Shown here: piece by piece, positions 1 to 64,000 of the stretch | Layout of the letters: each line of letters opens with the position of its first letter | Numbering within the stretch: the first letter of the stretch is position 1 | NCBI RefSeq assembly: GCF_016765695.1 | Contig: NZ_JAETGO010000059.1 | Span: forward strand, 1 to 64,000 | Source of the DNA: Sporosalibacterium faouarense | Lineage (GTDB): Bacteria; Bacillota; Clostridia; Tissierellales; VENL01 | DNA length: 64,000 nt | Reading direction: 5' to 3' | Position numbers and translations under genes: made by a program | The notes under the pieces: generated by a model | Seen by the model: the letters and a program-made list of their open reading frames with translations, nothing else | Told to the model about the DNA's origin: nothing | Databases searched by the model: none

Positions 1-1
1 T

Positions 2-448
2 GCAGCAGGGTTCTTAATCGCTAGAATTCTAGAAGGTCCTCTGGTAGGGGTACTTGATATTGGTGGTTCCTTGATGACTGGTGTTGGTATTGGTATTCCA
101 GCCCTTATGTTAGCATCAGGAGTAAGAGCACCAATAGATAATTTCCTTTTATCTTTAATAACAGGAGCAGGCATAGGTTTAGTTATAGGTGGAGTTATTA
201 TATTAGTAAGAAAGCTTATGCCTCAAGGGATTGCATCATCAGGAACAAATATTATGATGGGTGCAGGTAATGCCACTGGTAGATATCTAGGGCCTCTAAT
301 TATAATATCTGCCATACAATATGGAATTCCTGCAGGAATTGGATCTTTTATAGGAGCAGCAATATTCTATAAGCTTGATAAGCCAATAGCCGGTGGAGCC
401 ATACTAGGAGCTATGATTCTTGCCAGTTTCTTTCCTGTAATAGCATAG
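2..448 (+). CDS. DUF4310 family membrane protein (C-terminal part, cut by window edge)
   Basis: The reading frame is open from base 2, so this is the C-terminal 148 residues of a longer protein. It is very hydrophobic and glycine-rich, with runs such as GIGLVIGGVIILV and GAILGAMILASFF that look like re-entrant or transmembrane segments. I recognise it as the DUF4310 (EF_0832-type) family, whose members sit with DUF4311, DUF4312 and Dga enzymes and are presumed to be part of an uptake system. It ends 63 bases before the dgaE start, so one operon is likely. The transport role is inferred from context; no substrate is proven. The partner subunits would lie to the left of the window. Confidence 0.75.
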   Translation, partial: AAGFLIARILEGPLVGVLDIGGSLMTGVGIGIPALMLASGVRAPIDNFLLSLITGAGIGLVIGGVIILVRKLMPQGIASSGTNIMMGAGNATGRYLGPLIIISAIQYGIPAGIGSFIGAAIFYKLDKPIAGGAILGAMILASFFPVIA

Positions 449-511
449 TTGAAAAAGAAGAATTTGGAAGATTCCTTCCTGATTCTTCTCTTTATTTAAG
501 GAGTGATAGTA

Positions 512-1624
512 ATGAATATATATGAAAAAATAGACTTGAACAAAGTAATTAATGCCAGCGGAAAAATGACAGCTTTAGGAGTTTCGACAATAAAGGATAG
601 TGTTGGAGATTATATGAAGGAAGCTGCCATGAGCTTTGTTAAGATAGAAGATTTAATAGAAAAGGCAGGAGAACTTATATCTAAGTATACTGGTGGAGAA
701 GACTCATGTATTACTTTAGGAGCTTCAGCAGGAATTGCTATATCTGTAGCATCCTGCATATCTGGCAATGATATTTCTAAGATTGAAAAACTTCCAATAA
801 GTGAAGGGCTAAAAAATGAGGTTATTATTCAAAAAGGACATGCAATAAACTTTGGTGCACCAGTAACTCAGATGATAAGATTAGGGGGTGGGTTGCCAAT
901 TGAAGTTGGACAGTCAAATAAAGTAAACCCATACCATATAGAAGAAGCAATTAACGAGAAAACAGCTGCACTTATATATATAAAATCCCATCATGCAGTT
1001 CAAAAGGGAATGACATCAATAGAAAATATGGTTAATATATCGAGAAAGTATGATATACCTCTAATTATTGATGCTGCTGCTGAGGAAGACTTAAAAAAAT
1101 ATATTTTACTTGGTGGGGACTTAGTGATATATAGTGGCGGAAAAGCAATTGAAGGTCCAACATCTGGATTCATTACTGGAAGAAAGGACTTAGTAAAATG
1201 CTGTCGTCTACAGTATAAGGGAATAGGTAGAGCCATGAAAATAGGAAAAGAAAATATAATGGGATTGCTAAAGGCTATAGAATTATATGATAAAAATGAT
1301 AATAGCAAAGAGGTTGTAGGTCAGAGAGAAGCTATGGAATGGTTATCGGATGAAGTTAATCAAATACAAGGTTTAGTGGCATCCATAGTAAAAGATGAAG
1401 CTGGAAGAGAAATATATAGGTGTCAGATTAAGGTTGAAAAAGATATATTAGGTGTAGATGCAAATTACATAATAGAAAATCTTGAAGAAGGAGATCCATC
1501 TATTTATACAAGGAATCACTATGCAAATATAGGAATTATTAATGTGGATCCGAGGCCTCTTAAAAGGGGAGAAGAAAGAGTTATACTTGAGAGAATAAAG
1601 GAAATAGTTAAAGATATTAAATAG
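512..1624 (+). CDS. dgaE: DgaE-type PLP-dependent ammonia-lyase
   Basis: This is a SelA-like fold-type I PLP enzyme of the DgaE family. In Salmonella the family deaminates D-glucosaminate-6-phosphate to 2-keto-3-deoxy-6-phosphogluconate plus ammonia. The probable Schiff-base lysine is Lys211 in YSGGKAIEGPTSG, and the LIIDAAAEED stretch carries the usual PLP-ring aspartate. I chose ATG 512, which has AAGGAG eight bases upstream; a GTG at 503 overlaps that ribosome binding site. The aldolase gene follows after 11 bases, so the two steps are coupled. Family assignment is firm. The exact sugar acid is inferred from the family. Confidence 0.85.
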   Translation: MNIYEKIDLNKVINASGKMTALGVSTIKDSVGDYMKEAAMSFVKIEDLIEKAGELISKYTGGEDSCITLGASAGIAISVASCISGNDISKIEKLPISEGLKNEVIIQKGHAINFGAPVTQMIRLGGGLPIEVGQSNKVNPYHIEEAINEKTAALIYIKSHHAVQKGMTSIENMVNISRKYDIPLIIDAAAEEDLKKYILLGGDLVIYSGGKAIEGPTSGFITGRKDLVKCCRLQYKGIGRAMKIGKENIMGLLKAIELYDKNDNSKEVVGQREAMEWLSDEVNQIQGLVASIVKDEAGREIYRCQIKVEKDILGVDANYIIENLEEGDPSIYTRNHYANIGIINVDPRPLKRGEERVILERIKEIVKDIK

Positions 1625-1635
1625 GAGGTAATAGA

Positions 1636-2388
1636 ATGGAGCTTAATAATTATAGTTTCTATAAAGATAGAGTTGCAATAAATCTATTGGCAAAAAACTT
1701 AGAAAATGCCAAGGAGGTTACTAAGGTATTAGATAATAATGCTGTGATTGGAATATTGTCTAAAGATTTTGCCACTGTAGATGAAGGTATAGGCTATGTT
1801 AATACTTGGAAAAATGATATTTCAGTTATATCCATTGGATTAGGAGGGGGAGACCCTAATCAATGGAAGATGGCAGCAGATATAGCTGCAGCAACTGACC
1901 CTGGTCATGTCAATCAAGTATTTACTAGTGCAGGTTTTACAGCTGGACTTTTAGAAGGGAATGGGTGCACTAATACAGTAGTTAATGCTCTAGTAAGCCC
2001 AACTGGAGAAATTGGGAAGGTAAAAATCTCAACAGGACCAATAAGCTCTCTTGGAGAAGATGCTATTGTAGATGTTGATATTGCCCTTAAAATGTTGAAG
2101 GATGTAGGGGTTAACTCAATTAAATTCTTCCATATGAAGGGTAATAAGTATTTAGATGAGTTAGCTGAAGTAGTAAGGGCATGTGTTAGAGTAGAAATAC
2201 CTATTATCGAGCCAACGGGAGGAATAACTGTTGATAATATTTTCGATATAGTTAAGGTGTGTGTGGATGCTGGATGTGAAAAAGTGATCCCCCATGTTTA
2301 TAGTGCGGCTATTGATAAAGAAACAGGGCTTACTGATCCAGATATAGTAAAAGATCTATACAATGAGATAAAGAAGGTTTTTGAGTAG
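1636..2388 (+). CDS. dgaF: KDGP aldolase, DgaF family
   Basis: A 250-residue TIM-barrel aldolase of the EF_0839/DgaF family, which cleaves 2-dehydro-3-deoxy-6-phosphogluconate to pyruvate and glyceraldehyde-3-phosphate. Visible features are the IKFFHMKGNKYLDE segment, rich in candidate Schiff-base lysines, and EPTGGITVDNI, which matches the phosphate-binding PTGG turn of KDPG-type aldolases. Its ATG follows AGGAGG by six bases. It lies between the dgaE-type gene and a HAD phosphatase and completes the catabolic branch of the operon. Confidence 0.85.
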   Translation: MELNNYSFYKDRVAINLLAKNLENAKEVTKVLDNNAVIGILSKDFATVDEGIGYVNTWKNDISVISIGLGGGDPNQWKMAADIAAATDPGHVNQVFTSAGFTAGLLEGNGCTNTVVNALVSPTGEIGKVKISTGPISSLGEDAIVDVDIALKMLKDVGVNSIKFFHMKGNKYLDELAEVVRACVRVEIPIIEPTGGITVDNIFDIVKVCVDAGCEKVIPHVYSAAIDKETGLTDPDIVKDLYNEIKKVFE

Positions 2389-2398
2389 AGGTGGTAAT

Positions 2399-3220
2399 GT
2401 GTCATCTTATAAATTAGTAGCTTTGGACATGGATGGAACCCTTCTAGATGATAATCTAGAAATATCTAAGAAAAATAAAGATAGTATAATTAATTTGGTG
2501 AATAAAGGGACCCATGTAATATTAGCAACGGGTAGAACATTTAAAGCTGCAAGTTTCTATGCAAAGGAACTTAATTTAGATATTCCAATAATCACTTATA
2601 ATGGATCATTAATTAAAGAAGTAATTACGGAAAAGATTCTTTACTCAAGGCATATTTCAAACAATGTGGCAAGGGAAATATTGAAGGTAGGAGAAGAACT
2701 AGATGTATATATTAAAGTTTATATTGACGATGTCCTTTATATTGAAGGTGAAGTAGAAGAAGCAGTATCTTTTTCTCGAAATCACAGGATAGATTATAAG
2801 GTAATAGGGAAATTAAGTGAAAATATTAATAAAGATCCTTATATGATAGTATTTAAGGATGATACAAGGAAAATAAATAAGATTATAGAGTACTTAAAAA
2901 AATCTAAAGATTTACCGGTATCATTTACTTTGTCAACTCCCAACTCTTTGGAAATAATGGATAAAGGAGTATCAAAGGCAAATGCTTTAGAATACTTAAC
3001 TAATAAATTAGGTATACAAAGCAATGAAGTTATAGCTGTAGGTAATAGTCTTAATGACTATGAAATGATATCATGGGCTGGATTAGGTATAGCCATGAAA
3101 AACTCAGATAAACAATTACTAGATAAATGGGATACTATTTCTAAATATGATAATAATGAAGATGGTATTTCTCATATACTGGCTGAAAAGTTCTATAAAG
3201 GAGGAATTAATTATGCATAA
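2399..3220 (+). CDS. Cof-type HAD-IIB family phosphatase
   Basis: A haloacid-dehalogenase phosphatase of the Cof/YidA type. Motif I is LDMDGTLL (Asp10 nucleophile, Asp12 acid/base), motif II is LATGRT, and motif IV with its loop is AVGNSLNDYEMI. Between motifs II and IV lies the large C2 cap of the subfamily. GTG 2399 has AGAGGTGG just upstream; a TTG at 2381 is also in frame but overlaps the dgaF stop. The end overlaps the HPr gene by eight bases, which implies translational coupling. It may remove phosphate from a dead-end sugar phosphate made by the operon; that role is inference. Confidence 0.8.
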   Translation: MSSYKLVALDMDGTLLDDNLEISKKNKDSIINLVNKGTHVILATGRTFKAASFYAKELNLDIPIITYNGSLIKEVITEKILYSRHISNNVAREILKVGEELDVYIKVYIDDVLYIEGEVEEAVSFSRNHRIDYKVIGKLSENINKDPYMIVFKDDTRKINKIIEYLKKSKDLPVSFTLSTPNSLEIMDKGVSKANALEYLTNKLGIQSNEVIAVGNSLNDYEMISWAGLGIAMKNSDKQLLDKWDTISKYDNNEDGISHILAEKFYKGGINYA

Positions 3221-3476
3221 AATAGATGTAGTAGTCAAAAATGAAACAGGTTTACATGCAAGACCAGCCACTATATTTATAACAGAAGCTTCAAAATACA
3301 AATCAGATATAACGGTTGAAAAAGATGGAAAAGAGTATAGTGGTAAAAGTATAATAAGTATTCTTAGTATGGGAGCTGTTAAGGGAGATAAGTTGACCCT
3401 ATCCATATCCGGGGAAGATGAGAAGAAGGCTGCTACTGAGTTGGAAGGGTTATTTATCGACGGACTTACAGAATAA
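3213..3476 (+). CDS. HPr family phosphocarrier protein
   Basis: An 88-residue HPr. His15 in the TGLHARPA motif is the phosphoryl acceptor from enzyme I, and Ser46 in GKSIISIL is the HPr-kinase site, so both regulatory positions are intact. The start is ATG 3213 with GGAGG nine bases upstream, inside the end of the HAD gene. No enzyme I or recognisable EII gene is in the window. HPr as the last gene of a DUF4310/Dga operon suggests that PEP-derived phosphate feeds the uptake or phosphorylation step. It could be the general ptsH or a dedicated paralogue; I cannot tell from one copy. Confidence 0.92.
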   Translation: MHKIDVVVKNETGLHARPATIFITEASKYKSDITVEKDGKEYSGKSIISILSMGAVKGDKLTLSISGEDEKKAATELEGLFIDGLTE

Positions 3477-3552
3477 TAGTGGTTTGTATGAAGAGCATTG
3501 AAAAATATATAGTTAAAATGAAATAGATTAATTGTATTTAAACTAAAATCAG

Positions 3553-3600
3553 CTGTCTAACCGATGATTTTAAAATCATTGGGTAGACAGTATTTTTTTA
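3553..3600 (+). terminator. Rho-independent terminator of the dga-HPr operon
   Basis: A long imperfect hairpin has arms CTGTCTAACC...ATGATTTT and AAAATCAT...GGGTAGACAG, followed by TATTTTTTTA. It lies 76 bases after the HPr stop and closes the first operon. The remaining bases up to 3844 are very AT-rich and hold only the promoter region of the next gene. Confidence 0.85.
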
Positions 3601-3844
3601 TTATAAAAATAAAATCAATGTTTAAAAAATCTTCTATTCTGGCTATAGCCAAGTTGAAAGAAAATATGGAACATATTGACAAATATTGTGGGACAGCCCC
3701 TTTTTATTATATATTTTATAAATAATATAGTGATTTAAAAAAGGTTTTAATAAATATATCAAGGTAGAAAACAAATATATCTAAAGTTGTAGTTTTTATT
3801 AAGTTAAAAAAAGTTTATAATATTCTTGAAGGGGGAGGTTATTT

Positions 3845-4735
3845 ATGACGATTCAGTTTAGAAATTATACTACAGAAGCAGGTATTACAGATGATTACTT
3901 TAAAGTACGAGACTTTCTAGTAAAATTAAGATCTACAAACTTTACATATGCTAGATGGGATTGGATGACAACTCATGGCTACTTAGCAAAAGAAGCAGTA
4001 GGTAAGATTGGTTTATGGGAGGATTCTGATAGGATAATAGGAGTAGCAACCTTTGATTGTCAACCTGGAACTGCTTACTGTTTAACATATCCACAATATG
4101 ATTACTTAAAAAAAGAGATGCTATTATATGCAAAAGACAGTCTATCTAAGGATGAGAAAGTTACCGTAGTAATCCCTGATACGGATAAGTATTTTCAAGA
4201 TGTTGCAGCTGATCTTGGATTTATTGCCACCGAGGAAAAAGAAGGCGATGCAATTTTTTACTTAGATAAAACAAGTACAGAGTATTCATTGCCAGAAGGA
4301 TTTAAAATAACCACTATGAAAGAAACTTACGATTTATATCAGTATTATCGAGTTTTATGGAAGGGATTTAACCACGAGCTAAATGGAGAAGGAAAATTTG
4401 TTTTTTCTAAGGAAAAAGAAAAAGAAGGAAATGCTCAGATGAAGCGTCCTAATGTTGATTTAGATCTAAAAATTGCCGTGGTAGCACCAGATGGAAACTT
4501 TGTATCCTATTGTGGAATGTGGTATGACAAGGAAAATGATTATGCTGTAATAGAACCTGTAGCAACAGACCCAGATTATAGAAGAATGGGACTAGGAAAG
4601 GCAGCAGTTCTTGAGGGAATACGCCGTGTTGGAGAGCTGGGGGCGAAAAAGGTTTTAGTAGGTTCGACCCAGCAATTTTACTACAATATTGGACTAAGGC
4701 CTTTTTCTACAGCTACTGAGTGGAGAATTAAGTAA
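3845..4735 (+). CDS. GNAT family N-acetyltransferase (two-domain)
   Basis: At 296 residues this is about twice a single GNAT domain. The C-terminal half carries the acetyl-CoA loop as DYRRMGLGKAAVLEG, preceded by the beta strand AVIEPVATDP and followed by an Asn-Ile-Gly-Leu-Arg-Pro-Phe motif typical of the domain end. The N-terminal half has only a weak GNAT-like pattern and probably a degenerate acceptor-binding domain. GGGGGAGG lies seven bases before ATG 3845. The substrate is unknown. The gene stands alone between intergenic regions. Confidence 0.75.
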   Translation: MTIQFRNYTTEAGITDDYFKVRDFLVKLRSTNFTYARWDWMTTHGYLAKEAVGKIGLWEDSDRIIGVATFDCQPGTAYCLTYPQYDYLKKEMLLYAKDSLSKDEKVTVVIPDTDKYFQDVAADLGFIATEEKEGDAIFYLDKTSTEYSLPEGFKITTMKETYDLYQYYRVLWKGFNHELNGEGKFVFSKEKEKEGNAQMKRPNVDLDLKIAVVAPDGNFVSYCGMWYDKENDYAVIEPVATDPDYRRMGLGKAAVLEGIRRVGELGAKKVLVGSTQQFYYNIGLRPFSTATEWRIK

Positions 4736-4776
4736 AAAACAAATCCTTACTTATTGAATGATTTTAAATTATGTAT

Positions 4777-4956
4777 TTAGATGAGAAAAGTGCATATTAA
4801 AGTTTTATGTAAGATTAGCTTTTATGGCTCAGGTATTCAGCCACTTTACTATTTAATTTAAGGAAAAAGTGACTAAATAAGTCGTTTTTATCTGGATGAA
4901 ATCTTGTAAAAGTATATTTAAATTGTAAAGATTCAATTTCATCAAATAATTAATAT
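4777..4956. repeat. MITE-like repeat, copy A, interrupted by about 97 bases
   Basis: Two blocks here, 4777-4812 and 4906-4956, match consecutive parts of the sequence at 8401-8480 at roughly 80 to 90 percent by eye. In copy A the blocks are separated by 4813-4905. The bases GTAA occur at both junctions (4809-4812 and 4906-4909), but only once at the matching point of copy B, which looks like a small target-site duplication. The inserted part begins and ends with AAGATT and AATCTT. No ORF is present. Confidence 0.45.
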
Positions 4957-5042
4957 CTAAGATATTATTAAATATATAACTAGTATAGAAGTTTTCTTAG
5001 ACTAAAGACCGACGGAACTTTTGTTTATAAGGAGAGTACTTA

Positions 5043-5140
5043 ATGAATGAGATTTGAACATAAAACAAGAAGGATTCTTAAAAAATAGCATGGAATATTT
5101 AGGCGATGACTTTTTGAGTATTAACTGGAATAATTTCTAA
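5043..5140 (+). other. Possible remnant of a small gene in the 4736-5257 gap
   Basis: GGAGAG precedes an ATG at 5043 that stops after four codons. In another frame, 5057-5140 reads as 27 plausible residues ending SINWNNF and stopping inside the terminator stem. This could be a frameshifted tiny gene or chance. Apart from this, the repeat copy and the terminator, I see nothing else coding between 4736 and 5257. Confidence 0.15.
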
Positions 5141-5168
5141 GAATTTATTCCAGTTAATACTCTTTTTC
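5116..5168 (+). terminator. Strong hairpin terminator
   Basis: A perfect 18-base stem, GAGTATTAACTGGAATAA with its complement at 5145-5162, has an 11-base loop and is followed by TTTTTCTTT. It points rightwards. The closest intact rightward gene ends at 4735, so it may serve a lost small transcript. It also insulates the convergent nudC gene. Confidence 0.8.
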
Positions 5169-5257
5169 TTTGATTTTCTAGGTAACTAGATAGAGCGTTA
5201 TATGACTTATATTAATATACAATATTATAGTACTACTCACTTAAACTATAGGTTGCT

Positions 5258-6058
5258 TTATCGATTTTTTAATACCCACTCAATTATTTTTCTTGCAAAG
5301 CTCAGTTTATATTCTGGTATATTTGGTAAATTATCTAATGAAAACCAATCGGCTGCTTCTATTTCATCATTATCAATTTTAATTTCTCCGGAAGAGTATT
5401 CTGCTATAAATCCAAGCATAAGTTTATCTGGAAAAGGCCATGGATGACTACCAAAATATTTAATATTCTTTATTTCAATTCCAACTTCTTCTTTAACTTC
5501 TCTTCTAACACAGGTCTCTATAAATTCTCCTGGGTCAATATGTCCAGATATAAGACTGTACATATTAGGGGTAAAGTGAGGTGAACGTGCTAAAAGAATT
5601 TTGTCATCTTTTAAAATAGCAACTATTATAGCGGGAGTTATCTTAGGATAAATAACATGTCCACAGTTTAAGCACTTTATATGAGTCTCTTTAGGCTCTA
5701 ATTTTACCTTTGTTCCACAACAACCACAATATTTATTTCTATTTAACCAATTTAAGAAATGCAAGGCACGTAGAGTAAGAAAGAATATATTTTCTTCAAG
5801 TTCACCATATGCTTCGCTTATGTGTTTTAAAAAGAAGTTTTCAACAGGATTTATTGTAGATACATTTGTAGCATAGTAATCAATATCATCTAAGGTTCCT
5901 ATATAAATAATATTAGATACATCAATACCAAGTTTCTCAGCTTCATTAATTAATGGAAATTGAGTACGACCTTCACTTTTCTTAAATAAAAGTTGATTTT
6001 TATTAAATACAATACAATATGAAAGTTTATTAGAAGTACTTATAGATCTATCATTCAT
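5258..6058 (-). CDS. nudC: NAD(H) pyrophosphatase NudC-like Nudix hydrolase
   Basis: NudC hydrolyses NADH, and also NAD caps on RNA 5' ends, releasing NMN(H). The zinc ribbon is visible as Cys111, Cys114, Cys129 and Cys132. The Nudix box runs from Gly172 to Ile194 and keeps the REVKEEVGI core. The subfamily signature SQPWPFP appears as SHPWPFP at 204-210, which separates NudC from generic Nudix proteins. The chosen ATG (6058) has GGGGGA nine bases upstream; an in-frame TTG at 6079 lacks a site. The product has 266 residues, normal for the family. It is monocistronic and converges on the terminator at 5116-5168. Confidence 0.88.
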   Translation of the reverse strand: MNDRSISTSNKLSYCIVFNKNQLLFKKSEGRTQFPLINEAEKLGIDVSNIIYIGTLDDIDYYATNVSTINPVENFFLKHISEAYGELEENIFFLTLRALHFLNWLNRNKYCGCCGTKVKLEPKETHIKCLNCGHVIYPKITPAIIVAILKDDKILLARSPHFTPNMYSLISGHIDPGEFIETCVRREVKEEVGIEIKNIKYFGSHPWPFPDKLMLGFIAEYSSGEIKIDNDEIEAADWFSLDNLPNIPEYKLSFARKIIEWVLKNR

Positions 6059-6342
6059 TTTAGCTTTCCCCCATAACAATTAAAATTTAAATCATAAAAA
6101 TTGTACCATATTTTAAAATAATTACCAAATAAAACTATATATGAATTTATTTTATCTTTATTATGTTTCTTTGATAGAGATAAAAGTGTAAATATAGATA
6201 AAATGGTAATCTAATTGAACAGTAAAAGTTGATGTTATACGCATTAGAAATCTTTTAGATATTTTCTTTTGATTTCAGTGTACTGGTTGTATGAATAATG
6301 AATGCCTCCTAAGCTGAGTAGTAAAAAAACGTTAAATATCTT

Positions 6343-6498
6343 ATATTGTGATATAATAAGCTATGGAAATCCCGTTATGTAAGGGAATTTGATAAGGAAT
6401 TTGAAAATGATATTTCGAAATCTACTTGAAATAAAATAATTAAAATGAAATATGCTAACTTCGTGACGGATGAGCAGTTATCTGAGTTAAATAATTAA
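6343..6498 (+). other. Unassigned sequence with gene-remnant character in the 6059-6574 gap
   Basis: The gap before the AraC gene holds one frame that reads 6361-6429, stops at TGA, then continues in the same frame from ATG 6445 to the TAA at 6498 (MKYANFVTDEQLSELNN). Both pieces have ordinary amino-acid composition. This may be a decayed short gene. No hairpin or riboswitch pattern was seen in the rest of the gap. Confidence 0.15.
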
Positions 6499-6574
6499 TG
6501 GAGTTTTAGGTGATTTGATTTAAGGAGTTTTGTATAAATGATTGTTTGTTTTGGAACTAATAGGAGTTAATTAT

Positions 6575-7444
6575 ATGGATTATATTAAAATGATAGAAAG
6601 TATTATTAAATATATTGAAGAAAATTTAGAGGAAGAATTAAGATTAGAAGAACTTGCACAGAAATGCTATTTATCTAAATATTACTTTCATCGAATTTTC
6701 TCGGCTGTTATGGGATGCTCTTTGAAAGAGTACATTAATCAACGTCGATTAAATAAAGCATTATCCTATGTATTAGATACTTCTAAATCTATAGTAGAGA
6801 TTGCCTATAAATTACAATTTGGATCTCAAGCCTCTTTTACTCGGGCTTTTAAAAACAAATTTGGATTTCCACCAGGTCGAGTACGTAAAGAATCAGAGGG
6901 GTTAAAACCTTCTCCTATTCCATTGGTAGTCAGAAGAGTAATGAAGAACTTTAATAGTGATGTAGTTACTGACTTTACATTTGTTGAGAAAGAAAGAGAA
7001 GTCCTAACAGGTTTTTATATGGATGTAGATTTATTAGATGAAGACATTCAATACAAAGTAAATAGTAAGGCTGAAAATCTTCTGAAGTCTATAAAGTCTA
7101 GTGAAGCATATAATGCTTTTGCAGTCTATTTTTATGATGAAGATAAAAAGAAAAAAAGTTGTATTCCAACGTTTTTCGGAATTGATTTAGAATCGAAAAA
7201 TCAAAACTTAAATTGGCAGACATATGAGATACCAAGTATGCTTTATGCAAAATTTCGATATGTAGGTGATTTGCTGTATATAGGTGATACTGTTGTTACA
7301 GATTTAAAAAGATGGATGAAGATATCTAAAATTGAAATGATTGAAACGGAAATATCTTTTATACAAGCCTATGATAAGGAATACGACGAAAATGGTTTGT
7401 TTAATATTTATCTACCAATTGGAGAAATACCGCAAGAAATGTAA
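6575..7444 (+). CDS. AraC family regulator with GyrI-like effector domain
   Basis: The N-terminal 106 residues form a double helix-turn-helix AraC domain. The first recognition region is LEELAQKCYLSKYYFHR and the second includes VEIAYKLQFGSQASFTRAF. Residues 125 to 289 resemble the GyrI/Rob-type small-molecule binding fold. This N-terminal HTH order is typical of Rob/SoxS-like effector-sensing regulators. ATG 6575 follows TAGGAG by eight bases; an upstream in-frame start at 6542 has no ribosome site. The flavoprotein gene starts 55 bases downstream and may be co-transcribed or regulated by it. Confidence 0.8.
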   Translation: MDYIKMIESIIKYIEENLEEELRLEELAQKCYLSKYYFHRIFSAVMGCSLKEYINQRRLNKALSYVLDTSKSIVEIAYKLQFGSQASFTRAFKNKFGFPPGRVRKESEGLKPSPIPLVVRRVMKNFNSDVVTDFTFVEKEREVLTGFYMDVDLLDEDIQYKVNSKAENLLKSIKSSEAYNAFAVYFYDEDKKKKSCIPTFFGIDLESKNQNLNWQTYEIPSMLYAKFRYVGDLLYIGDTVVTDLKRWMKISKIEMIETEISFIQAYDKEYDENGLFNIYLPIGEIPQEM

Positions 7445-7498
7445 AGAATAGATACCTCCTTTAAATTATACTAAGAGTAGAAAAAAGGAGGTTATCAT

Positions 7499-8212
7499 AT
7501 GAAAATCGTTGCATATAATGGAAGTCCAAAGGGAAAAAATAGCGTGACTCATCTTATGCTTGAGGAAGTATTAAAAGGAGCTAGAGAGAAAGGTGCAGAG
7601 ACTGTTAACTATACGCTCTCAGAGAAGAATATCAAGCATTGTAAGGGATGTTTTCATTGTTGGTTTGTGGAGAAAAACAAATGTATTCTAAATGATGATA
7701 TGGAAGAGGCTATGTCTCATTTTGAGGATCTTGATATCCTTATATTAGGTACTCCACTTTATTTTGATAATGTATCTGGGATGCTAAAGGTATTTTTAGA
7801 TAGGTGTATTGCCTATGGGTCATACTTTATAGAAAAAGATGAACATGGAGAAAGTAAGCACATTGATGCCTATAAGGAAAAGCATAATGGGAAGCCAGCT
7901 CCCAAAATTGTTATAATTAGCAACGGAGGATTTGGAGAAAAAAGTCAGTTTCAAGCTTTAGAGTTTATGATGAATCGAATGGCAAGAAATATGAGTTCAG
8001 AGGTTATTGCAAAAATATTTAGAGGACAGGGTCCTTTACTAGGCATGAAGGATGAAAAGTTGAGGCCAATTATTGATGATTATCGAAAATTGCTTCAACA
8101 GGCTGGTAGAGAAATAGTTATGGATAAATGCATTAGTATAGAAACACAAGAAAAGTTAGATATTCCACTTATACCTGTGGATATATATAACCAACAGATT
8201 AATAATAGATAA
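7499..8212 (+). CDS. Iron-sulfur flavoprotein-like NAD(P)H-dependent oxidoreductase
   Basis: A flavodoxin-fold FMN reductase. It begins MKIVAYNGSPKGKNSVTH, the FMN phosphate loop, and has the PLYFDNVSGMLKVFLDR motif of the NADPH-dependent FMN reductase family. Four cysteines, Cys48, Cys51, Cys54 and Cys62 (C-x2-C-x2-C-x7-C), match the compact 4Fe-4S binding motif of archaeal and clostridial iron-sulfur flavoproteins. The likely role is electron transfer or reduction of quinones, oxygen or peroxides. AGGAGG lies upstream of ATG 7499. The preceding AraC gene is the probable regulator. Confidence 0.78.
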   Translation: MKIVAYNGSPKGKNSVTHLMLEEVLKGAREKGAETVNYTLSEKNIKHCKGCFHCWFVEKNKCILNDDMEEAMSHFEDLDILILGTPLYFDNVSGMLKVFLDRCIAYGSYFIEKDEHGESKHIDAYKEKHNGKPAPKIVIISNGGFGEKSQFQALEFMMNRMARNMSSEVIAKIFRGQGPLLGMKDEKLRPIIDDYRKLLQQAGREIVMDKCISIETQEKLDIPLIPVDIYNQQINNR

Positions 8213-8400
8213 AGAATAAAGATGTATGGAAACTTAAGGGTTGCTCTAGTAGGATTAGTAGAGGCGATATTATCAATGATCTTCCTATATTATTATTTTA
8301 TTCTGTTATCTAAAGTTAAGTAGCAAATTGTATTAAATTTAATTGTAGGATTTTAAAGCTATGAATTTTAACAATATAATAATAAGTATAGGTTATTAGG

Positions 8401-8480
8401 TAAATGAGAAAATTGCGTATTAAAATCTTAAGTAAAAATATATTTAATTTGTAAATATGCAATTTCCTCAAATACTAAAA
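8401..8480. repeat. MITE-like palindromic repeat, copy B (uninterrupted)
   Basis: An imperfect inverted repeat has outer arms GAGAAAATTGCGTAT at 8406-8420 and ATATGCAATTTCCTC at 8455-8469, with two mismatches. It is related to the interrupted copy at 4777-4956. It sits just before the ribosome binding site of the DUF89 gene, so if transcribed it would fold in that 5' leader. No ORF is present; the rest of the 8213-8501 gap is featureless AT-rich sequence. Confidence 0.5.
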
Positions 8481-8501
8481 TACTTTTAAGGAGGAGGTTA
8501 T

Positions 8502-9362
8502 ATGAAAATATCACATCAATGTATTCATTGTCTTGCTAGACAAGCTATAGAAATAGCAGAAGAAGCTACAAGTGATAAAAAAGTGCAAGAGAAGATTATA
8601 AGAAAGTCTCTAGAGGAATTAGGGAAAATAGAATTTCATGAGACAGCCCCAGAGATAGCCTTTAGAATGCATCAGCATACTAAGAGTATTACTGGTATTG
8701 ATGATCCTTATAAAAAATTGAAGGAGCAGTATAACGAAATTGCTGAAGAGATTTACGAAAGGATTATTGAAGAAAAATGGTTAGATAATGCAGATGATAG
8801 ATTCGATATGGCGTGTAGACTTGCTATTGCAGGAAATATTATAGACTTTTCTGTTGGGCTTGAGTTAGAGTATGATGATATTGTTAAGTCGGTTGAGGAC
8901 AGCATCAAACATGAGATATATGGCTCAGGATCATCTTCCCTAAAAGAAGCAGTAGGAAGGGCAAAGAAGATTATGTTTATTGCCGATAATGCCGGTGAAA
9001 TTATATTTGATAAATTTTTACTAGAAGAGCTTCCGATGGATAAGGTTACCTATGCAGTAAAAGGAAGCCCAATAGTTAATGATGCTACTATGCAAGATGC
9101 AATAAGTTCAGGTGTTGTGAACTTAGTAAAAGTTATTGATAATGGACATTCTGCTCAAGGAACTATATTAAAAGATTGCTCAAGTGAATTTATAAATGCA
9201 TTTAATGAAGCAGATCTTATCATAAGTAAAGGACAAGCTAATTTTGAAACATTAAGCGATATTAAAGACAAGCCTATTTTCTATTTATTAAGAGCAAAAT
9301 GTGGCTCAGTTGCTTCTGCCATCGGATGCCAACGAATGGATTATGTTCTTACATGTTTATAA
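8502..9362 (+). CDS. DUF89 family damage-control phosphatase-like protein
   Basis: A 286-residue stand-alone DUF89 protein. The family contains metal-dependent phosphatases proposed to remove damaged phospho-metabolites. The signature MFIADNAGEIIFD (around residues 158-170) holds the conserved Asp-Asn pair, followed by GSPIVNDATMQDA, and near the C-terminus LIISKGQANFETL, all conserved in AF1104-like members. An N-terminal CIHCLARQA cysteine pair is also typical. Its start has AAGGAGGAGG upstream. The substrate is unknown. Confidence 0.8.
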   Translation: MKISHQCIHCLARQAIEIAEEATSDKKVQEKIIRKSLEELGKIEFHETAPEIAFRMHQHTKSITGIDDPYKKLKEQYNEIAEEIYERIIEEKWLDNADDRFDMACRLAIAGNIIDFSVGLELEYDDIVKSVEDSIKHEIYGSGSSSLKEAVGRAKKIMFIADNAGEIIFDKFLLEELPMDKVTYAVKGSPIVNDATMQDAISSGVVNLVKVIDNGHSAQGTILKDCSSEFINAFNEADLIISKGQANFETLSDIKDKPIFYLLRAKCGSVASAIGCQRMDYVLTCL

Positions 9363-9448
9363 TTAGTCTTGCTGCATATGGCAAAATATGTAATACTGAT
9401 AATGGAAAGATAATAAATAGTATTATTGACTATCAAAAGGAGTAAATT

Positions 9449-11209
9449 ATGAAGAAAATAATCTGTATAATTATAAGTATAGTATTACTTGGTGGCGTAA
9501 TAAGCTGTGATAATGAAACCAGTAAAGCTGAAATTGAGAACAATGTTACTGATAACTTGGAAAATAATGATAATATTATATTGCCATTATCAATTACTAA
9601 AGCTGCAATTGATATGAATAATGATGGAAAGAATGAAACCATTAGAGTTGTTTTATTAAATGGAGTAAAGCTTGAAAATAATAAATATAAAGGGAATTTT
9701 GCACTGGAACTATTAGATGAAAAAGGGAATAAATCATTTCAAATAAACATTAATGGAAATTCAGATATTATATTAGAGAAAAATTTTGATATAAAGTTTA
9801 AAGATTATAATGGAGATGATATTTTAGACTTTAACATAGGGTATTCTAGTTTAGTAGAAGAAAAAGAATATCTCTATCATTTTTATACAATCAATAAAGA
9901 AGGAAAATTAGAAGAATTAAATATAAATGGCAATGACACTGTTTTAGAAAGTTGTGAGAAAGGATATTCTTATGATTTTAAAATAAACACTAATGATACT
10001 TTTTTCACATATGATTATGATGGAGAAAGATATGTATATAAGCATTATAGATGGGAAGATGACAACTTTATAGTCGCTAATTATATATATAGTCCAATTG
10101 ATATTAAAGATATAAATGAAGATTCTATAAAAGAGAAAATAGATGAAATAGTATCTTCATCAAATATTACAGAGGAAAAAGATATATTAGACAGTTATGA
10201 AAAACAATATAATTGGCTTTTAGAGCATTCGGCTGAAACAAAAATATACTTATTTATGAAGGCAAGTAATGAATATGAACATAGGAAAATTGAAGGATTA
10301 TTGTATAGTAAAATTGGACAACTTGAAAGAATTAATACTCATTTTGATGAGTACTTTAATATTAATGACATAAGAGAATGTTTAATTAGAGATATTAAGC
10401 AGTTGGAATCACCCTATGGAAAAGATGATTATAAATATTCAGAGTATACTTGGGAAGTGGGAAATAAAAATTATAAGGTACTGGCAGGGAGTTTTCATTT
10501 GGATAGCTTTGTTTTCTTGTTTAATCAATCTGGACAATATTTAGATGGATACATGTGGACTAATAAGACCAGAGACGAAGTTAATGTAGTTTTTAGAGAT
10601 AAACAGAACTATATTACAGTATCGCCGATTAGGATGGCATATGGTACAGGAATATCACAATTTGGTGGTCAATGGTTTGAGATTTATAAGGATAAATTGT
10701 TGAAATCTTTTGAACATCCTATAAAAGGCTACAGTTCCCCACCATACACTTTAGGATATACTCAGAGATACAAAATAATAAATGAAAGCTATGATAATAA
10801 AACAGGAGATTTTAGAGCTACCTATAAATTAGGACTTGGGCTATATGGAACTGATAAATTGATTGGTATAGAAAAGATTATAAATTATCATTGGAATACA
10901 GATACAGAGAAATTTCAATATGCTGACTATGATATTCATGATCAATTGTACACATTATTATTTGTGCAAGGAATTGAAGATGATATATTAAATGAGAACC
11001 TTAAAGAAATCGAATTGATTATAGAAAAACCAGGAGAACGTAAAGAGGAGAATATGAAAGAAACAACAATATTTTTAACGAAATGTAGTAGCAGTGAAAC
11101 TAGAGATGAACTTTTGAAGAAAATATATACGTGGTTTATAAGTAATAAAGACTTGGGAAATAGTGAGGAATTTATTAAAATTATAAAAGAGAAAATCTCA
11201 ATTAATTAG
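9449..11209 (+). CDS. Large lipoprotein of unknown function
   Basis: The N-terminus MKKIICIIISIVLLGGVISC is a lipoprotein signal with lipobox VISC and Cys20 as the lipidated residue, so the protein should be anchored outside the membrane. Residues 50-60 (DMNNDGKNETI) and 115-125 (DYNGDDILDF) look like calcium-binding Asp/Asn loops of the VCBS/FG-GAP kind. The C-terminal 450 residues are rich in Tyr, Asn and charged residues and match nothing I recognise. The gene is alone, with AAAAGGAG before ATG and the terminator at 11372 behind it. Confidence 0.7.
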   Translation: MKKIICIIISIVLLGGVISCDNETSKAEIENNVTDNLENNDNIILPLSITKAAIDMNNDGKNETIRVVLLNGVKLENNKYKGNFALELLDEKGNKSFQININGNSDIILEKNFDIKFKDYNGDDILDFNIGYSSLVEEKEYLYHFYTINKEGKLEELNINGNDTVLESCEKGYSYDFKINTNDTFFTYDYDGERYVYKHYRWEDDNFIVANYIYSPIDIKDINEDSIKEKIDEIVSSSNITEEKDILDSYEKQYNWLLEHSAETKIYLFMKASNEYEHRKIEGLLYSKIGQLERINTHFDEYFNINDIRECLIRDIKQLESPYGKDDYKYSEYTWEVGNKNYKVLAGSFHLDSFVFLFNQSGQYLDGYMWTNKTRDEVNVVFRDKQNYITVSPIRMAYGTGISQFGGQWFEIYKDKLLKSFEHPIKGYSSPPYTLGYTQRYKIINESYDNKTGDFRATYKLGLGLYGTDKLIGIEKIINYHWNTDTEKFQYADYDIHDQLYTLLFVQGIEDDILNENLKEIELIIEKPGERKEENMKETTIFLTKCSSSETRDELLKKIYTWFISNKDLGNSEEFIKIIKEKISIN

Positions 11210-11371
11210 TATAATAAATTCGATAATGAATAAAAAAGCTAACTTTATTGTTACGGAGATAATCAAATATAATACTATATGAAGACTAGTTGAAAAGGTT
11301 TTACATGAATATGATTACTACAAAACTATTACTAGTCTCTCAAAACTTCCTTTGGCAATGTACTCATAACA

Positions 11372-11427
11372 AAACTCCTTTCTGGTTTAATTATTCCTAA
11401 ATTATCGCCAGAAAGGAGAGTTTTTTT
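11372..11427. terminator. Bidirectional hairpin terminator
   Basis: AACTCCTTTCTGG pairs with CCAGAAAGGAGAGTT across a 22-base loop, with TTTTTTT on the right and a run of A on the left, so it can serve both the lipoprotein gene and the convergent tautomerase gene. The 11210-11542 gap also has a weak AGACTAGT/ACTAGTCT inverted repeat near 11283-11338 and otherwise nothing. Confidence 0.8.
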
Positions 11428-11542
11428 CTTAGAGAACAGATTTTTTCACAATATCTTTTGCAATTTTGCTTTTCATGTTTAATCAAACTTTTTTGATTTT
11501 CAACCTGAAATATTCATTGATTACTGATTTGTTATGTAAGTA

Positions 11543-11731
11543 TTATTTGTGTCTATCTGATAGTAGTGTAGTTCCATTTCCTATGTTGTCAAAATCATTC
11601 TCTCTAATAATTGTAACAACAGCTTGTTCAGGAACGTTAAGTATTTCGCTTACATTTGTAGCCAATGCCTTTACTAGGTTAGCCTTTTGTTCTTTGGTCA
11701 TTTTGGGACCGTCAAGTGTAATAACTGGCAT
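11543..11731 (-). CDS. 4-oxalocrotonate tautomerase family protein
   Basis: A 62-residue small tautomerase. ATG 11731 is chosen because it gives MPVITLDGPKMTKEQK, so removal of Met exposes the catalytic Pro1 that the family needs; the upstream in-frame GTG at 11740 would bury it. AGGAGG is eight bases before this ATG. Family members interconvert keto and enol forms in aromatic breakdown or act on unknown substrates. The C-terminal basic SDRHK segment is longer than usual. A twin operator lies about 160 bases upstream. Confidence 0.85.
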   Translation of the reverse strand: MPVITLDGPKMTKEQKANLVKALATNVSEILNVPEQAVVTIIRENDFDNIGNGTTLLSDRHK

Positions 11732-11890
11732 TATTTTCACCTCCTAGTAATTCTTTTTTTATGAAAACTTATGTAAAGTTTTTTGAAAATTAATCATGGG
11801 ATTGATGCTTTATTTTAAGAGTATCAGTATAAAAGAAAGGTTGATTCTTTTATATTTTCTACTATTAAAGGCATTGTAGTTTATCCTAAA

Positions 11891-11943
11891 ATAGTTGCAA
11901 TCGCAACTATATTATAGCGCAAAATAGTTGCAATTGCAACTAT
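11891..11943. promoter_or_regulatory. Twin palindromic operators (TTGCAATTGCAA type)
   Basis: Two near-identical 20-base palindromes, ATAGTTGCAATCGCAACTAT (11891-11910) and ATAGTTGCAATTGCAACTAT (11924-11943), have centres 33 bases apart, close to three helical turns. The second is a perfect palindrome. This form is typical of dimeric winged-helix repressors such as the MarR family. They lie between the divergent tautomerase and WYL-regulator genes. No MarR-like gene is adjacent. The rest of the 11732-12130 gap holds a TATAAT at about 12039-12044 that may serve the WYL gene. Confidence 0.65.
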
Positions 11944-12130
11944 TTTATGTCTCCAAGGATGGAATGAAATTTAACTGTCATTTTTTTGTGGTTTTCTCAA
12001 TTGACCATTTTATTTTAAATTTGAACAATTGGCATATGATATAATAAAAAATATAAGAAATAAGTGAAATCTTGGACTGAAACAATGTATTTTTAGGCAT
12101 GTATAGACTATAAAAAGTAGGAGAGATGTT

Positions 12131-13051
12131 ATGAGAATAGATAGGCTATTTTCAATTTTAGTTATACTCTTAAATAAAAGTATTATAACTGCAAAGGAGC
12201 TAGCTGATAGGTTTGAAGTATCTACGAGGACAATTTATAGAGATATTGATACTTTATCATCGGCAGGCATACCAATATACGCAAATAGAGGTAGTGGAGG
12301 AGGCATATCTCTACTAGATAGCTATACAATTAATAAAACTATGATTTCTGAAAAAGATAGCGAAGGATTATTAGTTGCATTAAAAACACTTAAAGTAACT
12401 AAATATCCAGATATTGATGAGATTACTAACAAATTATCTTCACTGTTTCAAAATATAGGCGTTAACGATTGGATCCAGGTGGATTATTCACAGTGGGGTG
12501 CATCTAAAGAAAGTATAAGTAGGTTTAGTGAAATAAAAGAATCCATACTAAATAATCAATTAATTTCTTTTGTATACTTTAACTCCTATGGTGAAAAAAG
12601 CAAACGTAAAGTTAATCCTATCAGACTTATATATAAAGGACAGGCATGGTATTTATGGGCATTTTGTGAATTGAAGAAAGACTTTAGGTTGTTTAAGATA
12701 AACAGGATAAAAGAATTAGACATTATTGATGAGTACTTTAAAAGAGAAGAACTATCCCAATTAGAGAATTATAATTATGAAACACATGATAATAAGTCGA
12801 GAAGAAATGTTGAATTGAAATTAAGATTTAATCGCAGTATAATTTATCGTTTATATGATCATTTTGAAGAGACTGATTTGGTAAATAATGATGATGGAAC
12901 ATATCAATTAGAGGTTTGTTACCCAGAAGGGGAGTGGATTTATTCATTTTTACAATCTTTTGGTGATAGTGTAGAGGTAATATCCCCTCAGTATGTTAGA
13001 GAGGAATTAATATATCGGTTAGAACAGAATCTAAAAAAGTATAAGAAATAA
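12131..13051 (+). CDS. YafY/DeoR-type transcriptional regulator with WYL domain
   Basis: Residues 1-60 carry an HTH of the YafY type (ITAKELADRFEVSTRTIYRDIDTL), followed by the wing segment RGSGGGISLL. Residues 140-215 form the WYL domain, with the ligand-binding core RLIYKGQAWYLWAFCEL, and the last 80 residues are the WYL C-terminal extension. Such regulators respond to small or nucleic-acid ligands. TAGGAGAG precedes ATG. The zinc-ribbon gene follows after 73 bases, separated by an inverted repeat. Confidence 0.85.
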   Translation: MRIDRLFSILVILLNKSIITAKELADRFEVSTRTIYRDIDTLSSAGIPIYANRGSGGGISLLDSYTINKTMISEKDSEGLLVALKTLKVTKYPDIDEITNKLSSLFQNIGVNDWIQVDYSQWGASKESISRFSEIKESILNNQLISFVYFNSYGEKSKRKVNPIRLIYKGQAWYLWAFCELKKDFRLFKINRIKELDIIDEYFKREELSQLENYNYETHDNKSRRNVELKLRFNRSIIYRLYDHFEETDLVNNDDGTYQLEVCYPEGEWIYSFLQSFGDSVEVISPQYVREELIYRLEQNLKKYKK

Positions 13052-13081
13052 TCTATATATGACATGCAGTTGTCAAGTTCC

Positions 13082-13106
13082 CTTTGATACCATTATGTTA
13101 TCAAAG
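13082..13106. promoter_or_regulatory. Inverted repeat before the zinc-ribbon gene
   Basis: CTTTGATA and TATCAAAG are perfect complements separated by nine bases. The repeat ends three bases before the AAAGGAG site of the next gene. It may be an operator for the WYL regulator or an mRNA hairpin that affects initiation. Confidence 0.4.
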
Positions 13107-13124
13107 TTTAAAGGAGTGGGTTTT

Positions 13125-13388
13125 ATGGATTATGATACAAAATATTGTCAGAGCTGTGGAATGCCTATAGAAGGCAAAGAAATACTTGGTACTAATAAGG
13201 ATGGAAGTAAAAACAAAGATTACTGCATGTATTGCTATGAAAATGGTGGCTTTAAAGCTGATATGACAATGGATGAAATGATAAAGGATTGTATACCGCA
13301 CATGATAAAAGCTAATCCTAAAATAAGCAAAGAAGAAGCTAGAGAAAGCATGAGAAAATTTTTTCCAACATTAAAAAGATGGCAATAA
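13125..13388 (+). CDS. Small zinc-ribbon protein
   Basis: An 87-residue protein with two cysteine pairs, CQSCG at residues 8-12 and CMYCY near residue 35, forming a putative zinc ribbon of the PF12674 type. A helical tail (MTMDEMIKDCIPHMIK) follows. This compact family is common in Firmicutes and of unknown function. ATG 13125 has AAAGGAG nearby; the frame extends upstream to 13059 but without a ribosome site. It may be controlled by the preceding WYL regulator. Confidence 0.78.
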   Translation: MDYDTKYCQSCGMPIEGKEILGTNKDGSKNKDYCMYCYENGGFKADMTMDEMIKDCIPHMIKANPKISKEEARESMRKFFPTLKRWQ

Positions 13389-13470
13389 GTATAGAAATAG
13401 TAGACATTATTTGACTAGAATGGTTTGTAAGTAAGTGTTCAAGAGAAATATATAATATTATAAAGTTAAC

Positions 13471-13517
13471 AGCAACTATGTAAAGTTTAAAGACTCTACA
13501 TGGTTGCTGTTTTTATT
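13471..13517 (+). terminator. Hairpin terminator
   Basis: AGCAACTATGTA pairs with TACATGGTTGCT (one mismatch) around a 14-base loop and is followed by GTTTTTATT. It ends the zinc-ribbon transcript. Confidence 0.75.
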
Positions 13518-13591
13518 ATTATTAAGATAGACACAATTAGAAGAAATGAAGATTTAAACTATCCAATATGAAATTAGTAGTCAAAATCTTA

Positions 13592-13641
13592 TTGACAGCA
13601 ATTGGAATATAGAGGTATAATAAAAGAAACCGACGGTCGGT
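13592..13641 (+). promoter_or_regulatory. Promoter with TetR-type operator
   Basis: TTGACA (13592-13597), an 18-base spacer and TATAAT (13616-13621) form a near-consensus promoter. Just downstream, ACCGACGGTCGGT (13629-13641) is a perfect palindrome and the only GC-rich block in the area. It overlaps the expected transcription start. Self-repression by the TetR gene that follows is the simplest reading. Confidence 0.75.
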
Positions 13642-13666
13642 CTGTAGAAAGGAGTGAAGTTTACTA

Positions 13667-14353
13667 ATGAATCTAAAAGATAAGATTATTAAAGTGGCAT
13701 ATGAATTATTTTCTAGTAAAGGATATGAAAAAACAACAATTGGAGAAATAATCAAGCAAGCAGAATGTTCAAAGGGTGGTTTTTATCATCACTTTAAATC
13801 AAAAGAAGAAATTCTCGAAGTAATAGTATCCAACTATGTAGATACATTGTCAGAATTATTCAATGATATTATTTCAAATGATGAGGATTCATTTATTACA
13901 AAGTTCAATGCTATCTTTGGGGTAATTAATGAATACAAATTGAATCAAATAAAAGAATGGTCTAAGGTAAATAACGTTTTCTATTTTATAGGTAATGATA
14001 AGATACTCAGACAATTGGAAAAACAGTTTAAAGAGGTTACAACTAGAACTTATCTTGATGTAATTCAGCACGGGAAAAGACAAGGGATAATAAAAGCTGA
14101 ATATCCAGAATTACTGGCAGATTTATGTACTAGAGAGGTATTGTGGATTTATGAAGCAGCAGCAAAGGCAATTAAAAATGAAAATTACTATAAAGACGAA
14201 AATATGTTTATTCAATTATTAAATTTTAGCGAAAATTTAATTAGTAATGCATTGGGATTAGAAAAGCGAGAGGTTAACTTTAAAGACGTAGCATTAGCAT
14301 ATCTTCATAATGGTAGAGGATATTATCTAGCTCATAAGGAGGAGTTACGATGA
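13667..14353 (+). CDS. TetR/AcrR family transcriptional regulator
   Basis: The N-terminal HTH is visible as LFSSKGYEKTTIGEIIKQAECSKGGFYHHF across about residues 13-47, with KEEIL completing it. The ligand domain follows; a C-terminal tail (ALAYLHNGRGYYLAHKEEL) makes it a little longer than the usual 190-210 residues. Its stop overlaps the next gene by four bases (ATGA), so regulator and enzyme are made together. The operator at 13629-13641 indicates autoregulation. Confidence 0.88.
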   Translation: MNLKDKIIKVAYELFSSKGYEKTTIGEIIKQAECSKGGFYHHFKSKEEILEVIVSNYVDTLSELFNDIISNDEDSFITKFNAIFGVINEYKLNQIKEWSKVNNVFYFIGNDKILRQLEKQFKEVTTRTYLDVIQHGKRQGIIKAEYPELLADLCTREVLWIYEAAAKAIKNENYYKDENMFIQLLNFSENLISNALGLEKREVNFKDVALAYLHNGRGYYLAHKEELR

Positions 14354-16908
14354 TAAAATGGTTTAGTGATATTAATGAGAAGGATTTTAATCTAGTTGGA
14401 GGAAAAGGATTCAATCTGAGTAAAATGTTTAACTACGGAATAAAAGTGCCTAATGGATTTGTAGTTACTTCAATAGCTTATGACTCTTATGTTAAGGAGA
14501 ATCGGCTAAAGCAGAAAATTGATACTATATTAAATGATAAAAATTCAACTGCAGGCAAAGCTCAAAAAATAAAATCACTATTTACTATTGAAGATTTCCC
14601 TCAGAATTTAAAAGAACAAATTTTTTCTGAAATGAACAAGATAACAAGTGGACGAGTTGCTGTTAGAAGCAGCTCAACTGTAGAAGATTTACCTGGCATG
14701 AGCTTTGCTGGGCAGTATAGCAGCTACCTTAATGTAACAGCAGCCGATGTGATAGAAAAAGTAGTACTATGTTGGAAATCATTATGGAACGAGAGGGCTA
14801 TAGATTATAGGGCAAAATATAATGTGACTAATGAATTTTCTCATGGTGTTGTAATTCAAGAAATGATAAATTCTAGGTTAGCAGGGGTGATTTTCACAGC
14901 GAATCCTATAAACGGAATTAGAAACGAGATTTTTATAAATGCATCATATGGACTTGGTGAAGCAATAGTTAGTGGTGAAGTGAATCCCGATCAATACACA
15001 GTAAGCAAGAAAAACGGAAAAGTCTTAAAAAATGAAATTACTACGAAAGAAATATTATGTAAGTATTCAAACAATGGAATAGAATATGTTCCTGTTGATG
15101 AAGCAAGTAAGGAAATCAGCTCCTTGAAAGAAAATCACATAAAAGCAATTGTTAACGCATCTATTAAAGTTGAAGATTATTATGGTAAGCCTCAAGACAT
15201 TGAGTTTGCATTTAATGAGATGGATGAAATGTTCATTGTTCAATCAAGGGATATTACCACATTATTTCCTATAGATAACTTTGAACAAGACGGCAAATTA
15301 AGGGCTCATCTTTCGGCAGGAACGGTTTTACTAGGTATGAAAGAGCCATTTACACCACTGGGATTCGATATGTTTAGCCAAATGTTCCCTACTATTATTA
15401 ATGTTATGACCCATAAAAAGAAGCCTCTTGATAATAGTTTTGTTAAATATGCTGGTGGGAGGCTTTATATAGATATTACTTACTTATTAGCTAGTAAGTT
15501 TGTATCTAAACAATTCGCAAGCGCATTTTCTGGCAATGATCTGCCGCTTAAAGATGTAATGAACAAAGTAATTGATAAGCATGGTAAAAAATTCAGAAAT
15601 CAAGGAATAAAATTTAAGTTCCCTTGGGGGGCTCTCAAATATGGTTTTAGTATGATAGGAAGTATGATGGAAATAAGAAAGATCCCAAATGAAGAACGTT
15701 ATGATGCTATAATCCAAATTGGAGAAGAGGTATATCAAAAGTGGACTAAAATCTCTGAGAATCTTAAAACCCTTGAAGAAAAAATAGACTTTATAGATAA
15801 ATGTATGGCCGAAGCATTTATTTTATCTCAAAAGCAAGGGCTTTACTGCACAGAGATGAACGATATTGTCAAGATAGAAAAAATAGTAAAAAAAATGTAT
15901 GGTGATCGTTTTAATATGGAACTACTTATTCATTCTCTGCCAAGATGTATCACTCAAGAATTGTCTATTAAGATGAATCTTGCAGCTAAATATTTTAATG
16001 AGAATAATCTTACACCGAAGGGAGATCACCCTAAAGTAAAAGATATTCTCGATAAATTTGGACATAGAAGTAATATAGAGTTAGATTTTGGTACTCAACG
16101 ATGGGCAGAAAATCCTGAATTTATAATAAATCAAATCAAGTCTTATATGGTTGATAGAATGTATGAAAGAAATCTAGATGATATTATTGAAAAGAAAAGA
16201 AGAGCTGAAGCATTGATTGAAGAGATATATCGAGTAGTTAAAAGAGATAAAGGGAAGAGAAAGGCTGAGAAACTTAAAAAACGTATGATAGATTATCGTA
16301 TGGCAGCAGGTATGAGGGAATATCCTAAATTTGATATTGTAAGAATTATGGGTATAGCTAGGAAAGTTATGTTAGAACTAGGGGAGGAATTGGCAAAAGA
16401 AGGACTTATAAATAATAAAGAAGATATATTCTTTTTATTTAAAGAAGAAATTTTAAGAAAGGAAAACTTGAAGGATAGGGTAGAAAAAAATAAAAACTTT
16501 TATCAAAAAGAAATGACAAGAACAAGTATTCCAAGAATAGTTTTAAATACTGGAGAGACTCATTATTCAGCTCAAAAAATTAATCCAAATAGTAAGGTGA
16601 TTCAGGGTATGCCATTATCACCAGGAATCTATGAAGGTACTATAAGGGTGGTATTTGACCCAATTAACAATGATCTTCAAGAAGGAGAGATAATGGTTAC
16701 AGAAAGTACAAATCCAGCTTGGACACCGCTTTTTGCAACTGCAAAAGGGTTAATAATGGAATATGGAGGACCGGTTAGCCATGGTGGCATAGTAGCTAGA
16801 GAATACGGTATTCCAGCAGTTGTCGGTATACCATCTGCTTCAAGCAGACTAAAGGATGGTCAGAGAGTAAGGATTAATGGAGAAACTGGTGTTGTTGAGA
16901 TCTTATAA
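14350..16908 (+). CDS. PEP synthase / rifampicin phosphotransferase-like dikinase
   Basis: This 852-residue protein has the N-terminal PPDK/PEP-synthase ATP-grasp region (VGGKGFNLSKM near residue 17; VRSSSTVEDLPGMSFAGQYS near 112; GVIFTANP near 178). A long central domain of about 400 residues follows, and a C-terminal swivelling phosphohistidine domain with GGPVSHGGIVAREYGIPAVVG, where His811 would carry the phosphate. There is no PEP-binding TIM barrel after the histidine domain. This ATP-X-His order is that of rifampicin phosphotransferase, not of true PEP synthase. Control by TetR also suits a xenobiotic-inactivating enzyme, but the substrate is not proven. Confidence 0.78.
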   Translation: MIKWFSDINEKDFNLVGGKGFNLSKMFNYGIKVPNGFVVTSIAYDSYVKENRLKQKIDTILNDKNSTAGKAQKIKSLFTIEDFPQNLKEQIFSEMNKITSGRVAVRSSSTVEDLPGMSFAGQYSSYLNVTAADVIEKVVLCWKSLWNERAIDYRAKYNVTNEFSHGVVIQEMINSRLAGVIFTANPINGIRNEIFINASYGLGEAIVSGEVNPDQYTVSKKNGKVLKNEITTKEILCKYSNNGIEYVPVDEASKEISSLKENHIKAIVNASIKVEDYYGKPQDIEFAFNEMDEMFIVQSRDITTLFPIDNFEQDGKLRAHLSAGTVLLGMKEPFTPLGFDMFSQMFPTIINVMTHKKKPLDNSFVKYAGGRLYIDITYLLASKFVSKQFASAFSGNDLPLKDVMNKVIDKHGKKFRNQGIKFKFPWGALKYGFSMIGSMMEIRKIPNEERYDAIIQIGEEVYQKWTKISENLKTLEEKIDFIDKCMAEAFILSQKQGLYCTEMNDIVKIEKIVKKMYGDRFNMELLIHSLPRCITQELSIKMNLAAKYFNENNLTPKGDHPKVKDILDKFGHRSNIELDFGTQRWAENPEFIINQIKSYMVDRMYERNLDDIIEKKRRAEALIEEIYRVVKRDKGKRKAEKLKKRMIDYRMAAGMREYPKFDIVRIMGIARKVMLELGEELAKEGLINNKEDIFFLFKEEILRKENLKDRVEKNKNFYQKEMTRTSIPRIVLNTGETHYSAQKINPNSKVIQGMPLSPGIYEGTIRVVFDPINNDLQEGEIMVTESTNPAWTPLFATAKGLIMEYGGPVSHGGIVAREYGIPAVVGIPSASSRLKDGQRVRINGETGVVEIL

Positions 16909-16971
16909 AAACAAATTTAACTTATGAATATATGAATTTTTAATTTAATAAAAACACTATATATTATGAAA

Positions 16972-17023
16972 AGAGATGGATTTCGTTGATTATACACTTA
17001 TGAACGCAAGCCATCTCTATTTT
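16972..17023. terminator. Hairpin between convergent genes
   Basis: AGAGATGG (16972-16979) pairs with CCATCTCT (17011-17018), followed by ATTTTATT. The loop is 31 bases. It separates the convergent dikinase and hydrolase genes. Confidence 0.55.
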
Positions 17024-17025
17024 AT

Positions 17026-17835
17026 TCAACCAATGAATCGAGCTAATTCGCTATTAAACTTATGACGCTGTTCGTAGAAGGCTCCATGACCACTATATTT
17101 AAAAGGGATAAGCCTTGAATTTTTAATTCCCTGATTTTGTGCAATAGCTAATGGATATAAGCAGACTCTGTCATGAATACCATGGATAATCAATGTAGGT
17201 ACGGTTATTTTGCCAAGATCTGAAAATAGTCCTTCGTCTCTAAGTGTAATTAAGGATTCGGCTGTTGACCAACCAGCTGCATCTAATCCTAATTGAAATA
17301 ACCAGTCTGAAATGGGGTTAGATACATTTTGAAAGAAAAACATGTTTCCAAATTCTCTTAGTAATTTAGGACGGTCATTATAAGCTTCATTAATAAACTT
17401 ATTTACTGCTTCCAGGGATAACCCGTATGGGAAATTTGGTCTCATAGTAAAACTAGGTGCAGCAGCACCAAAAAGTGCGAGCTTTGATACTCCATACTCA
17501 TTATGACGAGCCATGTATCGAATTACAATTGCTCCTCCCATAGAATGACCTGCTAGTGTGAAATTTCGTAGATTAAGTGATTCAACGACACAACGAATAT
17601 CATCGGCTAGTCTATTGTAATCATAGCTTCTCCATGGTTTATCAGAATTTCCAAAGCCTCTAGTATCCATTCCAATACATCTATATCCTAGCTTGGGTAG
17701 CTGGTCAAACTGATATTCGTAGGCCTTGTGACTCAAAGGCCAGCCATGGATGAATAAAATGGTTTTCCTACCTAAAGGATTAATATCCCTTACAAAGACG
17801 TTAACATCCGATTCAACTTCTATATAATGCTCCAT
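17026..17835 (-). CDS. Alpha/beta hydrolase
   Basis: A 269-residue alpha/beta-hydrolase. The oxyanion strand is LFIHGWPLS, the nucleophile elbow is GHSMGG (Ser98 region), and GNSDKPW is typical of the haloperoxidase/esterase branch. The acid is probably in IHGIHDRVC and the catalytic His in KYSGHGAFYE. GGAGG precedes the ATG at 17835. The natural substrate cannot be told from sequence. It is transcribed leftward as a single gene. Confidence 0.85.
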   Translation of the reverse strand: MEHYIEVESDVNVFVRDINPLGRKTILFIHGWPLSHKAYEYQFDQLPKLGYRCIGMDTRGFGNSDKPWRSYDYNRLADDIRCVVESLNLRNFTLAGHSMGGAIVIRYMARHNEYGVSKLALFGAAAPSFTMRPNFPYGLSLEAVNKFINEAYNDRPKLLREFGNMFFFQNVSNPISDWLFQLGLDAAGWSTAESLITLRDEGLFSDLGKITVPTLIIHGIHDRVCLYPLAIAQNQGIKNSRLIPFKYSGHGAFYEQRHKFNSELARFIG

Positions 17836-18070
17836 TTTACACCTCCAGTAAAAAAATCATTATCATAATATAATATTCCTATAGAGTTAGTCTGTGCATA
17901 TTAATTTGTGTTAGATTAAAAATCAGTTTGATACTTAATATAAAGTACAAAGGAATAGAGTATAGAAAAATGATTTATTTAGAGGTGTAGTTATAAAGGT
18001 GTGATAAAGATAGTTTTATTAATTGTAATAGACAGTATATATCTAGAATGAGCATTATAGAATAACTATG

Positions 18071-18841
18071 CTATAATAGACTATCAGTATCTAAATATTG
18101 AACTAAATCTGATAGCATATCACATGATAATTTAAGTTCCTTTTCAATCATTTCAAGACCTTTATATTCTAGTCTTGTTTTTGGACCACTTACACTTATG
18201 GCTGCAATTACTCCATCTTCATGATATATCGGAGCTGCAATACAAAATAGTCCGTATTCATATTCTTCATTATCGTATGCTAGTCCATTAGCTTTTATTG
18301 AGTCTAACTCTTTGGTAAAACCTTCATAAGTTGTAAGAGAATACATTGTTCTCTTTGAACAGTTTTCACTACTAAAATATTTCTTTAATTCCTCTTCAGA
18401 TTTAGCGCTTAAAAATACTTTTCCAGAAGAAGAGCAATTTAGAGGGCTTATTGGGGTAAGTTTTGAAACTAATGTAAAATTATCATTTGAAGATTTATAA
18501 ATATTAAGAGAATTTCCTTGATACTCTATATTTAGGTTTACACTCTCTCCAATCCTCTCTGATAAAGCGTTAATAATTGGCTTTGATATTCCTATTAAAG
18601 ATAAATTAGATGAAACCTTAGCACCGTATTTTATTAAAATCTTACCAAGTTTATAATTATCTGTATTATATTGTTTTTCAACTATATTCCACTTCTCTAA
18701 TGTTACAAGAATTCTAAAAGCAGTTGCTTTTGGCATTTGCAAATCATTGGATATTTTACTCACACCAATTGGTTTATCAGAATTGTATAGATAATCTAAT
18801 ATTTCCCCAGCACGATCTATCATAGTATTGATGTTATTCAT
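18071..18841 (-). CDS. IclR family transcriptional regulator
   Basis: The N-terminal winged HTH (PIGVSKISNDLQMPKATAFR) is followed by the IclR effector domain from about residue 75, with the conserved LNCSSSGKVFLS and ISVSGPKTRL segments. It has 256 residues, the usual size. It is divergent from the YjiH-aminotransferase operon, and IclR-like palindromes lie around that operon's promoter, so it most likely controls those genes. The effector is probably the transported amino acid or its keto acid; this is inference. Confidence 0.9.
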   Translation of the reverse strand: MNNINTMIDRAGEILDYLYNSDKPIGVSKISNDLQMPKATAFRILVTLEKWNIVEKQYNTDNYKLGKILIKYGAKVSSNLSLIGISKPIINALSERIGESVNLNIEYQGNSLNIYKSSNDNFTLVSKLTPISPLNCSSSGKVFLSAKSEEELKKYFSSENCSKRTMYSLTTYEGFTKELDSIKANGLAYDNEEYEYGLFCIAAPIYHEDGVIAAISVSGPKTRLEYKGLEMIEKELKLSCDMLSDLVQYLDTDSLL

Positions 18842-18991
18842 AAAAACACTCCTTACTAAAGTGAATTATTCTATATTTAGGACTTAAAAATCATAAAAAT
18901 AAGGCTTAAAACGTTTATACAGATATAATTATAACATAATGGATCAACACTTGCTTAAATAATAGACAGTTCTTATTTATAATACACAAAA

Positions 18992-19069
18992 ATGAAATAG
19001 CGTTTCATAAACACTTGTAAAAATTTGTATTCTATTATATTATATACATAAGAATGAAACAGAGTTTCA
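18992..19069 (+). promoter_or_regulatory. Promoter flanked by two IclR-type operators
   Basis: The promoter is TTGTAA (19015-19020), a 17-base spacer and TATTAT (19038-19043). Upstream, ATGAAATAGCGTTTCAT (18992-19008) and downstream, TGAAACAGAGTTTCA (19055-19069) are palindromes of the form TGAAA-N5-TTTCA, the core used by IclR/KdgR proteins. Their centres are 62 bases apart. The downstream site covers the start of transcription, which suits repression; the pair suits looping. Confidence 0.75.
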
Positions 19070-19091
19070 AAAATATAAAGGGGGAAAGTTT

Positions 19092-20471
19092 ATGAATGTG
19101 AAAGGTAGCACCAAAAAAAGAAATTTTTCTACGGGGGAAATTTTAAAGTTTATTGTACCATCTTTTATTGGACTATTACTTTTCGTAATTCCATTGCCAT
19201 GGGGTGGTGAGTCATTAACTATCGGTGTGGGATATATGGCATCTAAGTTCAGCGATTCATTTGGTGAAATGTTACCAGCATTTATGGTATATGTTGTAAT
19301 TGTAAGTGCATTAATTACGTTAATTTCTACAATTATTAAACCAAAATTTATTTCTGAAAGGAAGTTTTTAAAAGAGCTCCTTATAGTCAGTCCACTGACT
19401 CTTGCTATTAGGTTAATATCAGCAGTATTAGCTTATTCAGTTTTGTATTCTCTGACTTCATTAGGACTAGACAAGGTATCTAACCCTAATACTGGTGGAG
19501 TTGTCGTTAATGATTTATTTCCTGTATTAGCTACATGGTTCTTTTTCTCAGGATTCTTTTTGCCACTATTAATGGAATTTGGATCAATGGATTACTTAGG
19601 AACATTAATTAGAAAGTTTATGAGACCTTTATTTAAGGTACCAGGACGTTCAGCAATAGACGCTATTGCATCTTGGATTGGTTCCGGACCAGTAGGTGTT
19701 GTTATCACAGACAAACAATATAAAGAAGGATACTATACGTCAAAGGAAGCCTCAATCATTTCTGTATGCTTTTCATTAGTTTCATTACCTTTTGCGGTCT
19801 TTATAGCCAGTTTTTTAGAGCTATCGGTAAGCTTTATAGCATTTTATGGAGCTATAAGTATTGCATCATTTATTGCAGCATTAGTTTTACCACGAATTTA
19901 CCCTTTGAATAAGAAAAATAGTGAATATTTTAAAGGTGTAGATGTTAAAATCAACGAGGAAGTGCCACCGGGAAGAGGTATTCATGAGTGGGCTGTTGAA
20001 CGAGGAATTATTAGAGCAGAACAAGCTCCAAGTTTTTTAGGATTGATTACTTCTGGATTAAAAACGGTTGTCGACGTGTATTTCAGTTTGATGCCAATAG
20101 TTATGCTGTTAGGGACTTTCGCATTAGTTATTGCAGAGTATACATCACTATTTAGTTTAATTTCTAAACCATTAGTCCCACTATTTAATTTAATGAGAGT
20201 ACCTGATGCATCGGTAGCTGCTTCTGCTACATTAGTTGGATTTGCAGATATGTTCTTACCATCAATATTTGTTAAAGGCTGTGAATTTGAGATTACAAGA
20301 TTTATTATTGGAGCACTTTCTTTTACCCAATTAATTTATTTAACAGAAACTGGTGCTATTATATTGCGTTCCAAGATTCCAGTTAATTTTAAAGACCTAT
20401 TAATTGTTTTTTTGGAAAGGACTTTAGTCACTTTACCAATCATAGTTATTATTGCACATTTAGTTTATTAG
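19092..20471 (+). CDS. YjiH family membrane transporter
   Basis: This 459-residue membrane protein has about ten hydrophobic segments and the conserved YjiH features: GSGPVGVVITDKQYKEGYYTSKEA in the middle, and a Gate-like domain near the end (ASAALTVGFADMFLP-like; here ASATLVGFADMFLPSIFV). The family is annotated as nucleoside-recognition/Gate transporters with no firm substrate. Its start has GGGGG nearby. The aminotransferase begins 14 bases downstream, so the cargo is probably an amino acid. Confidence 0.8.
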   Translation: MNVKGSTKKRNFSTGEILKFIVPSFIGLLLFVIPLPWGGESLTIGVGYMASKFSDSFGEMLPAFMVYVVIVSALITLISTIIKPKFISERKFLKELLIVSPLTLAIRLISAVLAYSVLYSLTSLGLDKVSNPNTGGVVVNDLFPVLATWFFFSGFFLPLLMEFGSMDYLGTLIRKFMRPLFKVPGRSAIDAIASWIGSGPVGVVITDKQYKEGYYTSKEASIISVCFSLVSLPFAVFIASFLELSVSFIAFYGAISIASFIAALVLPRIYPLNKKNSEYFKGVDVKINEEVPPGRGIHEWAVERGIIRAEQAPSFLGLITSGLKTVVDVYFSLMPIVMLLGTFALVIAEYTSLFSLISKPLVPLFNLMRVPDASVAASATLVGFADMFLPSIFVKGCEFEITRFIIGALSFTQLIYLTETGAIILRSKIPVNFKDLLIVFLERTLVTLPIIVIIAHLVY

Positions 20472-20484
20472 TGAGGGAGTTATT

Positions 20485-21639
20485 ATGAGACATAAATTTA
20501 TTTCAAAAAGATATTGGAAAGATAAATCGACACCTATGGGTGCAGTAGATGAATTAGCAAAAAAATATGAAAATGTTATTGACTTAAGTTTAGGTGATCC
20601 AGATCAAAATACCGATGAAGGCATAATAAGATTTGCTTTTCAAGAAGCAATAAAAGGACACACAAAATATACTGATTTTAGAGGAGATCCTGAGCTTAGA
20701 GATGAAATAAAAAAATTCTATAAAGAAGATCACAAAGTTGATATACTAGATGAAGAAATTATGGTTTCCACAAGTGCATGCTTAGGTATGTATTTAGTTC
20801 TTGAATCAATACTAGACATTGGTGATGAGGTTATAATACATGCTCCATACTTTACGCCCTATTACCAGCAAATAGAATTAGCCAATGGTGTTCCAGTAGA
20901 ACTAGAAACCTTAGAAGAAGAAGAGTTTCAAATTAATATAGAAAAGTTAGAGCAAACTATCAATGAGAGAACAAGGGCAATTATAATAAACTCGCCTAAT
21001 AATCCAACTGGAGCGGTATTTAGTCTCGATACACTAAATAAAATTGCAGACATAGCAATTAAATATGATTTGCTGATTATAGCAGATGAAATATATGGAG
21101 CATATACATTTAAAGATGACTTTATATCTATGATAAGTATGCATAAAATAAGGGATAGATTAATTATTTTAAATAGTTTTTCAAAGGATTATGTGATGAC
21201 TGGATGGCGTATTGGAAATATAATTGCTCCCAAAGAAATAATTTCTACATGTCAATTAGTTAATGAGAATGTTGTATTTACAGCACCTTCAGTTTCACAA
21301 AGGGCTGCAATTTACGCACTTCGAAATAGAAAATCTATACAGCCTCCATTAATTAAACTATATAAAGAAAGGGTGTTGTATTCCTATAAACGAATAAATA
21401 ATATATCATGGATGAGTGTACCAGAGCCTAAAGGAACTTTTTATTTATATATAAATATTAAAAAAACTGGATTGTCTTCAGAGGAGATAAGTAAAATTAT
21501 ATTAGATAAAGCTAAAGTACTTACAATACCAGGGAATTCATTTGGTACCTGTGGTGAAGGATATATAAGGATTGCTTGTACTGTAGGTATAAGTGAATTA
21601 GAAAAGGCCTTTGATAGAATTGCAAAGATAAAACTTTAG
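20485..21639 (+). CDS. PLP-dependent aminotransferase, class I/II
   Basis: A 384-residue aspartate-aminotransferase-like enzyme. Visible motifs are SPNNPTGAVF, LLIIADEIYG with the PLP-binding Asp, and the Schiff-base lysine in NSFSKDYVMTGWRIG; the substrate-carboxylate Arg is in GYIRIACT. GAGGGAG precedes the ATG at 20485. The transporter-transaminase pairing under an IclR regulator suggests catabolism of an imported amino acid, with the enzyme making the 2-oxo acid. Confidence 0.88.
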   Translation: MRHKFISKRYWKDKSTPMGAVDELAKKYENVIDLSLGDPDQNTDEGIIRFAFQEAIKGHTKYTDFRGDPELRDEIKKFYKEDHKVDILDEEIMVSTSACLGMYLVLESILDIGDEVIIHAPYFTPYYQQIELANGVPVELETLEEEEFQINIEKLEQTINERTRAIIINSPNNPTGAVFSLDTLNKIADIAIKYDLLIIADEIYGAYTFKDDFISMISMHKIRDRLIILNSFSKDYVMTGWRIGNIIAPKEIISTCQLVNENVVFTAPSVSQRAAIYALRNRKSIQPPLIKLYKERVLYSYKRINNISWMSVPEPKGTFYLYINIKKTGLSSEEISKIILDKAKVLTIPGNSFGTCGEGYIRIACTVGISELEKAFDRIAKIKL

Positions 21640-21664
21640 TTTGTAAGTAAAACATGGATAGTAT

Positions 21665-21718
21665 AACATATAAAGACTAAGAGGATGGAAATTTCCATCC
21701 TCTTAGTCTTTATATGTT
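21665..21718 (+). terminator. Perfect 54-base palindrome, likely terminator
   Basis: A 27-base perfect inverted repeat with no spacer is centred on AAATTT at 21689-21694; the arms contain ATATAAAGACTAAGAGGATGG. In RNA it makes a very stable hairpin 25 bases after the aminotransferase stop. A classical U-tract is missing (TTTAACTTC follows), so it may terminate poorly or protect the mRNA 3' end. Confidence 0.6.
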
Positions 21719-21868
21719 TAACTTCATTAGTTCTTGCTTATCCTAAATATGTAATACCTATTTATCTTTATGATATAATAAAAATGAATTTAAAATGTTA
21801 AAAATAGTTGATTTAGTGTTATATTGTCAATAAAAAGACGTAAAAAATGTTTAGGATAGAGGGTATAT

Positions 21869-23416
21869 ATGGAATACAATTATGTGTATAGTATTATTTG
21901 TTTAGCTTCGTCCATACTTGTCCTTTCTCTTAGTTTATTAGGGAGAGTTCATTACAAATCTACATCTTATTCAAAGCCTTTTAGCTATTTAATGCTCTTC
22001 TCTGGAATTTATACTTTTGGATATGGTTTTGAAATTATAAAGGGAGATCCAAGTTGGATATTTTTTTGGTTACGAGTTGAATATGTAGGTATATCATTTA
22101 TAGCGGCCTGTTGGTTGTGGCTTTCTATGGATTTTACAAAAAAAGATAAATATTTAAAGCTTCCTTTTTTTGTTTTAATATTTGGAGTATCTATGTTTTT
22201 TCTTATATCAGTATTGACAAATAGTTTGCATCATTTGTTTTATTCTTATATCAAAATAATTGACAGTGGGTATTTCAAATTAGCTGACTTAGGTAAGGGA
22301 CCTCTGTATATAGCCCATTCTGTGTGGTTATTTATATGTTTTATTATAAGTTCAATAATGTATATTTTATATTATCTTAGATCAACTACAATATTAAAAA
22401 AACAAGCGGCTATAATGGTTATTATATCAATCGAGATTATTATTAGCTCAGTATTTGACTTATCAGGATTTGCGCCTTGGGGAGTTAGTGTTGATATAGG
22501 GCCAATGATCATTACAGCTAATGGATGTATTTGTGCTTACATTATATTTAAAGCTGGAATTCTTAATATTTCGCCAATTGCAAGGGAGAAAGTATTTGAA
22601 AGTATGAGAGAGGGAGTAATTGTAACAGATTTAAATGGTGTGATTGCTGATTTTAATCCTGCTGCTCAATATTTCTTACCAAAATTATCTAAGAAATGGA
22701 TTGGAGAAAGACTGCTAAATATTGTACCACAATTCGAAAAGTATACTGATGATTATGGACCCTTAGAGATAGAACCATTTGTTTTAGAAGACAAGAATGA
22801 AATCGAGTACTATGAGATAAGACAAGTTCCCGTTATGGTTAATACAGATAAGAGAATAGGAACAGCATGGTATATGAAGCAGATAACAGGACAATATAAG
22901 TTAGTGGAAAGATTAAAAGAATATGCTGAAATAGATGAATTGACAGGAATTTTTAATAGAAGAAAATGGACTGAAATGGCCGAAAATGAGATGAAAAGGG
23001 CAAATAGATATAAGAAAACATTTTCAATAATGCTGATAGATATAGACTATTTTAAAAGAGTTAATGATACAATGGGTCATGAAATAGGAGATAAAGTTTT
23101 GGCTAATATCACCAATACTATCTCAAATGTACTTAGATCATCTGATATATTTGGCAGGTTAGGAGGAGAAGAGTTTGCAATAATATTTCCTGAAACAAAT
23201 AAGGAAGAAGTGTCTAAGATATCTGAACGTTTATTAGAAGAAATATCTAATAATATAATGGTCTTTGAGGCTAAGAAATTTACTGTTACAATTAGTGCTG
23301 GAGTTTCAGTATGTGAAAATGGCTCAAATATATCTTTGGAAGAACTGTTGAGGAAGGCTGACGAGGGATTATATAAAGCGAAAAACAATGGTAGAAATAG
23401 AGTATGTTTTACTTAG
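21869..23416 (+). CDS. Membrane diguanylate cyclase (7TM-PAS-GGDEF)
   Basis: Residues 1-230 hold about seven hydrophobic segments of the histidine-kinase-type 7TM sensor. A PAS domain follows at about 245-345 (EGVIVTDLNGVIADFNPAA). The GGDEF domain is C-terminal, with the active-site GGEEF near residue 432. Five residues before it, RSSD matches the inhibitory I-site RxxD. The enzyme should therefore make c-di-GMP from two GTP and be subject to product inhibition. The ligand of the 7TM part is unknown. It is monocistronic; the start has only a weak AGAGGG ribosome site. Confidence 0.9.
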   Translation: MEYNYVYSIICLASSILVLSLSLLGRVHYKSTSYSKPFSYLMLFSGIYTFGYGFEIIKGDPSWIFFWLRVEYVGISFIAACWLWLSMDFTKKDKYLKLPFFVLIFGVSMFFLISVLTNSLHHLFYSYIKIIDSGYFKLADLGKGPLYIAHSVWLFICFIISSIMYILYYLRSTTILKKQAAIMVIISIEIIISSVFDLSGFAPWGVSVDIGPMIITANGCICAYIIFKAGILNISPIAREKVFESMREGVIVTDLNGVIADFNPAAQYFLPKLSKKWIGERLLNIVPQFEKYTDDYGPLEIEPFVLEDKNEIEYYEIRQVPVMVNTDKRIGTAWYMKQITGQYKLVERLKEYAEIDELTGIFNRRKWTEMAENEMKRANRYKKTFSIMLIDIDYFKRVNDTMGHEIGDKVLANITNTISNVLRSSDIFGRLGGEEFAIIFPETNKEEVSKISERLLEEISNNIMVFEAKKFTVTISAGVSVCENGSNISLEELLRKADEGLYKAKNNGRNRVCFT

Positions 23417-23601
23417 ATGTATTTCTAAAATTTTATTAAAATTTAGATAATATTTAGAATAGTTCATAAAAGGGTATAGAATAAATACAGGATTTGTTAT
23501 AAAATGTTTAGAAAGATAATAACTTACTATACTAATATAAGAAGTAGAATCTACTATTACATATACAATATTATACTTATTATTACAAAGGAGAATATTA
23601 G

Positions 23602-24318
23602 ATGAATAGAGTCGATGAGTTTATTCAGACATATAATGACTTGGATAGAGAGATGAAAAAATCACTAAAATTAGATAATCATATATCTCATATGAAAACT
23701 TTAGATATTCTTTCTAAAAGAAGTGATTTAATATCTAGAAACATAGATGTTTTGAAACAATATGCCAGATTAAGAAATTGTATAGTACACAATACAGTTT
23801 CGGGAGTAGAAGAACCAATAGCTGTTCCTTTGCAAGAGGTTGTTGAGAGGTATAAAAGCATTTTAAATAGATTCAGAAACCCTTTAACTGTATATGATAT
23901 ATGTACACATAGGTCAAAAATGCTAGTGGCATCTCCAAATAGCTTAGCAATAGATGTAATGAAATCAATGGGCAAATTACTTATTTCAAGAGTTCCAATT
24001 ATAGAAAATGAAAATGTCATTGGGGTATTTAATGGTAATGTATTAATAAATTATTTAGCAAATACAGAAAAATGTCTAGTTTCTAATAAGACTCTTATGA
24101 AAGAGTTGGGTGAATTTACAAACTTAGAGCATAATAGAAAAGAGCAATTTGCTTTCATAGAAAAGAGTCTAAACATATATGATGCACAGAAGTATTTTAA
24201 GGAAAAGAATAAGAATGATCATAAGCTAGTAACATTGTTTATAACTTCCAATGGTTCTAGGCACGGTAGACTTCTAGGGTTGCTAACAGAATGGGATTTG
24301 TATAACAAGATAGATTAA
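23602..24318 (+). CDS. HEPN-like domain fused to CBS-domain pair
   Basis: The C-terminal part (residues 95-238) is a CBS pair: YDICTHRSKMLVASPNSLAIDVMKSM, then a VPIIENENVIGVFNG strand, and LLGLLTEWDL at the end. CBS pairs bind adenine nucleotides. The N-terminal 90 residues are all-helical and contain Arg58-Asn59-x3-His63 (LRNCIVHN), the RNxxxH form of the HEPN ribonuclease motif. So it may be a nucleotide-gated RNase or a non-catalytic HEPN sensor. It is a single gene with AAAGGAG upstream and the terminator at 24345 behind. The HEPN assignment is inference from the motif. Confidence 0.6.
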   Translation: MNRVDEFIQTYNDLDREMKKSLKLDNHISHMKTLDILSKRSDLISRNIDVLKQYARLRNCIVHNTVSGVEEPIAVPLQEVVERYKSILNRFRNPLTVYDICTHRSKMLVASPNSLAIDVMKSMGKLLISRVPIIENENVIGVFNGNVLINYLANTEKCLVSNKTLMKELGEFTNLEHNRKEQFAFIEKSLNIYDAQKYFKEKNKNDHKLVTLFITSNGSRHGRLLGLLTEWDLYNKID

Positions 24319-24344
24319 TTAAATAAGGATATTAGTAGTAAATG

Positions 24345-24384
24345 GCTATTGTTAAAGACAGTTTCAATAATAGCTAATTTTTTT
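24345..24384 (+). terminator. Hairpin terminator
   Basis: GCTATT (24345-24350) pairs with AATAGC (24369-24374), the stem extending with one mismatch, and is followed by TAATTTTTTTG. It ends the CBS-protein transcript. Confidence 0.7.
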
Positions 24385-24451
24385 GAGTAAAATGAGTTTA
24401 AGAGGATGGCATTCTAAAAAAAGACACCGCTTTTTAACACAAAACTACTGA

Positions 24452-24502
24452 TTGACTTAAAAATAATTATCAGCTATAATTTTGATAATGATAACTATTA
24501 TC
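24452..24502 (+). promoter_or_regulatory. Promoter with Fur box
   Basis: TTGACT (24452-24457), a 17-base spacer and TATAAT (24475-24480) form a strong promoter. GATAATGATAACTATTATC at 24484-24502 agrees with the classical 19-base Fur box at 17 of 19 positions; only the central CT is swapped. It lies over the expected transcription start, so iron-bound Fur should repress the chemoreceptor gene. Confidence 0.8.
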
Positions 24503-24538
24503 GACATACACATAGATACTAATAGGGAGGGGAAGCAT

Positions 24539-26212
24539 TTGAAAAGACTGAATATTCATAGTATAAGATTTAAAATCATTTTTTTAATGATGATAAGCTC
24601 ATTAATTTCTATTTTACTAGTAGGAGGATTTAATGTATATCAAAGTAAAAGCATAATAGAGGATTATTCTAGAGAAAACCTTGAGTTACTGGTAAAATCC
24701 TATGCTAATAAAATAGATGGGTTAAGCGGAGCTTCATCACAAGAAAGTATTAATGAGCAGATAGCACAAGAGAGAATATATGGCTCAGGATATCTTAGTC
24801 TAATAGACGATAAATACAATATTATGGTACACCCTGATTTCACTGAGAAGAGCAATTTAAGGGAGTATTATAATGATGAAGAATTTGATATATTGTTTAA
24901 TAATATACAAGACAGGCAAAGTGATACCATAGAATATACATACAAAGGTTCTAAAATGATAACTAGCTATTACATACTTGATAGTGGATATATATTAATG
25001 GGAAATGTATTGGAAAAAGAAATATTTCAAGAATTAAATAATAATACAGAATCAGGAATAATTGTAATTATTATTGGACTAACTCTTTCATTAATTTTAG
25101 CAATTATTTTTGGTCATCGATTGTACAAGCCTTTACAATTATTGACCAATTATCTTGATATGACATCTCGATTTGATTTAACTAATAAAACTGATAAAAG
25201 AACAGAGAAATTATTAAAGAGAAAAGATGAGGTAGGCATTATGATTAGAGCCCTATCAAATATGAGGCAAAAGCTAGCAGGAATAGCTAAAGATATTAAG
25301 TTAGATTCTAGTAACCTCAATAACTATGCAGGAAAAGTAAATGACATAATGAATGAGACTACCTTGGGAATAGAGAATATAGTTGAAGTATCTAGTGATC
25401 TAGCTAATGGAGCTTCAGAGTTAGCTAGTATAACTGAAAAAGGGGTTAAACATCTAGATGACTTGGGAGAAAATGTGGATACAGCAGTAACTAATTCTAA
25501 TGAAATTAATGTTCATGTTGACAAAATAACTAATAGTAGCAAACAAGGCTTAAAGGATGTAAATATACTACATAAATCTGTTAAAAATACATTGATGAGC
25601 TCAGAAAAGGTTATAGATAAAGTGGCTTTACTTGAAGAAAAATCAGATGGTATTAGAGAAATCATAAGTACTATATCTAGTATTGCAGAACAAACAAATC
25701 TATTAGCGCTAAATGCGAGCATTGAAGCAGCTAGGGCCGGGGAAGATGGAAAAGGGTTTGCTGTAGTTGCAGATGAGATAAGAAAGCTAGCAGAAGATGT
25801 TTCACTTAATGCAAGTGAGATAAATAATACAGTGCAGGAGATTAATAGAGAAATAAAAGAAACAAAAGAATCAGTAAAAGATGCTAATGTCATGGCAAAT
25901 GAAACGAAGAAAGCAACGGCAAATACAGAGAGTCAATTTAAAAATATCGAAAGTATCATAGTAGATATAGTTGTTAAAATTAAAGGATTATCAAAGAATA
26001 TTGAAGATATTCATAAGAATAAAAATGTAGTATTATCATCTATGGAAGAAGTGTCAGCTATATCACAAGAATCAGCAGCATCAACACAAGAAGTTTCTGC
26101 AGCACTTACACAACAGTTCAGTCACATCGAACAAATTAACAACTCAACTAATGAACTAAATGAATTAACTGAAGGGTTGAGAAAGTTGATTGGTACATTT
26201 AAATTAGAATAA
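24539..26212 (+). CDS. Methyl-accepting chemotaxis protein
   Basis: TTG 24539 is taken as the start because AGGGAGGGG lies just before it; the frame is open further up into the Fur box. TM1 is at residues 12-32 and TM2 at 173-192, enclosing a Cache-like extracellular sensor of about 140 residues ([16 protein letters not shown] is typical). A HAMP domain follows, then the long helical signalling domain whose hairpin tip contains [18 protein letters not shown] near residues 382-400. The receptor should report to CheA. The Fur box suggests that it senses iron, siderophore or an iron-related cue. Confidence 0.92.
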
Positions 26213-26264
26213 ATTAAAAATGATTGACTAATTAGAGATTTTTAGATAAAGGACTGATATAGCC

Positions 26265-27083
26265 ATGGAGAAATGGACCTTTGATAATTTCAGACCAACT
26301 CAAGGAGAAAAATTGTGGACAGAGAGAAAGAAGATGAACACATTTTATCGTGAATACATACCGTGTGAAGAGTTACAAGAATACGTAGTATGTTATTGGG
26401 TATCTAAGACTATAAATATATCTGGTGAATCAATTTCAAGTAGAGTTATTCCTGATGGTTGTATGGATATGGTTTTTAATATGAAAGAAATTAGAGAAGG
26501 GAAATCTGGAGTAATCTCTGGAATAATGACTAGGGCTAGTGAAGAAGAGAATAAAGAGATTAATGAATTTATTGGAGTGAGGTTTTGGCCAGGAGGTATA
26601 ATTCCTTTTATTAAAAGCTCAGCCGGTGATTTCACTAATCAATTAGTTTCTTTAGATAATATTTTAGGTATAATGTCTTTAGAATTAAATGAAAAGCTTC
26701 ACCTTGCATCATCAGTCATAGAAAGACTTACAATTGTTGAGCAAGAGCTAAAGGAAATACTACTGAAAGCTAAAACAAGGGATGTAATAATAATTAAGGC
26801 CATAAACTCTATTTATAAAAAAAGGGGAGTTCAATCAGTAAAGGAATTATCAAAAGAATTAAATATAAGTCAAAGGCAGCTATCTAGAAAATTTAATGAC
26901 TGGATAGGGATAAGTCCTAAAAAATTTCTTAATATAATAAAGTTTCAGCATGTTGTTTTGACATTTAATAATAATGAAGATGTTGATATACAAAGGCTAA
27001 TATTAGAAGCTGGATATTATGATCAAGCTCATTTTATAAAAGAGTTTAAAGCTTTCTATGGAAAAACACCTGGCCGGTTATAA
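26265..27083 (+). CDS. AraC family transcriptional regulator (DUF6597-type N-terminus)
   Basis: The C-terminal 100 residues form an AraC double HTH (VKELSKELNISQRQLSRKF and the closing region DQAHFIKEFKAFYGKTP). The N-terminal 165 residues resemble the DUF6597/cupin-like sensor (VIPDGCMDMVF; FIGVRFWPGG). ATG 26265 has AAAGGA twelve bases upstream; ATG 26334 (MNTFYREYIP) is an alternative and may be the real start. The VOC gene begins 90 bases on and may be its target. Confidence 0.82.
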   Translation: MEKWTFDNFRPTQGEKLWTERKKMNTFYREYIPCEELQEYVVCYWVSKTINISGESISSRVIPDGCMDMVFNMKEIREGKSGVISGIMTRASEEENKEINEFIGVRFWPGGIIPFIKSSAGDFTNQLVSLDNILGIMSLELNEKLHLASSVIERLTIVEQELKEILLKAKTRDVIIIKAINSIYKKRGVQSVKELSKELNISQRQLSRKFNDWIGISPKKFLNIIKFQHVVLTFNNNEDVDIQRLILEAGYYDQAHFIKEFKAFYGKTPGRL

Positions 27084-27173
27084 AATGAAAATGTCTACTT
27101 TTTACAATACAAAATTCATCCTTATTGATAAAATGAAATTGATAAATAAAGATATAATTAAGGAGGATGAAGA

Positions 27174-27545
27174 ATGAAATTAACCCATAGCTGTATTATA
27201 ACTGAAGATGTTAAAAAGCTAAGTGAGTTTTATGAGAACGTATTGCAAATTGAAGCTCAACTTTATGGGGAAGATTATGCAGAGTTTGAAGTAGGAAATG
27301 CTAAACTAGCGATTTTTGATTTAAAGTCACATGAGAGTTCGGCCCCGAATTCAGCTAAACCTGCTTTAAACAAAAGTATGATACTTGAGTTCCATGTTGA
27401 GGACGTAGATATTGAGTATGCAAGACTAAATAAGATGGAGATAAATTGGGTGAAATCTCCGACTACTCAATCGTGGGGAAATAAGTCTATGTATTTTCGA
27501 GATTTAGATGGAAATATGATTAGTTTTTATTCTGATGCAGAATAA
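27174..27545 (+). CDS. VOC family (glyoxalase/bleomycin-resistance) protein
   Basis: A 123-residue VOC protein with two beta-alpha-beta-beta-beta units: HSCIITEDVKKLSEFYENVL at the start and MYFRDLDGNMISFYSD at the end, which carries the usual Asp-Gly-Asn turn. Family members bind metals or trap hydrophobic drugs. AAGGAGG precedes the ATG. It lies downstream of the AraC regulator and before a bidirectional terminator. The substrate is unknown. Confidence 0.85.
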   Translation: MKLTHSCIITEDVKKLSEFYENVLQIEAQLYGEDYAEFEVGNAKLAIFDLKSHESSAPNSAKPALNKSMILEFHVEDVDIEYARLNKMEINWVKSPTTQSWGNKSMYFRDLDGNMISFYSDAE

Positions 27546-27585
27546 AATAGAAAAGTTATAATAAGGGAGTCTGTTTGTTTGAAAG

Positions 27586-27626
27586 ATAGCTATCTCAGAG
27601 CATATTGCTTTGAGATAGCTATTTTA
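27586..27626. terminator. Bidirectional hairpin terminator
   Basis: ATAGCTATCTCA (27586-27597) pairs perfectly with TGAGATAGCTAT (27611-27622) around 13 bases, followed by TTTT. It lies between the VOC gene and the convergent ABC operon. Confidence 0.85.
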
Positions 27627-27637
27627 AAATTGAGAAC

Positions 27638-28441
27638 CTATAGAGGCAAATTTCTTCTATTAAAAATAAAAGCTGAAAGTCCGTAAATTAAAATACCACC
27701 AATAATAAAAATTATAGATAAGGGAAAAATATTAGAGGTATTATTAATGATTTTAGCTGGAATAAAAGCACCAAAAATATTGAGTTTATTTAGCCAAGAC
27801 AGGCTATCGCTTAAATTTCCAATAGTGTTCATTGCGTAAAATAATAGAGTTAATCCTACGCTTATAGATATTGAATACTTCTCATCATTAAATATACACG
27901 AGAATAAAAATGAATATGATCCTATAACAAAGAATAATATCAGACCCATTATATTAACTTTAATGAAAGAAGGGATATCTAAGGCAGAATTTCCAAATAG
28001 TATAATTGAGAATAGAATTGAAAAGACGGTTAAAAGAAAAGCCATAATAATTTGACCCAATATTAAAATACTTGCATTAGTTAAAGCTACTTTAGTTCTA
28101 GAGACTGGAGTAGATAAGTAACAAGCCATAGAACCTCTAGTAACATTTTTTGCTATTAAACTATTAGCTGTGATTAAAGAAAATATAATCATGAAAATCA
28201 TATATGGCATTGAGTACATAGTGGTTCCTAAAAAAGAAGTTAAGCCTGGTTCTACTATGGTGAAACCAAAAGCTTTAATAAAATTGTCAGGCATCATTTC
28301 CATAAATACTTTACTCGATTCTGCATTACTTGGATCGAACATACTGATTATTATAATAGAATACATTACCAATGCAGCTGAACAAACAAGCATAAATTTA
28401 TATTTTGATTTTAACGTGGATAAAAATAAAGCTCCGTTCAT
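27638..28441 (-). CDS. ABC-2 type transporter permease
   Basis: A 267-residue protein with six hydrophobic segments and an ABC-2 pattern: one N-terminal TM, an extracellular region of about 45 residues, then a block of five TM segments (e.g. MPYMIFMIIFSLITANSLIAK with the RGSMACYLSTPVSR cytoplasmic loop). It follows the ATPase gene by one base. Together they form an exporter under the divergent TetR protein. The cargo is unknown; drugs or peptides are usual for this type. Confidence 0.85.
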   Translation of the reverse strand: MNGALFLSTLKSKYKFMLVCSAALVMYSIIIISMFDPSNAESSKVFMEMMPDNFIKAFGFTIVEPGLTSFLGTTMYSMPYMIFMIIFSLITANSLIAKNVTRGSMACYLSTPVSRTKVALTNASILILGQIIMAFLLTVFSILFSIILFGNSALDIPSFIKVNIMGLILFFVIGSYSFLFSCIFNDEKYSISISVGLTLLFYAMNTIGNLSDSLSWLNKLNIFGAFIPAKIINNTSNIFPLSIIFIIGGILIYGLSAFIFNRRNLPL

Positions 28442-28442
28442 A

Positions 28443-29327
28443 TTATTCTACCTCCTCTTTATATAAACTTATAAAAGCATCTTCAAGACCTTTTTTTTCA
28501 ACATCAAGATTAACTATGTCACATTGAGATAATATATTTAAAAACTTCTTATAATTATTGCTTACTTTTATATATATAGTGAGATTAGTAATAGAATTAA
28601 TATTTAGCTCGGAGTTTTGTAGTATTTGAATGTCTTTTGGTGACTTTACAGTGACTTTATATATCTTTGTTTGCATTGATTCCAGGTTATCAGTTGTATC
28701 TGTTGTTACAAGACGGCCATCTTTTATAACAGAAATACGGTCACAAGTACGTCTCACCTCATCAAATATATGTGAGGAAAGTAGAATCGTTTTACTTCTT
28801 TTTTTCTCTTCAAGAATAAGATTAATGAGTTCATTCTGCATTAGTGGGTCAAGGCCAGATGACGGTTCATCTAGTATAAGTATTTCAGGATCATGCATAA
28901 AAGCAGTAATGAGCCCTATTTTCTGTTTCATTCCCTTAGACATTTTTTTGATTTTTATATTTGGATTTATATTAAAACGTTCAATTAAACTATTGCGCAT
29001 AGAATGATTTTTTAATCCACGCATATTACTTATTAAATCTAAGAGTTCTATTCCTGACATACCTTCTATAAAATTTATTTCTCCTGGAAGGTATCCTATA
29101 TACTTTTGAATTTCGGTTCTATCATTCCAGCAATTAAAGTCTTTAATTGATGCATTACCTGAATTAGGCTGCATAAACCCCATAAGATGACGAATAGTAG
29201 TGGTTTTTCCAGCACCATTTGGTCCAAGATAACCAAGTACTTCTCCTTTATTGACTTGAAAATCAATGTTAAAAATACCTGTAGTCTCTGAGAAAGATTT
29301 TGTTAGATTACTTACAATTATACTCAT
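28443..29327 (-). CDS. ABC transporter ATP-binding protein
   Basis: A 294-residue ATPase with Walker A GPNGAGKTT, signature SKGMKQKIG, Walker B ILILDEPSSGLDP and switch His in LLSSHIFDE. The ~80-residue C-terminal extension (PKDIQILQNSELNINS...) is typical of ABC-2 exporters. ATG 29327 is used because it has AAGGGG upstream and begins MSIIVSNLTKSF; the frame runs further upstream across the promoter. Its promoter is TTGACA-N17-TATTAT on the minus strand (29397-29402 and 29374-29379), overlapped by a TetR-type operator. Confidence 0.92.
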   Translation of the reverse strand: MSIIVSNLTKSFSETTGIFNIDFQVNKGEVLGYLGPNGAGKTTTIRHLMGFMQPNSGNASIKDFNCWNDRTEIQKYIGYLPGEINFIEGMSGIELLDLISNMRGLKNHSMRNSLIERFNINPNIKIKKMSKGMKQKIGLITAFMHDPEILILDEPSSGLDPLMQNELINLILEEKKRSKTILLSSHIFDEVRRTCDRISVIKDGRLVTTDTTDNLESMQTKIYKVTVKSPKDIQILQNSELNINSITNLTIYIKVSNNYKKFLNILSQCDIVNLDVEKKGLEDAFISLYKEEVE

Positions 29328-29348
29328 AAAATCACCCCTTATAAAATT

Positions 29349-29438
29349 ATGAACTTTATAGCTTCTTGAGTTCATAATATAACGAAGGGCTTTGTTTGTC
29401 AACACATTTTTGAACTTATATATTGAATTTGTTCAAAA
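29349..29438. promoter_or_regulatory. Divergent promoter region with twin TGAAC-N15-GTTCA operators
   Basis: Two inverted repeats share the same geometry. The first has TGAAC at 29350-29354 and GTTCA at 29370-29374; the second has TGAAC at 29411-29415 and GTTCA at 29431-29435. Each spans exactly 25 bases; the flanks extend the symmetry to ATGAACT/AGTTCAT and TTTTGAAC/GTTCAAAA. The first overlaps the -10 of the ABC promoter, the second lies before the TetR gene. This fits one repressor controlling both directions. Confidence 0.7.
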
Positions 29439-29475
29439 GTTTTGCTACTATAGTAGATAAATGAGGTGATAAAGC

Positions 29476-30054
29476 ATGAATGGATTCGATAGACGAAAGC
29501 AGAAAAAAATGAATGATATTTTAACCGCGGCATTTGATTTATTTAAAAAGAATGGAATTGAGGCTGTTAAAATTACAGATGTTGCTGAGAAAGCTAATGT
29601 TTCAAAGGTAACTATATATAACTATTTTGGGAGTAAAGAAGAGCTAGCAAGACAAGTAATATTTGACTATATGGATAAAAAAGCAGAAGAATTTAAGACA
29701 TATATGAGTAGTGACTTATCTTTTAAAGATAAATTTAATTTGATGATAACAGTTAAAATGGGTTCAGTAGATGAATTAACAGATGGTTCGACAGATGGGC
29801 TGTTGGATAATGACATGATATTATCTCCACAGGTACAGGAATTTTTGAAGACATATGCAGAAACTAAGATTAAACCAATTTTTATAAATTTCATTGAGCA
29901 AGGTAAGCAAGAAGGTGAGATTGATAGCGAAATAAATACTGAAACAATATTGAAATATATACAATCAATTAATAATATTCTACAATATCCTATTTCAGTT
30001 CAAGAGAGAATTGATTTAGGAAAGTTGTTTTTTTACGGTTTAAGAGGTAAATAA
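29476..30054 (+). CDS. TetR/AcrR family transcriptional regulator
   Basis: The N-terminal HTH is clear: LFKKNGIEAVKITDVAEKAN followed by VSKVTIYNYFGSKEEL. The remaining 140 residues are helical ligand-binding domain; total 192 residues is normal. TGAGGTGAT precedes ATG 29476. It is divergent from the ABC exporter and probably binds the twin operators between them, being released by the exported compound. Confidence 0.9.
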   Translation: MNGFDRRKQKKMNDILTAAFDLFKKNGIEAVKITDVAEKANVSKVTIYNYFGSKEELARQVIFDYMDKKAEEFKTYMSSDLSFKDKFNLMITVKMGSVDELTDGSTDGLLDNDMILSPQVQEFLKTYAETKIKPIFINFIEQGKQEGEIDSEINTETILKYIQSINNILQYPISVQERIDLGKLFFYGLRGK

Positions 30055-30172
30055 TTAAGGCAAATTATAGAAAGTGATATTACCACAAGACATAATTTTA
30101 CTAGAAAATCATTAAAGAAAATATTACAATATGAGGGATATTAAATTCAACGAAGAATTAATCCATATAAAG

Positions 30173-30208
30173 AAAAACGTCAATAGCTTTAAAGTTATTG
30201 ACGTTTTT
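30173..30208 (+). terminator. Hairpin terminator
   Basis: AAAAACGTCAATA pairs with TATTGACGTTTTT (one imperfection) and ends in a T run. It closes the TetR gene transcript. Confidence 0.8.
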
Positions 30209-30343
30209 AAATGCTAATATCATCATTCTGTTTTTAGATAACAGCTAACTAAAGTGAATAACTTCATGTGAGTCAATTATGAGATTTATATCATGATATT
30301 ATAAAATTATATATCACTGAGTGAGCTATTAAGGAGCCATTCA

Positions 30344-30391
30344 ATGGATAGTAAATCAATAATAGACGAATACTATTTAAAAAGCTTGTGA
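30344..30391 (+). CDS. Short upstream ORF (15 codons), possible leader peptide
   Basis: ATG 30344 has AAGGAG eight bases upstream and encodes MDSKSIIDEYYLKSL, stopping at TGA 30389-30391, thirteen bases before the APC permease ATG; the stop lies next to the permease ribosome site GAGGAGG. The spacing suggests translational coupling or a leader. No attenuator hairpin is obvious. The rest of the 30055-30404 gap holds only the terminator above and AT-rich sequence. Confidence 0.35.
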   Translation: MDSKSIIDEYYLKSL

Positions 30392-30404
30392 ATGAGGAGG
30401 AATA

Positions 30405-31871
30405 ATGATGGAGAAACATCATAAGGGTCTAACAGCAGTTCAATTAGCTATGATGGCACTGGGAACTGTAGTAGGAGGGTCTTTCTTTCTTGGTTCAGCT
30501 GTTGCAATTCGAAGTGCTGGACCATCTGTTATCATTTCATATATTTTTGGAGGCTTTTTAGTCTATTTTATTCTTTTCGCATTATCTGAAATGACAGTCG
30601 CAGACCCAGAACCTGGGTCTTTTAGAACTTATGCTGAAAGAGCATTTGGTACAGGATTAGGCTTTGTTGTAGGATGGGTTTATTGGACAGGGATAGTATT
30701 AGCAATGTCTAGTGAAGCAATTGCTATATCTGTTTTTCTAAGGTCATGGCTTCCAGGAGTTTCATTACCAATAATGGGCTCGATAATAATCATAATAATT
30801 ACAGGATTAAATCTATTAGGAGCAGAAAAATTGAGCAAATTAGAAAGTGGTCTTGCTGCAATTAAGCTTTTAGCCATTGTGGGATTTATAGTATTAGGAG
30901 TAATGCTGATCTTTGGAATATTTTTTAATGGTCAAAAGATAGGATCTGGAGCCTTGTCTCAAGAAACATGGTTTCCTGGCGGATTTAGTGGAATTGCTGG
31001 AAGTATGCTTATTGTTATGTTTACGTATGCTGGATTTGAAATTATTGGGTTAGCTGCATCAGAAACTGATAATCCTCATAATATAGTACCTAAAGCAATA
31101 TCATATACAGTGATTAGTCTTGTAGGACTCTATGTAGCTGCAATCATAGTGCTTTTACCATTAATACCTACTAGTGTTCTTACAGAGGAAAGAAGTCCTA
31201 TGGTTTTAGCTTTATCTAGATGGAATTTGGGATGGGCCGGTGGTGCAATGAATGCAGTACTAATAACAGCTATTTTCTCAACTATGTTAGCAGCGATGTT
31301 TGGTCTTGGTAGAATGATAAAATCCCTAGCAGATGAAGGACATGGACCAACTTGGCTAAAGGATAATAAGGACATTCCGTATAGAGGAATTCTTTTTTCA
31401 GGAGCGGCAATGCTTGTAGGGTTATTTTTTGGGTTCGTTTTACCAAAACAAGTTTATATCTTTTTAGTTAGTTCGGGAGGATTCTCTTTACTTTTCACAT
31501 ACTTAATCATTTTGGTTACCCATAAAAAATTTAGAAAGAAAAGTGGTTGTCTACCTAAGGGAAAATGTCAATTGCCAGGATATCCATATACTTCGTGGAT
31601 AGCTATACTAAGTTTAATTGGAATCATAGTAAGTATGCCATTAGTTCCAGGGCAAGGATATGGGTTAATAGCAGGTATTATACTAATATTATTATATTTA
31701 AGTTTATATTTAGTTCAAAAGCATTTTTTCAAAAGCAAAAATAATAAGGATAAAGCCATAAAAGAGAAAAATTCGTTGAACTCTAAAATGTTTCCTGTAC
31801 CTAGAACAATAGTAGAAACTTCAGAAGAACTAACTCCTGAAGATTTGAATGATGAAAAAAATAAAAAGTAA
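30405..31871 (+). CDS. APC family amino acid permease
   Basis: A 488-residue permease with about twelve hydrophobic segments. The N-terminal signature LTAVQLAMMALGTVVGGSFF is the unwound TM1 substrate site of APC transporters, and ADPEPGSFRTYAERAFG is the usual loop 2-3. It ends in a charged cytoplasmic tail of about 50 residues. GAGGAGG precedes two adjacent ATG codons (30405, 30408). The substrate is likely an amino acid; no neighbouring enzyme identifies it. Confidence 0.88.
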   Translation: MMEKHHKGLTAVQLAMMALGTVVGGSFFLGSAVAIRSAGPSVIISYIFGGFLVYFILFALSEMTVADPEPGSFRTYAERAFGTGLGFVVGWVYWTGIVLAMSSEAIAISVFLRSWLPGVSLPIMGSIIIIIITGLNLLGAEKLSKLESGLAAIKLLAIVGFIVLGVMLIFGIFFNGQKIGSGALSQETWFPGGFSGIAGSMLIVMFTYAGFEIIGLAASETDNPHNIVPKAISYTVISLVGLYVAAIIVLLPLIPTSVLTEERSPMVLALSRWNLGWAGGAMNAVLITAIFSTMLAAMFGLGRMIKSLADEGHGPTWLKDNKDIPYRGILFSGAAMLVGLFFGFVLPKQVYIFLVSSGGFSLLFTYLIILVTHKKFRKKSGCLPKGKCQLPGYPYTSWIAILSLIGIIVSMPLVPGQGYGLIAGIILILLYLSLYLVQKHFFKSKNNKDKAIKEKNSLNSKMFPVPRTIVETSEELTPEDLNDEKNKK

Positions 31872-31958
31872 AATTAATATTGATATTAGGACAATGAAAC
31901 GGTAAAAGCTATAAAAAAGGTAAGAAATTAAATTACTAGAATAAGATAAACAAATTAC

Positions 31959-31986
31959 AGACGGTCTTAGACCGTCTTAATCTTTA
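31959..31986 (+). terminator. Short hairpin after the APC gene
   Basis: AGACGGTC pairs perfectly with GACCGTCT across a TTA loop and is followed by TAATCTTT. The U-tract is weak but the position, 88 bases after the stop, fits. Confidence 0.55.
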
Positions 31987-32005
31987 TGCAGAAATAAATT
32001 AATGA

Positions 32006-32203
32006 CCAAAGATAATCTTGAATGAATTAGAAACAGATTTAGTAATAATTGAATACATATTTTACAATAATGATGATTTTTTAGATGTAGCATTAGGATA
32101 AATTAAATAGAATTTTATAAATTTAGATTATGCAAGTTATCTATCAGCTGTTTTATATATCCTAATTTATAGAAAATATTTATGGACAAAGCAAAAAGTA
32201 TAA
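32006..32203 (+). pseudogene. Decayed ORF with two in-frame stops
   Basis: One frame reads as plausible protein over 66 codons but is broken by TAA at 32099 and TAG at 32108. The first part ends YNNDDFLDVALG; the second continues in the same frame with NFINLDYASYLSAVLYIL, a hydrophobic helix, and a basic tail. No start codon with a ribosome site is visible. I read it as the remnant of a gene lost between the APC gene and the double-cubane operon; the family is not recognised. Nothing else is seen in the 31872-32290 gap. Confidence 0.3.
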
Positions 32204-32290
32204 TATTTACCTATAATAGCAAGATTAACCACATACTTGTACTATAATTTATTATGAGAATAAAAATAAAAATTTTAAGGGGGCAACAAA

Positions 32291-33592
32291 ATGGCTGATT
32301 ACAGGGAATTGTGGAAATCACTAGATATGGACTTGGAAAAGCATGATCAATTGTGCGAAGTTTTACCTAAATTTTACGACGAAATTTACTTATCACAAGA
32401 AAAGCGACCTGAAGGAATGAATTATTTTAATTTTGTTATTGCAGAAGTTCATGGATTGAGAATCCAAGAATTAGCAGAGCATAGAAAAAATGGTCAAAAA
32501 GTGGTTGGAAGTTTCTGCGTATTTGTACCTGATGAAGTAATAAGTGCTGCAGATGCAGTTGGAGTAGGTTTATGTAGTGGGTCTGATTTTTGGATACCTG
32601 ATGGTGAAAAATATCTTCCAAGAAACTCATGTCCATTAGTAAAAGCAGCTGTTGGAGCAAAGACAAGTGGAACCTGTCCTTATTTTCAATCATGTGATTT
32701 ATTAGTAGGGGAGACTACATGTGATGGGAAGAAAAAAGCATGGGAGATACTAGGGGAGCATGTACCTATGCATGTTATGGACTTACCTCAAATGAAAAGA
32801 GAAAAAGACAAGATTCACTGGATGGATGAAATAAGAATATTTATAGATGAGCTTGAAGAATTAACAGGTAATAAGATTACAGAAGAGAGCTTAGCAAGAG
32901 GAATAGAGCTAATAAATAAAAAGCGTGAGGTTTTACAAAGATTATATGATTTAAGGAAAGAAGAAAACCTACCTATAAGTGGTAAGGATGCGTTATTAGT
33001 AACTCAGATTGCATTTTATGATAATCCAGAAAGATTTATTGAGAAAACAAATGAGCTATGTGAAGAGTTGGAGAAAAGAGTACAAAATAAAGAAAGTGTA
33101 TTTGCAGAAGGGACTCCAAGAATTCTTGTTAGTGGGACACCAATGGCAGTTCCTAATTGGAAGTTGCATCATATGATTGAAACTAGTGGAGGCTCTGTAG
33201 TTTGTGAAGAAACCTGTACTGGAACTAGATATTTTGAAAATTTAGTTGATAATACGGGAGAAACTATGGAAGAGCAAATAAAGGCTCTATCAGACAGATA
33301 TCTCAATATTAACTGTGCATGTTTTACACCGAATCCAGGTAGAATAGATGATATACTTAGACTTTATAAAGAATATAAGGCCGATGGAGTAGTTTATTAT
33401 ACATTACCATTCTGTCAAACCTATGCTACAGAATTTAAAAAAGTGAAAGAGGCACTAGATAAAGCAGATATACCAGTGATTATGATAGAATCTGATTATA
33501 GTTTACAAGATGCTGGACAACTTAAAACTCGCCTTGAAGCCTTTTTTGAAATGTTAGAACCAAAAAAGGAAATAGCTGCTGCTAATAAATAA
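32291..33592 (+). CDS. Double-cubane-cluster anaerobic reductase (HgdB-like, DCCP)
   Basis: A 433-residue protein of the 2-hydroxyacyl-CoA dehydratase beta-subunit superfamily. The conserved cysteines lie in RNSCPLVKA, TCPYFQSCDLLVGETTCDGKKK, VCEETCTGTRYF and LPFCQTY, the pattern of proteins that hold an 8Fe-9S double-cubane cluster (as in Carboxydothermus DCCP and E. coli YjiM). Such proteins reduce small inert molecules at low potential using electrons from an ATP-driven activase, which is encoded two genes on. AAGGGGG precedes the ATG. The physiological substrate is unknown. Confidence 0.85.
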   Translation: MADYRELWKSLDMDLEKHDQLCEVLPKFYDEIYLSQEKRPEGMNYFNFVIAEVHGLRIQELAEHRKNGQKVVGSFCVFVPDEVISAADAVGVGLCSGSDFWIPDGEKYLPRNSCPLVKAAVGAKTSGTCPYFQSCDLLVGETTCDGKKKAWEILGEHVPMHVMDLPQMKREKDKIHWMDEIRIFIDELEELTGNKITEESLARGIELINKKREVLQRLYDLRKEENLPISGKDALLVTQIAFYDNPERFIEKTNELCEELEKRVQNKESVFAEGTPRILVSGTPMAVPNWKLHHMIETSGGSVVCEETCTGTRYFENLVDNTGETMEEQIKALSDRYLNINCACFTPNPGRIDDILRLYKEYKADGVVYYTLPFCQTYATEFKKVKEALDKADIPVIMIESDYSLQDAGQLKTRLEAFFEMLEPKKEIAAANK

Positions 33593-33601
33593 GGGGGTTA
33601 T

Positions 33602-33865
33602 ATGAAGACAAGAAAATATTTGTATATACTTTTTCCTTCATATAATGATGGATTGGCACTTGAGAGTATTTTAAAAACAAAATTTATAAGTTATACAATA
33701 GTGCCCACTCCAAGAGATTTAAGTAAGTGCTGTGGTATATCTATGAAAGTAGAAGATAAAGACGTTGAATCTATTAAAGATATAGTTGATGGAAATCCTA
33801 ATATAAGTATTGAAGGAATATTTGAGTTAAAGAAACCAAGGAAAAGCTTATTTGGTTCTTTATAA
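33602..33865 (+). CDS. DUF3343 (putative Se/S carrier-like) protein
   Basis: An 87-residue DUF3343 protein. It has the family layout: YLYILFPSYNDGLALE strand-helix, then VPTPRDLSKCCGISMKVE, where Cys44-Cys45 correspond to the conserved Cys-Gly turn. The family often sits beside TusA/YedF-like sulfur or selenium carriers. Here it lies nine bases after the reductase and 20 bases before the activase, so it may help cluster assembly or sulfur handling for that system. GGGGG is close to ATG 33602. Confidence 0.78.
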   Translation: MKTRKYLYILFPSYNDGLALESILKTKFISYTIVPTPRDLSKCCGISMKVEDKDVESIKDIVDGNPNISIEGIFELKKPRKSLFGSL

Positions 33866-33885
33866 ATTAAGTAGGAGGAGCATAT

Positions 33886-34653
33886 ATGTATTCTATCGGA
33901 ATAGATGCTGGGTCTGTAGCAACAAAAGGTGTTATTTTTGACGGAGAAAAGATTGAGCATGTAATAATTCCTACCGGCTGGAGTCCTAAGACGGCATCAG
34001 AAGAAGTTTTAAAACAGCTATTAGTAAAATCCAATATAAAAAAAGAAGATGTAGAAAGGATAATAGGAACAGGTTATGGAAGGATATCAATGCCATTTGT
34101 GGATAAGGCTATTACAGAAATAACATGTCATGCTAAAGGAGCACATTATTTGAATAAAAAGGTAAGAACTATCTTAGATATAGGAGGTCAAGATAGTAAG
34201 GTTATAAATATAGATGAAAATGGAAATATAACTGACTTTTTGATGAACGATAAGTGTGCAGCAGGTACAGGGCGCTTCCTTCAGGTTATGGCAAACGTTC
34301 TTGGAAAGGATGTAAGTGAGCTTGATGATTTAACTAATAATGCACGTCCTGAGGCAATAACAAGCATGTGTACTGTTTTTGCAGAATCAGAGGTTATTAG
34401 TCTTTTAGCGAAAGGTATACCTAAAGAAAACATTGCATCAGGCATTATGCATTCAATCGCTAGCAGAGGGGTTTCTCTGCTAGAAAGAATAAATATACTG
34501 GATGACGTAGCCTTTACTGGTGGCGTTGCTAGAAGTGATGTAATAGGAAGGATTATAAATGATAAGATTAGCAAAACCATTTATAAACCTCCAAACTCTC
34601 AGATAGTAGGTGCATTGGGAGCAGCAGTAATAGGATATCGAGAATTACTATAA
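33886..34653 (+). CDS. Acyl-CoA dehydratase activase / DCCP reductase (ATPase)
   Basis: A 255-residue ASKHA-fold ATPase of the HgdC/YjiL type. The N-terminal phosphate loop is GIDAGSVATKG, the second is ILDIGGQDSKVI. Cys124 (NDKCAAGTGRFLQ) and Cys162 (TSMCTVFAE) are the two ligands that each monomer gives to the bridging 4Fe-4S cluster of the dimer. ATP binding drives electron transfer to the partner reductase. It is the last gene of the operon and ends before a strong hairpin. Confidence 0.9.
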   Translation: MYSIGIDAGSVATKGVIFDGEKIEHVIIPTGWSPKTASEEVLKQLLVKSNIKKEDVERIIGTGYGRISMPFVDKAITEITCHAKGAHYLNKKVRTILDIGGQDSKVINIDENGNITDFLMNDKCAAGTGRFLQVMANVLGKDVSELDDLTNNARPEAITSMCTVFAESEVISLLAKGIPKENIASGIMHSIASRGVSLLERINILDDVAFTGGVARSDVIGRIINDKISKTIYKPPNSQIVGALGAAVIGYRELL

Positions 34654-34666
34654 CTAAAGTTCTTGA

Positions 34667-34722
34667 AACATACGAAATAGGATAAAATATATGTTCATAT
34701 ATTTTATCCTATTTCATATGTT
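34667..34722 (+). terminator. Long hairpin terminator
   Basis: A stem of about 27 pairs (one mismatch) is centred on ATG-TT-CAT at 34691-34698; the arms contain GAAATAGGATAAAATATATG. It lies 14 bases after the activase stop. The following T-tract is poor, so termination may rest on stem strength. Confidence 0.65.
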
Positions 34723-34836
34723 AAGATAAAAATCTCTAGTTAAAAAAATAATTTTATTACATTTGTTGCAATTATTGATATTATTTAACAAATAATATAC
34801 AATTATATATGATAAAAAAATAGGGGGGAAACTAGA

Positions 34837-35868
34837 ATGAAAAAAATATCGATAGTAGTAGCTTTGCTACTTCTGCTAAGTATGCTAGCAGGTTGTGGTG
34901 GAAGTAGTGTTACAAATGTAGAAAAGAAAAATGATAGTAATAATGAAATGGCAAGTGATACTACTGGAGAAGAGACACAGAATGAAGGTGAGGAAGAAGC
35001 AGGGAAAGATAAAACTGAGGAGCCAAAAGTATATCAAATAGGTGATAAAGTAACAGTAGATGATAAGTATGCACTAACTATATTAGGGGCACATACAACT
35101 GAAGAAAGAAATCAATTTTCTGACAAAGAAGTTGCTCAGGTTGTGATTATAGACTATATGTATGAAAATATAGCTGAGGAATCAGAAGATATATACATAT
35201 CTGATATGGATTTTAAGTTTATAGATGAGTATGGAAATATGTGTGATACATACCCAGTAGGCGGGGTTTATCAGCCCGAAAATACACCAGTTGGGGCAAG
35301 AAGTTTAACATCAATGACTATAGGTACCATCGAGGAAAGTGATAAAATAAAACTAAACTATTATGGTAATATGTTTAGCTCAGATCCAACAATTGAATTT
35401 GAAGTTAAAATTGGAGAAGCTGTCGAACCTGTACTTGAAGGAGAAGCGCCAAGCTATGAAAATACTTTTAGTATTGGAGATACTATAGAAGTAAAGACTG
35501 AAGCTGGAGATTACACACTTAGCATAGATAATATAGAGCTTGTAACAGATAGAAATCAGTTTGCAGAAAAAGATGCGAAGGAAGTATATAAAATAACATA
35601 TACTTATTCAAATGTTAGTTTAGAAGAAGATTTGTATATTTCTGAAACAGACTTTAGAGTTATAGATGGAAATGGCAACATGGCATTTACTTATCCAGGA
35701 AATATCACAAAATATCCTCAAGCGACTATAAAAGGAGCTAAGACTACTGCAGAAATGATTATTGGGACTCATACCGAAGGTGACACTTTAACATTATGTT
35801 ACTCGGATAATATGTTTTCAAGTGTTTCTGATTTCAAAATAGTTTTAGAAAATATCAAAGGTAACTAA
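34837..35868 (+). CDS. Lipoprotein with two tandem DUF4352/DUF5067-like domains
   Basis: The signal peptide ends in lipobox LAGC with Cys20. A charged, low-complexity linker rich in Glu, Lys and Thr follows to about residue 65. Two homologous domains follow, roughly 66-190 and 205-343. Each starts with IGD, has an (E/D)RNQF(S/A)(D/E)K turn, a DIYIS/DLYIS-(D/E)xDF strand, and ends with an NMFSS turn. The fold is probably Ig-like, as in the DUF4352/DUF5067 group. Function is unknown; a cell-surface binding or stress protein is likely. GGGGGG is upstream of ATG. Confidence 0.75.
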   Translation: MKKISIVVALLLLLSMLAGCGGSSVTNVEKKNDSNNEMASDTTGEETQNEGEEEAGKDKTEEPKVYQIGDKVTVDDKYALTILGAHTTEERNQFSDKEVAQVVIIDYMYENIAEESEDIYISDMDFKFIDEYGNMCDTYPVGGVYQPENTPVGARSLTSMTIGTIEESDKIKLNYYGNMFSSDPTIEFEVKIGEAVEPVLEGEAPSYENTFSIGDTIEVKTEAGDYTLSIDNIELVTDRNQFAEKDAKEVYKITYTYSNVSLEEDLYISETDFRVIDGNGNMAFTYPGNITKYPQATIKGAKTTAEMIIGTHTEGDTLTLCYSDNMFSSVSDFKIVLENIKGN

Positions 35869-35881
35869 AATATTTTAAATG

Positions 35882-35920
35882 AAAATCATCCCCAGAAAAT
35901 TGTCTGGGGATGATTTTTGT
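35882..35920. terminator. Bidirectional hairpin terminator
   Basis: AAAATCATCCCCAGA pairs perfectly with TCTGGGGATGATTTT around a six-base loop, with T-run on the right and A-run on the left. It serves the lipoprotein gene and the convergent ung gene. Confidence 0.9.
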
Positions 35921-35971
35921 GATTTATTTAATTTAATATATAAGTAAAAATGTACAAGTTAATTGCTAGAA

Positions 35972-36646
35972 TTATATATTTTCGATTTGCCAGTCAATAG
36001 TCTCTTCACCAATTGACTCAAGAAATTTATTAGTTTTTGAAAAAGGCTTGCTTCCTAGAAAGCCTCTGTGGGCTGATAAGGGACTTGGATGAACGGATTT
36101 TATTATATAGTGTCTAGAATTCTTAATCAACTTTTGTTTAGATTGCGCATTTCTTCCCCACAGTATAAAGATAATAGGCTCTTCTCTATCATTTAAGAGG
36201 CTAATAACTTTATCAGTAAATTTTTCCCATCCCATATTTCTATGAGAGTTTGCTTGCCCAGCTCTAACTGTTAAAACAGTATTTAAAAGCATGACACCTT
36301 GGTCAGACCATTTTTTCAAGTAACCGTTATTTGGGATAAAACAACCTAAATCATTATGTAGTTCTTTATAAATATTCTTAAGTGAAGGTGGCGATGGAAC
36401 TCCTGGTTTTACAGAAAAGCTTAATCCATGGGCCTGATTTGGGCCATGATATGGATCTTGCCCTAATATAACTACCTTGACATCTCTATAGTCTGTATAG
36501 TGTAGAGCATTAAATATATCATACATATCTGGATAGATAGTTCTTGTTTTATATTCTTCTATTAAAAATTTCCTAAGCTTTAAATAATAATCTTTGTTAA
36601 ATTCATCTTCTAAATAATTATTCCAATCATTTTTCAATATTTTCAT
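35972..36646 (-). CDS. ung: Uracil-DNA glycosylase, family 1
   Basis: The 224-residue protein has the water-activating motif [16 protein letters not shown] (Asp66 region) and the minor-groove loop [11 protein letters not shown], both diagnostic for family 1 UDG. It excises uracil from DNA as the first step of base excision repair. It is a single leftward gene; the plus-strand gene divergent from it is an Ada-like regulator, also of repair character. Confidence 0.95.
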
Positions 36647-36800
36647 ATAATCACCCTAATAAATTATATCATAAAGATTAGATATAATCATAGAACTAGA
36701 CATCTCTTTTGGATAAAAATGGTTGGCGAGAAATAGGAAGAAATTATATAGGTATAAATGTATAATAGAGTTAAGAATATTTAATAAGGAGGCGAAAATT

Positions 36801-37283
36801 GTGCATAAAGAAGAGAAATGCAAGGCTAAAACACCATTGAAGCAGAATACTCTTTTCTTTGACAGTGCACATGAAGCCTTAAAAGAAGGGTTTAGACCAT
36901 GTAAACTATGTAGACCTGATATAGATATTTCAAATTTTGATAAAAGAAAGGAACTAATGAGTCATACAAGAGAGATGTTGGATAGATGCTATGATACGAA
37001 TATAAATATTAATTGTGTAGCAAAAAGTGTAGGATTGAGTAAAAGACACTTAATGAGACTTTTTAAGGCGGATTATGGTATCACCATTAACGAATATATC
37101 AATGAGCTGAGAATTGCTAAATCAAAGGATTTGTTAACGAATTCAAATAATGAGATTCTTGATATCGTATATGAAGTAGGATTTAAAAGTATTTCCAATT
37201 TCTATAAATGTTTTAAGGAAAAAGTAGGAATATCACCCAAGAAATATCGGGAGAAGATGTCTAGAGACAAAGATTTAATCTAA
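36801..37283 (+). CDS. Truncated Ada-like protein: partial metal-binding domain plus AraC HTH
   Basis: GTG 36801 with AAGGAGG eight bases upstream gives 160 residues. Residues 1-42 match the second half of the Ada metal-binding domain (CKAKTPLKQN, FFDSAHEALKEGFRPC, KLCRPD). The rest is an AraC double HTH (CVAKSVGLSKRHLMRLF; FKSISNFYKCFKEKVG). Ada normally has four zinc cysteines, C38, C42, C69, C72; here the C38 equivalent, the methyl acceptor, is replaced by Lys. The open frame extends up to 36723 but that part does not look like an Ada N-terminus. No methyltransferase domain follows. Confidence 0.7.
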   Translation: MHKEEKCKAKTPLKQNTLFFDSAHEALKEGFRPCKLCRPDIDISNFDKRKELMSHTREMLDRCYDTNININCVAKSVGLSKRHLMRLFKADYGITINEYINELRIAKSKDLLTNSNNEILDIVYEVGFKSISNFYKCFKEKVGISPKKYREKMSRDKDLI

Positions 37284-37375
37284 GATAGACTTTATAGTTT
37301 GCTAAAATACCTTGTGATTTAAAAAGAGTTAATGATTTGGATTAAATGAAATTTACCGTGATAGGAGGACTGAAG

Positions 37376-38029
37376 TTGAAAACTTTATTTGCACCTGGGT
37401 GTGCTTTGTTAATTTATAAGCCTGCTCTAGGAGAAAAAGTGTTAAAATTTTTAAAAAACTATATAGGTGATATCGATAAACACATAACTTGTTGTAGACA
37501 TGATCCTAGTTTAGATGAGGAGACACAGATAATAAACATTTGTCCTGGCTGTGATAAGCGATATAGACAGCTTTACGAAGGAGTGTCTACTATTTCACTT
37601 TGGGAAATATTAGCGGAGAGTAAGAACTTCCCATTTCCTGATTATAGGGGTAAAAAAATGACTATACTTGATGCATGTCCTACTCGAAATAAAGATAAAA
37701 TTCATAGAGCCATAAGAACTTTATTAGAGAAAATGAATATAGTGTTAGTTGAACCAGAAAGGACAAGAACAGAAAGTGTTTGTTGTGGAGATAGCTCTTA
37801 TGGAGTGTTATCAGTGGAAGAGGTCAAGAAAAAAATGAGAGATCGTGCAGATGAAATGCCCGTGGAAGAAGTAGTTGTTTACTGTGTGTCGTGTTGTAAA
37901 TCAATGTATATAGGAGGAAAAAAGCCTAGATATCTAGTAGATTTGGTTTTTGATGAAGAGACAATCATAGGGACATATGAGCCTGACGAATGGCATAAAG
38001 AAATTGATGAGTTCATAAGTAGTCATTAA
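37376..38029 (+). CDS. CCG-domain (heterodisulfide reductase-like) Fe-S protein
   Basis: TTG 37376 follows ATAGGAGG by six bases and yields 217 residues. Two cysteine-rich CCG modules are visible: Cys in FAPGC, then ITCCRHDP and ICPGC; and DACPTR, SVCCGDSS, YCVSCC. Such modules hold non-cubane 4Fe-4S clusters in HdrB, GlpC and LutA-like proteins and act in thiol/disulfide or electron transfer. No partner flavoprotein or ferredoxin is adjacent, so the redox partner is unknown. Confidence 0.75.
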   Translation: MKTLFAPGCALLIYKPALGEKVLKFLKNYIGDIDKHITCCRHDPSLDEETQIINICPGCDKRYRQLYEGVSTISLWEILAESKNFPFPDYRGKKMTILDACPTRNKDKIHRAIRTLLEKMNIVLVEPERTRTESVCCGDSSYGVLSVEEVKKKMRDRADEMPVEEVVVYCVSCCKSMYIGGKKPRYLVDLVFDEETIIGTYEPDEWHKEIDEFISSH

Positions 38030-38050
38030 AAACAAAAAAGACTTTAGTTT

Positions 38051-38100
38051 AAAAGAAGAAATTGCATTTTACTACTTTATGCAATTTCTTCTTTTAATTT
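38051..38100. terminator. Bidirectional hairpin terminator
   Basis: AAAAGAAGAAATTGCAT pairs perfectly with ATGCAATTTCTTCTTTT around 11 bases. It lies between the CCG gene and the convergent ABC operon. Confidence 0.85.
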
Positions 38101-38101
38101 A

Positions 38102-38884
38102 TTAAGATCCTGTAGATTTATAATGTCTTACTCCAAAGCCCCATAGTAAAATACAAGGAATTATAAAGAGCATTCCTAATAATGGGGTAAACATATATAT
38201 AAGACTATTACCCTCAACTTTATCTAGAACAAACATCAAGGGAAGATAATTAACTGTCCCAAAAGGAATGACAAAGGTAAAGAACCTTTTGATCCATTTA
38301 TTATAAATACTTAAGGGATATTGTGATATTTCTCTACCTCCGTCTGTGAAAATATTTATAACCTCTAGGCCCTCAATGGTCCAGAAACATAATGTAGCAC
38401 CAATCATATAGATTCCTGAAAATATAAAAATGCCACTTGCTAGCATGAATATTAGAGTTAATATTTTATTAAAATTCCAATCTATATTAAGATTAGAAAG
38501 AGCGTATACAAAGACTATAACCGCTTGAGATAGACGACCTATCCTTGTAAATTCAAATTTAGACCCTAGAACCTGTAATATTGTTGAACGAGGTCTCACA
38601 AGTATTCGATCAAAGTCTCCATTAACAACTAGAGAGGAAAAAGAATCAAAGCCTCTAACAAAGCATTCACTAATGGAAAAACCCATATGTATAATTCCAT
38701 AGCATAAAGCTACCTCATATAGTGACCATCCTCCGATGGTATTAAACCGTTGGAATAAGAAATACATAGATACAAAAACCAAAAATGGAACAAAAAACTG
38801 ACCAATGGAAAGTAGAATAAATGATGTTCTATATTCCATTTGACTCCTAAATAAGATAGATACATATTTAAAATATAATTTCAT
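38102..38884 (-). CDS. ABC-2 family permease (second permease)
   Basis: A 260-residue membrane protein with six hydrophobic segments of the ABC-2 (PF06182-like) type. The central motif FVRGFDSFSSLVVNGDFDRILVRP is diagnostic: GDFD-R-L-RP recurs in this family. It is the last gene of a three-gene operon; the upstream gene is a related permease three bases away, so the pair probably forms a heterodimer. AGGAGGG precedes the ATG. Confidence 0.85.
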   Translation of the reverse strand: MKLYFKYVSILFRSQMEYRTSFILLSIGQFFVPFLVFVSMYFLFQRFNTIGGWSLYEVALCYGIIHMGFSISECFVRGFDSFSSLVVNGDFDRILVRPRSTILQVLGSKFEFTRIGRLSQAVIVFVYALSNLNIDWNFNKILTLIFMLASGIFIFSGIYMIGATLCFWTIEGLEVINIFTDGGREISQYPLSIYNKWIKRFFTFVIPFGTVNYLPLMFVLDKVEGNSLIYMFTPLLGMLFIIPCILLWGFGVRHYKSTGS

Positions 38885-38887
38885 TTA

Positions 38888-39691
38888 TTACCCTCCTTGA
38901 ACTATGATTCTTTTCAATGCCTTATTCATCCATAGCTTACCACCAATGATTAGTATAGAAATCCATAATATTTGAACACCAATACTAATGATGGCTTCTT
39001 TAAAACCAATATTTCCAACATATATTCTAAATGGTAAATCTGATGCATATCTAAAGGGAAATACATATACGATCTTTCTTAAAAAATCAGGCATTAAAGG
39101 CACAGGGATTAGCAAGCCTGAAAGAAACTCACCTAATACACTAAACATTAACAAAGATCCTGTAGGTGACATAGTGTAAAACATAGAAATATAGATTAGC
39201 ATAGAAATTGCAACAATTAAAACCAGTCCTAAAGTTAGAGCTATAAAGAATAAAACAAATGATGATATACTAGGTGGAAAAGAAAAATTATATGGATATG
39301 GTAATAAAAATGCTATAAGTAGTATAGGCAAACATCTAAGCATAGCACCAGATAATCTTTGAGCTAAAATCTTTGCATACCAGAAGCTATATATATCAGT
39401 TGGACGACAAAGTTCATAGGAGATACTTCCACTAGTTATATGATCAATAAGCTCTCTATCTCTAAACCAAAGCATAATAAAAACTAAAAAACTCTGTTGT
39501 AGCCACAATACTTGAATTAACTGTCTTAAAGATATGGGTTGTGGAGAAGAAGTGCTACGATAAAATGCTTGATAGATCATTATATACATAAAGCCCCAGA
39601 AAAATTGAGTAGATACTCCTGCTAAGGCAGCAGTTTTATACTGTAAGCCCTTAAGAAGCCTCATCTTGAATAGGGAGTAATAGGCCCTCAT
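38888..39691 (-). CDS. ABC-2 family permease (first permease)
   Basis: A 267-residue permease with about six TM segments. The loop ITSGSISYELCRPTDIYSFW is the counterpart of the RP-motif loop in the neighbouring permease. Its ATG overlaps the ATPase stop by four bases (ATGA), a sign of coupled translation. With the ATPase and second permease it forms a complete exporter; the cargo is not identified. Confidence 0.85.
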   Translation of the reverse strand: MRAYYSLFKMRLLKGLQYKTAALAGVSTQFFWGFMYIMIYQAFYRSTSSPQPISLRQLIQVLWLQQSFLVFIMLWFRDRELIDHITSGSISYELCRPTDIYSFWYAKILAQRLSGAMLRCLPILLIAFLLPYPYNFSFPPSISSFVLFFIALTLGLVLIVAISMLIYISMFYTMSPTGSLLMFSVLGEFLSGLLIPVPLMPDFLRKIVYVFPFRYASDLPFRIYVGNIGFKEAIISIGVQILWISILIIGGKLWMNKALKRIIVQGG

Positions 39692-40665
39692 ATTTGGTAC
39701 TCCTTATATAAATCTATTATCACTTCTTCAATCGGTCTACTATCTACGCTTAGGTCAATAATATCAATCTTATTTGATAAAGTACTTATTACTTCTGAAA
39801 CTTTAACCTTATTTAAATCCACAGAAAGAGCGATTCTTTCCTTTGACCTTGATAAGATGCTTGTACCTTCTATATTAATGTCTGAGGAATTTTCTTTAAA
39901 ATCGACAGTCAATGTCTTGTGGGTTGCAAATTTATTTTTAAGTTCAGTTAAGGAACCATCTAGTAATATTCTACCTTTACCTATAAGTATGATTCTCTCT
40001 GCAAGGGCTTCAATATCGCTCATATCATGGGTAGTTAATATAACAGTAACATTTTTCTCTTTGTTAATAGTTTTGATAAAATTACGAACAGCAATTTTTG
40101 AAACGGCATCTAGCCCAATAGTAGGTTCATCTAGGAATAAAATTTTTGGATTATGTAATAAAGAAGCTGCTATTTCACATCTCATTCTTTGTCCAAGACT
40201 TAATTGTCGAACAGGAGTTGTTAGTATTGAAGATATATTCAAAGAGGATGTCAATAAATCTAAGTTGTCATTAAAATCTTTAGTAGGGATTTTATATATG
40301 TCCTTCAGTAAATTAAATGAGTCTATTACGGGAACATCCCACCAGAGCTGAGAACGCTGACCGAAAACTACCCCAATATTTTTTACATGGTCTATCCTAT
40401 TCTTCCAAGGGGTTAACCCGAGGATATCACATTTGCCACTATCGGGAACTAGGATGCCACTTATAACCTTAATGGTAGTGGATTTGCCAGCACCATTGGG
40501 ACCTATGTAGCCAACGATTTCACCTTCATCAATGTTAAAAGATATGTCTTCCAGGGCATGAATAGTGGAGTACTGAGGTTTAAATAAAGACTTTACAGCT
40601 GACCCTATTCCGGCATTTCTCTTTGCTACTTTAAAGGTCTTATTTAGAGACTTTACTTGAATCAT
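39688..40665 (-). CDS. ABC transporter ATP-binding protein
   Basis: The 325-residue ATPase has Walker A GPNGAGKST, signature LSLGQRMRCEIA, Walker B ILFLDEPTIGLD and the switch HDM (LTTHDMSDIE). Residues around 95-110 have GVVFGQRSQLWWDVP, a segment typical of the ATPase partner of PF06182 permeases. The first 40 residues (KSLFKPQYSTIHALEDISF) are also family-like. AAGGAGG precedes ATG. Its promoter lies at 40720-40748. Confidence 0.92.
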   Translation of the reverse strand: MIQVKSLNKTFKVAKRNAGIGSAVKSLFKPQYSTIHALEDISFNIDEGEIVGYIGPNGAGKSTTIKVISGILVPDSGKCDILGLTPWKNRIDHVKNIGVVFGQRSQLWWDVPVIDSFNLLKDIYKIPTKDFNDNLDLLTSSLNISSILTTPVRQLSLGQRMRCEIAASLLHNPKILFLDEPTIGLDAVSKIAVRNFIKTINKEKNVTVILTTHDMSDIEALAERIILIGKGRILLDGSLTELKNKFATHKTLTVDFKENSSDINIEGTSILSRSKERIALSVDLNKVKVSEVISTLSNKIDIIDLSVDSRPIEEVIIDLYKEYQI

Positions 40666-40719
40666 AGTATACCTCCTTCGTAAGTATGAAATTGTTATAT
40701 AATTTTTGACAGGGAATAT

Positions 40720-40748
40720 ATTATATATTAACTGGAATTGTATGTCAA
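40720..40748 (-). promoter_or_regulatory. Consensus promoter for the three-gene ABC operon
   Basis: On the minus strand TTGACA (40748-40743), a 17-base spacer and TATAAT (40725-40720) form a perfect sigma-A promoter 55 bases upstream of the ATPase ATG. No clear operator overlaps it. Confidence 0.85.
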
Positions 40749-40892
40749 TGTAAAAAATGGTTTTATAAAACTCTTTTTTTATTATGAACAGATGGATATT
40801 ATATTATGAAGATATGATAAAAGGTAATAGCAAGGGAATGTAGAAGTTATTAATACAAAAAGATTTTTAGATTACAATAGGAGGAAGATTTT

Positions 40893-41444
40893 ATGCAAGA
40901 TATTAGTTTTAACCCTTTTCCAATTCTAAAGACTGACAGACTATTATTAAGACAATTAAAAAATGAAGATGATATAGCTATATTTGAGTATCAATCAAAT
41001 AAAGATAACTTTAAATTCGTAGATATGCCAGTATATAAGAATATTAAAGAGGCACAGAACTATATAGAAAAAATGAATTCTGGAGTAAGAGATGACAAAT
41101 GGATTATTTGGGCGATTGCAGATGCAACTACAGATAAAGCTCTCGGAACTATATCAATTTGGAATATTTTAAAGGAACAATCGAAAGCTGAGTTAGGCTA
41201 TGGACTTTTCCCTGGAAATGTTGGAAAAGGCATAATGAGTGAAGCACTAAAAAAGGTTGTTGAATATGGGATTAATGTCATGGGACTTGAAACCATTGAA
41301 GCCTATACAAATATTGAAAATAATAAATCTAAATGTCTTTTAAAGAGAAACAATTTTATTAAAGTATCTTTAGTTACTGATGAAAAAACTTATAGTAGAG
41401 TACCTATGGAAATGGTGATTTACGAATATAAACTTAATAGATAA
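40893..41444 (+). CDS. GNAT family N-acetyltransferase (RimJ/RimL type)
   Basis: A 183-residue protein beginning with KTDRLLLRQLKNEDD, the first strand of RimJ-type acetyltransferases. The acetyl-CoA region is ELGYGLFPGNVGKGIMSEALKK, and TIEAYTNIENNKSKCLLKRNNF is the typical closing helix with Asn. It may acetylate a ribosomal protein N-terminus, an amino acid or a drug. TAGGAGG precedes ATG. Confidence 0.88.
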   Translation: MQDISFNPFPILKTDRLLLRQLKNEDDIAIFEYQSNKDNFKFVDMPVYKNIKEAQNYIEKMNSGVRDDKWIIWAIADATTDKALGTISIWNILKEQSKAELGYGLFPGNVGKGIMSEALKKVVEYGINVMGLETIEAYTNIENNKSKCLLKRNNFIKVSLVTDEKTYSRVPMEMVIYEYKLNR

Positions 41445-41473
41445 AATAGTGATTTAAGGATTTTTTATGCCTT

Positions 41474-41535
41474 TAAGAGTAATATAAAAGCCATGAGGTT
41501 GTAGAACTACAACCTCATGGCTTTTGTTACTCTTA
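41474..41535. terminator. Long hairpin terminator
   Basis: AAAAGCCATGAGGTTGTAG pairs with CTACAACCTCATGGCTTTT, and after a short bulge the outer arms TAAGAGTAA and TTACTCTTA extend the stem. It follows the GNAT gene by about 30 bases. Confidence 0.85.
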
Positions 41536-41552
41536 ATAATCAATCGCCATAA

Positions 41553-41588
41553 ATATCGTTTGAATTTATGCAAACGATATAATATAAT
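41553..41588 (+). promoter_or_regulatory. Promoter overlapped by a perfect inverted repeat
   Basis: ATATCGTTTG (41553-41562) and CAAACGATAT (41571-41580) are perfect complements with an eight-base gap. They cover the -35 TTGAAT (41560-41565) and most of the spacer of a promoter whose -10 is TATAAT (41583-41588; 17-base spacing). This is an operator layout for the following DUF2087 gene, and autoregulation is plausible. Confidence 0.6.
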
Positions 41589-41684
41589 GACTACTATAGA
41601 GCAAACTAAAATAAATCATGTCCTAAATAATTTATTTTAAGGTGACAATATTAGTACTAATTAATAGTAAGAGGAGGAAATAAA

Positions 41685-41945
41685 ATGGCAAAATTAGAGA
41701 ATTTCTTAGACGAAAAAGGGAGGATTAAGCAGTGGCCTTCGAAGTATAGCTTAAAAATTGAAGTAGTAAAGTATGTTGCTGAGAAATTTGAGGAAGGTCG
41801 AGTATATAGTGAAAAAGAAGTGAATGAAATAATCAATGAATGGCATACCTATAATGATTACTTTATGCTCAGAAGAGGTATGATTGAATATAAGTTGCTA
41901 GCCCGTAAAAGAGATGGTTCGGAGTATTGGAAAGTAAAAGACTAA
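41685..41945 (+). CDS. DUF2087 domain protein
   Basis: An 86-residue DUF2087 protein: RIKQWPSKYSLKIEVVKYVAEKF, then YSEKEVNEIINEWHTYNDYFMLRRGMIE, and a final LLARKRDGSEYWKV wing-like hairpin. In other bacteria this domain is the C-terminal part of small HTH regulators, and alone it probably acts as a DNA- or ligand-binding module. GAGGAGG precedes the ATG. The inverted repeat over its promoter suggests self-control. Confidence 0.82.
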   Translation: MAKLENFLDEKGRIKQWPSKYSLKIEVVKYVAEKFEEGRVYSEKEVNEIINEWHTYNDYFMLRRGMIEYKLLARKRDGSEYWKVKD

Positions 41946-42081
41946 TAACGTAAATTTGAGAGTAAATAGTGGAATACTTCAAAAATAAAAAATTATTCAA
42001 TAGTGACAAATAATACGCGACATATAGTTGTCGTATATTTTCCTTTATAATATAAACAAATATAAATTATGGAGGGATAAT

Positions 42082-42450
42082 ATGACAATAAAAAAGGTGA
42101 ACGTTGATAATCACGATTACACATATTCATCATATGTTGTTGCAGGAGACTTTATATTTACTTCAATAAGAAGTGGAGATGGCTCAACCTTAAAAGAACA
42201 AGCAAATAATAGTATAAAGAGTTTGGATGCACTATTAAGAATAGAAGAACTAAGCTTAGACGATATAGTAAAGATGACAGTGACTTTTAAGAAGGGTGAA
42301 AATTTTGGAGAAGTAAAGGAAGTTTTTAGGAAACATTTTAAAAATGGTTACCCTGCAAGAAATACCATAATTGTAGATGAATTTTTATCTGAAGAAATCT
42401 TATTTCAAATTGAGGCAATAGCATATAAACCTAATAAAATAGTAAAATAG
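42082..42450 (+). CDS. RidA/YjgF family protein
   Basis: ATG 42082 with GGAGGG nearby gives 122 residues of the YjgF/RidA fold (ADFIFTS-type strand as AGDFIFTSIRSG; SLDALLRIEELSLDDIVKMTVTF; GYPARNTIIVDEFLSEE). In active RidA an Arg in the motif R-x-x-V deaminates 2-aminoacrylate; here YPARNTIIV keeps Arg103. It may be an imine/enamine deaminase. The frame upstream of 42082 overlaps the promoter and is not used. Confidence 0.8.
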   Translation: MTIKKVNVDNHDYTYSSYVVAGDFIFTSIRSGDGSTLKEQANNSIKSLDALLRIEELSLDDIVKMTVTFKKGENFGEVKEVFRKHFKNGYPARNTIIVDEFLSEEILFQIEAIAYKPNKIVK

Positions 42451-42549
42451 AATGCTTTTTCAAAGGCTTAATTTGGATTGGAAAAAATAATTTTAATTAA
42501 AAATTATCTTTAGTTCCCAATATATAAATGAAATAATATCAGTAAAGAA

Positions 42550-42590
42550 ATTACGCTATTAGGTATGATTTTCATGATATCTAACGTAAT
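42550..42590. terminator. Imperfect hairpin between RidA and kinase genes
   Basis: ATTACGCTATTAGGTATGA faces TCATGATATCTAACGTAAT with four mismatches and a three-base loop. It lies 100 bases after the RidA stop and has no strong T-tract, so it could be a weak terminator or an operator. Confidence 0.4.
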
Positions 42591-42692
42591 TATCTAATTA
42601 AATTAGACTGATGAAGTATAACACAATATATTGGGGAGGTTATTATAATATTAAAATTAAAGTATTTATTTCCAAACATTGATTTAGCAACA

Positions 42693-43628
42693 ATGATAGT
42701 GAAAAATTGGGAGTATGACGACTTAGACTTATTTAAATATTGGAGGATATCATCGAATGCAATTTATCCATTTAGAAATAAGGAAAATGTTTATTACCTC
42801 AGGTTTAGTCCAGTTGATGAAAAAAATAAGGATGAGATTATTGCAGAGTTAGAGTTTCTACAATATTTGAAAGACAGTAAATATAATGCTATAGAGACAA
42901 GATTATCTATAAACAACAAGAAATTAGAAGTTGTTGAAACACCTTGGGGTAGATATAATTCAGTTGTTTTTAAGAGGGTAAAAGGCGAATCCTTAGGAGA
43001 AATGGAATTAACAGATGAAATAGTTTTGCTTTGGGGTAAAGCATTAGGTCAGCTTCATAGGCTGAGTGAAAAATACAAACCATCAAAGAAAAAGAGATGT
43101 AATTGGGAAGATAAGCTTGATTTGATAGAGAAAATATTGAGTGAATTTCCAGAAGAGAAACAAGGATTAAAAGAAGCAAAAATATTGAGGGAAAAGCTAG
43201 CTTCTCTACCTATAACAGAAGAAAATTATGGATTGATTCATTATGATTTTGAGCTAGATAATATATTTTACAATAAATCTAATAATGAAATTATTCCCAT
43301 AGATTTTGATGACTCAATGTATCATTGGTATATGATGGATATAGAGCGTTCAATTAATAGTATTAAGTCAGAGGTAGACCCAAAGAAGGTAGATAAGTTT
43401 GTAGAATTATTTATAGAAGGATATAGCTCTGAGAAGTCAATACAGAGTAGTTTGCTTGAACTAATTGAAGTCTTTGAAAGGTTTGGCAATCTATATGGAT
43501 ATGCTAGAGTATTGCGTGCAAGTAAAGAAAGATGGAAAAATGAACCAGAATGGTTAGAAAACTTAAGAAAACACCTTAATAGATTATTGGATGAGAGAAG
43601 TAAATTTTTTGGACTACCAATTAACTAA
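42693..43628 (+). CDS. Aminoglycoside phosphotransferase-like kinase
   Basis: An APH/choline-kinase fold protein. The catalytic loop is LIHYDFELDN (HxDxxxxN with Asp base), and IPIDFDDS is the metal-binding DFG equivalent; VVFKRVKGESLGE is the hinge. Listed here from the first standard start, ATG 42693 (311 residues), but no ribosome site precedes it. The frame continues upstream to an ATA at 42648 that lies eight bases after a GGGGAGG site, giving IleLeuLysLeuLysTyrLeuPhe and about 326 residues, so ATA initiation or a mutated start is likely. The substrate may be a drug, sugar or amine. Confidence 0.8.
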   Translation: MIVKNWEYDDLDLFKYWRISSNAIYPFRNKENVYYLRFSPVDEKNKDEIIAELEFLQYLKDSKYNAIETRLSINNKKLEVVETPWGRYNSVVFKRVKGESLGEMELTDEIVLLWGKALGQLHRLSEKYKPSKKKRCNWEDKLDLIEKILSEFPEEKQGLKEAKILREKLASLPITEENYGLIHYDFELDNIFYNKSNNEIIPIDFDDSMYHWYMMDIERSINSIKSEVDPKKVDKFVELFIEGYSSEKSIQSSLLELIEVFERFGNLYGYARVLRASKERWKNEPEWLENLRKHLNRLLDERSKFFGLPIN

Positions 43629-43671
43629 CTAATAAAGTAAAATTGTATTTTTAAAGCAAAATTAAAAAATA

Positions 43672-43708
43672 AGAGGTATGCTAATTTAGTTAGTGTATCT
43701 CTTTTTCT
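43672..43708 (+). terminator. Hairpin terminator
   Basis: AGAGGTATGCTAA faces TTAGTGTATCTCT with a few mismatches and is followed by TTTTTCT. It ends the kinase gene. Confidence 0.7.
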
Positions 43709-43828
43709 ATATAGAGTTTATGGGAGTTGAGTTCTAATTCTTCTAAACTAGAATATACTGTGTCTCCAGACGAGATTAGTTCAATTTGATATAATAAAGT
43801 TTATAATAAATAAAATGAGGTGAATGAA

Positions 43829-44158
43829 ATGGGAAGTATTAGTAGAGTAGCAAATGAAGTTAATAAATTTGCTGTGGACAGAAATTGGGGAGAAGCCCAT
43901 AATCCTAAAAATTTAGCAATGTCTATAGCAATTGAAGCAGGAGAATTAATGGAGATTTTTCAATGGAAAACGTTAGAAGAATCAATACATATTATGAATA
44001 GTGACGAAGCAGAACATTGTGAAGAAGAACTAGCGGATGTCTTAATATATTGCATTACTTTAGCAAATAAACTGAATCTAGATATTGAAGAGATAATATT
44101 AGAAAAGATAAAAAAGAATGGCAAGAAGTACCCGTTAAATTCCAGTGAACTAAAGTAG
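43829..44158 (+). CDS. MazG-like nucleotide pyrophosphohydrolase
   Basis: A 109-residue all-alpha NTP pyrophosphohydrolase. The metal-binding core is EAGELMEIFQW with the second motif EELADVLIYCITLANKL (ExxE...ExxD), and HNPKNLAMSIAIE before it, as in YvdC/RS21-C6-like enzymes. It probably hydrolyses non-canonical dNTPs. ATG 43829 follows GAGGTG by six bases; an in-frame GTG at 43820 lies inside that site. Confidence 0.88.
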   Translation: MGSISRVANEVNKFAVDRNWGEAHNPKNLAMSIAIEAGELMEIFQWKTLEESIHIMNSDEAEHCEEELADVLIYCITLANKLNLDIEEIILEKIKKNGKKYPLNSSELK

Positions 44159-44215
44159 AAGTTACATTTATTTATAGAGCATATTTGATAGTAATTTAAG
44201 TAAAGGGGGGATTAT

Positions 44216-45769
44216 ATGTCAGGGGATTATGGTAAATGGTTTAATAATTTTATGGAATATATTAATAGTAAAAGTTATGAGGAAGCAGTCGAACATTTTA
44301 AAATAGGGTTTGAAATAGTATTTTCATCATCAAATATTTATGAGGTATATTGTCTAGCTTCTAAAATTCCAAAACAGTATTATAAAAGTAGTTTTTCTAA
44401 ACTTTTACTAGGTTGGTTATGTTTTGCGTGTGGAGATAATAAAATGGTTGAATGGGTTTTGCTAAATGTTAATGAGAATGAATTAAAAGAACCAGAGTAC
44501 AGATCTACTTTTTATGCACTAAAGTCAATGACTACAGCAATGTACTCAAAAGAAGAGAGCTTAAGATATGGAGAGCGTGCTATAGAAGTGTTACAAAAGG
44601 AAAATTGGAGTTTTATTGCGGGAAATGCATATATGACTTATGGACGTCAGTTAACTAATAATAAGTTATATAGGAAAGGGGCAAGGTATTTTGAAAAGGC
44701 ATATAATATTTTTAGAAAGTTAGAAGGAAATTTTCTATCTATCAACTGCTTTGTCAGTAATTGTTTAAACCTATATGCACTTGGCGAATGCAGAGAAGTT
44801 ATAAACAAATGTAATGAAGCTTTAATGTTTAATACTTCTAAAAACTCTCAAGCAGATGATTATATAAGTATAATAAAGTTACCAATGGGGATGTCTTATT
44901 ATGAGCTAAATAAAATATCACTTGCAATAGAAGCATTAAATGATGCTAAATCAGCAATTGTTAATCTAAAATTAGTTCATATGCATGGTATTTTAGAACA
45001 GTATTTATTTGAATGCTATCGAATTGCAGATGATAAAAATAGTATGGAGAAAATAATTGCAGAATTAGAGTCTATATTTGCAAATGTTCATTATCCAGAG
45101 GCCAATAATCTAATAGCATCATTAAAAATAAAGATGGCTTTCTATAAGGGTGAAGATCCAAAAAAAGAATGGGTTGAAAAACTAGAACTAGCTTATCAAT
45201 TAGAAAAAGAAGGAACACCTACATTCTTGTATGAAATATTAACTGAATTAAAACTGAGAGGTTATAGTAAATTAATGTCAAGTGATATCTTATTAAATAA
45301 ACTCACAGGATTACAGTTTGAGGGTCATGTTCCTGAGATTCAGTCTATAAGCTTATATTTAGCAGAATTTTTTTATAATAAACATAAGAATAGTACGTCT
45401 AAGGTACATTTAAAAAATGCCTGTGAGATTTATGATGAATATAATATTTCAGCTAAATTTTTTAATGGTAGCCTAAGGTGTTATATATATCTTAGTGATA
45501 TTAATAGCTCCATAGAATCAAAAATGAGATCTAGTGGACTATTACATGACAATGTGAATGCTAGTGAAATAAAGGAAAATTTGACAAATAGAGAATTAGA
45601 GATTCTTCAACTAATCGGTCAAGGTAAGTCAAATAAGGAAATAGCAGAAACACTATTTATAAGTATTGGAACTACAAAGTGGCATATCAATCATATATAC
45701 AGCAAACTGTCGGTAAAGAAGAGATTTAATGCTATTGAAAAAGCTAAAAGACTTAACTTAATCTATTAA
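44216..45769 (+). CDS. LuxR-type regulator with TPR-like helical domain
   Basis: Residues 453-517 form a LuxR/GerE HTH (LTNRELEILQLIGQGKSNKEIAETLFIS; TKWHINHIYSKLSVKKR). The preceding 450 residues are helical repeats of TPR type (e.g. GNAYMTYGRQLTNNKLYRKG, ISLAIEALNDAKSAI), as in the C-terminal half of MalT-like (LAL) activators, but there is no N-terminal NACHT/AAA ATPase. It may be activated by a peptide or protein ligand held by the repeats. AAGGGGGG precedes ATG. The terminator at 45801 follows. Confidence 0.85.
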   Translation: MSGDYGKWFNNFMEYINSKSYEEAVEHFKIGFEIVFSSSNIYEVYCLASKIPKQYYKSSFSKLLLGWLCFACGDNKMVEWVLLNVNENELKEPEYRSTFYALKSMTTAMYSKEESLRYGERAIEVLQKENWSFIAGNAYMTYGRQLTNNKLYRKGARYFEKAYNIFRKLEGNFLSINCFVSNCLNLYALGECREVINKCNEALMFNTSKNSQADDYISIIKLPMGMSYYELNKISLAIEALNDAKSAIVNLKLVHMHGILEQYLFECYRIADDKNSMEKIIAELESIFANVHYPEANNLIASLKIKMAFYKGEDPKKEWVEKLELAYQLEKEGTPTFLYEILTELKLRGYSKLMSSDILLNKLTGLQFEGHVPEIQSISLYLAEFFYNKHKNSTSKVHLKNACEIYDEYNISAKFFNGSLRCYIYLSDINSSIESKMRSSGLLHDNVNASEIKENLTNRELEILQLIGQGKSNKEIAETLFISIGTTKWHINHIYSKLSVKKRFNAIEKAKRLNLIY

Positions 45770-45800
45770 TTTTAACTATTATATAAATAAAAGGCTTATA

Positions 45801-45837
45801 CCTAACTAAAAACACAACTTTAGTTAGGCTTTTTTTA
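45801..45837 (+). terminator. Hairpin terminator
   Basis: CCTAACTAAA pairs perfectly with TTTAGTTAGG around eight bases, followed by CTTTTTTT. It ends the LuxR-type gene. Confidence 0.9.
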
Positions 45838-45889
45838 TTGCTATTAATAATATAATGATAAGCAAATAGATTTAAGGAGGTTTTTTAAA

Positions 45890-46504
45890 ATGCAAGAAAC
45901 ATTACAAGAGCATTTTCATCAGTGGGGTGGAGTACTATTTTTTATAATCTTATACTCTATACTGTTACTTTTTATCCCTTTTTATAAGAAGGCAAATAGA
46001 AAGCCTACAACGGCTTATATGGCTTTCGTTTTGGCATTTGCAATAGAGATGCATGGAATACCTATGAGTATGTACTTTATATCCTGGATAATTGGAAGAA
46101 AATTACCTAACGGGATACTTTGGGGTCATACCCTTAATCAATATATTGGATATTGGGGAATGTATTTAGGCATTGGATGTGCAATATTATCTATAATATT
46201 AGTGGCAAATGGCTGGTATAATATCTATCATAAATACTGGTCAAGAGAAAAAGGTGAGGGAAGAGTAGTAAAGACTGGAATTTATAGATATATAAGGCAT
46301 CCTCAATATACGGGGTTTGTTTTGATGACAATTGCTATGATGATGATATGGGCGACTCTATCTATGATTATTATTTGGCCAATTATGGTATACACATATT
46401 ATCGTTTAGCTAAAAAAGAAGAGAGGGATATGGTAATGGAATTTGGTGAGGAGTATATTAGATATATGAAAAAAACGAAAATGTTTATACCTTATATCAT
46501 CTAG
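45890..46504 (+). CDS. Isoprenylcysteine carboxyl methyltransferase-like membrane protein
   Basis: A 204-residue protein with about five TM segments. The C-terminal ICMT/PEMT signature is visible: GIYRYIRHPQYTGFVLM (SAM-binding RHPxY) followed by a hydrophobic helix and KKEERDMVMEFGEEYIRYM. It methylates a small hydrophobic or isoprenylated substrate using SAM; the bacterial substrate is unknown. AAGGAGG precedes the ATG. The next gene, a MerR regulator, has its own promoter. Confidence 0.85.
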   Translation: MQETLQEHFHQWGGVLFFIILYSILLLFIPFYKKANRKPTTAYMAFVLAFAIEMHGIPMSMYFISWIIGRKLPNGILWGHTLNQYIGYWGMYLGIGCAILSIILVANGWYNIYHKYWSREKGEGRVVKTGIYRYIRHPQYTGFVLMTIAMMMIWATLSMIIIWPIMVYTYYRLAKKEERDMVMEFGEEYIRYMKKTKMFIPYII

Positions 46505-46533
46505 AGAGTTATAATAAAAATATATAAATACTA

Positions 46534-46564
46534 TTGACTCTAACGTTACGTTATAGATTATTAT
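46534..46564 (+). promoter_or_regulatory. MerR-type promoter with 19-base spacer
   Basis: TTGACT (46534-46539) and TATTAT (46559-46564) are 19 bases apart, the overlong spacing that MerR proteins correct by DNA distortion. CTCTAACGTTACGTTATAG (46538-46556) is a 19-base inverted repeat with one mismatched pair within the spacer. It should be bound and activated by the MerR/TipA-like protein that follows. Confidence 0.8.
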
Positions 46565-46605
46565 ATAATTGCAAGGGAAAATAAAAAAACAAAGGAGAGA
46601 TTTTT

Positions 46606-47373
46606 ATGGGATACAAAGTAAAAGATGTGGCTGATTTAGTTGGGATCAGTGTGAGGACTCTACATCATTATGATCAAATAGATTTATTGAAGCCAGAATC
46701 TGTAACTGCGGCCGGGTATAGATTATATTCCAATAAGGATCTTGAAAGATTACAGCAAATCTTATTTTTTAAGGAACTAGATTTTTCTTTGCAGGATATT
46801 AAAGATATTCTCAATAGTCCAGACTTTGATAGAGTACGTACTTTAAAAATGCATAAAAAGCTACTAATAAAAAAGAAAAAAAGATTGGAGAATATTATTA
46901 ACTCTGTAGAAAAAACTATTGATTCGATTGAAGGAGGGAAAGAAATGAGCAATAAAGAGATGTTTGAAGATTTTGATATGAAAGAGATAAAGCTACATCA
47001 AGAAAAATATGCTGAAGAGACAAAGAAAAAATACGGCAATACTGACGCATATGCTGAAAGTATGAAAAAGACTTCAAAATATACAGAAGAGGACTGGAAA
47101 AGAATAAAGGATGAGTCTCAAGAAATTAATAGTATGATAGTAAAGAATATGGAAAAGGGACCGGATAATCCAGTTGTTCAAGAGTATATTGATAAGTTTA
47201 GAAAGCATATAACAGATAGTTACTATAACTGTACTCTAGAAATATTTAGAGGATTAGGTGAATTATATGTTAGTGATGAAAGATTTACTAATAATCTTGA
47301 GAAAGTTAAGGAAGGCTATGCTGAATTCCTAAGAGAAGCAATCCTTATATATTGTGATAGATTAGAAAAATAA
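46606..47373 (+). CDS. MerR family regulator with TipAS drug-binding domain
   Basis: Residues 1-70 are a MerR winged HTH (KVKDVADLVGISVRTLHHYDQI; GYRLYSNKDLERLQQI). A long dimerisation helix spans about 75-110 (KKLLIKKKKRLENIINS). Residues 125-255 form a TipAS domain, which in TipA and MTA binds thiopeptide-like antibiotics. The protein is 255 residues, the full TipAL length. Its own promoter carries the MerR operator. The gene is last before a terminator, so it probably also controls genes elsewhere. Confidence 0.9.
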   Translation: MGYKVKDVADLVGISVRTLHHYDQIDLLKPESVTAAGYRLYSNKDLERLQQILFFKELDFSLQDIKDILNSPDFDRVRTLKMHKKLLIKKKKRLENIINSVEKTIDSIEGGKEMSNKEMFEDFDMKEIKLHQEKYAEETKKKYGNTDAYAESMKKTSKYTEEDWKRIKDESQEINSMIVKNMEKGPDNPVVQEYIDKFRKHITDSYYNCTLEIFRGLGELYVSDERFTNNLEKVKEGYAEFLREAILIYCDRLEK

Positions 47374-47425
47374 TAAAAAGTCTGGCAAGGTTTAATTTTA
47401 GGTGAGTTTTAGCTATAAAAGTGTA

Positions 47426-47471
47426 AAAAGGATATCTAAATGTTGTGATAAACTAACTTAGATATCCTTTT
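47426..47471. terminator. Bidirectional hairpin terminator
   Basis: AAAAGGATATCTAA pairs perfectly with TTAGATATCCTTTT around 18 bases. It separates the MerR gene from the convergent LTA-synthase-like gene. Confidence 0.85.
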
Positions 47472-47530
47472 ATACATAATAGGGCTATGGCAAACCTAGT
47501 TAATAATATCTAGTTATATAAATTCCTCGA

Positions 47531-49552
47531 TTATTCTTTTTTAAGAATCTTGCTATAATAATCTGTCTCTAAAATTTTAGCAGAGAAGTGAAACTTGCTG
47601 TCTACAAAGGCAGATACTTTATCAATATAGTCTTGGTTAACCTTTATGCCATCTACTGGTGTGAACCTTCCAGTTTTTGCATCATACCGTCCTTTATCTG
47701 TTATAAAGCTTTTATCTAGAAAAACTACTAAAGGTGTTGAGTTGGAGAATATATCACTGCCCATAAGTAGTCTGGAATCATATTCTAGTCCCAACAGATT
47801 AGAAATAGTTGGATTAATGTCAAGACTTGAACAAGGTTTGTCTATCGTAATAGGCTCAATATTCTCTGTATATATAATAAGAGGACTTTTGTAAAGTTCA
47901 AAGGTGTGTTCAACATCGTGACCTGCAAGTTCATCTATTGTTTTATATTCTAGTCCATATGGATAGTGATCAGCGCTCATAACTATTAGAGTCTTATCTG
48001 CGAGACCTGCTTCTTCTAGTTCTTTTAACAAATATTCTAAAGCTTTATCTAGCTCTATTTGAGTTGCTATATAAGCCTTAGCTTGTTCTGAGTATGGCAA
48101 ATCTGCTACATATTCCTTATTCTTTAATGCGATATAATTTCCTGAAAAAGAATACTGCATATGTCCACTTACAGTCATATAATAAGCATGAAAAGGCTCT
48201 TCATTTATGTACTCAGGAATTGTTTTCTCCATCATTTCTATATCAGATTCAGGCCAAGTTTCTTTTACGTCGAGACCATGACCTAGAGCTTTATATTCAT
48301 AACCCATATTTGGATGAGATATATCCCTTCTATAATAAGAATAGGTATGATTGTGATAGGCTATAGTTTTATAACCAATATCTTTAAGTTGATTACCCAT
48401 TACAAATGGTAGTTCTATTGCTCCTGATTTATAAAAACTCCAAACACCACTTTTAGGAATTAATCCTGTACATGCCACATATTCACCATCGGAGGTGCTT
48501 ACTCCCCAAATAGGATTATAGAAATTTGTGAAATTATAACCTTTATGGACCATTTTATATAAAGTCGGAGTAAGGTCTTTATTCACTGCATAGGGAGAAA
48601 AGCTTTCAGCAGTTATAAATATTAGATTGTAGCCTTCGTACTTTCCTGTAAATTCATTCTTAGCAGTTGGCTCTAAATTACTAAAATATGTATGAATTGC
48701 TTTAATATTCTTATTTTCTTCATTAGCAATAAGCTGGCCGAAAGGTATATCTAGAATATTGTATTCAATCTTAACTCCCTTAACCTTCTTTTCAATTGCT
48801 GTAGCATTTTTGAAACCATTACTATCTTCAGTTAATACATTATCTAATAGTATTTTTTCACTAGGACTCAAATTAGTAGGTAAATATGCAGTGGTTGAAA
48901 CTTCGACTACTGGTGACCACCCAGAAACAAGTCTTTGTAAATCTATACGCATGGTAGTAATGAGTCCGATTTTCTGAATTGAAAGAATCGGATAATTATT
49001 TTTGAAATAGAGGTCATAGGCAGAGTACTGACCACTATTATTCATATATACAGTTCCTACACCTATTAAATGAGATATGAGTATTAAGAAAATAAAAATA
49101 ATTCTAGGTAATTTACTTATCTTACTAAAAGAAAGCATCTTTTTGCCTAAAATAATTATTAATATAACAGGAATGAAAAATAATAAAATCCAAAAAGAAT
49201 TTTTAACTGTAGCTGATAGTATATCTTTCCAAAAATCTAAGATTTGGGCAGAGTTTCCTGCTGAATATAAGCTGTAGAATGTCCTAAAGAATTTGAAATA
49301 TATGAACTGAGAGGCAAAAATGAAAGAAACTACTGTGAGTAAGGCGATGGATAATATATGATTAATTTTATCTTTGAATAGGCTACATATTAAGTACAAT
49401 ATTATTGAAAGAGAAATTAGAAATATTAATGATATAATTAATCCAGACGTTAAAATTTTAGTGGAAGTAGCTATTCTAAAAATTATTTCCATAAAAAATA
49501 GTGATAACATGAAATAAATTAATAAACTAAAGGGTTTTTTGAATTTTAACAT
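47531..49552 (-). CDS. LTA synthase family sulfatase-fold membrane protein
   Basis: The 673-residue protein has five TM segments in the first 190 residues, then an extracellular sulfatase/alkaline-phosphatase domain. The catalytic region is WGVSTSDGEYVACTG (Thr nucleophile in LtaS) with LIFITAESFSPYAV (metal Glu) and VMSADHYPYG (Asp-His metal ligands). Such enzymes transfer glycerol phosphate from phosphatidylglycerol to build lipoteichoic acid or related polymers. It is a single leftward gene; GGAG lies upstream of ATG. Confidence 0.9.
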   Translation of the reverse strand: MLKFKKPFSLLIYFMLSLFFMEIIFRIATSTKILTSGLIISLIFLISLSIILYLICSLFKDKINHILSIALLTVVSFIFASQFIYFKFFRTFYSLYSAGNSAQILDFWKDILSATVKNSFWILLFFIPVILIIILGKKMLSFSKISKLPRIIFIFLILISHLIGVGTVYMNNSGQYSAYDLYFKNNYPILSIQKIGLITTMRIDLQRLVSGWSPVVEVSTTAYLPTNLSPSEKILLDNVLTEDSNGFKNATAIEKKVKGVKIEYNILDIPFGQLIANEENKNIKAIHTYFSNLEPTAKNEFTGKYEGYNLIFITAESFSPYAVNKDLTPTLYKMVHKGYNFTNFYNPIWGVSTSDGEYVACTGLIPKSGVWSFYKSGAIELPFVMGNQLKDIGYKTIAYHNHTYSYYRRDISHPNMGYEYKALGHGLDVKETWPESDIEMMEKTIPEYINEEPFHAYYMTVSGHMQYSFSGNYIALKNKEYVADLPYSEQAKAYIATQIELDKALEYLLKELEEAGLADKTLIVMSADHYPYGLEYKTIDELAGHDVEHTFELYKSPLIIYTENIEPITIDKPCSSLDINPTISNLLGLEYDSRLLMGSDIFSNSTPLVVFLDKSFITDKGRYDAKTGRFTPVDGIKVNQDYIDKVSAFVDSKFHFSAKILETDYYSKILKKE

Positions 49553-49753
49553 TAGTGTTATCTCCTTTCATTTTATATTATAGTATAATATGAATTAATA
49601 TACGATTATTATATTTAGACAATATGACTGTGAAATAATGGTATTCATATCATTGTAAATAGCATTATGTTGATGGAACTGCATTACATAATTACTATTA
49701 TCTAATACCCTGTTTTTCATATACTAATAAGATATTCAAGGAGGACAAACTAT

Positions 49754-50473
49754 ATGAAGAAAAAAGCGTTAATAGGTGTACTTATATTAATATTATTAAT
49801 AGGAATGTCATACATAGTCTATAAAGTTATGAATTCAAGAACATTTCAATTAATGGGAGAAATCATACAAAAGGCTGATACAGAAGAAAAGGTTGTTGCA
49901 ATTACATTCGATGATGGACCAACTGATAATACAGATAGTATTTTAAAGATATTAAATGACGCTGATATTAAGGCAACCTTCTTTTTAACTGGGAAAAGTA
50001 TAGAGGAAAATCCAGAGGAAACTAAGAAAATTGTTACAGCTGGACATGAGTTAGGAAATCATACGTATTCTCATAAGAGAATGGTTTTCAAATCGCCTTC
50101 CTTTATTAAAGAAGAGATTAATAAAACAGACAAACTTATTAGAGAAGCTGGTTATAAAGGTGAAATACATTTTAGGCCTCCAAATGGTAAGAAGTTAGTG
50201 TTCTTGCCTTACTATCTAAATAAGAAAGATAAAAAAACAATTATGTGGAATATTGAGCCTGACTCATATCCTGAAATAGCTAAGGATAAAGATAAGATAG
50301 TCAAATTTATAAATGACAATATAGAACCAGGATCAATTATACTTTTACATGTAATGTATGATACTGAAGAAAGAAAATCACTAGAATCTATAAAGGATAT
50401 AATTTTAAATTTGAAAGAAAAAGGATATGAGTTTAAGACAGTTTCAGATTTATTAAAATATAGTGATAAATAA
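49754..50473 (+). CDS. Polysaccharide deacetylase (NodB domain)
   Basis: The N-terminal segment ALIGVLILILLIGMSYIVY is a TM or uncleaved signal helix. The NodB domain follows: TFDDGPT (Asp base and metal Asp), GNHTYSHKRM (metal His pair), RPPNGKK, and ILLHVM. It should remove N-acetyl groups from peptidoglycan or another cell-surface glycan. It is divergent from the LTA-synthase gene, so both may serve envelope maintenance. AAGGAGG precedes the ATG. Confidence 0.9.
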   Translation: MKKKALIGVLILILLIGMSYIVYKVMNSRTFQLMGEIIQKADTEEKVVAITFDDGPTDNTDSILKILNDADIKATFFLTGKSIEENPEETKKIVTAGHELGNHTYSHKRMVFKSPSFIKEEINKTDKLIREAGYKGEIHFRPPNGKKLVFLPYYLNKKDKKTIMWNIEPDSYPEIAKDKDKIVKFINDNIEPGSIILLHVMYDTEERKSLESIKDIILNLKEKGYEFKTVSDLLKYSDK

Positions 50474-50613
50474 ATTATTAACATGAGCTTCAGAAAAGCG
50501 AATAAAAATATATTCTATGTCTGTGAATTGTAATGGGGAAGGAAAGAGATGATGATTATAGAAATATAAAATGAACTAATAATTTAGTCTCGTTATTATA
50601 ATTGGGAGGAGAG

Positions 50614-52026
50614 ATGGGAATGAAACTTAAAATACTACATATCAATGATTTGCATAGTAGATTTGAGAATTTAGCCAAAATATCTACTATAATTAAAAAT
50701 CTCGAGGATGACAATACCATTATTTTAGATGCTGGAGATAATGCAGACTTTATGAGAATTGAAACAGAAGGAACAAATGGGGAAGTAAGTTCAGCTATAT
50801 TAAATAAAATAGGATTTGATGCCAGAGTTTTCGGGAATAACGAAGGCTTTGCAGGGAAAGAAAAAGGAAAAGTGATTTCTAAAACTAGCGAGTTTCCGAC
50901 AGTGACATGTAACTTATATCATTCAGATGGTGAGAAGCTAGAATACTTAAAGGATGCCATAGTAATAAATAAAAATGGTATTAGAGTACTTATAATTGGA
51001 GTTACGGCACCATATAATGAATTTTATAATTTATTTGAAGTCCATGCAAAAGAACCAATTGATGAAATAAGAAGGGTTTTACAAAATTATTCAAAATCAC
51101 AATATGATATGGTTGTATTATTATCTCACTTAGGACTGAGAGAGGATAAAGAGCTAGCTGAGAAGATAGGGGAAATTGATGTAATTATTGGTGGACATAG
51201 CCATAGCATACTAGATGAACCAATTAGTATAAACGAAACTATTATTCATCAAGCAGGAAGCTATGGAGAGTTCTTGGGAGAGTTAAGTGTTGATTATGAT
51301 ACTCGAGAGAATAGAATTACGGATTATTCAGGGAAATTAATTAAGAGTAGTGATTACAGTGAAGACCAGGAAGTTATAAGTATAATAGAAGAATATAGTC
51401 TAAAAGCAAATGAATATTTAAGCAAACCACTTTTTAAGATAGAAAAAATATTAACTCACTCTCTCTCGGAAGAAAATGATATTGGCAATCTATTAGCAGA
51501 TGCTCTAAGAGACGTATTAGGTACAGATATAGGAATAATAAACAGTGGTGTAATGAATAAGGGAGTAGAAACTGGGTCTATTTCTAAAAAAGAACTACTA
51601 GAAATATGTCCATCTCCATTAAATCCTACTTATATAGAAATACAAGGAAAGGATTTATTGAATGCACTAGAAAAATCGTTATTAGCAGAATACCATAATG
51701 CCGATGGCAAAGGTTCAGGCTTTAGAGGAAAGTGGCTGGGGAATATCCAAGTTTCTAGTAATGTTACGGTAAAATATAGGGAAGAGGAGCAGCCATTGAG
51801 CAAAATAGAGAATATTACTATTAATGGAGAGCTATTAAATCTCAAAAGATGGTATACTGTAGGGACATCAGACTATCTTCAGAGAGGTACAGGTTATTCA
51901 GAATTAGCAAATTGTAAAAACGAAAGATATAATCCAGAGTATTTAAGAGATACTTTAGAGGATTATCTAAAAAAACAAGAGTTCGTTTCCAAAGCCTTTA
52001 AAAGAAGATTTATAAAAGTAGGATAA
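50614..52026 (+). CDS. YunD-like metallophosphatase/5'-nucleotidase
   Basis: Residues 3-215 form a calcineurin-like phosphoesterase domain (HINDLHSRF; LDAGDNADF; GNNEGF; LSHLGLRED; GGHSHS) and 265-430 the 5'-nucleotidase C-terminal domain (NDIGNLLADALRDVLG; DLLNALEKSL; RGTGY). The usual GNHE is GNNE (Asn76), as in Bacillus YunD, so the catalytic His of the UshA dyad is absent; this is a subfamily trait. No signal peptide is present, so it acts in the cytoplasm. ATG 50614 has GGAGG six bases upstream. Confidence 0.85.
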   Translation: MGMKLKILHINDLHSRFENLAKISTIIKNLEDDNTIILDAGDNADFMRIETEGTNGEVSSAILNKIGFDARVFGNNEGFAGKEKGKVISKTSEFPTVTCNLYHSDGEKLEYLKDAIVINKNGIRVLIIGVTAPYNEFYNLFEVHAKEPIDEIRRVLQNYSKSQYDMVVLLSHLGLREDKELAEKIGEIDVIIGGHSHSILDEPISINETIIHQAGSYGEFLGELSVDYDTRENRITDYSGKLIKSSDYSEDQEVISIIEEYSLKANEYLSKPLFKIEKILTHSLSEENDIGNLLADALRDVLGTDIGIINSGVMNKGVETGSISKKELLEICPSPLNPTYIEIQGKDLLNALEKSLLAEYHNADGKGSGFRGKWLGNIQVSSNVTVKYREEEQPLSKIENITINGELLNLKRWYTVGTSDYLQRGTGYSELANCKNERYNPEYLRDTLEDYLKKQEFVSKAFKRRFIKVG

Positions 52027-52129
52027 AAAAGATAGAAGAAGATAATGTAATCCTAATATATTACATGGATGGTGGGGAACTAAACTTATTTGATGCAATA
52101 AATAGAGGTGAGATATAAATATATAGTCT

Positions 52130-52172
52130 GAGAAAGTTGGGTCATTACCTAATAGCCTAGCTTTCTCTTTTT
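52130..52172 (+). terminator. Hairpin terminator in the 52027-52543 gap
   Basis: GAGAAAG (52130-52136) pairs with CTTTCTC (52161-52167), followed by TTTTTATA. Between the nucleotidase stop and this hairpin, 52026-52118 is an open 30-codon frame without a good start (ends FDAINRGEI), perhaps a remnant. The remaining bases to 52543 are AT-rich with no recognised element. Confidence 0.7.
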
Positions 52173-52543
52173 ATATAAATAAAAGAGTTATTTATACTTC
52201 AATTAATATAAATAGCTTATAGCTAGAAAGATTTTTGACTTGATATTTTAAACAATAAGAAAAATTTTAAGAGAAAGGGGTTAGATAGTAAGAGTGGAAT
52301 TGTAAAACTAATTTAGAATTATATATCAGATTTGTTAAATACTATTGGTATGGAAATAGCATAATGATTTAATTTAAGAGGATTATCACTTTTCTTAAGA
52401 CAAGATTTATAGTAGAATGAAATTATCAAGAATTAACAAAACGTAAATACTTAAAGATAAGTATAACTAATATGTGTGTAGAATTGACAATAGATATACA
52501 AATTAAAAGATAGTTTGCGATTTTTTTATGAGGAGATGGATTA

Positions 52544-53728
52544 ATGAAGAATAAAGCTGTTATTCTAGGAGCTAATTATTACATAGGACTTAGTGCTATT
52601 CGTTGTCTAGGAATTCATGGAATAGAGGTTGTGGCAGTTGATTACTCATGGAAAGGAACTTATGGATTTTATTCAAAATATTGCTCAGAAACTCTTATAG
52701 CACCACATTATAAAAAAGACTCTAAAGGATTAATTGAATTTCTGATTGAGTACGCTAAGAAACAGAATGAGATACCAGTCCTAATTCCGTGTGGAGACCC
52801 TTATGTGGAGCTTATAGACGAGTATTTGTTGACTCTGAAAGAGTACTATTTAATACCTCAAACGGAGCAAGGACTCTATACTAAGGTAATGAATAAGGGA
52901 ACTCTACATAGCCTTGCAGAGAAGCACGAAGTTGCTGTTCCAGAGACAGTAAAAATTGATGATGAAAACTTTAGACAAAAAGTAGAAGAAATTATTAAGT
53001 TTCCATGCTTAGTTAAACCCACTGATTCCCCAACTTTTGTATCAATTTTCAGGAAAAAAATGTTTACAGTTAACAATATGCAAGAGTTAGATGAAGCAGT
53101 AGAGAAAGCTAAAGATGCAGGGTTAGAAGTCATTATACAAAGAATTATTCCAGGATTTGACGATCATATGCATACATTTGACGCATATTTAAATCAAGAT
53201 GCTAAAGTGACTCACTGGTTAACCTGTCAGAAATATCGTCAATATCCAATCAATTTTGGTGCATCTGTATATACAGGACAAAAGTATATTCCAGAGCTAT
53301 ATGATATTGGGGCAAGATTCTTAGAGGACATTGGATTTAAAGGATTTGCAGAAATAGAGTTTAAAAAGGATGCTGAAACAGGAAAGTTTTATCTAATAGA
53401 AGTGAATGTAAGACTTTCCAATCTCAATAGTTTAGTATATAAAGCTGGACTTAATATGCCTTATATAACTTATAGAGATTTGATTGGAAATCCTTTAGAG
53501 CCTAAAGCAATTAAAAATAATACAAAGTTAGTTTTTTGGTATGCCTATGAAGATATTTTAGCGGTAAGAAACTATATTAGAAAAAAACAATTGACTATAT
53601 CGCAGGTATTAAGGTCATACTTTCAACCAAAGGCTTATGCTATATGGGATTGGAAAGACATCAAGCCAGCTTTAGTCTTCTTTAGAACAAAGGTCGGACG
53701 TGCTTTTAAAAAAATATTTAGTAAATAA
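52544..53728 (+). CDS. ATP-grasp carboxylate-amine ligase
   Basis: A 394-residue ATP-grasp enzyme. The N-terminal pre-grasp domain is Rossmann-like (AVILGANYYIGLSAIRCLG), the ATP-binding strand is FPCLVKPTDSPTF, and the metal motif at the end is FAEIEFKKD...YLIEVNVRLS with catalytic Glu and Asn. It resembles D-aspartate ligase and other peptide-bond forming ligases. A basic C-terminal region of about 60 residues (RNYIRKKQ...FRTKVGRAFKK) may lie on the membrane. GAGGAG precedes ATG. A Mur-ligase gene follows after 52 bases, so both probably act on one pathway, perhaps of cell-wall peptides. Confidence 0.8.
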   Translation: MKNKAVILGANYYIGLSAIRCLGIHGIEVVAVDYSWKGTYGFYSKYCSETLIAPHYKKDSKGLIEFLIEYAKKQNEIPVLIPCGDPYVELIDEYLLTLKEYYLIPQTEQGLYTKVMNKGTLHSLAEKHEVAVPETVKIDDENFRQKVEEIIKFPCLVKPTDSPTFVSIFRKKMFTVNNMQELDEAVEKAKDAGLEVIIQRIIPGFDDHMHTFDAYLNQDAKVTHWLTCQKYRQYPINFGASVYTGQKYIPELYDIGARFLEDIGFKGFAEIEFKKDAETGKFYLIEVNVRLSNLNSLVYKAGLNMPYITYRDLIGNPLEPKAIKNNTKLVFWYAYEDILAVRNYIRKKQLTISQVLRSYFQPKAYAIWDWKDIKPALVFFRTKVGRAFKKIFSK

Positions 53729-53780
53729 GAAAAGAAAAAAATTCAAAATACATTTTGATAAGTGAAGGGAGATAACAATC

Positions 53781-55322
53781 GTGAAATTATTTGATTTGCT
53801 ACAAGCAGTCGATGTTGTTGAATCGTGGAACAAAAAGAATATCGATATTAGTGGTATAGCTTACCATTCAAAAAAAGTCGCTCCCGGAGATATTTTTGTT
53901 TGTATAAAGGGCTATAAAACAGATGGACATCGTTATGTAATGGGGGCAATAGCTAATGGAGCATCTGCCATTATCGTTGAAGACTATCAAGAAGGGTGGG
54001 ATATTCCTCAAATCAGAGTTGAAGATAGTCGCAAGGCATTAGCGGCATTAAGTGATGAATTCTATAACAATCCGTCAAAGGATATGAAGATTATTGGAAT
54101 TACTGCTACTAATGGGAAGACGACCACATCTTTTATGACTAATGCAATCCTAGAAGGTCATGGACTAAAAACTGGGCTTATAGGAACGGTAAAGGTTAAA
54201 ATAGGAGATAGCTATGAGCCTTCTAAACTAACCACACCAGAATCACTAGATTTGCACCATTACTTTGCTAAAATGAGAGACCAAGGTATAACTCATGTTA
54301 CCATGGAAGCATCATCTTCGGCTCTATATCTTAAAAGAGTAGGTAATGTCGATTTTGATATTGTGACTTTAAACAATATTAGTAGAGAGCATATTGACCT
54401 ACATGGTTCCTTTGAAGAATATTTTGAAAGTAAATCGAGCTTAATTAAGAATGCAGGACCAGATAAATGGGCCATACTGAACTTAGATTGCCCATATTCT
54501 TCATCTCTAATAGATAGTACACAGGCGCAAGTGTTAACTTTTGGCGTTGAGAGGAGAGATGGACATTTAGCATGTAAAAACTTAGATTTATCCACTGGTA
54601 GAGCAAAATTTACTGTAGAAATAGGTAGATCTTTTAAAGTAGGGAATATAAGATATGAGCCTAGGAGTTTTGATATTGAGCTTTCAGTTCCTGGATATCA
54701 TTCGGTTTATAATTCGATGGTAGCTATTTCAATTGGATTATTATGTGGTATTCCAATTTCTACTATACAAGAGAGTATAAAGAGTTTTAATGGAGTAGAG
54801 AGAAGATTTGAATTTATATTTGAAGAAGATTTTAAGATTATAGACGATCATTTTGCCAATAGTGGAAATATTGATGTAACTTTAGGGACATTGGATTTCA
54901 TGGACTATAATAATCTAAATTTAGTATATGCTATTAGAGGTGGACGAGGTCCAACTGTGAATAGAGAAAATGCTGAAACGATTGTTAAGTGGGCATCTAA
55001 GCTTGGAATATCAGAAATAGTAGCTACGCTAAGTAAATCTCATGTGACTGATAAGGATATAGTTACGGAAGAAGAGCTAGAAGTTTTTTTAGAAGTAATC
55101 TCTGATGCAGGTATTAAGGTTCAATTATATGAGGAGCTACCACAAGCTATATCCCATGCACTAAAAAATGTAGGGGATAATGATGTAGTTTTATTATCTG
55201 GATGTCAAGGAATGGATTATGGTGCTCAGATTGCATTGGAGCAGCTACACAAGTTGAGACCAGAGATAGATAAGAAGAGATTATTTGCACCTCTTGAAAA
55301 TAGAGTAGCAGGAATAATATAA
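53781..55322 (+). CDS. MurE-like Mur ligase with non-canonical C-terminal domain
   Basis: A 513-residue Mur ligase beginning at GTG 53781 (AGGGAG upstream). Residues 20-90 resemble the MurE UDP-sugar domain but DSR is HSK. The P-loop is GITATNGKTTTSF; NISREHIDLHGSFEEYFESKSSL holds the carbamylated-Lys region. Departures from MurE are many: MEASSSALYL for MEVSSHAL, GVERRFEF for VPGRME, and no DNPR amino-acid-specificity motif (the region reads ATLSKSHVTDKD). It should ligate an amino acid or amine to a carboxylate using ATP, but probably not as the cell's main MurE. It is paired with the ATP-grasp ligase. Confidence 0.78.
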   Translation: MKLFDLLQAVDVVESWNKKNIDISGIAYHSKKVAPGDIFVCIKGYKTDGHRYVMGAIANGASAIIVEDYQEGWDIPQIRVEDSRKALAALSDEFYNNPSKDMKIIGITATNGKTTTSFMTNAILEGHGLKTGLIGTVKVKIGDSYEPSKLTTPESLDLHHYFAKMRDQGITHVTMEASSSALYLKRVGNVDFDIVTLNNISREHIDLHGSFEEYFESKSSLIKNAGPDKWAILNLDCPYSSSLIDSTQAQVLTFGVERRDGHLACKNLDLSTGRAKFTVEIGRSFKVGNIRYEPRSFDIELSVPGYHSVYNSMVAISIGLLCGIPISTIQESIKSFNGVERRFEFIFEEDFKIIDDHFANSGNIDVTLGTLDFMDYNNLNLVYAIRGGRGPTVNRENAETIVKWASKLGISEIVATLSKSHVTDKDIVTEEELEVFLEVISDAGIKVQLYEELPQAISHALKNVGDNDVVLLSGCQGMDYGAQIALEQLHKLRPEIDKKRLFAPLENRVAGII

Positions 55323-55326
55323 ATTT

Positions 55327-55357
55327 AAAAGATGATCATTTAGTGATCATCTTTTTT
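55327..55357 (+). terminator. Hairpin terminator of the ligase pair
   Basis: AAAAGATGATCA pairs with TGATCATCTTTT around five bases, followed by TT. It lies five bases after the Mur-ligase stop. Confidence 0.9.
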
Positions 55358-55534
55358 GTTACCGCATAGATGTGTTTAGATTAATATATATAATGGTAAA
55401 AAATATATAAGATGCTTTTGTAAAAAAAGAACGATAAAAAGTTATTTCAGTTTTTGAGACAACACATATAAGTGTATAATATAGAATATAAAGAATATAT
55501 AAAGTCAAAAAATAAGTATCTAAGGAGGAAAAGT

Positions 55535-56290
55535 ATGAAATTAATTTCATGGAACGTAAATGGTTTAAGGGCTTGTGTACGCAAAGGCTTTATGGATTAT
55601 TTCAAAGACATAAATGCAGATGTATTTTGTGTTCAAGAAATTAAATTGCAAGAAGGACAAATAGAATTAGACTTGGAAGGATATGAACAATATTGGAATT
55701 ATGCAGTTAAGAAAGGATATTCAGGAACAGCAGTATTTACTAAGAAGAAGCCCTTATCTGTAAAATATGGGGTAGGTATTGAGGAACATGAACAAGAAGG
55801 AAGAGTTATAACATTGGAATTCAAAGAGTTTTTCTTAGTAAATGTATATACGCCAAATGCTCAAAGAGGTTTAGCTAGATTGGAGTATAGAATGACATGG
55901 GAAAATGTGTTTAGAGAATACTTAATGGAGTTGGATGCAAAGAAACCTGTTATCCTTTGCGGAGACTTAAATGTAGCTCACAATGAAATAGACTTAAAGA
56001 ATCCAAAATCCAATAAGAAAAATGCTGGTTTCTCAGATGAAGAGAGGGGAAAGATGACTGAATTATTAGGGACTGGATTTACAGATACATTTAGATACTT
56101 ATATCCTGATAAGGAAGAAGCTTACTCCTGGTGGTCATATATGAGAAAGGCAAGGGAGAGGAACTCTGGATGGAGAATTGACTATTTTATTGTATCTGAA
56201 AGGTTAAATGACAAAATTGTTGATTCAGAAATTCATTCAGAAATAATGGGAAGTGACCATTGTCCAGTAGCATTAGAAATAAATCTATAA
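55535..56290 (+). CDS. xth: Exodeoxyribonuclease III
   Basis: A 251-residue ExoIII/AP endonuclease. Diagnostic motifs are ISWNVNGLRA, CVQEIKLQ (metal Glu), VNVYTPNAQRGL, CGDLNVAHNEIDLKNP and the terminal GSDHCPVALEI with Asp-His dyad. It cleaves AP sites and degrades 3' ends in base excision repair. ATG 55535 has AAGGAGG; an upstream open frame to 55472 lacks a start signal. Confidence 0.95.
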   Translation: MKLISWNVNGLRACVRKGFMDYFKDINADVFCVQEIKLQEGQIELDLEGYEQYWNYAVKKGYSGTAVFTKKKPLSVKYGVGIEEHEQEGRVITLEFKEFFLVNVYTPNAQRGLARLEYRMTWENVFREYLMELDAKKPVILCGDLNVAHNEIDLKNPKSNKKNAGFSDEERGKMTELLGTGFTDTFRYLYPDKEEAYSWWSYMRKARERNSGWRIDYFIVSERLNDKIVDSEIHSEIMGSDHCPVALEINL

Positions 56291-56355
56291 AAAAATATAA
56301 AATATGAGCTAAAATCATTGCTTTAATTGTATTAAGAGAGTGAGGTTATTAATCT

Positions 56356-57222
56356 ATGAGTTATAAGAAATCTATAATAGAAAATATAAAAAAAAGAATA
56401 TCTGATAGAACCTTCGAGAGTAAGGAAATAACTGAAGAGCATTATGATTTAATAAAAAACTATATTAGTGAAGAAAAGAACTTGATTAGTCCTTTGGGAA
56501 ACAGAATTAAATTTGAATTAATTGATGTTAAAGATAATAATACTGGTAAAGGTTTAAAAATAGGAACATATGGAATTATAAAAAATCCACAGGCTTATAT
56601 TGCTGGAATAACAAAAAAAGATAAAATATCATTAATTGAGTTTGGTTATATTTTTGAAAAATTAGTTTTGTTTTTAACTGAATTAGGAATAGGAACATGC
56701 TGGTTAGGAGGAACTTTTACTAGAGATTCCTTTGAAAGGGAAATTGAGTATAAAAGTGATGAGATAATACCTTGCGTGACGCCAATAGGGTATCCTAAAA
56801 ACAAAAAAAGACTTTTAGAAAAGACAATGAGAGCATTAGTTAAGGCCAATAATAGAAAGGATTGGGAATCGCTTTTTTATGACAATGATTTCAACTCACC
56901 ATTGAGTAAGGAAAATTCAGATATATATGCTGTTCCGATAGAGATGGTAAGATTAGGTCCGTCTGCATCCAACAAGCAACCTTGGAGAATTGTACTTTCT
57001 AAAGATAGAAAAAACTGCCATTTTTATCTCGAACATACTCCAAATTATGGTGGAAGTAAGATGGGGTTTGATATGCAAGTGATAGATATGGGAATAGCTA
57101 TGTGCCATTTTGATTTAACTTGTAGAGAATTAAATATGGATGGTGAATGGAAGATTGATAATCCTAATATAACTTTACCAAAGGAGAATATGGAATACAT
57201 GATCAGCTGGCACTTAAATTAA
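56356..57222 (+). CDS. Nitroreductase family protein (TM1586 type)
   Basis: A 288-residue FMN-dependent nitroreductase-like protein. It differs from classical nitroreductases and resembles the TM1586-type putative nitroreductases: SDRTFESKEITEEH near the N-terminus, LTELGIGTCWLGGTFTRDSF, then RLGPSASNKQPWRIV near residue 200 for FMN binding. Its substrate is unknown. The ATG has TGAGGT upstream. It stands between xth and msrA, each with its own ribosome site and spacing. Confidence 0.82.
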   Translation: MSYKKSIIENIKKRISDRTFESKEITEEHYDLIKNYISEEKNLISPLGNRIKFELIDVKDNNTGKGLKIGTYGIIKNPQAYIAGITKKDKISLIEFGYIFEKLVLFLTELGIGTCWLGGTFTRDSFEREIEYKSDEIIPCVTPIGYPKNKKRLLEKTMRALVKANNRKDWESLFYDNDFNSPLSKENSDIYAVPIEMVRLGPSASNKQPWRIVLSKDRKNCHFYLEHTPNYGGSKMGFDMQVIDMGIAMCHFDLTCRELNMDGEWKIDNPNITLPKENMEYMISWHLN

Positions 57223-57354
57223 GGGAAATAATTGCGTAGTATAATAAATATTGTCTATGAACTAATTTCATTAGAGAACATTAGATATTGTAGATTGGTT
57301 TATATGATTATATAATATGGGTAATTTTAAATAATTTTATAGGGGGTTATTCCC

Positions 57355-57921
57355 ATGAATGAAGTTAATGAAAAAAATCAATATGAAACTGCCATATTTG
57401 CTGGTGGATGCTTTTGGTGTATGGTTTCTCCTTTTCATGTCTTAGATGGAATAATTGAAGTTAAGGCAGGTTATACAGGAGGCCATATAAAGAATCCTAC
57501 ATATGAGGATGTAAAATCTCAAAAATCAGGACATTATGAAGTGGTTAGAATAACTTATGATCCTAAAGTAATAAGTTATAATAAGCTATTAAAGGCTTAT
57601 TGGTTACAAGTGGATCCAACTGATGATGAAGGTCAATTTCATGACAGGGGACCATCATATAGAACGGCTATTTTCTATACAACAGAAGAACAAAGGGAAA
57701 AAGCGGAAGAATCTAGGAAGGATATTGAGGAGTCTGGTAGATTTTCTGACCCAATAGTAACTAAAATACTTCCTGCGGTTATCTTCTATGAAGCAGAGGA
57801 ATATCATCAAGATTTTTATAAAAAAGAACCTGATATTTATAAGGATGATAGAAAAATTTCAGGGAGAGATGAGTTTATAAAAAAATATTGGGGAGATGAA
57901 TATTGGGAAATATTTGAATAG
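57355..57921 (+). CDS. msrA: Peptide-methionine (S)-S-oxide reductase
   Basis: The catalytic motif is AGGCFWCMV with Cys19 as nucleophile and Cys22 as a probable resolving cysteine (GCFWC). GYTGGHIKNPTYEDV, QFHDRGPSYRTAIFY and the final EEYHQDFYKKEP are family signatures. The protein has 188 residues, without MsrB. It repairs oxidised methionine with thioredoxin. GGGGG lies eight bases before ATG 57355. Cys (not Sec) occupies the active site. Confidence 0.95.
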   Translation: MNEVNEKNQYETAIFAGGCFWCMVSPFHVLDGIIEVKAGYTGGHIKNPTYEDVKSQKSGHYEVVRITYDPKVISYNKLLKAYWLQVDPTDDEGQFHDRGPSYRTAIFYTTEEQREKAEESRKDIEESGRFSDPIVTKILPAVIFYEAEEYHQDFYKKEPDIYKDDRKISGRDEFIKKYWGDEYWEIFE

Positions 57922-57931
57922 ACAACTAATT

Positions 57932-57962
57932 AAGAGCATCATGTGGTGCTTTTGATTTTTTT
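57932..57962 (+). terminator. Weak hairpin terminator
   Basis: AGCATCA and TGGTGCT form a short stem around TG (one G-T pair) and are followed by TTTGATTTTTTTG. It ends the msrA transcript. Confidence 0.6.
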
Positions 57963-58017
57963 GTGATATAAATATTAATGAGTGAAAGAATATAATATAA
58001 AAGAAGGAGGAATAAAA

Positions 58018-59127
58018 ATGATAAATCAAGATAGGATAGTTAAGGAATTTATGAAGTATGTTCAGATAGATAGTCCAACGAAGAATGAGAAGGCATTTGC
58101 AGAATTTATAAGTAAAGAATTAGAAGAATTAGGAGCAGAAATATACATAGATGATGCAGGTGAAAAATCAGGATGCAATACAGGAAATGTTATAGCAAAG
58201 CTAAAAGGAAGTAAAGATGTTGATGCAATACTTTTTAGTTGTCATATGGATACTGTTTCTCCAAGTATTGGAATTAAGCCAATAATAAAAGGAGATGCAA
58301 TATATTCTGATGGAACAACTATTTTAGGAGCAGACGATAAAGCGGGGATAGCTGCTATCTTGGAGGCCTTGAAAGTAATTAAAGAAGAAAATGTTGAGCA
58401 TGGACCTATTGAAATTGTATTTAGTGTATATGAAGAAGGTGGCTTATTTGGAGCTAAGAACTTGGACTATGGAAAATTAGAATCTAAAAAAGCTATTGTA
58501 TTAGATAGTGGTGGAGATCCAGGAGAAATAATTATCCAAGGACCTGCACAAGATAAAATAGATGTAAAGGTTATAGGTAAGCCAGCCCATGCTGGTGTTG
58601 CACCAGAGGAAGGAATAAGTGCTATAAATGTTGCAGCCCATGCAATAAGTAAAATGAAATTATTAAGAGTGGATAAAGAGACTACTGCAAATATTGGAAT
58701 AATTGAAGGTGGCAATGCTACAAATATAGTAACGCCTGAAGTAAATATTAAAGCTGAAGCTAGAAGTCTTAGTAATGAAAAACTAGACAATCAAACAGCC
58801 CATATGGTTAAGTGTTTTGAAGATACTGCAAATGAATATAATACAAAAGTAGAGATTGAAACATCAAGAATGTATGGAGCTTTTACCATAGATGAAGGCG
58901 ATGAACTTGTAAAACTTGTAAAAAATGCTTGTGAGAATATAGGAATAAAATCTTTCACTAATTCCACAGGAGGCGGTAGTGATACAAATATACTTAATGG
59001 CAATGGTATTAAGGCTCTGAACTTAGGTATAGGAGAAAGAAAACCACATACATTAGAAGAACATATTTATATTAAAGACTTAGTTAATTCATCAAAATTG
59101 GTATTGGAAATTATTAAGTCAATATAG
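58018..59127 (+). CDS. PepT-like M20 family peptidase
   Basis: A 369-residue M20 metallopeptidase close to the PepT-like group. Metal and catalytic motifs are SCHMDTVSPS (His, Asp), LGADDKAGIAAIL (bridging Asp), EEGGLFGAK (catalytic Glu pair) and the closing GIGERKPHTLEEH. The dimerisation lid is inserted at about 175-290 (KPAHAGVAPEEG). It probably trims tri- or dipeptides in the cytoplasm. ATG 58018 follows AAGGAGG by seven bases; an in-frame GTG at 57982 lacks a site. Confidence 0.88.
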   Translation: MINQDRIVKEFMKYVQIDSPTKNEKAFAEFISKELEELGAEIYIDDAGEKSGCNTGNVIAKLKGSKDVDAILFSCHMDTVSPSIGIKPIIKGDAIYSDGTTILGADDKAGIAAILEALKVIKEENVEHGPIEIVFSVYEEGGLFGAKNLDYGKLESKKAIVLDSGGDPGEIIIQGPAQDKIDVKVIGKPAHAGVAPEEGISAINVAAHAISKMKLLRVDKETTANIGIIEGGNATNIVTPEVNIKAEARSLSNEKLDNQTAHMVKCFEDTANEYNTKVEIETSRMYGAFTIDEGDELVKLVKNACENIGIKSFTNSTGGGSDTNILNGNGIKALNLGIGERKPHTLEEHIYIKDLVNSSKLVLEIIKSI

Positions 59128-59133
59128 TGAGGG

Positions 59134-59160
59134 TAAGCTAGGATTAAATCCTAGCTTATT
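59134..59160 (+). terminator. Palindromic terminator
   Basis: TAAGCTAGGATT and AATCCTAGCTTA form a perfect stem around a single A, followed by TTTAC. It lies six bases after the peptidase stop. Confidence 0.7.
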
Positions 59161-59385
59161 TACTATGTATCCTTAATTTCAAGACTCTATGCATAATAAA
59201 AAGGAAATATATGTATTTGAAGAAAAAATTGGAAATTTCTTCTCGATTACTATATAATTGTCTTTGGTGATAGTAGTAAAAAAATATGATGTATTAATAT
59301 TATGTATACTAATATTTGTTTAATAACTTGGGGGGATTGATTAACTACATTTTATTTGGTACTGCGAATGTAATGGGGGTATATT

Positions 59386-60936
59386 ATGAGTACTAAGCTA
59401 CAAATCAAGCGGGAAAGAGTGTTTTCATTTCTAAAAATTAAGCATAATACAATAATAGATGTGAATGAAAGTTTCTTAGATCTAACAGGATATTTTAAAA
59501 GTGAAATTCTTGGGGAAGATTTTAAAGAGTTCTGTGTTGAGAAATTAAGATTGACATTCGATATTATAAGCTTGACAAGGGGAATAAAAAGGACAAAAGG
59601 TTTTTTATTTACTAAAGATTTAAAACCAAGGGAAATATTTGTTTATTGCAATTCTATTGGTGAGAGTGGGAAAATTAAAACCTTTGTATTTAAGGAACTA
59701 AGGGATACTACTATAGAAGAAAAGTTTCCTTATATCGATCAATTGTATTCATACAATGTATCAGGAGTGGCTATATTTGCAATAACACCTGATATTGTTT
59801 TGTTAAAAGCAAATGAAACCTTCTTAGATTTTCTTGATAATCCTTTTAATAAAAAAGAAAATTCTATAGGAAAAAAAATTCATGAAATTATAACAGGTTG
59901 GCAGGGAAGTTCATCAGAAAGAATATGGAAAAAAGTAATAAGGACAGGGGAGTATTTTTATCTAGATGAGTATAGATATGATAGATTTGACAGGGGAGTA
60001 ACATACTGGAAAGTTACACTAATGCCTATTAAGATTGAAGGAAAGGTAAAATTTGTAATTGAAATGACTGAAGAAATAACTGAAAGGGTTATAAATAGAA
60101 AAAGGATAGTAGATCAAGCATTAATGATAAAAAAGCAAAGAGATGAACTCGAGGCTTCATTAAAAATGAAGGATGAATTTCTTACTATTGTTTCTCATGA
60201 GTTTAAAACTCCTTTAAATGTTATAAATTCGGCCGTCCAAGTTATGGAATTGGTATGTGGTAATGAATTATCTGACAAAGCTGTAGACTTCTTAGATAAA
60301 ATAAAACAAAACACCCTAAGACAGCTTAGGTTAGTTAATAATGTTTTAGACATGACAAAAATTAATAATGGGAAAATCATATTAAATAAAGAGAATATAG
60401 ATATTGTTTACTTTACTGAAACTATAACTCAATCTGCTCGTTCATATGCTAAGCAAAAAGGAATAGAGGTGTCATTTGACGCAAAGGTTAAACAAATTAT
60501 AATTGGAATTGATGACGAAAAATATGAAAGAATTCTTCTGAACCTTTTGTCTAATGCAATCAAGTTTACTACTGTAGGAGGAAAAATTTTTGTAACTGTA
60601 AGTCAACTAAAGGATAAGGTTTTCATAGAAGTTGAGGATACGGGTACGGGTGTACCAGAAGATAAACAAGAAGCCATTTTTGAACGCTTTGGTCAAGTTG
60701 ATAACTCCTTAAGTAGGCAGGCTGAAGGGACAGGGATAGGACTATCATTGGTTAAAGCTCTCGTACAAGCTATGGATGGGTCAATTTTATTAAATAGTAT
60801 GGAAGGTAAAGGGAGTAGATTTACTGTATCATTACCATTAGTCAGACTAGAAACTGATAATTGCGAAAACGTTAGGCTAGATGATTTTCGCTTAACACAG
60901 GCAATTAAGACGGAGTTTTCAGATATTTATCTATAA
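59386..60936 (+). CDS. PAS-domain sensor histidine kinase
   Basis: A soluble 516-residue kinase without TM segments. Two PAS-like regions occupy roughly 15-110 (IIDVNESFLDLTGYFKSEILGEDF) and 120-240. HisKA has the phospho-acceptor His271 in VSHEFKTPLNV. The ATPase lobe follows: NLLSNAIKFT (N box), EDTGTGVPEDKQ (G1), GQVDNS and GTGIGLSLVKALV (G2). No response regulator gene is next to it, so it is an orphan kinase. Such soluble kinases in spore-formers can feed Spo0F/Spo0A; that is a guess. Upstream lies 258 bases with no element recognised. Confidence 0.9.
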   Translation: MSTKLQIKRERVFSFLKIKHNTIIDVNESFLDLTGYFKSEILGEDFKEFCVEKLRLTFDIISLTRGIKRTKGFLFTKDLKPREIFVYCNSIGESGKIKTFVFKELRDTTIEEKFPYIDQLYSYNVSGVAIFAITPDIVLLKANETFLDFLDNPFNKKENSIGKKIHEIITGWQGSSSERIWKKVIRTGEYFYLDEYRYDRFDRGVTYWKVTLMPIKIEGKVKFVIEMTEEITERVINRKRIVDQALMIKKQRDELEASLKMKDEFLTIVSHEFKTPLNVINSAVQVMELVCGNELSDKAVDFLDKIKQNTLRQLRLVNNVLDMTKINNGKIILNKENIDIVYFTETITQSARSYAKQKGIEVSFDAKVKQIIIGIDDEKYERILLNLLSNAIKFTTVGGKIFVTVSQLKDKVFIEVEDTGTGVPEDKQEAIFERFGQVDNSLSRQAEGTGIGLSLVKALVQAMDGSILLNSMEGKGSRFTVSLPLVRLETDNCENVRLDDFRLTQAIKTEFSDIYL

Positions 60937-61043
60937 TATTAGATTGAGCTTTTTCTATTGAAACAATGAAATATATATTATGATTACTCTATACTAGTTT
61001 TGTACAAGCCATTTTGCTATTATATATTTTGGAGGTGGATTAC

Positions 61044-62162
61044 TTGGAAACCTATGCTATGCCTATTAAAACAGCATTTTTAACATTTCCTATTTTGGCT
61101 CTTGTATTTACACTTCCTTTTCTTATTTATCAATTTCGAAAATATAAGTATGTAAATAGACTAAGGGCATTTATACTTTATTCTATGCTATTATATCTTT
61201 TAGTTAGTTTTTATCTTGTAATACTTCCATTACCAGCAAATAGAGATACTAGTAGCTTAATGAATGGTAGTATACAATATTTTCAATTAAGACCTTTTAA
61301 CTTTATTTCAGAAATAGGCAGGAGTAACACAATAAGTTTAGGTGATTTTAATAGCTATATTGGCTTAATGAAAAAAAGCGTTTTTTTCCAAGCTGCTTTT
61401 AATGGAATTTTATTATTACCACTGGGAGTATATTTAAGATATTATTTTAAGAAGGGCTTAGTGGAATCAGTTATAACAGTATTTCTGGTTTCATTATTCT
61501 TTGAAGTAACTCAATTAACTGGACTGTATACAATTTATAATTATCCTTATAGAGTTTTTGATGTAGATGATTTAATTCTAAATACCTTTGGAGGATTACT
61601 TGGATATATTATTTCACCAGCTTTTACTTTCTTCCTTCCAAAATCAGATAATCTTGATAAGAATGTGGACTTAAAGGAAATGAAGGTGGGTTATGTAAGA
61701 AGGTTTATAGCATTTTTGGTAGACTGGTTTTTAATAATTTTTGTCATTTCTTTTGTGCCTATTGAAAAAGAATACATGATATTTGTTTATGCATTAGTGG
61801 TTTTTGTTTATTTTATTGTAATAACTTATTTTACTAGAGGAAAAACACTAGGGAAATCACTAGTTAAGATAAAAGTAAAAGGAAATAATGATAAATTGTT
61901 TTTTATTAGATTATTTGTCCGATATAGCTTTCTGTATTATGGTTTTTTTGGACTAAACTATTTGCTCATTAAAGGACTAGCGTTTATGAATGATGGGATA
62001 ATAAAAATATTGTTATTAAGTTTTATAATTCTAGTAAATATTGTTTTTATGGTACACGGAGTCTTAAAACTAGCAGAAAAAGATAATAGATTGTTTTACG
62101 AAAGAATTAGTAATACCAAAAACGTGATTGAAGTAGACAATAAACGGAAAGAAGTGACATAA
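61044..62162 (+). CDS. VanZ family protein with C-terminal RDD domain
   Basis: TTG 61044 has GGAGG nine bases upstream and gives 372 residues. Residues 1-200 hold VanZ-like TM segments with the conserved NGILLLPLGVYLRYYF, FEVTQLTG and FDVDDLILNTFGG motifs. Residues 220-350 are an RDD domain (VRRFIAFLVDWFLI; TRGKTLGKSLVKIKV; RLFVRYSFLYYG). The VanZ part is linked with low-level teicoplanin resistance in enterococci. Fusion to RDD is common in Firmicutes. Function in the membrane is unknown. Confidence 0.85.
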   Translation: METYAMPIKTAFLTFPILALVFTLPFLIYQFRKYKYVNRLRAFILYSMLLYLLVSFYLVILPLPANRDTSSLMNGSIQYFQLRPFNFISEIGRSNTISLGDFNSYIGLMKKSVFFQAAFNGILLLPLGVYLRYYFKKGLVESVITVFLVSLFFEVTQLTGLYTIYNYPYRVFDVDDLILNTFGGLLGYIISPAFTFFLPKSDNLDKNVDLKEMKVGYVRRFIAFLVDWFLIIFVISFVPIEKEYMIFVYALVVFVYFIVITYFTRGKTLGKSLVKIKVKGNNDKLFFIRLFVRYSFLYYGFFGLNYLLIKGLAFMNDGIIKILLLSFIILVNIVFMVHGVLKLAEKDNRLFYERISNTKNVIEVDNKRKEVT

Positions 62163-62579
62163 ATGTATTATATCTCAATGATTATAGTAATTGCAGCATC
62201 AGTTTTGTATCATATTTCGCAGAAATCAATTGGAGAAAATGTAAGTCCTATTATTTCGATGATAGTGACTTATATTGTAGCTTTAGTATTATCACTTATA
62301 GCTTTGATATTCTTTCCCAGTAAGGATATAGTGAGTTCTGTAAAAGAGCTGAATTGGGCGAGTTATGTTCTTGGAATATCGGTGTTTGCAATTGAGATTG
62401 GTTTCTTATTAGTTTATAGAAGTGGTTGGAGTATTAATGTTACAGCATTATTTTCCAATATAATAACTACAATAATTTTAATTTTTATTGGAATATATTT
62501 ATTAAAAGAGCAAATATCTCCAGTTAATATGGTAGGAATAGGATTAAGTATCATTGGATTAATACTAATGCAAAAGTAA
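62163..62579 (+). CDS. Half-size DMT (EamA) transporter
   Basis: A 138-residue protein with four to five hydrophobic segments that equals one EamA unit, ending in PVNMVGIGLSIIGLILMQK, the usual EamA closure. It starts directly after the VanZ-RDD stop, with GAAGTGAC as a poor ribosome site, so translation is probably coupled. Half-size DMT proteins act as dimers, as do SMR-type exporters. Substrate unknown. Confidence 0.8.
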   Translation: MYYISMIIVIAASVLYHISQKSIGENVSPIISMIVTYIVALVLSLIALIFFPSKDIVSSVKELNWASYVLGISVFAIEIGFLLVYRSGWSINVTALFSNIITTIILIFIGIYLLKEQISPVNMVGIGLSIIGLILMQK

Positions 62580-62694
62580 TAATATAATAGATATTTTTTA
62601 CACTAAACACACATACTATCATTAGAGAGTTATATTATGAAGTGATTATTCTTTAATCTACTTAAAAATAAAACTCCGAAAGGAATGAAGCAAG

Positions 62695-63630
62695 TTGATT
62701 AAAAGGCCTACCTTGCTCATAGTTATGTGTGTTTTAATTTTTTCTGGATGCAGTAGACAAGAATATTTAAGTAATAGTTTAGTTCAAAACACCAATAATA
62801 GTATCTATGATTACAATATGAAGAGAGATTTACTTTGCCTTATGATAGCATATCCAAACTTCATAATAGATGTAGAACAAAACAATGGGAAAGTCTATAT
62901 TAAATTAAAATCTGGAATGAAGGTTCTATACGATGATAAAAAACAGAAAAATTTCTCAAGTAAGCTCCAAAACCCAGATATACAGGATATGATGGAACAA
63001 CCATATCCATTAGGAAAAGTCAATAAACTTATGGATGAAAACTTTGATCCTGGTAGAATTAGAGTGTATCCTATTTTAAAGGAAGTATATGGCTCAAATA
63101 AATCAGCTATTGAGTCAAATTTAAGTCAAGTAAGTATAGGGTATAAAAGATATGCATTTAATAATACAAATAATGCAGCTAAAGAGCTTAAAGCTGCCAT
63201 AGAAGAATTGAATGTACTGTCTAGGAATAACTGGAAAATCAGCACTAATATTGCTCCATCTAGCGGGACTTACAATTATAGGTATATATCAGGTACAGGA
63301 AGACTAAGTCCCCATGCTTTTGGGATAGCAGTTGACTTAAAAAGAGATAATAGAGATTATTGGAAATGGGCAACGAAGGAACAGGGCGAAGAAAGGATAA
63401 AAGAATATCCCGTAGAGATAGTCAATGTTTTTGAAAAGCATAACTTTGTATGGGGTGGTAAATGGAGTCATTTTGATATTTTACATTTTGAGTATAGACC
63501 GGAGATTATTTTAAAAGCAAGGTATTTTGGTAAAGAGATAGATACTAGTAAATCATGGTATGATGGAGTGGAATTAAACAAGGAAAAAAACAGAGAATAT
63601 ATACAACTTATAGAGAAGGCTATAGAATAA
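62695..63630 (+). CDS. M15 family D-Ala-D-Ala carboxypeptidase-like lipoprotein
   Basis: TTG 62695 is followed by a lipoprotein signal ending IFSGC (Cys19). The C-terminal M15 peptidase domain has the zinc site SPHAFGIAVDL (His and Asp) and HFDILHFEYRP (second His). Upstream, RNNWKISTNIAP resembles the VanY-like fold core. The protein would cleave D-Ala-D-Ala or L-Ala-D-Glu bonds in peptidoglycan from the outer membrane face. Its 110-residue region after the signal is unassigned. AGGAATG is a weak site. Confidence 0.85.
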   Translation: MIKRPTLLIVMCVLIFSGCSRQEYLSNSLVQNTNNSIYDYNMKRDLLCLMIAYPNFIIDVEQNNGKVYIKLKSGMKVLYDDKKQKNFSSKLQNPDIQDMMEQPYPLGKVNKLMDENFDPGRIRVYPILKEVYGSNKSAIESNLSQVSIGYKRYAFNNTNNAAKELKAAIEELNVLSRNNWKISTNIAPSSGTYNYRYISGTGRLSPHAFGIAVDLKRDNRDYWKWATKEQGEERIKEYPVEIVNVFEKHNFVWGGKWSHFDILHFEYRPEIILKARYFGKEIDTSKSWYDGVELNKEKNREYIQLIEKAIE

Positions 63631-63680
63631 GTTTATATAATCTTATTGAATTAAATATAATTAAACTTTGAAGGCTAAAA

Positions 63681-63716
63681 AGGATCGATAAGTAGTATCA
63701 ATCGATCCTCTTTTAT
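63681..63716. terminator. Bidirectional hairpin terminator
   Basis: AGGATCGAT and ATCGATCCT form a perfect stem around 11 bases, with TTTTA to the right and a run of A to the left. It lies between the M15 gene and the convergent EamA gene. Confidence 0.85.
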
Positions 63717-63760
63717 TATTGTAATAGATTGATGTCAGCTGCTTCAATAAAATATATAAT

Positions 63761-64000
63761 TCATGAAGCAATGTCGTCGACAATATCATTTTGTGCAGCA
63801 ATTGTTCTATCATTTCTAACGAAAAGTAAAATTCCAATTATTACAGTTAATCCACCTATTATATTCCACGAGGAAGGAACTTCATTAAAAATAATAAATG
63901 CCGAAATAGACGCGAAAACAGGCTCTCCTAAAATAGCTGTTGATAAAAAAGTAGTTTTAACATACTCAAGTGACCAATTGAATATGCTATGACCTAAAAT
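63761..64000 (-). CDS. EamA family transporter (C-terminal part, cut by window edge)
   Basis: On the minus strand a frame is open from 64000 to the TGA at 63763-63761 and encodes 79 residues: SIFNWSLEYVKTTFLST, then LGEPVFASISAFIIFNEVP and WNIIGGLTVIIGILLFV. The GEP...F-x-E and GG...GI pattern is the last helix pair of a full-size DMT/EamA exporter. The N-terminal 200 or so residues lie beyond the right edge. A plus-strand ORF on the same bases is its shadow. Confidence 0.82.
   Translation of the reverse strand: MLGHSIFNWSLEYVKTTFLSTAILGEPVFASISAFIIFNEVPSSWNIIGGLTVIIGILLFVRNDRTIAAQNDIVDDIAS

Follow-up and report, generated by a model that had tools for sequence, protein, structure and literature searches.

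An ATP-grasp ligase and a MurE without the DNPR motif that probably build an A4beta-like peptidoglycan precursor

Introduction

What do an ATP-grasp ligase and an adjoining MurE-like ligase without the usual specificity motif make? The two genes lie in the 64,000-nucleotide stretch of Sporosalibacterium faouarense DNA that we analysed (contig NZ_JAETGO010000059.1; hereafter, the window). A sequence-only reading of the pair had proposed either an isopeptide-linked polymer or a modified wall peptide, and had called the product undescribed. The A4beta wall type (L-Orn-D-Asp or L-Orn-D-Glu) is a classical taxonomic trait that is determined chemically.

Results

The gene pair and its conservation

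The two adjoining open reading frames, with the altered motifs that had been reported, were confirmed on the + strand. The features are:

52530-52539, + strand: Shine-Dalgarno-like stretch ahead of the ATP-grasp gene, read from the sequence
52544-53728, + strand: ATP-grasp amino-acid ligase, probable D-aspartate ligase (AslA-like, divergent), 394 aa, ATG start; assigned by homology and a model
53764-53773, + strand: Shine-Dalgarno-like stretch ahead of the MurE-like gene, read from the sequence
53781-55322, + strand: MurE-type UDP-MurNAc-tripeptide synthetase of a DNPR-less clade, probably L-ornithine-adding, 513 aa, GTG start
55327-55355, + strand: strong terminator-like hairpin (13 pairs, z -6.4), then a T run, 3' of the MurE gene

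The gap between the two genes is 52 bp, and from this spacing we judge that they probably share one transcript. The shared terminator that had been proposed is backed by the 13-pair hairpin and its U run, but a consensus terminator scan scored the same hairpin on the - strand only, and that scan found no excess of terminators over shuffled sequences (1 found, 1.1 expected). Upstream of the pair (47531-52026) are sulfatase-type, polysaccharide deacetylase, and 5'-nucleotidase genes.

A scan of named-species genomes gave 132 pattern matches and 114 relatives, and we used the best 80 of these 114 for locus counts. These 80 include Halobacillus (up to 72%), Psychrobacillus, Ornithinibacillus, Alkalibacterium, Acetoanaerobium, Tissierellia, and others; many are metagenome bins. 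MurE is preceded by the ATP-grasp gene in 51 of the 80: as an open reading frame on the MurE strand in 50 (gap from -37 to 272 bp), and as a contig-edge piece in one (L064). The proposed adjacency of the two families is thus conserved. At four loci (L079, L081, L084, and L091), the contig ends too near MurE to judge whether ATP-grasp is present. In another 25 of the 80 the upstream sequence suffices and ATP-grasp is absent from the locus: nine Psychrobacillus, Bacillus sp. FJAT-22090, two Chryseomicrobium, Tetzosporium, Ornithinibacillus caprae, and 11 metagenome bins. Absence of the pairing from relatives had been named as evidence against the idea. Two genomes from the window organism's own family (85% and 89% complete) do have no member of the MurE clade at E 1e-60, but the pairing is present in those 51 of the 80.

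Among the same 80 loci, a member of one racemase cluster follows the pair in 41 (within 78 bp in 38), and none occurs at a locus without ATP-grasp. The window pair has no adjoining racemase; the window genome encodes an Asp-type racemase on another contig. The one representative of the racemase cluster that we scanned passes both TIGR00035 and the cysteate-racemase model, and so does the window genome's racemase. Because the tested racemases pass the Asp-type and cysteate models alike, family membership does not fix their substrate.

Two variants of the locus are worth recording. Clostridiaceae bacterium M8S5 has tandem ATP-grasp copies upstream of MurE (L055:5487-6668 and 6684-7985). Another set of loci, from metagenome bins that are mostly Syntrophomonadaceae (L078, L081, L084, and L087-L094), has the MurE clade with neither ATP-grasp nor racemase; by eye, a conserved membrane-protein-like gene follows MurE in 11 loci and an aminopeptidase-P-like gene precedes it in 7.

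We also searched a set of 24 carriers, made up of the window genome and 23 others picked from the best 80 of 114 to span the named genera. A close ATP-grasp (E < 1e-190) was found in 18. Five genomes from Psychrobacillus, Chryseomicrobium, and Tetzosporium have no close ATP-grasp; each encodes a distant ATP-grasp away from the locus (E about 1e-30 to 1e-31) that is a candidate to add D-Glu. Ornithinibacillus caprae has no close ATP-grasp at the locus or elsewhere in its genome (the best weak match is at 2e-17).

The Mur ligase has a probably rebuilt substrate site

The protein encoded at 53781-55322 contains all three Mur-ligase domains (Pfam) and passes the MurE subfamily model TIGR01085 (285 bits; cut-off 257.3). 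Its best NCBIfam model is NF001126, annotated as a DAP ligase, at 321 bits (below the cut-off of 373). It does not reach the L-Lys MurE equivalog NF010628 (198.5 bits against a cut-off of 536). MurE types lead its fold matches, with PAP11, the MurE-like subunit of a plastid RNA polymerase, first and S. aureus MurE (4c12) second (TM 0.80/0.83).

As a reference for the motifs, we used the window genome's own dcw MurE. The P-loop TNGKT is kept, with the preceding GT changed to AT. N111-T114 and K218, in the catalytic core, are invariant across 21 aligned sequences, and from the alignment K218 is presumed to be the carbamylated lysine. These observations agree with the earlier claim that the ATP site and the carbamyl-Lys region are retained. 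The claim that MEVSSH, VPGRME, and DNPR are all changed also holds. MEASSH of the dcw MurE (general form ME[AV]SSH) is MEASSS in the window protein, and GIKGRFE is GVERRFE. DNPR was not found, and the corresponding stretch is LSKSHVTDKD. Beyond these, D[FY]AHTP is replaced by DDHFAN, GDRD by RGxRGxxVNxENA, and GKGHE by GCQGMD. The rewritten stretches are those that hold the third amino acid, and the catalytic core is intact.

We then tested these motifs in 82 cluster members from the best 80 of 114 relatives. All but one form the clade; the exception (L070:9648-11099) is a DDLN-type MurE, described below. DDHF, RGxRG, and QGMD are present in 81 of the 82, lacking only in that DDLN-type protein. 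ME[VA]SSS is present in 72; besides the L070 protein, it is missing from eight members of the Ornithinibacillus-Paucisalibacillus group and from a second copy in Thalassobacillus. At the place of DNPR, the less strict pattern [SA]x[SG]H fits 76 of the 82, and D[ND]P[RAGK] fits none of them.

Overall, the window protein shares with the meso-DAP MurE of the dcw cluster its three Mur domains, P-loop, carbamyl-Lys position, and fold, but differs at DNPR, GDRD, GKGHE, and MEVSSH, and its gene is outside the dcw cluster. With the L-lysine MurE of S. aureus it shares the lack of the DNPR arginine and a close fold, but it also lacks DNPA and is far under the L-Lys equivalog cut-off.

Other MurE proteins and the role of the clade

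The Mur-ligase middle domain occurs eight times in the window genome. One of these proteins (L001) is a canonical MurE with DNPR, encoded between a SpoVD-like gene and mraY (neighbours assigned by eye), so the separate standard murE that had been asked after does exist. Another (L002, at 961-2409 of contig C74 of the same genome) is a DNPR-less MurE paralogue that is 37% identical to the window protein. Within 1 kb on either side of it there is no ATP-grasp gene, and its homologues (63-64% identical) occur in two other genomes of the window organism's family. (By eye, L002 is near a polysaccharide-deacetylase-like gene.)

A further MurE-like group has LTxDD[LR]N at the place of DNPR (L109, L111, L119, L120, L122, L129, L130, L131, and L070:9648-11099). 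In Alkalibacterium kapii, a MurE of this DDLN type, with the P-loop TNRKT, is directly behind the clade MurE.

Is the clade MurE a peptidoglycan enzyme? In the draft genomes of Acetoanaerobium pronyense (G017) and Acidaminobacter sp. JC074 (G018), no MurE but the clade member is over the cut-off, and the remaining matches, down to E 1e-5, score at most 86 bits. The dcw cluster in both drafts reads PBP-murF-mraY-murD by eye, without murE. With no other MurE found and no murE in dcw, we conclude that the clade member makes peptidoglycan and is not a new polymer synthase; by this sequence evidence it is the housekeeping enzyme of these two organisms. The sequence-only reading had held that the lack of any other murE would make the window protein the housekeeping enzyme. 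The window genome does have another, and it is in these two other organisms that a clade member is the sole MurE found. We are therefore highly confident that the protein at 53781-55322 is a peptidoglycan MurE. A caveat is that several carriers have a DDLN-type MurE as well; except in the two single-MurE genomes, the vegetative wall could therefore be the work of another enzyme. (Alkalibacterium gilvum has two MurE matches over the cut-off, a clade member and a member of the sister clade.)

The ATP-grasp enzyme resembles D-aspartate ligases

The protein encoded at 52544-53728 has ATP-grasp-type Pfam matches (PF07478, 32.3 bits; cut-off 24), and its predicted model (pLDDT 89) has the ATP-grasp fold. 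Biotin carboxylases and carbamoyl-phosphate synthases top the fold ranking, with PylC at ranks 5, 10, and 44. PylC joins the carboxyl group of a D-amino acid to the side-chain amine of lysine. The window enzyme is like PylC in fold but unlike it in pathway, and the two are 14-16% identical in the fold alignment. Against solved structures, the sequence has no match at 0.001; the profile matches D-Ala ligases best, followed by carboxylases and others, with weak E-values. Our alignment of the enzyme holds 20 sequences.

Aslfm of Enterococcus faecium is a D-aspartate ligase. In the Lactobacillales, the ATP-grasp profile matches 102 of 246 genomes. Seventeen of these matches are close (> 500 bits): 14 adjoin the MurE clade, and 2 of the other 3 have a racemase. 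The other 85 genomes have weaker matches (37-128 bits), mostly in frames of about 410-470 aa. We compared 13 loci from the weaker matches, which we presume to be AslA from their racemase linkage. A racemase adjoins in 12 of the 13, and the short flank includes a Mur ligase in 7. The profile matches these 13 proteins at E 5e-36 to 1e-39, and they are 21-26% identical to the window enzyme. K158, Q199, D206, E286, N288, and R290 of the window enzyme are common to all 15 AslA-like sequences compared; R232, S241, E270, and E272 are conserved on the window side, and the AslA-like sequences have other residues there. (One AslA-like protein, L187, has no match among solved structures, and two AslA-like proteins have no Pfam family at 0.001.)

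In Lactococcus lactis, AslA is reported to be an ATP-grasp D-Asp ligase encoded in one operon with racD (PMC4155827), an arrangement that these 13 loci resemble. As in the AslA-RacD and Aslfm systems, relatives of the window gene are linked to an Asp-type racemase gene; the window enzyme differs in its low identity to AslA-like proteins and in being linked to a different MurE. Taken together, it is quite probable that the ATP-grasp enzyme is a D-Asp (or D-Glu) ligase.

Wall types of the carriers

Walls with Orn-D-Asp occur in Halobacillus and Alkalibacterium, and walls with Orn-D-Glu occur in Psychrobacillus and Chryseomicrobium. Tetzosporium hominis has the clade MurE, and its locus lacks this ATP-grasp and the racemase. 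Its wall is A4beta, L-Orn-D-Glu (PMC5786688). Ornithinibacillus is given as A4beta and its neighbour Oceanobacillus as A1gamma (PMC4062624); Ornithinibacillus is among the best 80 of 114 loci listed, and Oceanobacillus is not among them. From the wall types of the carriers Tetzosporium and Ornithinibacillus, we propose ornithine as the substrate: the third residue that the clade MurE adds is probably L-ornithine.

A second MurE in spore formers

Among the 24 carrier genomes, 17 have SpoIVA over the cut-off, including the window genome, which has a DNPR MurE as well. An intact second MurE with DN[PS]R is present in 17 of the 17 genomes with SpoIVA and in 0 of the 7 without it, in this picked set of mutually related genomes. 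The motif is DNPR in 16 and DNSR in one (Anaeromonas gelatinilytica). In 15 the second MurE is of the ordinary type; in two Psychrobacillus it is divergent, with a long branch, and not of the dcw type. The seven genomes without intact SpoIVA are two Alkalibacterium, two Chryseomicrobium, Tetzosporium, Acetoanaerobium, and Acidaminobacter, and none of them has a DN[PS]R MurE at E 1e-60. With random labels, the chance of this 17/7 split is 1 in 346,104 if kinship is ignored; there were perhaps four independent losses.

Chryseomicrobium excrementi and Tetzosporium still carry broken pieces of spoIVA (with an internal TAG) and of a further murE. The Tetzosporium murE remnant (L150:1507-1857, 116 aa) carries DNPR, and by eye the reading frames around it resemble those around the intact DNPR murE of Psychrobacillus, which adjoins an amino-acid-kinase gene.

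Read most simply, this co-occurrence points to a spore-cortex role for the DNPR-type MurE. In Bacillus sphaericus, the spore cortex and the vegetative wall can use different diamino acids. A division of labour between the two MurEs, one for the vegetative wall and one for the cortex, is the reading that we favour, with somewhat less assurance than ornithine as the substrate.

History and spread of the clade

In a tree with 61 rows, the MurE clade is one group (90/87); its sisters are the second Alkalibacterium copy and then the L002 type. Bacillaceae, Caryophanaceae, and clostridial families are intermixed within the clade, which suggests transfer between them. By path, the nearest rows to the window MurE are from a Syntrophomonadaceae bin, Halobacillus litoralis, a Bacillota bin, and Anaeromonas. 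The clade MurE has a match at 1e-60 in 25 of the 200 genomes from the Tetzosporium family (one of them weak, at 35% identity) and at 1e-100 in 21 of the 159 from the Paucisalibacillus family, so the gene is scattered within both families.

Discussion

We think it likely that the pair supplies the diamino-acid part and the bridge of an A4beta-like precursor, with L-Orn-D-Asp as the likely form in place of the usual diaminopimelic acid. D-aspartate would be supplied by an Asp racemase, which is clustered with the pair at 41 of the best 80 of 114 loci and encoded elsewhere in the window genome. Using ATP, the ATP-grasp enzyme would activate D-aspartate at its side-chain carboxylate, and the activated D-Asp would be joined to the free side-chain amine of the diamino residue added by MurE, as the future cross-bridge. 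Spore formers would keep a DNPR-type MurE, probably for the meso-DAP precursor of the spore cortex. The order of these steps is what we infer.

Three other explanations have to be weighed. The pathway could be the same with another third residue: MurE would then use L-lysine (A4alpha-like) or some other basic amino acid, and D-Asp or D-Glu would still come from the ATP-grasp enzyme. L-Lys and L-Orn are one carbon apart, S. aureus MurE is the second-best fold match, and this L-Lys enzyme has no DNPR arginine either (PMC3829189). Yet the window protein reaches only 198.5 of the 536 bits of the L-Lys equivalog. Also, the third residue of Tetzosporium, the one carrier for which it was read, is L-Orn, and Planococcus, Paenisporosarcina, and Sporosarcina, which the same paper gives as L-Lys types (PMC5786688), are not among the best 80 of 114 loci listed. 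We consider this explanation unlikely. MurE could instead still add meso-DAP without DNPR, with the ATP-grasp enzyme modifying or amidating the DAP. Although its best NCBIfam model is a DAP ligase, the protein falls short of that model (321 bits where 373 are needed). In solved enzymes, the N and R of DNPR bind the DAP carboxylate (PMC3829189); these residues are absent from the 82 sequences tested, and the Tetzosporium wall contains ornithine (PMC5786688). This is the least probable of the explanations.

The two ligases could also make an accessory product outside the wall, be it a small metabolite with an isopeptide bond or a polymer like cyanophycin. Cyanophycin synthetase does unite ATP-grasp and Mur-ligase modules, the same enzyme types as in the pair, although it is a single chain with a polymer product, and there is already a canonical murE in the window genome. 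But the clade member is the sole MurE found in two genomes whose dcw lacks murE, an Asp-type racemase is present at 41 of the best 80 of 114 loci, and the cyanophycin synthetase model TIGR02068 gives the two proteins 18.8 and 76.7 bits, far under its cut-off of 850. We rejected cyanophycin-like or free-dipeptide synthesis on those scores and on the single-MurE genomes, and an accessory product of any kind seems very improbable. Of the two products that had been suggested at the outset, then, the polymer is disfavoured, and the context favours a wall peptide made with an ATP-grasp enzyme that resembles D-Asp ligases.

The suggestion that the product is not described needs dividing in the same way. 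The A4beta chemistry of the likely product has long been known. Our searches of an open-access library found no description of the enzyme clade and no paper whose title pairs an ornithine MurE with a D-Asp ligase. As far as those searches reach, what is new is the clade itself, its cassette, and the way in which the MurEs divide their labour.

How did the clade come to be so scattered? One scenario, for which we see the chances as about even, is a horizontally spread cassette: a previously unrecognised ornithine-specific MurE clade with a rebuilt amino-acid pocket, accompanied by a divergent D-Asp ligase and a racemase of its own, took over the vegetative wall in many lineages of Bacillota, and the ancestral DAP MurE became specific to sporulation and was lost along with it.

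If our assignment holds, then the wall type would be readable from genomes. The clade would be a natural variant of MurE specificity that lacks DNPR and has its pocket rebuilt. There would also be a genetic rule, testable across species, for when the spore cortex and the vegetative wall differ in their diamino acids.
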